Positions 1 through 37,918 of a DNA stretch of 37,918 nt are shown here, one piece after another. Within the stretch, counting starts at the first letter, position 1. Every line of letters starts with the position of its first letter. The notes beneath the pieces are model-generated. The model had not been told where the DNA came from. It saw only the letters and a list, made by a program, of their open reading frames with translations, and ran no database searches. Source of the stretch: Candidatus Moranbacteria bacterium RIFCSPLOWO2_12_FULL_48_12 (GTDB taxonomy: Bacteria; Patescibacteriota; Minisyncoccia; Moranbacterales; UBA1568); the NCBI GenBank assembly GCA_001784735.1, contig MFSB01000006.1, positions 1 to 37,918 of the forward strand, given 5' to 3'. A program made the translations under genes and the position numbers.

Positions 1-2333
1 TCGCTCTGGAGAGTTGCCGCATCATCGCCGTATTTCTTCTTCTCTTCCTCTGTCCCTTCCGCGTTCTCCGCTTTGCTCAGAAGGACTTTTTTCTTGCCGT
101 CCACCATGCCCACAACGCCGTTTTCCTCAAACAAATGCATGAGCCTGGCCGCCCGCGGATACCCGATACTGAACGCGGTCTGGAGAGAGGTCGTAGAAGC
201 CTTCCCGGTGGCCAAGATAAGCTCTTTGGCCGCTTCATAGAGGTCATCTTCTTTGGCTCCTCCATCCAGAAGATCGAGCTCTTCGATGAGACTGCCCTGA
301 CCCACGTCTCCAAAATCATCCCCGATTTCCTCTTCACCTAAATCCTCCTTCTGCTTGCGGAGAAACGCCGTCACGCGCTTCACCTCGTCCTCGGAAACAA
401 ACGCCCCCTGGACGCGCCTCAGTTCCGTGCCTTCGGATGGCGAGTAGAGCATATCTCCATTGCCGAGCAACTTTTCCGCTCCGCCGGCGGCCAGGATCGT
501 CCGCGAATCGATCTGTGATTTCAATTGGAAAGCGATGCGGGTCGGGATATTGGATTTGATGAGTCCGGTAATGACCGTCACCTCGGGACGCTGGGTGGCG
601 AGCAGAAGATGGATGCCGATAGCGCGCGACTTGGCCGCCAAGCGGTTGATGAGCACTTCGACTTCCTTGCCGTGCATCGACATCAGATCCGCCATTTCAT
701 CGATGACGATGACAAGATACGGAAGGCTCTCGAACGGTTCTTTGGTGACTTTCCCGCTTTCCGCATTCACGACCGTCTTCTGCTCGCCGAGAAGCGCTCG
801 CTCACGATAAGCTACGATGTCCCGGGCGTGGGCCTCTTCCAAAACCTTATACCGGTGTTCCATTTCTCCGACCGCCCAGCGCAGCGTGTTGACGACCTTC
901 TTCATTTCCACAATCACATCCGTTTTCAGATGCGGGATTCCCTTGAAGATCGTCAGCTCCACACGCTTGGGATCAACCAGAATGAATTTTAGATCTTCAG
1001 GAGAATTCTGATACAAGAGAGAAACGATGAGCGTACTGATACACACGCTTTTGCCGGATCCGGTCCGCCCGGCGATAAGAACGTGCGGCATCTTGCGCAA
1101 ATCAGCCAACACGTTTTTCCCGGAAACATCCTGCCCCAGTATGAGAGTCAAGTCGGATTTGCGATCCCGGAATTCCCGGCTCTCAAGAATGGCTTTGAGA
1201 CGGACGGTGGCTACGGATTTATTGGGCACTTCGATACCGATGAGGGATTGCCCCGGAATCGGCGCTTCGATCCGGATAGACTGAGCGGCCAGCGCCAGCG
1301 CCAGATCATTGGAGAGCGTCGTGATGCGCGAAAGCTTCACTCCGAAAGCCGGCCGGAACGTATACTGCGTCACGGTCGGTCCCACCCGCACTTCTCCCGG
1401 CTCAACCGCAATGCCGAAATATTTGAGCGTGCTCTGGATGATATGTTTGTTGCGCTCGGTATCCCCGCCCACCGCCTGACCCGTGGTAGATTCCATGAGA
1501 TCCACCGGCGGCAATTCCCAGCGCACCGAACGCCGCCTGGCTTTGCGCGGACGGATAAAGGCCGGCACCAAAACCGTATCATCCTCTCCTCCGGCTTCCT
1601 CCAGACTTTCCGGAGCTTCTCCGTCTTCTTGAAAAGCGATATTGCGGATATTATTGGCTTCCAAACTTGTGTTCTCCGCCAAAGATCCAGCTACTTCGGG
1701 AGGAACAACTTCGCTCTTGGCTTCTGGAGTCGAATCATTCATCGCCACTTCTCCTTCCGCCACTTCCTCTTGTGGTTTCCCTCGCCATTTCTCCTGCAAA
1801 CGTTCAAAAGAACGGATGAGCGAAACATTGAACGCGGCAATCACCCCCACGGTAAAGAGCGCGATAAGAATAATCGTGCCGGCCGCTTTACCGGTAAAAT
1901 TGCCCAGCACATACGCGAAACCGAAGCCGATGAAGCCGCCACCCTGTCCGGAGCGCGCCATCTTCAGTAATTCCTTCGTGCCCTCACCGCTATACAAATG
2001 AAATAATCCCAAGACCGCGAAAAAACCGAGAATCAGTCCGATGAACCGCACCGCATCCACCAGAGTGGTCGTCCGACGCTTGAGAAACAAGAGCCCCGCG
2101 ATGATAAAAAGAAACGGTAAAAGCCATTTCCCCCAGCCGAAGGTCAGCCCGAGCCCTGTGTTCAGCCACTCCCCCAGTACCCCCGCCGTATCAAAATACG
2201 CCAACAGGAAAAGCAGCGACAAAGCGAACAAAAAAACCGCCACAATGCTCCGCTTGGCATCGCTGTGCAGGATATCTTCAAAGGTAAACCCGTCGTCTTC
2301 CGGCTCTACCGGTTTCTTTTTCTTTCGTCCCAT
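1..2333 (-). CDS. ftsK: DNA translocase FtsK/SpoIIIE (C-terminus truncated by window edge)
   Basis: Manual reverse-strand translation from ATG at 2333: MGRKKKKPVEPEDDGFTFEDILHSDAKRS, N-terminal TM segments, then PHVLIAGRTGSGKSV (Walker A), YLVIVIDEMADLMS (Walker B) and a C-terminal winged-helix gamma-like region (STTSLQTAFSIGYPRAARLMHLFEENGVVG). Open to position 1. Confidence 0.96.
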   Translation of the reverse strand, partial: MGRKKKKPVEPEDDGFTFEDILHSDAKRSIVAVFLFALSLLFLLAYFDTAGVLGEWLNTGLGLTFGWGKWLLPFLFIIAGLLFLKRRTTTLVDAVRFIGLILGFFAVLGLFHLYSGEGTKELLKMARSGQGGGFIGFGFAYVLGNFTGKAAGTIILIALFTVGVIAAFNVSLIRSFERLQEKWRGKPQEEVAEGEVAMNDSTPEAKSEVVPPEVAGSLAENTSLEANNIRNIAFQEDGEAPESLEEAGGEDDTVLVPAFIRPRKARRRSVRWELPPVDLMESTTGQAVGGDTERNKHIIQSTLKYFGIAVEPGEVRVGPTVTQYTFRPAFGVKLSRITTLSNDLALALAAQSIRIEAPIPGQSLIGIEVPNKSVATVRLKAILESREFRDRKSDLTLILGQDVSGKNVLADLRKMPHVLIAGRTGSGKSVCISTLIVSLLYQNSPEDLKFILVDPKRVELTIFKGIPHLKTDVIVEMKKVVNTLRWAVGEMEHRYKVLEEAHARDIVAYRERALLGEQKTVVNAESGKVTKEPFESLPYLVIVIDEMADLMSMHGKEVEVLINRLAAKSRAIGIHLLLATQRPEVTVITGLIKSNIPTRIAFQLKSQIDSRTILAAGGAEKLLGNGDMLYSPSEGTELRRVQGAFVSEDEVKRVTAFLRKQKEDLGEEEIGDDFGDVGQGSLIEELDLLDGGAKEDDLYEAAKELILATGKASTTSLQTAFSIGYPRAARLMHLFEENGVVGMVDGKKKVLLSKAENAEGTEEEKKKYGDDAATLQS

Positions 2334-2441
2334 AGTGCAGTATGAATTTTTGTTCCAATAGCCAAAGTATAGCATAAAAAGAAGCCTTTCTTCAAAACAG
2401 AAAGACTCCCTTGACAACATTTTTTTAGGTTGTGCTCGGTA

Positions 2442-2840
2442 TCAATGAATTGTCGCCAATCGACGCTTATCCTTCTTCTCTGATGCCGATCGATTCTTTT
2501 TACCTCCAATTTCTCCATTTTCAAACTGCCGCAGCAACTCATTGACCCGTTCGAAATCGGCTTGCTCTTTTTTTAAAATTTCTACAGCACCTTCATTTTG
2601 CACGCTTACTTCAATGGTGCTCTGCATGCCTGCAGCCAACGAATGATGCGCTGCGGATTCAAGCGCTACGGATCCAGGTATCTCTAGCCCCATACCATGC
2701 AGACTGTGTGATTTAACCAACATGTTTAATCCCACATCGACGAGTTCCGGCGGTTTGTTACTGGGATGCTTGTGGCGCAGCGGTTTAGCGCCCTTGACTG
2801 CTTCGCTTTGATTTATAAGTTGTTCGTCGAATCTTTTCAT
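2442..2840 (-). CDS. hypothetical protein, 132 aa
   Basis: ORF in a tight same-strand run with the next two ORFs; charged, no recognised domain. Confidence 0.6.
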   Translation of the reverse strand: MKRFDEQLINQSEAVKGAKPLRHKHPSNKPPELVDVGLNMLVKSHSLHGMGLEIPGSVALESAAHHSLAAGMQSTIEVSVQNEGAVEILKKEQADFERVNELLRQFENGEIGGKKNRSASEKKDKRRLATIH

Positions 2841-2842
2841 AT

Positions 2843-3232
2843 CTATCCCTGCGGACTCTGAATTTTCTTCAAAAGATCATCGGCGTGCTGTTTTTCCGTG
2901 TCTTTGACAACACTTTTGGCTTCTTCTTCAAGAGCTGAAACTTCAGTTTTAAAATCGCTTTCTGCCTGATCCACCTCGGTTATCATCGTATCAAATGCGG
3001 CCTTGTATTCTGGATCATTTTCATCGAGCTTCACGCCAGCCTCATCATAGAGCTTATCAATGTCTGCCTGCTTGCCATCAATCTGCGCCTGAAAGGCATC
3101 GGCGACAATATCCATCGTCTCAGCTGAGACCTCCGCTTCCGGTTCGCCGGGAACCAAAGCGATGATCGCTCCCTTGCTTGCCTCGTCGATATCGTACGCT
3201 CTGATTTTTTGGAGTAGATCGTTCTTTGTCAT
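2843..3232 (-). CDS. hypothetical acidic helical protein, 129 aa
   Basis: ORF MTKNDLLQKIRAYDIDEASKGAIIALVPGEPEAEV..., 2 bp upstream of the next ORF; predicted coiled/helical. Confidence 0.65.
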   Translation of the reverse strand: MTKNDLLQKIRAYDIDEASKGAIIALVPGEPEAEVSAETMDIVADAFQAQIDGKQADIDKLYDEAGVKLDENDPEYKAAFDTMITEVDQAESDFKTEVSALEEEAKSVVKDTEKQHADDLLKKIQSPQG

Positions 3233-3267
3233 AATTGTGCATTTGTTATTATAAAGGTAACATAAAA

Positions 3268-3960
3268 TTACATCGCCATTAACCTTACAAAAAATCCGCT
3301 CGAAGCTTTGAGCTGCGCCAGCTCTCTCTCTTTCATTCTTATCAGCTCGGCCCGCTCCTCAGCCATCTTTTGCCTTTCTTCCATTTTATTTCTCACTTGC
3401 ATAATTTTTTCCAACGCCCGTGCCTTAAGAGCATTCTTCTTTTCACTGAAAGTATTCTTTGCGCTATCCACGCGCATCTTAGCATTCATATAGGCACTCA
3501 TCCCGCGCTCCTGCAAATTCTGAACTTTTTCTCGTCCAGATTGATAGATTTCACTTGCACCAGCCCTGACACTTTCTCCTACCTGGAAACCTTTCTCAAC
3601 GACACTTTCACCGAAAGCACGAGACATGTCAGCTGCTCTGGTCACATGAGTCTCAACACCCTGCTTGACCGCTGTCCCGGCATCACGAATCATTTCCGGT
3701 GCGGCAAACGCCGTATTTAATGTTTTCTCCGCTCCTCCCTTGAGCGCTCCACCCCATGCTTTCATCGTCTCCAACGCACCACTAATCCGGCTTTTGAAAA
3801 AGCTCTTCACTGAGTCAACGCGAGCGCCCCCGATATCTTCGTACGATTTTGGTTGTTCAATAGATGCGTCATTGGCTGCCTCTATCGGCGGCGTCATTTC
3901 TTCTCGCGCTGAATCTGGTAACTCACGCTTCACTCCAAGATTTTTACGTTCTCCCAACAT
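3268..3960 (-). CDS. hypothetical helical protein, 230 aa
   Basis: ORF with amphipathic Ala/Glu/Lys-rich repeats, same operon-like run. Confidence 0.6.
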   Translation of the reverse strand: MLGERKNLGVKRELPDSAREEMTPPIEAANDASIEQPKSYEDIGGARVDSVKSFFKSRISGALETMKAWGGALKGGAEKTLNTAFAAPEMIRDAGTAVKQGVETHVTRAADMSRAFGESVVEKGFQVGESVRAGASEIYQSGREKVQNLQERGMSAYMNAKMRVDSAKNTFSEKKNALKARALEKIMQVRNKMEERQKMAEERAELIRMKERELAQLKASSGFFVRLMAM

Positions 3961-4040
3961 ACTCGTTTATCGCTAATTATTATGAATTTATTACTTCTAT
4001 TCTACTCTCATTCCTCTTTTTTACAAAGAAAAAAAGAAAA

Positions 4041-4064
4041 ACGGGCGCTATACACCCGTTTTTT
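4041..4064. terminator. bidirectional intrinsic-terminator-like hairpin
   Basis: acgggcgctatacacccgttttttc with A-tract on the other side. Confidence 0.7.
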
Positions 4065-4090
4065 CTCTGCACTAAACCCATTATAGCACA

Positions 4091-4124
4091 AAAAACGCTC
4101 CCCCGCAAGAGGGAAGAGCGTTTT
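4091..4124 (-). terminator. terminator-like hairpin downstream of rpoC
   Basis: aaaaacgctcccccgcaagagggaagagcgtttt; minus strand ends GAGCGTTTTTT. Confidence 0.75.
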
Positions 4125-4141
4125 GAGAAGTAAGGCACATG

Positions 4142-4307
4142 TCCACCCCAGTCACATATTTTGATAGGACTGCTATTTATTTGAGATGTGAGCCAGCCTC
4201 GACGCCCGCTTCGCCGAATCGAGGCGAGTCTAGGCGGGCCGAGAGGCGGCTACGCCTTAAAACTCACACAAAAGTTACGTTTTCCTTGAATATGTGACGG
4301 GGGTAAA
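4142..4307. repeat. CCCC/GGGG-bounded long inverted repeat (element A)
   Basis: Arms ccccagtcacatatt (4146-4160) and aatatgtgacggggg (4289-4303), one mismatch; an inner TGTGAG/CTCACA stem and a GC-rich palindrome lie inside. Confidence 0.75.
4197..4240. repeat. GC-rich palindromic element PE1, copy 1
   Basis: cctcgacgcccgcttcgccgaatcgaggcgagtctaggcgggcc; shares GAGTCTAGGCGG with the rpoB-internal copy. Confidence 0.7.
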
Positions 4308-7300
4308 TTACCGAGCTCGCGGCTGGCCCGGTTCGCGGTAGCCGGTACCGGCCGGGATGAGGCGTCCGATGATGACGTTTTCCTTGAGCCCCCGCAGACG
4401 GTCCTCTTTGCCCTGCACGGCGGCATTGATGAGCACGCGCGCGGTCTCCATAAAGGAGGCGGCGGAGAGGAAAGATTCGGTGGAGAGCGCCACTTTGGTA
4501 ATCCCCAAGACCATCGATTCGCCGACGGCTTCGCTCCCCTTCTTGCCGATGGCAACTTCATTGGCTTCGAGAAATTGGTCTTTCTCGACGATGTCTCCGG
4601 GAAGAAGCACGGTATCGCCCGGATCAGTCACGCGCACCCGGGAAAGCATCTGACGGATAATCACTTCGATATGCTTGTCGTTGATGCCCTCGCCCTGCGC
4701 GGCATAGATTTCTTCGATTTCGCGGATGATGTAGCGATGCACCGCTTCCTGGCCCATCACCGTGAAGAGTTTGCGAAGATCGATATGCCCCTCAGAGAGG
4801 ATGGCGCCGACGGAAACGAGATCCCCTTCCTTGACACGAAGTCCCACGTTGGCCGGAGCCTGATATTCATAGAGTTTCTTGCCCTGATCCTCAACCGTGA
4901 TCTTGATGACTTTGGCATTGTCTTTGATGATCGTCTTCACCTGGCCGTCCGCTTCGGAAAGAATGGCTTCCGTCTTCGGCACGCGGGCTTCAAAAATCTC
5001 TTCTACCCGCGGCAGACCCTGGGTGATGTCCGAACCGGCCACACCCCCGACATGAAAGGTCCGCATGGTGAGCTGAGTGCCCGGCTCGCCGATGGCCTGA
5101 GCGGCCACTACGCCGACGGACGCTCCGAGTTCGACCAAGGCGTTTCGGCCGAGATCGATGCCGTAGCACATCCGACAAACGCCGCGCCGGGATTTGCACG
5201 TCACCAGGCTGCGGATCTTCACCTTGACGATATTCTTCCTCTCGATCGCTTTGGCCTGAGCCTTGGAAATGAGGATGCCTTTTTTCACGATCACCTCCTT
5301 GGTGTCCGGATCCTTGAGCGTCTCGACGGTCGTGCGGCCTTCCACACGCAAAGCATAGCTATGGCCGATAGCGTCGGAATCCTCGCGGTAGAGATAGACG
5401 CCTTCCGTATCCTCGCAATCTTCTTCGCGGACGATGATGTCCTGCGCCACATCGACAAGGCGGCGCGTCAAATAACCGGCAGTCGCGGTCCGAAGAGCGG
5501 TATCTGCCATCCCTTTGCGGGCGCCGTGCGTCGAAATGAAATATTCGAGAACATTGAAGCCTTCTTTGAAGGAGCTCTTGACCGGCAGTTCGATGGTTTC
5601 CCCCGTCGGTCCGGACATGAGCCCCTTCATACCGGTCATCTGCACGACGACGGATTCGGAACCGCGGGCTTTGGAAAAGATCATCGAATATACAGGACCT
5701 TCCTTGTCGAGCGAGGCGCGCACCGCGTCGGTGATCTTATTCTTGGTTTCGTTCCAGATTTCGATGACGCGATTGCGGCGCTCCTCGTTGGTGAGAAGCC
5801 CCATATTATATTGGTCTTTCACCTCTCTCACCTGGATTTCTGCGGCCGCCATATGCGCCGGCTTTTCCTTCGGCACGATGAGATCATCCATGCCCCAGCT
5901 GATACCGGAGCGGGAAACAGCCCGGAAAGCCAGATCTTTCAGGCGATCGGCAAACTGAGCCGCTTCATCCTGACCGAGCGTCTCGAGGATGCGGGACATG
6001 AGACCCTTCAGATCCTTCTTCACCATTTCTTCGTTCACGAAACGGAGGCTCTCCGGAAGAATGTCATTCAAAAGCACGCGGCCGACAGAAGTTTCGATCA
6101 ATTGGCCATTGTAGGAAAGCTTCACGGCGACATTCACATCCACGATACCGTTTTGATGGGCCAGGATGGCTTCATCTAGAGAGCCGAATATTTTTCCCTG
6201 GCCAAGGCCTTCTGGTTTGATATGCGTGAGATAATATATCCCGAGCACCATATCCAAAGTCGCCGACACGATCGGTTCGCCGGATGCCGGTTTCAAAAGA
6301 TTTTTGGAAGAGAGCATGATGGTCGCGCTCTCATGGCGGGCCTGATCGGTGAGCGGCACATGCACCGCCATCTGGTCGCCGTCGAAGTCGGCATTGAACG
6401 CGGAACAGACCATCGGATGGAGGCGGATGGCCTTGCCTTCGATAAGTACCGGTTGGAATGCCTGAATAGAGAGACGATGGAGTGTCGGCGCGCGGTTCAG
6501 GAGCACGTAATGGTGTTCGATGATTTCGTCGAGGATTTCATACGCTTCTTCCGCTTCGGCGTCCACCATCCGACCGGCGGTACGGACGTTATGAGCCAGC
6601 TCTTTCTCGATCAATTTGTTGATGATGAATGGTTTGAAAAGTTCCAGCGCCATCTTCTTCGGCAGACCGCACTGATGGAGTTTCAATTTCGGACCGACGA
6701 CGATGACGCTCCGTCCGGAGTAGTCCACGCGCTTCCCCAACAGGTTCTGGCGAAAACGCCCTTGCTTGCCTTTGAGAGCGTCAGCCAGCGAACGGAGCGC
6801 GCGGCGCTGACCGGTCGAAGCGGCGGTCGAGGCTTGGCCTCGACGAGCGCTGTTATCGAAGAGTGCGTCCACCGCTTCCTGCAGCATTCTTTTTTCATTG
6901 CGGGTAATGACTTCCGGAGCGCCGATAGCCATCAATTTTTTCAAACGGTTGTTGCGATTGATGATGCGGCGGTACAGATCATTCAAGTCAGACGTGGCAA
7001 AACGGCCGCCATCCAGCGCCACCATCGGACGAAGGTCCGGCGGGATGACCGGGATAGAAGTCGGAAGCATCCACTGGAAAGACAATTTCGCCGTCTCGAA
7101 ACCCTGGTACACCTTCAGACGCTGCAGAAGCTTCTTCTGATCGGTCGCTTCGCTATCTGCCAGTTCGGCTTTCAAGACCTTCAATTGCTTTTTGACATCG
7201 ATCTTTTCGAGAATCTTGCGCACCGCTTCAGCTCCGATGCCGGCCGTGAAAATCTGTCCGAAACGGCTGGAGAGGTTGAAGTACTCCACTTCGGAAAGAA

Positions 7301-7901
7301 TCTGGTACGCGCGGAGATTGCGGATTTCATCTTTGGTGGAACGGTACTGTTCTTTGAGTTCCTCGAGAGACTTCTCAAAAGCTTTCGTATCTTTAGCTCC
7401 CGCTTTCAATTCTTTCTGTTTGCTCTTGTATTCTTTCTCCAGCTGTTCCAGCGATTGGGCTTTCAGATCATCATTCACCTCCATGATGATATAGGAGGAA
7501 AAATAAATGACGCGTTCCAGATCCTGCGGAGAAATCCCTAGGACGAGGCCGATCTTGGATGGCACGCCGCGCAAAAACCAGATGTGCGACACCGGCGTGG
7601 CCAGCTTGATATGGCCCATCCGCTCCCGCCGTACGATGGAGCGGGTTACCTCGACGCCGCACTTGTCGCAGACGATGCCGTTGTAGCGGATGCGCTTGTA
7701 TTTGCCGCAGTAGCATTCCCAGTCCTTGGAAGGGCCGAAAATTTTCTCGCAGAACAAGCCATCCGGTTCGTAGCGCTGGGTACGGTAGTTGATGGTTTCC
7801 GGCTTGGTGATCTCGCCGTGCGACCACTCGAGAATCTGGTCCGGGCTGGCGAGCGTCAGGCGCACAGAATCAAAATCGCTCACTTTCGTAATATTTTCCA
7901 T
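4308..7901 (-). CDS. rpoC: DNA-directed RNA polymerase subunit beta'
   Basis: 1197 aa with NADFDGDQMAVHVPL catalytic motif, N-terminal zinc cysteines (CYCGKYKRIRYNGIVCDKCGVEV) and CRMCYG. Confidence 0.99.
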   Translation of the reverse strand: MENITKVSDFDSVRLTLASPDQILEWSHGEITKPETINYRTQRYEPDGLFCEKIFGPSKDWECYCGKYKRIRYNGIVCDKCGVEVTRSIVRRERMGHIKLATPVSHIWFLRGVPSKIGLVLGISPQDLERVIYFSSYIIMEVNDDLKAQSLEQLEKEYKSKQKELKAGAKDTKAFEKSLEELKEQYRSTKDEIRNLRAYQILSEVEYFNLSSRFGQIFTAGIGAEAVRKILEKIDVKKQLKVLKAELADSEATDQKKLLQRLKVYQGFETAKLSFQWMLPTSIPVIPPDLRPMVALDGGRFATSDLNDLYRRIINRNNRLKKLMAIGAPEVITRNEKRMLQEAVDALFDNSARRGQASTAASTGQRRALRSLADALKGKQGRFRQNLLGKRVDYSGRSVIVVGPKLKLHQCGLPKKMALELFKPFIINKLIEKELAHNVRTAGRMVDAEAEEAYEILDEIIEHHYVLLNRAPTLHRLSIQAFQPVLIEGKAIRLHPMVCSAFNADFDGDQMAVHVPLTDQARHESATIMLSSKNLLKPASGEPIVSATLDMVLGIYYLTHIKPEGLGQGKIFGSLDEAILAHQNGIVDVNVAVKLSYNGQLIETSVGRVLLNDILPESLRFVNEEMVKKDLKGLMSRILETLGQDEAAQFADRLKDLAFRAVSRSGISWGMDDLIVPKEKPAHMAAAEIQVREVKDQYNMGLLTNEERRNRVIEIWNETKNKITDAVRASLDKEGPVYSMIFSKARGSESVVVQMTGMKGLMSGPTGETIELPVKSSFKEGFNVLEYFISTHGARKGMADTALRTATAGYLTRRLVDVAQDIIVREEDCEDTEGVYLYREDSDAIGHSYALRVEGRTTVETLKDPDTKEVIVKKGILISKAQAKAIERKNIVKVKIRSLVTCKSRRGVCRMCYGIDLGRNALVELGASVGVVAAQAIGEPGTQLTMRTFHVGGVAGSDITQGLPRVEEIFEARVPKTEAILSEADGQVKTIIKDNAKVIKITVEDQGKKLYEYQAPANVGLRVKEGDLVSVGAILSEGHIDLRKLFTVMGQEAVHRYIIREIEEIYAAQGEGINDKHIEVIIRQMLSRVRVTDPGDTVLLPGDIVEKDQFLEANEVAIGKKGSEAVGESMVLGITKVALSTESFLSAASFMETARVLINAAVQGKEDRLRGLKENVIIGRLIPAGTGYREPGQPRAR

Positions 7902-7939
7902 AAGTTTTGATGAAGTAAAAAATTTAAGAAAGTGAGGCG

Positions 7940-11407
<3,468 letters not shown>

Positions 11408-11548
11408 AAAAAGACACTCACGTGGACACTCCTTGCTTCAGGAGATCCGCCATCCGGCGGATGAAACAAGTAGGACAAATGAGATTATGGGATAAAACTA
11501 TTTGATTGTGGACAGGGCCGTCGTCCGCACCATCGCGCTGAAATGTTA

Positions 11549-11708
11549 GAACTGATCTCAAAAATAGCTTTTAGACGCTTGTTGAGAAATTTCGAGTAGA
11601 AAATCATGAAAAAATAAGAAGGAGTATCGAGATACTTCGACGAGTTTTGAATGATTTTATGCCAAAATTTACGACAAGCAAGTCAAAGATTATTTTTGAG
11701 ATAAGTTC
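11549..11708. repeat. 160-bp centrally symmetric imperfect palindrome upstream of rpoB
   Basis: gaactgatctcaaaaata...tatttttgagataagttc with centre GTATC-GA-GATAC; arms pair along most of their length. Confidence 0.75.
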
Positions 11709-11920
11709 AAGCTTCCTTCACTTAAGCAGCCATTCCAGCCCGCGTCTCGCCCTCCAGACCTGGCACCCACAGGCGATTCGAGACAAAAAAGTCTATATAC
11801 TTTTCATCCTTCGACAAAAACTCAGTCATCGACTCCGAGCTCAGACTCGAGGAGGATGACCCTGAGCCCTGTCGAAGGGTCAAATAATACTCTTGACAGT
11901 AACAGGGTTCTTTTTCTTTG

Positions 11921-12055
11921 TCAACCCCGCACTAACTTTTGTCGATCTCTTTTTTTTCATCTCCCTCCATCAAACGGTTTAAGCTTTATTTAAGCTATTC
12001 TAATCAATTGAAGTTTCACAAACAAAGTACTGGATAAAAGTTAGTGCGGGGTCAA
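11921..12055. repeat. CCCC/GGGG-bounded inverted repeat (element B)
   Basis: Perfect 17-bp arms accccgcactaactttt (11924-11940) and aaaagttagtgcggggt (12037-12053). Confidence 0.8.
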
Positions 12056-12294
12056 ATAAAAACCAAAAACTGGCTCCCGGGGGCCTTTAGACTAAAAATA
12101 TGTCATTTGTTTTTTTTCTGCTCCACAAAAATTTCAGTGGGAGCGAGCTTTCTTTCTCGCCACCCCAAAAGTATACCCCATGAAATAAATCTTGTAAAGC
12201 GCTCCCTTTTCTTCCTGCTCCCCTGCCCAAGGGGGACTCCCTCTCTTCGAGGGTGAAGGGTGAATCAGAGTTGGGTCAAGGTAATTAGACCATA

Positions 12295-12328
12295 TAGTAC
12301 TTTTCTTGCAATTGCAAGAAAAGTACTA
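12295..12328. repeat. 34-bp perfect palindrome
   Basis: tagtacttttcttgcaattgcaagaaaagtacta, no loop. Confidence 0.9.
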
Positions 12329-12364
12329 CGATGCAGATAAGATATGGAAGAAGTTTTTTTGTAT

Positions 12365-12643
12365 TTATCTTTTTGTTTTGACAGCAAATGCATATACTTT
12401 CTTGACCGTTTCCGCAATGCGCATCGATGTATACCCCTCCGGCATTTCCGAATCCACCACGAAATCGCTCACATCAATCGGCTTCAAATCATTCTCTTTC
12501 AATAGTTCCTCCATCCCCTCGAACAGCCTCCGCCCCATATCCCGTCCTTCGAGCCACTCGCGAAATGCTTTTTCTTTTCCATCTTCCAAAAGAGAGAGCT
12601 TGCTTTTTTCTTTTCCAATTTTCAGATGGAATGTGTATGTCAT
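12365..12643 (-). CDS. TsaB/YeaZ-like short protein (N-terminal lobe only)
   Basis: MTYTFHLKIGKEKSKLSLLEDGKEKAFREWLEGRDMGRRLFEGMEELLKENDLKPIDVSDFVVDSEMPEGYTSMRIAETVKKVYAFAV resembles the TsaB N-terminal pattern; start at internal ATG. Confidence 0.55.
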   Translation of the reverse strand: MTYTFHLKIGKEKSKLSLLEDGKEKAFREWLEGRDMGRRLFEGMEELLKENDLKPIDVSDFVVDSEMPEGYTSMRIAETVKKVYAFAVKTKR

Positions 12644-12657
12644 AAAAGTACGCTCAT

Positions 12658-12780
12658 CAAAACACAAACTAAGCACAAATTCCAAAACACAGATCCCAAA
12701 ACATTTTCACGCAATTTGTGTTTTGACTATTAAACTCTGTATTTTGCTTTTGTGTTTTGGCTCCTTGTGTTTTTTACTTC
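12658..12780. repeat. low-complexity imperfect inverted repeat (CAAAACACAAA / TTTGTGTTTTG)
   Basis: Left arm caaaacacaaactaagcacaaattccaaaacacag, right arm ctctgtattttgcttttgtgttttggctccttgtgttttt. Confidence 0.55.
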
Positions 12781-12800
12781 AGTTTCTTCCAAAAGTTTCT

Positions 12801-14213
12801 CTATAAACCAGATTCTTTTCCAAACAAATCGACTCGACCTTTCTCGGAAACAATGGCGATATTATTCACTAACATCGTTCCGCTATCATCACGCACCCCC
12901 ATCGAGTTCAAGACAAAATAAAGCTTTCCCTGCCTACCCGCAAGATCTTCAATATTTATGTCTCGAGTGACCTTTTCGTTGTTTGCACTTTTAAACACAC
13001 GATACAGCATTGTATTGTCGAAAAATACAAGAATATAATCCTTATCATTTGGATTACCGGAAAATATATAGGAAAATCTTAATTTCTTGGCTTGAGCGGG
13101 AAAGGTTATATCATTCTTATTGTATAAAGCCGCACTCCGTATTCGAACCGAACCCACATAGCCACTCATCCCTTCAAAGGAATCAGAAAATTTCTGCACC
13201 GAGCTCAAAAAGAAAGGTTTCGCCATATTGAGCGTTGTAGTATGATTTACTTCTCGATTCAGCGGATCTCTGTCAAAAATAAACTCAAAAGAATTATTAA
13301 AACCGTCACCATCGGAATCACCGAACGGATTGACACATTCGCTACATGCGTAGAAATTTTCCTCCCAGCGCTTCCACAAGTAATCATACTTTCCTTCCTC
13401 CTGAGTCCGAATAATTACACTTTCTCGCGCTGCAAAGTCACCAAAAGATACCCCCTCGGCGACAGGCTTCATCCGAGAAAAATTATCTTGGCTTGATAAG
13501 TCTTGATCATCAAAAGTTATCGTCAAATCACGAGATTTTCCCTCTTCCCTCCACGTCAATACGACTTCATATATGTGATATGTGGCAAGATCAACCCTTA
13601 CTTCAGTTCTCGTCTCGGTTAGAGAGTTATTTTTGACAATCCCACCAATGAGTTCCAATGGGATGGGAGCCTCCGTCTCTAAAATAATAGTCCTTCTGCT
13701 TTGCTCCACTTTTTTAACGTTAACTCCTTGGCTTTCTTTCTCTATCCAAGAAAGAATAGCTACCGGGGTTAATTCTAGAAAAGGAGTTACGTTTCCCGTC
13801 CTTACCGCGTAGCTGTCTTGTATAGGAATGAAAGCGAGGTCATACTGATCGGCGACATACAATTCTCCGTTCATTCTTTTTCCTTCAATACAAGTTTGTG
13901 GAAATTTTTTCTCACTAAACACTGTTGAGCCAGGTATCCGGGGCTGAAAAAACAAACACCAAGACATATTGCCATCCTTTCCTTCTATGCTTTCAAAAAA
14001 AGGTTTTGAGTCAATTTTTATCTTTTTTTCGACAACATAATCACTTTTATAGACGTGATCCAATAATTGAAAAGTGACCTTATTACTTGGAAAATACTGA
14101 TTAAAAAAAGTTTTACCTTTGATGGTAAAACCAAAAAAATAACCTCCAAAAATTACTATTGCCACTGCAATAAAACAAATCAAAAATAAATTCTTATTGG
14201 GTATTTTATACAT
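12801..14213 (-). CDS. membrane-anchored hypothetical protein with DxDxDG calcium-binding-like motif
   Basis: 470 aa, N-terminal TM (LFLICFIAVAIVIFGGYFFG); FGDSDGDGFNNSFEFIFDRDPLN resembles thrombospondin type 3/dockerin-like loops. Confidence 0.8.
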   Translation of the reverse strand: MYKIPNKNLFLICFIAVAIVIFGGYFFGFTIKGKTFFNQYFPSNKVTFQLLDHVYKSDYVVEKKIKIDSKPFFESIEGKDGNMSWCLFFQPRIPGSTVFSEKKFPQTCIEGKRMNGELYVADQYDLAFIPIQDSYAVRTGNVTPFLELTPVAILSWIEKESQGVNVKKVEQSRRTIILETEAPIPLELIGGIVKNNSLTETRTEVRVDLATYHIYEVVLTWREEGKSRDLTITFDDQDLSSQDNFSRMKPVAEGVSFGDFAARESVIIRTQEEGKYDYLWKRWEENFYACSECVNPFGDSDGDGFNNSFEFIFDRDPLNREVNHTTTLNMAKPFFLSSVQKFSDSFEGMSGYVGSVRIRSAALYNKNDITFPAQAKKLRFSYIFSGNPNDKDYILVFFDNTMLYRVFKSANNEKVTRDINIEDLAGRQGKLYFVLNSMGVRDDSGTMLVNNIAIVSEKGRVDLFGKESGL

Positions 14214-14348
14214 CTCTATGGCTGTTCTATCTACATTATATCATAGTCAGTTCTAGCTTCACAATTTGAAATAAAAAAATGCTCTATATATAAAACCTCT
14301 CTTCAAATCAGCATACAACTGATCCAGCATGTTGTGTTCAGAAAAGAA

Positions 14349-15110
14349 CTATAGACTCAACTTCTTCCAATCGAAGTTCCAGGGGTCGGTCTTGCGGCCG
14401 GGGGCGATGTCTTGGTGACCAACCACGGATTTGATAGGATATTGTTTTTTGAGAGAGGCTATCAAATTATTTACCGCGGTATACTGGGCTTCGGTAAATC
14501 GCCCCGTTTCCGTGTTCATCATTTCAATACCGAGAGAAAAATTGTTGACGCTCTGCCGACCGTCCGGCATTTTGGAAACGCCGGCATGATAGGCGATGTT
14601 TTTATCTTCCACAAGACGATAAATCGTTCCTTTGCGGTCAATCAAAAAATGTGCGCTCACGCCATAATCCTCATATTCCTTGACGATACCGCTCACAGAA
14701 TATGGATCCGCGCCATTCAGATCATATGAGGAATGCAGTACGATCGTATCGATACTGCGTGGTTTTGATGGCACAGAAAACCCCGAACTCATCAGACGAT
14801 TTTCAATTCGGAACTCCCCTGTTTTTTGTTGATTGTTATTTGTTAGCTGTTCACTGTTATCTGTTCCCTGCTGATTGCTTGCCTCACTGGAGCTTTGTGT
14901 AAGCGGGTTATCGGCCGCCTTCTGTTCCACCAGATTTTTCACATCACGAGCAGCCTGCAGGGCAGATTGACCTTGTTCTAATTCTTCTATAATCGGTACT
15001 CTGGAAACATCATTGGTCACTGTCATCGGCGTTTTCGGCATACCAAAATAGAGGTACCCCGTTCCGAGTACCATAATAATAACGGTAGTAAGTAATCCAA
15101 TGAGTCCCAT
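14349..15110 (-). CDS. N-acetylmuramoyl-L-alanine amidase (Amidase_2 type), membrane anchored
   Basis: IDTIVLHSSYD...SAHFLIDRKGTIYRLVEDKNIAYHAG...VVGHQDIAPGRKTDPW. Confidence 0.92.
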   Translation of the reverse strand: MGLIGLLTTVIIMVLGTGYLYFGMPKTPMTVTNDVSRVPIIEELEQGQSALQAARDVKNLVEQKAADNPLTQSSSEASNQQGTDNSEQLTNNNQQKTGEFRIENRLMSSGFSVPSKPRSIDTIVLHSSYDLNGADPYSVSGIVKEYEDYGVSAHFLIDRKGTIYRLVEDKNIAYHAGVSKMPDGRQSVNNFSLGIEMMNTETGRFTEAQYTAVNNLIASLKKQYPIKSVVGHQDIAPGRKTDPWNFDWKKLSL

Positions 15111-15133
15111 GGGCTCATTATACTCTATAAAGA

Positions 15134-15157
15134 AAAATCCGCCTCGAGGCGGATTTT
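15134..15157. terminator. perfect 24-bp palindrome, terminator-like
   Basis: aaaatccgcctcgaggcggatttt. Confidence 0.75.
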
Positions 15158-15185
15158 ATTTCTTTAATTCCAAAGATCCTTCAGG

Positions 15186-15440
15186 TCACTTTTTCCCTTT
15201 TTTCCCGCCGCTCATAAGAAGCGTCAGAGCAGCACCCAAGGCGGCGCCGATGCCGGCGGCCACCATCGCGGCTTTTTCCGGATTTTTTTTGGCATAGCCC
15301 TCCACTGTCGCGTACGTACTGGCAAGCTGCTTCTTCACTTTAGCCACTTCCTTTTTAGCCAAAGCCTTGCTCTTATCCACCTGTGCCATCACCTTTCCCT
15401 TCAGCGCTTCTGCCATAGCCTCTACTTCGTTCTTTGCCAT
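15186..15440 (-). CDS. YqjD/DUF883-like membrane protein, 84 aa
   Basis: Helical N-terminus followed by KKNPEKAAMVAAGIGAALGAALTLLM. Confidence 0.6.
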   Translation of the reverse strand: MAKNEVEAMAEALKGKVMAQVDKSKALAKKEVAKVKKQLASTYATVEGYAKKNPEKAAMVAAGIGAALGAALTLLMSGGKKGKK

Positions 15441-15469
15441 ATGTTTCTTCTTAGTTAATTACTTTTTTA

Positions 15470-15814
15470 TTAATACCTGGACGACCGGTCATCCCGATTG
15501 AAAACGTACAACACGAGAGAGATGAGAAGGATAAACGCTCCCATAAGCGTCTCGCCCACGCCAGGAAACCGATAAGCCGTACTCAAGAGCTGTGCCAATC
15601 CGACCAGGAGAAATATCAGCCCCAGAAAGGCGAACAAAAAAAGAAATACGCGCCGGGCGAGCTTTTGCGTGAATGCGTGCACCGCTTGGTGCACCCGATT
15701 CAGCGCTCCGTCGAACGATGATTGGATGCCCTTGAAGACGCTCTCCAAAAGAAGCCCCGTCCAGCCGGAGTCCATGTCATCCTTTTTTTTTCGAATTGTA
15801 TTTTTCTCTTCCAT
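15470..15814 (-). CDS. phage-holin-family/YqjE-like membrane protein, 114 aa
   Basis: Two TM segments (VFLFLFAFLGLIFLLVGLAQLL; LMGAFILLISLVLYVFN); start codon less certain. Confidence 0.65.
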   Translation of the reverse strand: MEEKNTIRKKKDDMDSGWTGLLLESVFKGIQSSFDGALNRVHQAVHAFTQKLARRVFLFLFAFLGLIFLLVGLAQLLSTAYRFPGVGETLMGAFILLISLVLYVFNRDDRSSRY

Positions 15815-15940
15815 ACCCAGTGGTACAACTTCAAATAAATTAATAGGTTTTGTTTTTCTCTGTACGCCTTCTCAGACTTTTGAACCTTAACTATCAACAA
15901 CACCACAGAAGAACTTCTTTGAAGTTGTCCCACTGGGCAT
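15812..15940. repeat. long inverted repeat (element G)
   Basis: Arms cccagtggtacaacttcaaa (15816-15835) and tttgaagttgtcccactggg (15918-15937), one mismatch. Confidence 0.8.
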
Positions 15941-16035
15941 ACGCTTTGATTTCCGTATTCATAGTATAGCACAAGCGGTTTTATACGCAAAAATTGTCAA
16001 CACTACATTCTTATGGTATGAAAAGAGTAAACAAT

Positions 16036-18015
16036 ATGAAAACAAAAATCATCTTTATCGGTGCCTCTGTTTTTTTATATGTATCTTTTCATATTCCCAT
16101 CGCTTCAGCTGAAACAAAAAAAATCATCATAAGCGAAATCCAGATTACCGGAGGTAGCGGTCACACCAACGATGAATTTGTCGAACTCTATAATACAGAA
16201 AATACCGATCAGACGCTCACTAATTGGGAACTACGAAAAAAGACCAAGGGTGACGATTCTGCCCGCGGCGCGCTTTTTCATAAATTTGAAGGAAACTTAA
16301 CAATATCCGCTGGCAAATATTTCTTGTGGACCAACAAAGACAGTAATGCTAATTTTATTGATCTCTTTGATATCCAAAGTAAAAATAAAACTTCCCCTAA
16401 CTTGACTGATGATAATAGTCTCGGCCTCTACGACAATACCAATGTTCTCATTGATGCCATCACGTGGGGATCGGGACATAAAGGCTCATTTTCACCAAGC
16501 TCCCTCTACCCTGACAATCCTCCGGGGGGCAAAAGTCTCACGCGCGATGTCACAACTCTCATCTTGTCTCTTTCTGACAAACCCTCTCCTACCAATAGTC
16601 GAGATGAAACATACGAGGATCCACCCCCACCCATATATGCTTCTCATATCCGCCTCAACGAGATTCTTCCCAATCCGTCGGAAAAAGGAGAGGCGAACGA
16701 GTTCATAGAACTTTACAACGATTCCGATGAAACTGTCTCGCTTACCGGATGGTCAATCAAGAAAGATCGCTCTGAAAGCGGAAAATACCTTATCAAAGCG
16801 GAAGATTTCCCGAAAGGAACAGATATCCCGGCGGGAGGATTTTTTCTCATTCCGCGGAAGATTTCCGGTTTCATAATGGCAAACTCGAATAAGACCATTT
16901 CACTCTATGATCCGAGCGAAAAAGAAGCAAGTGCCGTATCGTACGCGACGACAAAGGAGGATGTTTCGCTCAATTACACCGCGACCGGCTGGCGGGGCAG
17001 CACCCCCACTCCAGGCACCGCGAACGTACTCAACAATCTTCCGGAAACCAGAGAAAAAGTTCCCAAAAAAGGCTACCGCGGGGTGGCGGTTGATTTTGAT
17101 GCCCGAGGGAAAGATAGCGATCGCGATACGCTCAAATATACCTGGGATTTCGGCGATGGCCACAAAAGCTACAAAGAAAAAACCTCGCACGCGTATGAAG
17201 AAAACGGGACGTACACCGTGACACTCAAAACCAATGACGGCAAGGATGATACGGTAGAAACATTCACGATCAAAATAGAGTCCTACCCTCACCCGGAGGT
17301 GCGTATCACATCCCTCATGCCCAATCCGGCGGGAAACGACACGGACAATGAATGGGTCATGATAGAAAACAGGGAGAAGAAAACGGTCAATTTGAAAGGA
17401 TACGGCATCGCCACCGGGTGGAAAAAACTTTCCAATCACCCCATTCGCGAAGATTTTTTCATTGAGCCGAAATCGGAAGCCAAGCTCACTCGCCTCTTTT
17501 CCCTTTTCACGCTCCCCAACCAAAAAGGCAAGATCGAACTCCGCGCGCCCGATGGCAAGGTACTGCAGAAGATAAAATACAAGCTGGAAAAATCCATCGG
17601 TGAAAACATCGTCTATCAGAAGAAGAAAGGACAAAGATGGAAATTTGAAGAAAGCATCATAAAAAACATTCTTTCTTCCGATACGCCGGAAGAAACAGCC
17701 GCGACAGATGAAACCGCGCCACCCGAAAACAATAATGAGGAAACTCCGCCCCCCACGCCCACGGAAAATGTTCAAGAAGAAAAAGAACCGGAAATAATTC
17801 CGCCGCCGATTTCTCTCGAACCTCATCGGCCCAAGCCTCAGGAGCTCTTGGCGTACGGGACGCGCGTCCGCCTGCCGGATATCATCACCCTCGCACCTCC
17901 TGCCACGGAAAAAGAAGCCTCGCTTCCAGAAACAGACTCTATCCCCCTCTCCCTTGCTGAGAGGTTTGCCTCACACATCAATACTTCTCTCAACGGACTC
18001 CTCAACGATTTCTAG
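16036..18015 (+). CDS. secreted lamin-tail-domain (LTD) repeat protein with PKD domain
   Basis: Signal peptide MKTKIIFIGASVFLYVSFHIPIASA; LTD-like repeats ISEIQITGG..NDEFVELYN, RLNEILPNP..NEFIELYN, RITSLMPNPAGNDTDNEWVMIEN; PKD YTWDFGDGHKSYKEKTSHAYEENGTYTVTL. Confidence 0.9.
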   Translation: MKTKIIFIGASVFLYVSFHIPIASAETKKIIISEIQITGGSGHTNDEFVELYNTENTDQTLTNWELRKKTKGDDSARGALFHKFEGNLTISAGKYFLWTNKDSNANFIDLFDIQSKNKTSPNLTDDNSLGLYDNTNVLIDAITWGSGHKGSFSPSSLYPDNPPGGKSLTRDVTTLILSLSDKPSPTNSRDETYEDPPPPIYASHIRLNEILPNPSEKGEANEFIELYNDSDETVSLTGWSIKKDRSESGKYLIKAEDFPKGTDIPAGGFFLIPRKISGFIMANSNKTISLYDPSEKEASAVSYATTKEDVSLNYTATGWRGSTPTPGTANVLNNLPETREKVPKKGYRGVAVDFDARGKDSDRDTLKYTWDFGDGHKSYKEKTSHAYEENGTYTVTLKTNDGKDDTVETFTIKIESYPHPEVRITSLMPNPAGNDTDNEWVMIENREKKTVNLKGYGIATGWKKLSNHPIREDFFIEPKSEAKLTRLFSLFTLPNQKGKIELRAPDGKVLQKIKYKLEKSIGENIVYQKKKGQRWKFEESIIKNILSSDTPEETAATDETAPPENNNEETPPPTPTENVQEEKEPEIIPPPISLEPHRPKPQELLAYGTRVRLPDIITLAPPATEKEASLPETDSIPLSLAERFASHINTSLNGLLNDF

Positions 18016-18019
18016 ATAG

Positions 18020-18388
18020 TCAAAAATCGTCTCGGGATAAGAAACTTCCGATCTTGCCCAGCATGTCTGCCATATCCCTGTAAGCAACGACAGTTTCAGA
18101 CACCGTTTTCAGCGACCGTGACGGTTTGATGCCTTCTTTATAGAGACAGAAAATCGGTATACGGAAACTGTCTGCCCACCCGAGCTCGATGCCCTCGCCC
18201 GTCGCCGGATAGGAGACTTCCGCAATCACCACATCTGATTTTCCGATTACTTCTTTCGTATTGATGAATTGATCGGCCTCATGAGGCAGGAATATCTCAT
18301 GCTGGGAATTGAGCCGAGAATTCCGCAAAGGCACATAGAGTTCATTTTTATAATCAAAGTTTTTTGAGTGGGCGATGTAAATTTTCAT
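18020..18388 (-). CDS. nucleoside 2-deoxyribosyltransferase-like protein
   Basis: MKIYIAHSKNFDYKNELYVPLR...SDVVIAEVSYPATGEGIELGWADSFRIPIFCLY. Confidence 0.75.
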   Translation of the reverse strand: MKIYIAHSKNFDYKNELYVPLRNSRLNSQHEIFLPHEADQFINTKEVIGKSDVVIAEVSYPATGEGIELGWADSFRIPIFCLYKEGIKPSRSLKTVSETVVAYRDMADMLGKIGSFLSRDDF

Positions 18389-18447
18389 AGTGTCATCTTC
18401 TAATTTTTTGACCGAAAGACGAACCTACCAAAGGCAGCTAAAAAATC

Positions 18448-18498
18448 CAACTCCGTATACTGAGTCAGTATACCAATGCTGTTCGAGTTGGATCCATA
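18448..18498 (-). terminator. nested hairpin terminator
   Basis: Minus strand ATCCAACTC...GTATACTGACTCAGTATAC...GAGTTGGATTTTTT. Confidence 0.7.
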
Positions 18499-18557
18499 GA
18501 GAAGTGTTTTGTTTAAAATTATGATAGAAATATCTAATTTAACACCATTACTCCTTA

Positions 18558-18878
18558 TTAATTGCTCCCTGCTTCACCTAAAAAAACTTTTAGTGTCTTA
18601 GTAATTTCACTTTTTAATCCTGCCATACCATCATATTCTATTTGATCCTTGTCTACCCCCCGAGCACCAGCAAGAGCTCCCAAAAAAAAGGCTTCTGCTT
18701 GAGCTGGAGACTTTCCTTCCATAAAATCAAAAGCTGCACTCACTAAATCCGGGAACATTTCGCCAAGCTTCTTTGCTAACACTGGATCCCTATTTTTTAA
18801 GAATTCCCCAAATTCCTTGCCAAGATTTTGAGCTGGACTTTCCAAGCCTTGAGAACCTGTCCCTCTTTCTCTTATCAT
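18558..18878 (-). CDS. hypothetical protein, 106 aa
   Basis: ORF with downstream terminator; no recognised domain. Confidence 0.6.
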   Translation of the reverse strand: MIRERGTGSQGLESPAQNLGKEFGEFLKNRDPVLAKKLGEMFPDLVSAAFDFMEGKSPAQAEAFFLGALAGARGVDKDQIEYDGMAGLKSEITKTLKVFLGEAGSN

Positions 18879-18983
18879 AATTTTATATATTACTGGTAAA
18901 TATTACTAACTGTGTTTTGAGTATACCATAAAAATAACAGTACAAAAAAATAAGCTTCTCCGGAGCCTCATTTGTTAAGCCTG

Positions 18984-19054
18984 AGCGGGATACGAGAATC
19001 GAACTCGCGTCCCTAGCTTGGGAAGCTAGTGTACTACCATTGTACTAATCCCGC
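18984..19054 (-). tRNA. tRNA-Gly(CCC)
   Basis: GCGGGATTAGTACAATGGTAGTACACTAGCTTCCCAAGCTAGGGACGCGAGTTCGATTCTCGTATCCCGCT; full cloverleaf, anticodon loop TTCCCAA. Confidence 0.95.
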
Positions 19055-19066
19055 TTATTAATGTCT

Positions 19067-19164
19067 CTTGGGAAGTTTACCCGCCTTTGGCGGGCTAGTG
19101 TACCACCATTGCCTGCCCGCCCGAAGTCCCGATACATCGGGACAAAGGAGGGTACTAATCCCGC
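19067..19164 (-). pseudogene. truncated tRNA-Gly 5' half with two palindromic insertions
   Basis: Minus: GCGGGATTAGTAC-[40 nt]-CAATGGTGGTACACTAGC-[CCGCCAAAGGCGGGTAAA]-CTTCCCAAG; compare the intact tRNA-Gly directly downstream. Confidence 0.8.
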
Positions 19165-19241
19165 AACCTATACATATAAAAGCTTTTCAAAAAATAGTAT
19201 AGCATACTGCTGTTTTCTTCATAAAAACTCCGGCTACACAG

Positions 19242-19362
19242 ACAAGCCCCAGTTACATATCAGGGAAAATTCTTAGTAATGACACGTAAAACCCAGGAGA
19301 CGACTACGTCTTCTGATATTTTTTAAGGGTAGCTGTTCCTAGGATATGTAACGGGGTAAACG
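19242..19362. repeat. CCCC/GGGG-bounded inverted repeat (element C)
   Basis: Arms ccccagttacatatc and gatatgtaacgggg, one extra nt in left arm; right flank ggggtaaac. Confidence 0.75.
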
Positions 19363-19429
19363 TACATCAACCACCTTTTCAAACTGCTCTCCACCTGGTA
19401 CACTAGGAAAGTATTTAATTTTTTATCTC

Positions 19430-20845
19430 TTGTCCATGCCTCCATTCTTTACGAAGATACGTATCGTACTCATCGTTCTTTTGATTCTCATTGTTACAGG
19501 AGGGTTTTATTTTTTTTCTTACGCCAAAACGCATAAAACAGAACTCGCTATAGGCTCTCTCAATCTTTTCCAGAAAGTCTCCCGGCTCCTTCCGCTCACT
19601 CCGGATACCAAAAAAGAAATCGAAGTAGTCAATACCCTCGTCGAGACTCTTACCAGAAAGGATGACCAGGTCCATGTTTTTCTGGTACTTTTGCAAAATA
19701 GCGATGAGCTCAGACCCGGCGGCGGATTCTTGGGCCAATATGCCCTCATCAAGGTAAAAAATGGCGAGGTCATATCGACCTTCGTGGAAGACGCCAACCT
19801 CCTGGATCAGCGTATCGTGGCCGATATCCCTACTCCTTATCCGTTTGTCCGCAAACTGCAGTTGAAAAAATGGAAATTCCGCGATTCGAATTTTTCTCCC
19901 GACTTCCCGACCAATGCCGAGAAGGCACAATATTTTTATCGTCTGGCTGGCGGTTATGAAAAATTCGACGGCGTCATCGCAGTCAATTCTCTCACCTTCA
20001 ACAACATCCTCGCCTTGACCGGACCGATCCAGATCCCCGGAGATTCCAATATCTACACTAGTGCCGACGGCGCATACAAGCTGGAAGATCGCGTCGAAAG
20101 AGTCTATCTCGGAGAAGATGTCCCAGCTGAGCTGAAACAGAATCGCAAGCTGATTATGAAAAGGATCGCCGCCGAGATTATGAGGCGCGTCGCCACCGTT
20201 TCCAACATCCCAAAACTGGCTGAATTTACCCAAAAAGAGCTCCGGAATAAAGATATTATGCTTTATTTCAAAGACCCCGCCTTGCAATCGCTCGTGGAAA
20301 GCGTCCACTGGGACGGGAGCGTTGCTGAGGATTGGATCAATGATTACGTGATGCTCGTTGATGCCAATATGGGGGCACTCAAGACAGACCATTATATCAG
20401 ACGCTCACTCGACTACACGGTTGATTTCACCGGTGAAAAACCGATAGCTACCATTGTTTATACCTACAGAAACACCGCCACTCACGGGGATTGGCGCACC
20501 AGCGACTACCACACCTATCTGCGCGCTTACGTGCCGAAAGGGTCGAAATTCCTCGAGCGAAAAATGATTAATGTCGTGACGACCAAAGAAGCCTTCAATA
20601 AGACGTATTTTGACGGATTCGTGGATGTGGAAATCGGGCAGAGCGATGTCAACACTACGCTCACCTATGAGCTCCCGGACACCATCACCCCTGAAAATTA
20701 TCGTCTCCTCATCCAGAAACAGTCCGGCGTGGGCACCCTCCCGGTTACCGTCCATCTCAAAACATTAGGCAAGGAATACATCCAGAACGCTGACCTTCTC
20801 AAGGATCTCAATTTTTCTATCCAAACGGTAGAAGGGAAGAAATAA
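19430..20845 (+). CDS. DUF4012 domain-containing membrane protein
   Basis: N-terminal TM; VFLVLLQNSDELRPGGGFLGQYALIKVKNGEV motif; 471 aa. Confidence 0.85.
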   Translation: MSMPPFFTKIRIVLIVLLILIVTGGFYFFSYAKTHKTELAIGSLNLFQKVSRLLPLTPDTKKEIEVVNTLVETLTRKDDQVHVFLVLLQNSDELRPGGGFLGQYALIKVKNGEVISTFVEDANLLDQRIVADIPTPYPFVRKLQLKKWKFRDSNFSPDFPTNAEKAQYFYRLAGGYEKFDGVIAVNSLTFNNILALTGPIQIPGDSNIYTSADGAYKLEDRVERVYLGEDVPAELKQNRKLIMKRIAAEIMRRVATVSNIPKLAEFTQKELRNKDIMLYFKDPALQSLVESVHWDGSVAEDWINDYVMLVDANMGALKTDHYIRRSLDYTVDFTGEKPIATIVYTYRNTATHGDWRTSDYHTYLRAYVPKGSKFLERKMINVVTTKEAFNKTYFDGFVDVEIGQSDVNTTLTYELPDTITPENYRLLIQKQSGVGTLPVTVHLKTLGKEYIQNADLLKDLNFSIQTVEGKK

Positions 20846-20946
20846 ATCCAGCACCTTTACCACAGGATATTAAACCCTGCGGGGAAGGTTTGTATTTCCA
20901 TTCATCCCCGTGGCAAGACCACGGAGTATTCTGGAAGGTGCTGGAT
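20846..20946. repeat. hairpin element between DUF4012 gene and thrS (element I)
   Basis: Perfect 12-bp arms atccagcacctt (20846-20857) and aaggtgctggat (20935-20946) plus inner CGGGG/CCCCG and CCGTGG/CCACGG stems. Confidence 0.7.
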
Positions 20947-21002
20947 AAATCATCTTGCGCCTTGTCATAATCGCCGATTAATTCTATCCTGTAATCATTA
21001 CT

Positions 21003-22238
21003 ATGCCAACACTTGATCCTTCAGAAGAAGTAAGCAATGACCACAAGCGCCTTGGCCGCGAGCTGGATCTTTTCGTGTTTTCCGATCTCGTGGGAAGCGG
21101 GCTGCCGCTCTGGACCCCCAAGGGGACGCTCCTCAGAAATCTCTTGGATGATTTCGTTTGGGAGCTTCGGAAAAAATATAACTACCAGCAGGTAGAAATC
21201 CCCCACATTACCAAAAAGGATTTGTATGAAATCAGCGGGCACTGGGATAAATTCAAAGATGATATTTTCAAAATCACTACTCGCGAAGGACATGAGCTCG
21301 CTATGAAGCCGATGAATTGCCCGCACCACACCCAGATCTATGCACGCAAACCGGTGAGTTACCGCGAATTGCCAGTACGTTATGCCAACACGACCATGTG
21401 CTACCGGGACGAGCAGACTGGGGAACTGAATGGGCTTTCACGAACGCGATCCATCACCCAAGACGATGCCCATGTTTTCTGCCGCGAACCGCAGGTCAAA
21501 GAAGAATTTCTGAAAATCTGGGATATTATCGAAACATTTTACAAGACATTCGGTTTTGCGTTGGAAATCCGCTTATCGTCTCATGATCCAGAACACCCGG
21601 AAAAATTCCTCGGCGACAAAGAAAAATGGAAACGCGCGGAAGACATCCTCCGCGACGTGACAAAAGAAAAGGGCACACAGACATTCGACGGAGTCGGCGA
21701 GGCGGCCTTCTACGGACCCAAACTCGATTTCATGGCCAAAGACAGCCTCGGCCGGGAATGGCAAGTGGCCACTATCCAGCTGGATATGAATATGCCGGAG
21801 CGCTTTGATCTCACCTGCATTAACGAAAAAGGAGAGAAGGAGCGCATTGTTATGATCCATGCCGCTATTATGGGGTCTATTGAAAGGTTCCTTTCAATTA
21901 TCATCGAGCATCTGAACGGGGCTTTCCCAGTTTGGCTGGCGCCAGTCCAGGTCATTGTCTTACCTATCGGAGAAAAACACCACGACTATGCCAGAGAAGT
22001 AACGGAACTGCTCAAAAAAAACGCTCTCCGCGCAGAACTCAACCAAGACAATGAGTCGCTCGGCAAACGCATCCGTAATGCCAAGGTGCAAAAAATCCCC
22101 TATCTCATGGTCATCGGAGACAAAGAGGTAGAAGCGAAGACTGTCTCATTAGAACACCGCAGCAAGGGCTCGCTCGGGGTGCAGACGATCGAACGGTGCA
22201 TCGAGATTCTCACAGCGGCCGTCTCTTCCAAAAAGTAA
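21003..22238 (+). CDS. thrS: threonyl-tRNA synthetase, catalytic and anticodon-binding domains only
   Basis: 411 aa; MKPMNCPHHTQIY, RYANTTMCYRDEQTGELNGLSRTRSITQDDAHVFC, GPKLDFMAKDSLGREWQVATIQLDMNMPERF; no TGS or editing region. Confidence 0.96.
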   Translation: MPTLDPSEEVSNDHKRLGRELDLFVFSDLVGSGLPLWTPKGTLLRNLLDDFVWELRKKYNYQQVEIPHITKKDLYEISGHWDKFKDDIFKITTREGHELAMKPMNCPHHTQIYARKPVSYRELPVRYANTTMCYRDEQTGELNGLSRTRSITQDDAHVFCREPQVKEEFLKIWDIIETFYKTFGFALEIRLSSHDPEHPEKFLGDKEKWKRAEDILRDVTKEKGTQTFDGVGEAAFYGPKLDFMAKDSLGREWQVATIQLDMNMPERFDLTCINEKGEKERIVMIHAAIMGSIERFLSIIIEHLNGAFPVWLAPVQVIVLPIGEKHHDYAREVTELLKKNALRAELNQDNESLGKRIRNAKVQKIPYLMVIGDKEVEAKTVSLEHRSKGSLGVQTIERCIEILTAAVSSKK

Positions 22239-22241
22239 TTG

Positions 22242-22275
22242 AAAAAACCATCTCGCCGCGGCGAGATGGTTTTTT
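22242..22275. terminator. perfect 34-bp palindromic terminator after thrS
   Basis: aaaaaaccatctcgccgcggcgagatggtttttt. Confidence 0.92.
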
Positions 22276-22292
22276 GTTGTTGCACTCTTTCC

Positions 22293-22658
22293 TTACTGAT
22301 TCGCCAGACTGCGGGAAAGCGCGAGCAACGCTTCAAAGTCATCATTTCCTGCTACCTTATTTTTCTTCTCATAACCGCAACTGCTGCAACGATGGATTAT
22401 CACATCGTTCTTTCCTCCATGTGAAAACACCACCGGCTCCATCATCCCGCCACACGAGGCTGCTCGATCCCCCGGAAACATATCCACATGCTTGCTCCAC
22501 AGACACTTCGGGCAATGGTTCGTATAGCCATCCCCACTGATCACACTCGCGCACCGTTCGCACCGGAAATCTTCTTTCTTTCTTTGAAAAGTTTTCACAA
22601 ACGCGTTCCTGTTACAAGATGGATTAATTATAACAAACGAAAGCCTTTTTTGACACAA
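22293..22658 (-). CDS. RNHCP-domain zinc-ribbon protein
   Basis: KEDFRCERCASVISGDGYTNHCPKCLWSKHVDMFPGDRAASCGGMMEPV...HRCSSCGYEKKNK; exact start uncertain. Confidence 0.88.
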   Translation of the reverse strand: MCQKRLSFVIINPSCNRNAFVKTFQRKKEDFRCERCASVISGDGYTNHCPKCLWSKHVDMFPGDRAASCGGMMEPVVFSHGGKNDVIIHRCSSCGYEKKNKVAGNDDFEALLALSRSLANQ

Positions 22659-22662
22659 CTAG

Positions 22663-23943
22663 CTACCTCCGTTTTCCCAAGATGCTATTGATGGCATCCT
22701 CATCCTGACAGGAATATTTATTGCTGGCGGAATAAAAACGTTTTTTCGGCCCCTCGCAGCCGCCGTTGTCCCGGTAGAGCGTCGCCAGCATCGGCATAAG
22801 AAATCCCGTATTCCGCGAGGTGAAGTAGCCATGGAGACGCCGGAGCGTCGCCTCCCGCGTGTTCTTGTCCATTCGCGTGAAGACGCTCATATCATCTCCC
22901 AACTTGCCGCTCCAATCGAAATGCACGAATACATCATTCGCTTTGGCAGAGTAGTTTGGGTGCCAAAGGAGCGCCCAGCACCAGTCCCCCGGTTTCTGCC
23001 ACCAGCGCGAAAAACACGGTCCGTCTTCGATACTTCCGTCTTCTTGCAGTCCGACGCCGCCCTCGATATAGTCAAAGAGCCGCAGATATTTCTCGTCCAC
23101 AATGTCATTGGTCTGCGCCCCGATCAAGATTTTCATTCCCAAAAAATCGGCATATTCGCGCATACCGATAATCACCTCCGGCATGACGCTTTGCGAAAGG
23201 TCTCCCGCATCCTGATAAAATACCTGTCCGAAGAGAAAGCTCTGAATTCCCATGTCCATGGCTTGTTCCGCTATATACTGTACATATTTGCGATATTCCG
23301 CCCGTTCCAGAGACGGTTTGCAGGTATGTTCGCCCCAAAAATTCTTGCTCCCCGGACGGCACATGTCATCGAAATCAAAATCCCGCTCTTCGGCCGGGTA
23401 GTAATAATTGGCCGTCGTATCGATAGCTTCCGCGATGAACATCCCGTAAACGGTGTTGGGTTTGGTAACTTTCTTTTGGATTTTCCCCGCGAGCTTGAAA
23501 TCCGGCGGCCGGAGCCACGTCTCGAGCGCCCGATGGAGATAATAACACTGGGAGCGGTTGACAAGCGCGATGGAACTGTTGATATCACCGCCATAGCCCG
23601 AAAGAAAACCATCTGCCACGCAACCCTGTTTTTTCATCCGTTCTAGCGAGGGCGGTGGCGGCACAAGCATGACAGGAGAAACTCCTTCCGTTTTTCCTTC
23701 CTGCGAAGCGCCGCCTTCATCAAAGGCCGGCTGTTCATCCACCCAATCGGTGAGCGGAGGAACCGGCATTTCTTCCGGTGGCGCGATAGCCGCTTCTCTG
23801 TTTTTTTCGGAAAATGGCGCAAAGAAAAAAAGCCCGCCGACAACAAAAATCACGACAGGAATGGAAAAGAAAAGATGTTTTTTGCGAAGCAGCTTCGGCC
23901 GCTCCGCCGGATAGAGTGGTAACATAATATGTGCAAAGAGCAC
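22663..23943 (-). CDS. membrane-anchored extracellular hypothetical protein
   Basis: 426 aa, N-terminal TM (HLFFSIPVVIFVVGGLFFFAPF), Pro-rich linker, conserved-looking Trp/Cys-rich C-terminal domain. Confidence 0.75.
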   Translation of the reverse strand: MLFAHIMLPLYPAERPKLLRKKHLFFSIPVVIFVVGGLFFFAPFSEKNREAAIAPPEEMPVPPLTDWVDEQPAFDEGGASQEGKTEGVSPVMLVPPPPSLERMKKQGCVADGFLSGYGGDINSSIALVNRSQCYYLHRALETWLRPPDFKLAGKIQKKVTKPNTVYGMFIAEAIDTTANYYYPAEERDFDFDDMCRPGSKNFWGEHTCKPSLERAEYRKYVQYIAEQAMDMGIQSFLFGQVFYQDAGDLSQSVMPEVIIGMREYADFLGMKILIGAQTNDIVDEKYLRLFDYIEGGVGLQEDGSIEDGPCFSRWWQKPGDWCWALLWHPNYSAKANDVFVHFDWSGKLGDDMSVFTRMDKNTREATLRRLHGYFTSRNTGFLMPMLATLYRDNGGCEGPKKRFYSASNKYSCQDEDAINSILGKRR

Positions 23944-23975
23944 ATACAGTATACACCTTTCTGGAGTAAACCTCG

Positions 23976-24088
23976 AGAGTAAGCCCCGTTAGATAACTTC
24001 CAGAGGTATTAGACATTGTTCTCGAATGAAAGATACGCTCCTCACAGACAGCTCGACGAAACCATAAGATTCTCTAACGGGGTAAACA
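23976..24088. repeat. CCCC/GGGG-bounded inverted repeat (element D)
   Basis: Left gtaagccccgttagataactt, right agattctctaacggggtaaac. Confidence 0.75.
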
Positions 24089-24176
24089 AAAAACATCACG
24101 AAAGTTGTTTTATTTTTCGTATATGAGCAAAACAAAGCGTCTTAAGTTCTATGAGGTATACCAAGATGTAGCAAAC

Positions 24177-24824
24177 TTAAAGTTTTTTCAAATCCTCAAT
24201 ACTAATGTATTTGAAAGAATCAATAACTTTGTCAGCGCCACCTAACTCTTCGGCTGTGTGCGTAGTGGTAATCCCAATGACTTTCATCCCTGCTGCTTGT
24301 GCAGATTTAATACCTGAAAGCGAATCTTCAAAAGCCACACAATGTATAGGATTTATCAATAATTTCTTCGCAGTCAAAAGGTAAATCTCAGGATCCGGTT
24401 TGCCTTTGGATATCTCCTCAGCAGTCACTATTTTTTTGAAAAACTGACGGATATTCAAACCATCCAAAATAAAATCCGTATATGGTTTACGGGCGCTTGT
24501 TGCTACAGCAAAAGGAATATTGTGTGCTTTGAGTTCGTGGAAAAATTCAAGTAATCCTTCAGTCAGTGCTACTTTTGATTTGAATAGGAAAATTGCGATT
24601 CCCACTCTTTCTGCTGAATATTTTTCAAGCTCATCGGAAGATAATTGCCTATGAAAAAGGGAAGAAAAGATATCCGCTTCGGTTCTGCCAAAAACATTGT
24701 GTTTAAACTCATCTTCCGTCAAACGAAAACCATACTTCTGACACCATTGCCGCCATGCCTCTTGATGAATGCGTTCATCATCGATAATGACGCCATTCAT
24801 ATCGAAAACAATAGCTTGAAACAT
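24177..24824 (-). CDS. HAD-superfamily hydrolase, beta-phosphoglucomutase-like
   Basis: FDMNGVIIDDERIHQEAW, VATSARK, KGKPDPEIYLLTAKKL, AFEDSLSGIKSAQAAGMKVIGI. Confidence 0.92.
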   Translation of the reverse strand: MFQAIVFDMNGVIIDDERIHQEAWRQWCQKYGFRLTEDEFKHNVFGRTEADIFSSLFHRQLSSDELEKYSAERVGIAIFLFKSKVALTEGLLEFFHELKAHNIPFAVATSARKPYTDFILDGLNIRQFFKKIVTAEEISKGKPDPEIYLLTAKKLLINPIHCVAFEDSLSGIKSAQAAGMKVIGITTTHTAEELGGADKVIDSFKYISIEDLKKL

Positions 24825-24876
24825 ATAGGTATTGTAACTTTCTTACCTTTTTCTGTTTATTTCTATTACTTTGAGC

Positions 24877-25031
24877 GAGAGACCCTCCTCCGCTACGCTA
24901 CGGACGGGCAGGCGGGAATCGCTATTACTTAGAGCGGGGATACAAGAATCTCCGCCTGCACCCCGCCAAGGCGGGAAGCATTGCGGGCAGGGAACCCGCG
25001 TATCTCGCTTGTTCCAAAAACTGCAAAATTT
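24877..25031 (-). repeat. tRNA 3'-end-like fragment interrupted by GC-rich palindromes
   Basis: Minus: GGAACAAGCGAGATACGCGGGTTC-[insert]-GATTCCCG-[insert]-GTCTCTCGCTC; about 90% identical over 41 bp to 26278-26319. Confidence 0.65.
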
Positions 25032-26190
25032 ATAATGTAATCAGCGGGTGGGCGCTGGTGATTGTTTTCACTACGACGTTGTATTTCGCCGTGAAGGCCC
25101 GAGTAGCGACTCGTTTATCTTTCCATTTTATTTCATACGCGGAAATTTTTTCTCCCTCTTTGACGACCAGGTCAACTTCTGATCCGGTCCGCGACCGCCA
25201 AAAATAAAGACTTTTTTTCTGTCCAGCCAGCATATTTTGCTTGGCAAATTCCGCTACTACCCAATTTTCCCAAAGATGCCCAATATCCGACCGCAACGGA
25301 TTGGAGGAAAACTCATTCAAAATAGCATTGCGCACCCCCGTATCCCAAAAATATATCTTGTGGCTCTTGGAAATTTCTTTCCTCAGATTGGTGCTGAAGG
25401 CCGGTAAACGGAAAATAACAAAGGTCTGTTCCAACAAATCCAAATAGCGCTCCACAGTAGCTCTGGCCATTCTCAAGCTGGAAGCTAATTCATTGGTCGA
25501 TACTTCGGATCCGATTTGATGCGCCAGTAAAGCCAGAAGTTTCTTGATCAATTCTGGAGTTTTTATCAGCCCCATTTGCAAAACATCCTTGAAGAGATAG
25601 TCGGAAATGAGATTCAAAAGATATTGCTTTTTACCGCTTTCCAAAATCACCTCCGGATAACTTCCAAAAACAACGGCCTGCATCAAAAGCTCAGATATCT
25701 GATGGGAAAAATCCCTTTCTATTTGGTCGTCAGTATAAACATCGGCATACCACTCCTTGGAACGTACTATTTCCCCGAACTGCAATGGCGTAACGAATAA
25801 TTTTTCATTTCGCCCAGTCAAGCTTTCCGCCGACTGATTCAGCAAATCAAGGCTGGATGATCCTAAAAGAATAATTTTTGAAGACACATCTGAGTCATAC
25901 CACCCTTTTACGATTGAGCCTATCTGAGGCAAGCGCTGCGCTTCATCGATTATCAGATAATCCGGATTGCCAAAACTCTGCATCGCTTCTTTCGGAGACA
26001 ACGAGGCAGCAGAAATTATTTTTTGTTTATCGATATCTACGTCAAAATTCAAGAAAAGACTCTTTTTTGTCTTCAGCGCGTACTTCACCAGAGTGGTTTT
26101 TCCCACCTGTCTCGCTCCGATAATAATCATTATTTTTGGGGAGATAAGGTAACTCATGAACTTATTCTCCGCTTTTCTAGCTATATACAT
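25030..26190 (-). CDS. AAA+ ATPase with C-terminal DUF4143-type domain
   Basis: IIGARQVGKTTLVKYAL (Walker A), DYLIIDEAQRLPQIG, C-terminal YFWRSRTGSEVDLVVKEGEKISAYEIKW. Confidence 0.93.
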   Translation of the reverse strand: MYIARKAENKFMSYLISPKIMIIIGARQVGKTTLVKYALKTKKSLFLNFDVDIDKQKIISAASLSPKEAMQSFGNPDYLIIDEAQRLPQIGSIVKGWYDSDVSSKIILLGSSSLDLLNQSAESLTGRNEKLFVTPLQFGEIVRSKEWYADVYTDDQIERDFSHQISELLMQAVVFGSYPEVILESGKKQYLLNLISDYLFKDVLQMGLIKTPELIKKLLALLAHQIGSEVSTNELASSLRMARATVERYLDLLEQTFVIFRLPAFSTNLRKEISKSHKIYFWDTGVRNAILNEFSSNPLRSDIGHLWENWVVAEFAKQNMLAGQKKSLYFWRSRTGSEVDLVVKEGEKISAYEIKWKDKRVATRAFTAKYNVVVKTITSAHPLITL

Positions 26191-26196
26191 ACTTTA

Positions 26197-26225
26197 ATCA
26201 TACAAATAACCGTACATTTTGTCAA
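26197..26225 (-). promoter_or_regulatory. sigma70-type promoter for the ATPase gene, possibly leaderless
   Basis: Minus: TTGACA-17 nt-TATGAT; start codon only a few nt downstream of the -10. Confidence 0.75.
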
Positions 26226-26261
26226 GTGAACATTACAAAATGTAGTCTTCTTTAGTTAGAT

Positions 26262-26319
26262 GAGAGAGACGGGAATCGAACCCGCGTATCTAGCTTGTCC
26301 CGAAAACTTCAAAATTTTA
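26262..26319 (-). repeat. tRNA 3'-end-like fragment (second direct-repeat copy)
   Basis: Minus: TTTTGAAGTTTTCGGGACAAGCTAGATACGCGGGTTCGATTCCCGTCTCTCTCA; T-arm-like but no matching 5' half. Confidence 0.65.
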
Positions 26320-26351
26320 ATTTTAGCCGTTTTTGTGACCCCGAGTCTTTG

Positions 26352-26423
26352 AGCGGGTAAACGGAATCGAACCGTCATCCACAGCTTGGAAGGCTGTTAT
26401 AATAACCATTATACGATACCCGC
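26352..26423 (-). tRNA. tRNA-Gly(TCC)
   Basis: GCGGGTATCGTATAATGGTTATTATAACAGCCTTCCAAGCTGTGGATGACGGTTCGATTCCGTTTACCCGCT; anticodon loop CTTCCAA. Confidence 0.94.
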
Positions 26424-26521
26424 AATTGCCATCTTTTACCTCGTTCCCATTGTATACTACATAAATTTTGAAGCTCGGAATCCTCGGAAATCTAGTTTTG
26501 CTTTCGCTCAAAGATTTTCGG

Positions 26522-26670
26522 GAGAAGCTTGCCCGCACCGCATACGCGGAGCGTTTCGGGCGGGGCTGGCGTACTACCCGCCTCGACTCGCGACGCTCAT
26601 CGACGCGAGGCCGGCCATTGCCTGCCCGCCACACTGCGTAAGCTGTAGGTGGGTACTATTTACCCGTCCG
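26522..26670 (-). pseudogene. tRNA-like 5'-half mosaic with three palindromic insertions
   Basis: Minus: CGGGTAAATAGTAC-[..GGCGGGCAGG]-CAATGGCCGG-[PE1]-TAGTACGCCAGC-[CCCGCCCG..GCGGGC]-AAGCTTCTCCC. Confidence 0.65.
26577..26610. repeat. PE1 palindrome, copy 3
   Basis: acccgcctcgactcgcgacgctcatcgacgcgagg; shares CCGCCTCGACTCGC and CGACGCGAGG with copy 4. Confidence 0.8.
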
Positions 26671-26714
26671 TAACCAGAATGGTGGAGGAGGGCTCTCGCT
26701 TATTTTTCAGGTAT

Positions 26715-27449
26715 CTACTTCTGATCGACGCCCCGCAAACCGGTGAAAGGATCCTTGTAACGTTGTTCTTTCGGTACGCCGAGATCAATTAACATTTTTT
26801 CCATGGCTTCGACAAACGGGAGTGAACCGACGAGATAGTACAACTTTCCAGGAATATCGTCAATATATTTGGTAATCATCGGCACACAGATATACCCGCG
26901 TTCATCGTTTATCGGCTGACAGACCTCGTCTGATTGACTGAGTACCGTGATACAGCGAAAATGCGGCAGAGGCAGAGGCTTGATCTCTTCACAGAAAGCG
27001 GCATCTTTGAGAAAGCGATTGGAATACAAAAGGGTAAAATCACGGGTACTGCCTTCATGCGCCGCTTGCTTCAAAATACTTCTCACCGGGGTGATGCCGA
27101 TACCACCGACCAGAAACACCACCGGGCGCAGATCTCCTTTGGGTACGGTGAAAAATCCTACGGCTTTGGTAATGGTGATCGTATCGCCTGGCTGCATCTG
27201 CCAAAATGTCTGCTTGAAACCGCTCATTCCACGGCGCATAGCGAAATGCATTTCTGATTCGAAGGGAGAGGAAGCAATAGAGAAAGAGCGCACCGGCCCT
27301 TTGGGATCCGGAGCGACGAGTTTGGGTAGTGTCAAAGCCACATACTGGCCAGCCTGAAAAATATATCCCTCTGGTTTGTCAAAAATAAAAAGGCGGGTGC
27401 CATCGGCTACCTCGCGTGTTCCTTTGAGAGTGAGAGTGTATCCTTGCAT
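26715..27449 (-). CDS. FAD-binding oxidoreductase / ferredoxin-NADP reductase-like
   Basis: GQYVALTLP, RSFSIASSP, VVFLVGGIGITPVRSILKQA, LYYLVGSLPFVEAMEKML; start set at internal ATG after a repeat-like PPLPTLPFAGEE extension. Confidence 0.88.
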   Translation of the reverse strand: MQGYTLTLKGTREVADGTRLFIFDKPEGYIFQAGQYVALTLPKLVAPDPKGPVRSFSIASSPFESEMHFAMRRGMSGFKQTFWQMQPGDTITITKAVGFFTVPKGDLRPVVFLVGGIGITPVRSILKQAAHEGSTRDFTLLYSNRFLKDAAFCEEIKPLPLPHFRCITVLSQSDEVCQPINDERGYICVPMITKYIDDIPGKLYYLVGSLPFVEAMEKMLIDLGVPKEQRYKDPFTGLRGVDQK

Positions 27450-27613
27450 ACTTTTTTTCTCCTCCTCCCCTGCGAAGGGGAGGGTAGGGAGGGGTGGTTT
27501 ACGATTCACAATTCATAATTCCTGATTCTTGATTCTATTTTCTCCTTCCCTAGTGTACTTTTTTTCCTGTCTTTCAGTATAGCCAGAGAAAATCCGACTG
27601 TCAAAAAGTATCC

Positions 27614-28633
27614 CTACACGATATCACGGAGGATATTCTCGTACTCCCCCAGCTCGAGGAGCATCATGAGCACTTTGGCCAACTGGTCGCTATCGTGCCG
27701 GATAAAAGCCCGCGTATGAGCAATGGCATCGGCCTTATCCAAACGCACCCGCTCCGCACTCAAAAGATTGGTTTCCAATACACGATACTGGCGCTTCTTG
27801 CGAGCCGTTCTCTCAAAAGGCACGAGCTCGCCTTCCTGCTTATATTTTTTCATCAACCGCTGGCTCGGCTTGCCGATATTGTTGGTAACGAAATCGACCC
27901 TTCCTCTCCCTAGATATTTTTCCGTGGCATCAATGTAGTCATCGAGCGTAAACCCCTCTGTCTGACCTTTTTTATTTACCAGATTGCAGTTGTACACGAC
28001 TTTCGCGTGAGACTTTCGGATAGCCTCTGGGATACCATCCACCAAAAGATTCGGCACGATAGCGCAATAGTGACTTCCCGGACCGATCACAATCAGATCG
28101 GCAGCCAGAATTTTTTCAATCGCTCGCGGATTGGCTTTTGCCTTGGGGAAGAGATATATCTTGGCTACTCCCTGCTTGCTGATTTCAAAATTATGATTGA
28201 TTTCACTTTCTCCCTGAAGCAGAGTCTTACTCTTCAGTTGGAGAAAAAGCTTCGTATCCGCATTGGTCACGGGGATCACTTCGCCTTTGACATTCAAAAT
28301 TTGGGCGGCTTCAGCGACGCCAAGAGAAAAATTGCCAGTAATCTTTTCCAAGGCGGAAAGAAAAAGGTTGCCGAAACTATGGCCCGATAAGCCACCATTC
28401 TCAAATCGATAATTCATAAGCTTCCGAAGCATCTCTGAAGAATCTGACAGCGCCACCAGACACTGGCGCACATCGCCCGGCGGCAAAACTCCGAGTTCGT
28501 CACGCAGAACCCCCGTCGAGCCGCCGTCATCGGCCATAGAAACGATGGCCGACAGTTCGATCGGATACTTTTTCAGCCCGGACAAAAGCATGAAACTCCC
28601 CGTCCCCCCGCCGATAGTCACTACTTTTTTCAT
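27614..28633 (-). CDS. yvcK: gluconeogenesis factor YvcK / CofD-like
   Basis: MKKVVTIGGGTGSFMLLSGLKKYPIELSAIVSMADDGGSTGVLRDELGVLPPGDVRQCLVAL. Confidence 0.96.
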   Translation of the reverse strand: MKKVVTIGGGTGSFMLLSGLKKYPIELSAIVSMADDGGSTGVLRDELGVLPPGDVRQCLVALSDSSEMLRKLMNYRFENGGLSGHSFGNLFLSALEKITGNFSLGVAEAAQILNVKGEVIPVTNADTKLFLQLKSKTLLQGESEINHNFEISKQGVAKIYLFPKAKANPRAIEKILAADLIVIGPGSHYCAIVPNLLVDGIPEAIRKSHAKVVYNCNLVNKKGQTEGFTLDDYIDATEKYLGRGRVDFVTNNIGKPSQRLMKKYKQEGELVPFERTARKKRQYRVLETNLLSAERVRLDKADAIAHTRAFIRHDSDQLAKVLMMLLELGEYENILRDIV

Positions 28634-28635
28634 AA
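28603..28635. repeat. 33-bp exact direct repeat, copy 1 (yvcK start)
   Basis: tccccccgccgatagtcactacttttttcataa, identical to 31058-31090. Confidence 0.95.
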
Positions 28636-28689
28636 GATTCAAAATTATACGATATTGAAACCATAGCATGCTCAAAGTATTCTTTCAAG

Positions 28690-28720
28690 AAAAAAGCCTA
28701 GTCCGCAATGCGTCTAGGCT
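28690..28720 (-). terminator. terminator after radical SAM gene
   Basis: Minus: AGCCTAG-ACGCATTGCGGA-CTAGGCTTTTTTC. Confidence 0.85.
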
Positions 28721-28750
28721 ACCTGTCCATCCGGTCAGGCTCGGTATTTT

Positions 28751-30823
28751 TTACAGCGTCCGAGAAAACGCGAGCAGGTCTTCGAATGAATTGAAGCTCA
28801 CTTTCTGCCCCAGCTCCTCCTTGACAATAGACGCCACCTTTGCGAGAGCCCGCTCGAGGTGTGGAACTTCTTTTTCCGGCGGCAATACTTTCGCCATCTG
28901 CTCAAGCTCTTCCCACGAGTAACGCCCGCGATTTACCCACCACGGAATAGTAGATGTCACGCCATAGGCCCAGTGCCGGCGGCATGCCTCTTCCAGAACA
29001 GTCCGCATCGCATCCACCTTCTTGTTTGAGACGACACGATACCGGAAGTCCCGATTGAGGTGTAATGGTTTAGTGTCTGGAAGCACCTCTATCCACTGGC
29101 CGTTTTTTCCTTCTGTTTCATCCCGACTGAGGCGCGTAACCCGATACCGACCGGCTTTGATAGTGAGGATATCTCTCCCGTACTTCTCGAGAAAAGCGAT
29201 CCATTTGAGCCCCCAATGTAGCGGCTCGCCCGGAAGTCCGATGAGAAGAAAGACGTGTGTCTGAATACCGGCCTTCCTCAAATTGGACAGAATAATACCG
29301 TAATTCTCGGGCTTATTCCAGGTCTTTTCCGCTTGTGCCAAAGTCTCCGGTGCTAAAGATTCGAAACCGACCATAACATCGCCACAGCCCGCTTCGGCCA
29401 GTGCATCGCATACATCCTGTTTTACTAGGGTATTGTCTGCCGTCATATAGCAGTCCCATGTCGCGGAAAGGCCTCTCTCCTTGAGTCTTTTTCCTAATGC
29501 AATTTGGCGAGAAACCGGAAACATCGCACTGACAATCTCAAAACGAGACGCGCCTATGGCCAATATGTGCTCCGCCATTCGACGTGAGCTCATTTCACGT
29601 GGCTTACCGTGAAATGTAGCGCTTCCGGCCTCGATTGCACAAAAATCGCAGCGGTCTTTCGTGAGACAATTTGACGCCGGGTAAAGAGAGGGAACAAAAT
29701 CGGGCGACCACTGACGCACGCTACCGTCAAAAACCGGCGTTGGCAAGGTTTCGAATGGAATCGGCAAGGATACAGGATTAACGATTACTCTGTTGTCGCC
29801 ACTTCTCCACACTGTCCCCGGTGCGGATGATGGTGTCAAGGTTTCAGTTAAAACCTCCAGTGCACGGAAGCCTTCTCCCCAAACTATGGCATCACAGTAG
29901 TCGAACATCTCGGCGAATTGCGGAAGCAAATAGGCACCAAGCGGCCGCGCCCAAAAGTTGCCACCCATGACCACGAGTGTATTCGGCAACGTCTCTTTTA
30001 TCATCGCAGCGAGGATGCAACCTTGAACGAATTGCCTTTCGTCAGCGATGCTGATCCCATACAAATGAGGACGGACGTTTTTCGCAAATGGAACTTCCGC
30101 GTGAGCGAAGTACGAATACCATAGATGCTCTTTGCGATTTCTTATCGCATCGAGCATTTTCTCGATACTGCCGTCATAGTAATGCGACACGTATGTGACG
30201 TTATTGCGCTCCACGACGAATTTGTCTTGCGTTATGATACCGCTTGAAACGCGCTCGAATGTCATCCGTGCATCGTAAAGTGCCTTGATATCGCTTTTCG
30301 AGTCGCGGATAGTTGCCAGCGCCTTGTCGATAGTCTCTCCGCCGTGCTCGCGTAAAACGTATTTTAATCCGGCGATGTGCCCATAGTGCTGGGTCACTTG
30401 GTGACCACGCTCTTGGAGATACGCCGCGAGCATCGAGATGCCGGCAGGCAAATGCCATACCGACGATACCGGCGGATAGTTGAGTATCACTCGACGTTTA
30501 GGAGTTGCTATGAGAGTGACGAGCGCAAACTCGCTTTTCACAACGTCATCGTTGAAAGTGATCGTGATGACCGGTTTAGGCGTAGTCGGTACTGTCAGCC
30601 AGCCCATCTCACTCCGATAATTAACGGTAACAGGCTCAGAAACGGTCAGACTTTTGCCTTCGGGGATGGAAACCATCCGCCCGTCAGCAAAATGCACGTA
30701 CGTTACCTCATGGCGATTCGACGTGTCACGCTGGTGAACAGTCACCGCGTACGAAACATCAATGTGGAAGAGATGTAATGCACACAGAATTGCGAAAAAA
30801 CAGAGAAGCTTGTTCGGTTTCAT
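28751..30823 (-). CDS. B12-binding-like radical SAM protein with N-terminal extension/signal-peptide-like segment
   Basis: CLTKDRCDFC (CX5CX2C), IVWGEGF and VVMGGNF B12-binding-like strand motifs, GFESLAPETLAQAEKTW and FLLIGLPGEP radical-SAM motifs; strong SD AGGAGG upstream. Confidence 0.88.
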   Translation of the reverse strand: MKPNKLLCFFAILCALHLFHIDVSYAVTVHQRDTSNRHEVTYVHFADGRMVSIPEGKSLTVSEPVTVNYRSEMGWLTVPTTPKPVITITFNDDVVKSEFALVTLIATPKRRVILNYPPVSSVWHLPAGISMLAAYLQERGHQVTQHYGHIAGLKYVLREHGGETIDKALATIRDSKSDIKALYDARMTFERVSSGIITQDKFVVERNNVTYVSHYYDGSIEKMLDAIRNRKEHLWYSYFAHAEVPFAKNVRPHLYGISIADERQFVQGCILAAMIKETLPNTLVVMGGNFWARPLGAYLLPQFAEMFDYCDAIVWGEGFRALEVLTETLTPSSAPGTVWRSGDNRVIVNPVSLPIPFETLPTPVFDGSVRQWSPDFVPSLYPASNCLTKDRCDFCAIEAGSATFHGKPREMSSRRMAEHILAIGASRFEIVSAMFPVSRQIALGKRLKERGLSATWDCYMTADNTLVKQDVCDALAEAGCGDVMVGFESLAPETLAQAEKTWNKPENYGIILSNLRKAGIQTHVFLLIGLPGEPLHWGLKWIAFLEKYGRDILTIKAGRYRVTRLSRDETEGKNGQWIEVLPDTKPLHLNRDFRYRVVSNKKVDAMRTVLEEACRRHWAYGVTSTIPWWVNRGRYSWEELEQMAKVLPPEKEVPHLERALAKVASIVKEELGQKVSFNSFEDLLAFSRTL

Positions 30824-30926
30824 GAGTCCTCCTACAAGGGAAGTTGGTGAGTGATATTGTTAAAGAGCCTTATACAAGCCTAAACTTGTCTGTCGCTCTT
30901 TGGAAAAAATCCTGATACGACTTGCA

Positions 30927-30955
30927 TTTATAACACAAGCCCGCTAAAAATACAA
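30927..30955 (-). promoter_or_regulatory. putative sigma70 promoter for radical SAM gene
   Basis: Minus: TTGTAT-17 nt-TATAAA. Confidence 0.5.
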
Positions 30956-30963
30956 TAGTTTAC

Positions 30964-30986
30964 AAAAAAGCTGGCTTCAAGCCAGT
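30964..30986 (-). terminator. terminator-like hairpin downstream of Nudix gene
   Basis: Minus: CTGGCTTGAAGCCAGCTTTTTTG. Confidence 0.8.
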
Positions 30987-31057
30987 CATATAACATTCAA
31001 AAGTTTCATAGGGTTAACCGTTTGCATCAACGGGGTGACAAATCAAACAAATGGTTT

Positions 31058-31090
31058 TCCCCCCGCCGATAGTCACTACTTTTTTCATAA
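31058..31090. repeat. 33-bp exact direct repeat, copy 2 (orphan yvcK 5' end overlapping Nudix stop)
   Basis: Minus TTATGAAAAAAGTAGTGACTATCGGCGGGGGGA, would encode MKKVVTIGGG; ATGA overlap with Nudix stop. Confidence 0.95.
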
Positions 31091-31519
31091 AAATGATTTT
31101 TTTCTAAAGTACGCCCTGATTGCTTCTTCATAACCATTTACAAAGTCATAGTGTTCCATATCTGCCTCTATAATCCAGGCATATTCTGTATGTTCATGAC
31201 TCAAAGTGACCTCGCCGGAGATATAAGAACAATCAAACCCAGCCAGAAACACCCACTCCCCATTCGGAAACTGGCGTCTGAAAACGTGGAACACTTCTCC
31301 CACGATAATTTCTATCGAGCCGCATTCTTCTCTTACTTCCCGCAAAAGAACGTCTATAAGCGGGGTTCTCTCTTCACTTTCCGTAATTCTTCCGCCGGGG
31401 ATTTCCCATTTTTTCCCACTCGGATATTTTTCAGATGCGAACTCCCTCAAGATAAGCAACTTGCCATCCTTTGCAATAAAAGCCTTGAGACCAACAAAAA
31501 AGAGCTTGTTATCTTCCAT
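31085..31519 (-). CDS. Nudix hydrolase
   Basis: GKKWEIPGGRITESEERTPLIDVLLREVREECGSI; start moved to MEDNKLFF because the longer ORF reads into tRNA-like repeats. Confidence 0.88.
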   Translation of the reverse strand: MEDNKLFFVGLKAFIAKDGKLLILREFASEKYPSGKKWEIPGGRITESEERTPLIDVLLREVREECGSIEIIVGEVFHVFRRQFPNGEWVFLAGFDCSYISGEVTLSHEHTEYAWIIEADMEHYDFVNGYEEAIRAYFRKKSFL

Positions 31520-31543
31520 AGCTTGCATGAGAGAATTATTCTG

Positions 31544-31617
31544 TCGGAGCACCCGGAATCCCCGCCTGCCGTCGGGCAGGGAACCGGAACTAAAATTTGG
31601 TCGGGGTGCTGGGAATC
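31544..31617 (-). pseudogene. two tRNA-Pro 3'-end fragments with palindromic T-loop insertion
   Basis: Minus: GATTCCCAGCACCCCGACCAAATTTTAGTTCCGGTTC-[CCTGCCCGACGGCAGGCGGG]-GATTCCGGGTGCTCCGA. Confidence 0.7.
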
Positions 31618-31715
31618 CCCTTCGGGCCTGGGCTATCCTGCGAGACAGGTTAGCCCTTCTCTTCCCAACGCAAGTGAAGCAGTTCACTTGCTTCACCCGC
31701 CTTCACTTCGTTTTG

Positions 31716-31786
31716 TCGGGGTGCTGGGAATCGAACCCAGTCAACATGCTCCCAAAGCATGCGTACTACCGGTATACGACACCCCG
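31716..31786 (-). tRNA. tRNA-Pro(TGG)
   Basis: CGGGGTGTCGTATACCGGTAGTACGCATGCTTTGGGAGCATGTTGACTGGGTTCGATTCCCAGCACCCCGA; anticodon loop TTTGGGA. Confidence 0.95.
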
Positions 31787-31817
31787 AAAATTTAATACGA
31801 AACTATGTGTTCCTAAA

Positions 31818-31966
31818 CTTGCGTATTTACCCGCCATAGTTCTTACGGCGGCGGGCTGCCACTATACTACTCTCCGGATTGAGATGCGACGGGGCAAGAA
31901 GCATGCGTACTATCCGCCTCGACTCGCTTCGCTTGCCGACGCGAGGCGGGCCGGTATACGACACCC
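31818..31966 (-). pseudogene. tRNA-Pro 5'-half copy and a second tRNA 5' fragment, each with a D-loop palindrome
   Basis: Minus: CGGGGTGTCGTATACCGG-[PE1]-ATAGTACGCATGCTT; then GGAGAGTAGTATAGTGGCAG-[CCCGCCGCCGTAAGAACTATGGCGGGTAAA]-TACGCAAG. Confidence 0.7.
31913..31950. repeat. PE1 palindrome, copy 4
   Basis: tccgcctcgactcgcttcgcttgccgacgcgaggcggg. Confidence 0.8.
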
Positions 31967-31970
31967 CGAT

Positions 31971-32002
31971 AGCTATAATCCCGCCGAGGCGGGATTATAG
32001 CT
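31971..32002. terminator. perfect 32-bp palindrome followed by T-tract on the + strand
   Basis: agctataatcccgccgaggcgggattatagct then ctatcttttttt. Confidence 0.6.
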
Positions 32003-32057
32003 CTATCTTTTTTTCCGCCATCCGCCAACCGGCGGAGCGGGGTTGCAGATCCTCAAA

Positions 32058-32339
32058 CTATCTTACCGCTTCTTTCAAGGTCTTGCCAGCGGTGAACTTC
32101 GGAACCGTCATAGCCGGAATCATAATCTTGGCCTTTGTCTGAGGGTTGATCCCCTCGCGAGCGGCACGATTCGAAACTTTGAAGGTGCCAAAGCCAGTGA
32201 GAGTCACTTTGTTGCCCTTGCCGAGCTCCGCTGTGACACAATCGATGACGCATCCCAAAACTGCCTCTACATCTTTCTTGGCAAGCTCAGTTTTGTCAAC
32301 AACCATGTGAACGAGTGTATCTTTATTTACATTTTGCAT
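32058..32339 (-). CDS. HU-family DNA-binding protein
   Basis: MQNVNKDTLVHMVVDKTELAKKDVEAVL...VTLTGFGTFKVSNRAAREGINPQTKAKIMIPAMTVPKFTAGKTLKEAV. Confidence 0.96.
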   Translation of the reverse strand: MQNVNKDTLVHMVVDKTELAKKDVEAVLGCVIDCVTAELGKGNKVTLTGFGTFKVSNRAAREGINPQTKAKIMIPAMTVPKFTAGKTLKEAVR

Positions 32340-32448
32340 ACTTTTCACCTGCCCTTCTAGTTTAGACCCGAGGCGCATTCGCCGCCGGAGCGCAGATTAC
32401 TTATCACCTGCCTCTATTCTAAGCCTTTTTTCTAAAGAGTGCAATCCC

Positions 32449-32558
32449 TAAGCCCCGTTAGAAGTCTGTCAAAACCAACCATGAAGACTCCTTATCTGAA
32501 TATCTTTAGTCGCCTGTTTTTAACCATACGCCCCAGTCAGACTTCTAACGGGGTAAGC
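32449..32558. repeat. CCCC/GGGG-bounded inverted repeat (element E)
   Basis: Perfect 16-bp arms ccccgttagaagtctg (32453-32468) and cagacttctaacgggg (32538-32553). Confidence 0.85.
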
Positions 32559-32597
32559 CATTTTGCTCATCTACAAAATTGAGCACAGACGGACAAA

Positions 32598-34130
32598 TTA
32601 CCTTGCATACTCGATCGCCCTCGTCTCGCGGAACACGTTCACTTTGATCTCGCCCGGATATTTTAGCTCTTCTTCGATACGCTTGGCAATATCGCGCGCC
32701 AGCTTCATAGCGCTCAAGTCATCCGTTTTCTCCGGATTGACGAATATGCGCACTTCGCGTCCGGCCTGAATGGCATAGGATTTCTCCACCTCCGGAAAAG
32801 AGTTGATGAGCGCTTCCAATTCTTCCAAACGCTTGATATATTTCTCTGCGGTTTCTTTGCGCGCCCCCGGACGAGCGGCAGAAATAGCGTCCGCTCCGGT
32901 CACAATGAACGATTCAGTGGTTTGGTGCGGGTATTCATCATGATGGCATTTCATCGCATCGATGACGTTCTGCCCGATGCCGAACTTTTCCAAAATACGC
33001 ATCCCGATCTTCACGTGTGTGCCCTCGATCTCATGGTCTACCGCTTTGCCGATATCATGCAAGAGCCCAGCCTTCTTGGCACAGGCGACATCCGCTCCCA
33101 ATTCAGCGGCCAAAGCGCCCGCCAAATAGGAAACTTCCAAAGAATGGAGCAAAACGTTCTGTTTGTAGCTGTACCGGTAGCGCAGACGCCCCAGAATATA
33201 GAGCAGTTTCGGATGCAGTCCGGCAATCCCGGCATCATAGGCCGCCGCTTCGCCCGATTCCTTGATCTTCGTATCCAGCTCCTTCTTGGCCTCCTCCACC
33301 GCTTCTTCGATGCGCGCCGGATGGATGCGTCCATCGGCTACGAGTTTTTCCAGAGCGATGCGGGCGATTTCGCGCCGCACCGGATCGAAGCCGGAGATGA
33401 TCACCGTTTCCGGCGTATCGTCCACAATAAGCTCTACGCCGGTTTCCTTTTCCAGCGCCCGGATATTCCGGCCTTCCTTGCCGATAATCTTTCCTTTTAC
33501 TTCGTCGGAAGGAATAGTCACCGTGGTCGTCGTAAATTCAGAAACATGGGAACGGGCATATTTCTGGATGATCGTCGCCATAATGTTGAGCGAGCGCTTT
33601 TCCAATTCCTCGTGGCTTTCGTTCTCCAGCTTCGACATGCGTTTCACCAAAGCCTCCTGGCTTTCCTCCTCAACCAGAGCAAAAATTTTTGTTTGAGCCT
33701 CTTCTTTGGAAAGCTGCGACACTTTTTCCAAACGCGTCAGTTCTTCCTCCCGTAATTTTTCCGCTTCCTCGCGAATCGCTTTGATTTCCTCGGCTTTTTG
33801 AAGCAAACGGCGCTTTTCCGTGTCGATCTCCTGGATCCCTTTTTCCGTCTGCGCCTCACGCTTCTCAAGACGACCTTCCTGAATAAGAAATTTCGCCTCC
33901 CGCGCCTGCTCGTTTTTCTTGGCCTCTTCAAGGATATCGACGGCCTTGTTCTTGGCCTCGATCGTCATTTCTTTCGCCTTCATTTCGGCCTCTTCCACCA
34001 TTTTTGCCGCCTGGCCTTCGGCGGTAGACAGCTGCCTTTTGGCGAGATTCTGCCTAACCAGATACCCCAACACCGCGCCGGCTATCAAAAGCCCGGCGGA
34101 AAGAAAAAAATACATCAGACTGAATGTCAT
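32598..34130 (-). CDS. rny: ribonuclease Y
   Basis: N-terminal TM, coiled coil, KH ([51 protein letters not shown]), HD ([20 protein letters not shown]). Confidence 0.98.
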
Positions 34131-34413
34131 ATATATGCGCTGCCCGGAGCCGATAACCCGAAGAGAGCGCCAGAACGCCGCCCATGGCAAAAAGGGCTGT
34201 TCTATTTTCAGATGCAAAATGTGTCAAAAAGTTCTGTAACATAATGCCTAAAACGCTTTTACACTCTTCCTAAACCTCGCTATCGAACTTAAGGCAGATA
34301 TCAACTATTTAATGCTGTATGTCCATCATAGTCGCAGAGGAGCCTTTTGTCAAAGGAAGAAGAATGTTATCATACGAAAAGAATCGAAAGTAAAAAACCT
34401 TACATATAAAAAA

Positions 34414-35979
34414 ATGTATAAACCGCTTGTCCTCATTGTTCTTGATGGCTGGGGCATCTCGAACAGCATCCAAGGCAATCCTATCCGGGAAGCCACCCTG
34501 CCGACTTTTGAAAAATTGAACCGTTTCTACCCAATGACGACGCTTCAGGCTTCGGGAATTTCGGTCGGCTTGCCATGGAACACCGCGGGGAATAGCGAAG
34601 TCGGCCATATGACGATGGGCGCCGGGCGCGTCATCTACCAGAATATGCCCCGCATCTCACTTTCTATCCAAGACGGCAGTTTTTTCAAAAATGAAGTGCT
34701 CCTCGATACCATCAATACAGTCAAAAAAAACAAAAGCAAGCTTCATCTGATGGGGCTTATCAGTTCCGGTTCGGTTCACTCGCACCGAGATCACTTGCTT
34801 GCGCTCCTGCGCCTCGTCAAAAATGAGGGGCTGAGCGAAGTCTATGTCCACGTCTTTACCGACGGCCGCGATTCGGCCCCGACCGCCGGAATACAGCAGG
34901 TCAAAGAGTTGACTCGCGAAATGCGCCTCGTCGGCATCGGAAAAATCGCCAGTCTTTCCGGCCGCAATTTCTCCATGGATCGCAACAATAACTGGGATCG
35001 CATCGAAAAAACCTACCGCATGCTAACCGAGGGATCGGAGAAAACAGCCACGGATCCTCTCATCGCTCTCGAACAATCTTATATCAAGAACATCACCGAC
35101 GAATACATCGAGCCAACCGTGATCACCGAAAAAGATAAGCCCATCGCGCTCATCAAAAACAAAGATGCGGTCATCTTTTTCAATTTCCGCGAAGATCGGG
35201 CGCGCGAATTGACTAAAGCCTTCACTGTGCCCGATTTCGACGGCTTCCAGCGGAAACTCCTCGACATCCACTTCACCACTTTCACGGAACATGAGCGCGG
35301 ATTGCCGGCCCACATCGCATTCCCGCCGGAGGACGTGGAACACTCTCTCGGCGAGACCCTGAGCCTCCGCAGCAAGAAACAGCTCCGCATCGCTGAAACG
35401 GAAAAATACGCCCACGTTACCTACTTTTTCAACGGCGGCAAGGAAAAAGCCTTCCCCGGAGAGGATCGTCTCCTCATCCCCTCCCCCACTGTTTCGCACT
35501 TCGATGAGATTCCGGAAATGAGTTCGCCGCAAATTACCGAAGCGCTCATCGCCGCAGTGGAAAAAAATGAATATGATTTCATCCTCGTCAACTATGCCAA
35601 CCCGGATATGGTGGGACACACCGGCAATGAAGAAGCCTCTATCAAAGCCGTCGAGGCCACCGACAAGAGCCTCTCGATCGTCGTCCCGGCTGTCCTCAAG
35701 GCCGGCGGGGCGATGATTATCACGGCTGACCATGGCAACGTCGAGGAATTGAAGAAGGCTTCTACCGGAGAAGCCGATACCGAACACTCTACCAACCCGA
35801 TCCCGCTCTGGTATATCACCCCCGAGAACCACCGTGAAAAAGCCGCGGAGCAGATGATGCGCGAACAGAACGAAGTCAATGGCCTGCTCTCTGATATCGC
35901 TCCCACCGTTCTCGATATTATGGGCATCGAAAAACCCGCTGAAATGAACGGCGCCAGCCTCCTCCCGACGCTGAAATAA
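34414..35979 (+). CDS. gpmI: 2,3-bisphosphoglycerate-independent phosphoglycerate mutase
   Basis: MYKPLVLIVLDGWGISN, GNSEVGHMTMGAGRVIYQ, HVFTDGRDSAP, VNYANPDMVGHTGN, TADHGNVEEL. Confidence 0.98.
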   Translation: MYKPLVLIVLDGWGISNSIQGNPIREATLPTFEKLNRFYPMTTLQASGISVGLPWNTAGNSEVGHMTMGAGRVIYQNMPRISLSIQDGSFFKNEVLLDTINTVKKNKSKLHLMGLISSGSVHSHRDHLLALLRLVKNEGLSEVYVHVFTDGRDSAPTAGIQQVKELTREMRLVGIGKIASLSGRNFSMDRNNNWDRIEKTYRMLTEGSEKTATDPLIALEQSYIKNITDEYIEPTVITEKDKPIALIKNKDAVIFFNFREDRARELTKAFTVPDFDGFQRKLLDIHFTTFTEHERGLPAHIAFPPEDVEHSLGETLSLRSKKQLRIAETEKYAHVTYFFNGGKEKAFPGEDRLLIPSPTVSHFDEIPEMSSPQITEALIAAVEKNEYDFILVNYANPDMVGHTGNEEASIKAVEATDKSLSIVVPAVLKAGGAMIITADHGNVEELKKASTGEADTEHSTNPIPLWYITPENHREKAAEQMMREQNEVNGLLSDIAPTVLDIMGIEKPAEMNGASLLPTLK

Positions 35980-36029
35980 CAGACAGTCAACAAACAACAG
36001 AAACGAAAAGCAAATTCTTAAATTTAAAA

Positions 36030-36056
36030 AACGAGCCAATTTCAGGCTCGTTTTTT
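36030..36056 (+). terminator. terminator after gpmI
   Basis: aacgagccaatttcaggctcgtttttt. Confidence 0.9.
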
Positions 36057-36101
36057 GCTGACTATGAGTTGCTTGCTTGTTAATTGTTAGTTGCTGACTG
36101 C

Positions 36102-36686
36102 CTACTCAATCACCTTGTCGACGATGCCATACTTCAAGGCTTCTTCCGCGCTCATGAAATAATCGCGTTCGGTATCCTGTTCGATCTTCTGGAGCTTCTG
36201 TCCGGTGTGCTTGGCGAGGATCTTGTTCAGACGGTCGCGGGTCTTGAGGATATGGCGAGCATGGATATCGACGTCGGTGGCCTGGCCTTGGGCGCCGCCC
36301 AATACCTGGTGGATCAGCACCTCGCTGTTGGGAAGAGCCATCCGCTTGCCTTTTTTCCCGGCAGCAAGCAAGAGCGCCGCAGCCGAAGCCGCCATGCCGA
36401 TACAGATGGTCTGCACTTCCGGCTTCACATACTGCATCGTGTCATAGATAGCCAGCGCCGATGTGACGGATCCGCCGGGAGAATTGATATACATCTTGAT
36501 ATCCTCTTTGGTGTTCTGCGATTCGAGAAACAAAAGCTGGGCAATCACCGCGTTGGCGACACCGTCATCGATCGGCGCACCGATGAAGATGATGCGATCC
36601 TTCAGCAAACGCGAGTAGATATCATAAGCGCGCTCGCCGAAACTCGTCTTCTCCACCACCATGGGAATGAGATATTGGCTTTTCAT
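36102..36686 (-). CDS. clpP: ATP-dependent Clp protease proteolytic subunit
   Basis: [56 protein letters not shown]. Confidence 0.98.
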
Positions 36687-36713
36687 AATGCAAAATGTAA
36701 ATATCAAAGAATG

Positions 36714-36798
36714 AATACTCCTCGCGGCAAGCCGCGAGGTATCTTTGACAAATTTGTCTTTGATACTCGCCGCAAGCGGCGGGGAATTAGACCCTAAT
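36714..36798. repeat. two-hairpin GC-rich palindromic element between clpP and tig
   Basis: atactcctcgcggcaagccgcgaggtat and gatactcgccgcaagcggcggggaattagac. Confidence 0.75.
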
Positions 36799-36972
36799 TG
36801 AGATTAAAATGACAATGTAAAATACAAAATTATTTTTTGCCACTTAGGACCATGGTACTTGAGACAGTAATACTAGCAACCTTAATCAATTCTTTCAAGG
36901 GTATCCCTACTATCTTAACATTTTTGAATTTTGATTTGTCATTTTCCATTTTGATTTTTGCACTTTGATTTT

Positions 36973-37918
36973 TTAGAGTTTCTCCAAAAACTCGAAGGTT
37001 TTTCCGTTCCGCAATTGGCCGCGGGCGGCGCTATAAAGACGCTCCATATCGATATTTTTCTCGATATCTTTGGTGTTCTTGTAGTGTTGAAGCGTCTTGT
37101 TCATTTCTGCCTCAACATCCTTGGCATCGATTTCAATTCCTTCTTCATACGCGAGCGCGTCGAGAAGGATATGTGCGGCCAGACGATTTTTGGCCTGCGC
37201 TAGCCAGTCCTTTTTCAGTTCATCTTCCGTTTTTTTCATACGAGCGAGATAATCAGAAAAATTGAGCCCCATCGACTGGATCTGCAATTCAAATTCGCGC
37301 ACCATCCGATTTGATTCTTCCTTTACGAGAATCTCCGGATACTCGACTTCCGCATGTTCCACCAGCGCATCGAGGATCCGGGTGCGGTGTTCTGCTTTAT
37401 GCTTAGCTTTCTGTTCCTCTAGCATCCCAGATCTCAGGTTTTCTTTCAGCTTTTCCAATGATTCAAATTTTCCCAGCCTTTGAGCGAACGCATCATCGAT
37501 TACTGGGATTTCGCGCTCCTGTACCACTCCCACTTTCACCTGAAAGGTCGCTGGTTTTCCTGCTAGATGCTTGGCATGATATTCCGCCGGAAAAGTCAGT
37601 TCGAAGGTTTTTTCCTCGCCCTCCTTCATCCCCACCAATTGTTCTTCGAAACCGGGGATGAAGACGCCCTTGCCCAATACGAGCGGATGCTTTTCGCTCT
37701 TGCCGTTTTCTATGAGTACGCCATTCTGCAAGACGGAAAAGTTCACCAATACGTTGTCGTCGAGGCACGCTTCGCGATTCACCGTCACCAGCTTCGCACG
37801 CATATCGGCCAGTCTTTTCAATTCTGCATCGACTTCTTTTTCTTCAATGGTGGCCAGTTGCTTGGCAAAAGCTTTGTTCGCTTTTTTTACCGCGTCTCGC
37901 CAAGACCCGAGCACTGGC
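36973..37918 (-). CDS. tig: trigger factor (N-terminus beyond window edge)
   Basis: PPIase-like LVLGKGVFIPGFEEQLVGMKEGEEKTFELTFPAEYHAKHLAGKPATFQVKV plus helical C-terminal domain; adjacent to clpP. Confidence 0.95.
   Translation of the reverse strand, partial: PVLGSWRDAVKKANKAFAKQLATIEEKEVDAELKRLADMRAKLVTVNREACLDDNVLVNFSVLQNGVLIENGKSEKHPLVLGKGVFIPGFEEQLVGMKEGEEKTFELTFPAEYHAKHLAGKPATFQVKVGVVQEREIPVIDDAFAQRLGKFESLEKLKENLRSGMLEEQKAKHKAEHRTRILDALVEHAEVEYPEILVKEESNRMVREFELQIQSMGLNFSDYLARMKKTEDELKKDWLAQAKNRLAAHILLDALAYEEGIEIDAKDVEAEMNKTLQHYKNTKDIEKNIDMERLYSAARGQLRNGKTFEFLEKL

Follow-up and report, generated by a model that had tools for sequence, protein, structure and literature searches.

Probable capture of a foreign radical-SAM transcription unit at the tRNA-Pro–yvcK junction of a Moranbacteria genome

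How does a complete transcription unit come to stand directly in front of yvcK, between two exact copies of the first bases of yvcK itself? The window, by which is meant the whole 37,918-nt stretch of DNA analysed here, is contig 6 of a draft genome of 0.99 Mb in 55 contigs. It contains two copies of the 33-mer TTATGAAAAAAGTAGTGACTATCGGCGGGGGGA on the minus strand (Table 1); shuffled sequences give an expectation of zero, and no other exact direct repeat in the window reaches 20 bp. Beyond the 33 bp the sequences of the two copies differ completely. The upstream copy opens a reading frame of just about 24 codons, hence it is no gene. Since the leading TT of the 33-mer may match by chance, the true duplication is 31–33 bp. 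A 31-nt version counted from the ATG, with up to three mismatches allowed, was found twice in this genome, once in G004, once in G001, and nowhere in the rest of the 28 family genomes. The exact duplication described in the initial annotation is therefore real at both places (33/33 bp), and so is the overlap that it reported between the Nudix stop and the copied start codon, read as ATGA (TGA at 31087-31085, ATG at 31088-31086).

Table 1. Features at and around the tRNA-Pro–yvcK junction, in positions of the window.
Feature	Position	Strand	Remarks
yvcK (CofD/YvcK family)	27614..28633	-	339 aa, intact
33-bp repeat copy at true yvcK start	28603..28635	-	yvcK start conserved among congeners
Inserted interval between the 33-bp copies	28636..31057	-	2,422 bp, without terminal inverted repeats
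TATAAT	28644..28649	-	10 nt before yvcK ATG, brought by insert
Two consecutive hairpins and T-run (terminator)	28691..28740	-	3' of radical-SAM gene
Radical-SAM gene	28751..30823	-	690 aa, PF04055, cluster motif CX5CX2C
Shine-Dalgarno AGGAGG of radical-SAM gene	30828..30833	-	sequence
Terminator-like hairpin	30971..30985	-	5' of radical-SAM promoter region
33-bp repeat copy, duplicate of yvcK start	31058..31090	-	overlaps Nudix stop as ATGA
Nudix hydrolase gene	31085..31528	-	147 aa, not at this position in relatives
Two 3' partial tRNA-Pro-like copies	31543..31617	-	between tRNA-Pro and Nudix
tRNA-Pro(TGG)	31715..31786	-	ancestral upstream neighbour of yvcK
5' partial tRNA-Pro copy	31899..31969	-	19 + 14 nt, split in D-loop by 38-bp palindrome

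What lies between the two copies? The interval 28636-31057 has a single long open reading frame, an AGGAGG Shine-Dalgarno sequence before its ATG and hairpins at its 3' end, in agreement with the original description of about 2.4 kb with one gene, its ribosome-binding site and a terminator, the last being two hairpins followed by a T-run. A simple consensus scan of the interval picked out one terminator only, at 30985-30971, upstream of the radical-SAM gene. The hairpin pair 3' of the gene recurs at L090, a locus of Patescibacteria REEB49, with compensatory changes in the first stem; because the pair has been kept although the two proteins are no more than 59% identical, the gene seems to have moved together with its terminator. 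As had been claimed, the interval contains no transposase, its sole reading frame being of another kind, and terminal inverted repeats are also absent: none rises above chance, the longest word shared between the end 60 bp being 7 bp (P ~0.22). There is no second copy of the cassette in the draft genome.

What was the order of genes before the insertion? The locus was compared at the DNA level in 14 members of the family, of which 11 are congeners and three belong to another genus. In all 14 the order phosphoglycerate mutase, RNase Y, HU, tRNA-Pro, yvcK is fixed, and in most of them yvcK is followed by an oxidoreductase gene and tRNA-Gly. Eleven of the 14 have a gap of 0-71 bp between tRNA-Pro and yvcK; that of the window, 3,081 bp long, contains the Nudix and radical-SAM genes. 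The nearest relative, G005, is collinear with the window on both outer flanks at 82-88% nucleotide identity, and this matching order on both sides argues against a chimeric contig. The radical-SAM gene is missing from all 12 congeners searched, which makes it a lineage-specific insertion, as the initial annotation had supposed; a target copy flanks the unit.

The remaining three family members also have something to say about the junction. In G002, G006 and G022 the gap is 540, 372 and 584 bp, and each carries one extra gene (PNPOx-like, GIY-YIG and PNPOx-like, respectively), with no duplication longer than 10 bp around any of them. Since these relatives carry additional genes of other kinds there, the tRNA-Pro–yvcK junction is a small insertion hot spot. 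It resembles the known tRNA-adjacent hot spots in that different genes lie 3' of the same tRNA-Pro depending on the lineage; it differs from them in that the insert in the window has no integrase gene and is joined within yvcK, not within the tRNA.

Does the Nudix gene belong to the ancestral locus? It had been proposed that a coupled Nudix–yvcK pair was the original state, and this did not hold. None of the 14 family members has a Nudix gene between tRNA-Pro and yvcK. A loose Nudix-box pattern, which detects the window's own Nudix, found no box upstream of yvcK at 29 further yvcK loci from the family and the order, and yvcK stands beside Nudix at none of 30 Nudix-containing loci checked, so that the uninterrupted Nudix–yvcK junction sought in relatives was met at neither set of loci. 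With no Nudix before yvcK in relatives, the window's Nudix is itself an extra gene, and a Nudix–yvcK state can only have existed briefly in this lineage, as an intermediate. The Nudix protein ends a few residues past a 50%-identical relative in G319, which is consistent with a junction at which the gene took the TGA of yvcK as its stop.

The reading that we favour, at a probability of roughly 60%, is a lineage-specific gene capture without transposition, in which a foreign transcription unit was joined to the tRNA-Pro–yvcK junction by an additive, illegitimate event. The starting point, shown by the relatives, would be tRNA-Pro followed directly by yvcK. Two foreign pieces, the Nudix gene and the 2.4-kb fragment, would then have entered the junction in this lineage, and the order of events that we infer is as follows. 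The Nudix gene came to abut yvcK, whose ATGA would have supplied its stop. The 2.4-kb fragment, a horizontally transferred cobalamin-type radical-SAM transcription unit, would have been added by a join inside the first 33 bp of yvcK, and the upstream 33 bp would be a partial copy of the target, made when a staggered break was filled in or when recombination took place on one side only (homology-facilitated). After these insertions yvcK no longer adjoins tRNA-Pro. Only additive joins leave yvcK intact, and selection would therefore explain why a long duplication is what is observed.

Is there a known process of this kind? One-sided integration and partial target duplications beside integrated DNA have both been documented experimentally (PMC3240628), and natural competence has been reported in Patescibacteria (PMC11665869). 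Homology-facilitated illegitimate recombination during DNA uptake in Streptococcus pneumoniae, Acinetobacter baylyi and Pseudomonas stutzeri likewise adds foreign DNA beside a conserved gene, and without a transposase; in the window one end may have been anchored in homology, for which yvcK could have served. In contrast to the 33-bp duplication retained in the window, that process usually involves deletions and 3-10 bp of microhomology; that published cases of one-sided recombination mostly show a deletion and not a short duplication counts against the favoured capture, as do the composition and codon use of the insert, which are only mildly atypical.

Among the other explanations, the one that survives best is a recombination between two hot-spot alleles, tRNA-Pro–Nudix–yvcK and tRNA-Pro–radical SAM–yvcK, of two different strains, in which homologous exchange in yvcK and an illegitimate join 33 bp into it would have placed both inserts one behind the other. 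It is a specific form of the favoured capture and compatible with it, and we regard it as possible. The different single genes found at the junction in different relatives agree with it, as does the documentation of one-sided recombination (PMC3240628), but no genome was found with radical SAM alone before yvcK.

Could the cassette instead be a non-autonomous mobile element that was mobilised in trans, so that the 33 bp would be a genuine target-site duplication? The self-contained unit is indeed flanked by exact direct repeats over 33/33 bp, and the junction of the congeners lacks the radical-SAM gene, but it lacks the Nudix gene too. A further duplication, of 19+14 nt, surrounds a short insert at the adjoining tRNA-Pro. 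Long and variable target duplications of 8-514 bp are moreover on record for IS1634/IS1549 (PMC2266710), which the window resembles in having a flanking direct repeat longer than usual; the remark that 33 bp is long for a target duplication stands, and the event in the window is of a known sort. Unlike IS1634/IS1549, however, the cassette has neither a transposase nor terminal inverted repeats nor a second copy in the genome, and its nine relatives elsewhere are without flanking duplications above 14 bp, so that an element moved in trans is unlikely. Other candidates were tried and rejected: a transposon, for want of terminal repeats, a transposase or a second copy in the draft genome; Cas1-type (casposon) integration, as no PF01867 match occurs there; and Ku-type end joining, as Ku was not detected there.

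The 5' part of tRNA-Pro (19+14 = 33 nt) occurs a second time upstream of the complete gene, with an insert of about 110 bp between; G005 has a single intact tRNA-Pro and no 5' partial copy. One of the two 3' partial copies on the other side is split in its T-loop by a GC-rich palindrome, and partial copies similar to these two are present upstream of tRNA-Pro in G001 and G004. Taken alone, the 19+14-nt duplication does not establish a mechanism shared with the 33-bp duplication of yvcK. We consider it improbable that the genus has a recurrent mechanism, without recognisable recombinase, that inserts DNA with target duplications of about 33 bp at the yvcK start and at the 5' part of tRNA-Pro.

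A family of dispersed palindromic repeats built around CGAGTCGAGGCGG / CGAGTCTAGGCGG was also observed. It has about 20 copies in the genome, as against 0-1 for a reversed control; two are in the window (26578-26590 and 31914-31926) and 18 more elsewhere in the genome (L112-L131). The one near tRNA-Gly lies, in addition, within a tRNA-like 5' half. Rfam gave no credible match except tRNA.

Two further explanations are weaker still. A circular molecule with 33 bp of yvcK, integrated by a single crossover (Campbell type), would yield exact direct repeats at both ends, and partial duplications from single crossovers have been seen experimentally (PMC3240628); the circle would need 33 bp identical to the yvcK of this species even at synonymous sites, and the nearest-match relatives differ at 2-3 positions of the yvcK start, which makes it very improbable. 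Least credible of all is an assembly artefact in which the 33-mer joins unrelated contigs of a draft in 55 pieces: 33 bp is shorter than the k-mers commonly used in final assembly, and two false joins around a complete unit would be needed between outer flanks collinear with one relative.

What kind of protein does the insert encode? An AlphaFold2 model (mean pLDDT 84, with a loop of low confidence at 387-405) matches the cobalamin-dependent radical-SAM enzymes OxsB, TsrM and CysS with E values of about 1e-14 to 1e-12, AprD4 being also among the structure matches, and the protein is predicted to have a cobalamin-type radical-SAM fold. NCBIfam returned weak matches to PhpK-type and RiPP C-methyltransferase radical-SAM models. 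The likeness to OxsB, TsrM, CysS and AprD4 thus lies in predicted fold and weak profile matches; in contrast, the scores fall far below every curated cut-off, and the window copy has an additional exported-looking N-terminal domain, a CX5CX2C motif and no DE pair. Residues ~1-105 form a signal-peptide-like segment and a small beta domain, and residues ~107-690 the cobalamin-type core. The CX5CX2C motif (residues 386-395) is found in the window copy alone, against CX3CX2C in 9/9 relatives, and residues 432-433 are SA where the nine others have the DE pair. The reading frame is intact; the protein may be in decay or have a changed activity.

The relatives of the gene are sporadic, being found in Uhrbacteria, Berkelbacteria, Parcubacteria, Actinomadura and others. 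Nine of them, in other genomes, have unrelated surroundings, and at none of the nine loci is there a flanking direct repeat above 14 bp; a search for the same cassette between long duplications elsewhere, which had been suggested as a check, accordingly came back empty. Four of the ten members have the N-terminal segment and beta domain: the window protein (30506-30823), L090, L091 and L097. An artefactual fusion of the N-terminal 106 aa was rejected, as the other three have the same domain; searched alone, these 106 aa gave no convincing match in 286 genomes. A viral origin was rejected, there being no radical-SAM relative among viral contigs, and a plasmid origin likewise, plasmid matches being weak and partial only. 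At L091 the radical-SAM relative is followed, about 0.6 kb downstream, by a gene (7770-8693) that resembles, by eye, a tyrosine recombinase.

How is yvcK expressed with and without the insert? In several relatives its ATG lies 0-2 nt after the 3' end of tRNA-Pro, and there yvcK may share the transcript of the tRNA. At the junctions L099, L102, L105 and L107 the start codon follows the tRNA-Pro 3' end immediately. This arrangement suggests that processing of the tRNA 3' end would leave a leaderless yvcK mRNA in several congeners. Two terminator-like structures stand between tRNA-Pro and yvcK in the window, where the end of the insert probably supplies the promoter for yvcK. The -10 element proposed there exists: a TATAAT at 28649-28644 precedes the ATG by 10 nt, but lacks a good -35. 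A weak TTGAAA-17-TATGGT lies farther upstream in the insert end.

The locus would thus be a clear trace of the capture of a single gene by a reduced Patescibacteria genome, with a duplication unusual in length and not in kind, and no new kind of mobile element is required. If a recurrent mechanism with duplications of about 33 bp did exist, it would let foreign genes enter essential junctions and leave these unbroken. The analysis also defines a small, sporadic family of predicted cobalamin-type radical-SAM proteins, of which some carry an N-terminal domain that looks exported, and shows the tRNA-Pro–yvcK junction to be a place that accepts extra genes in several lineages.
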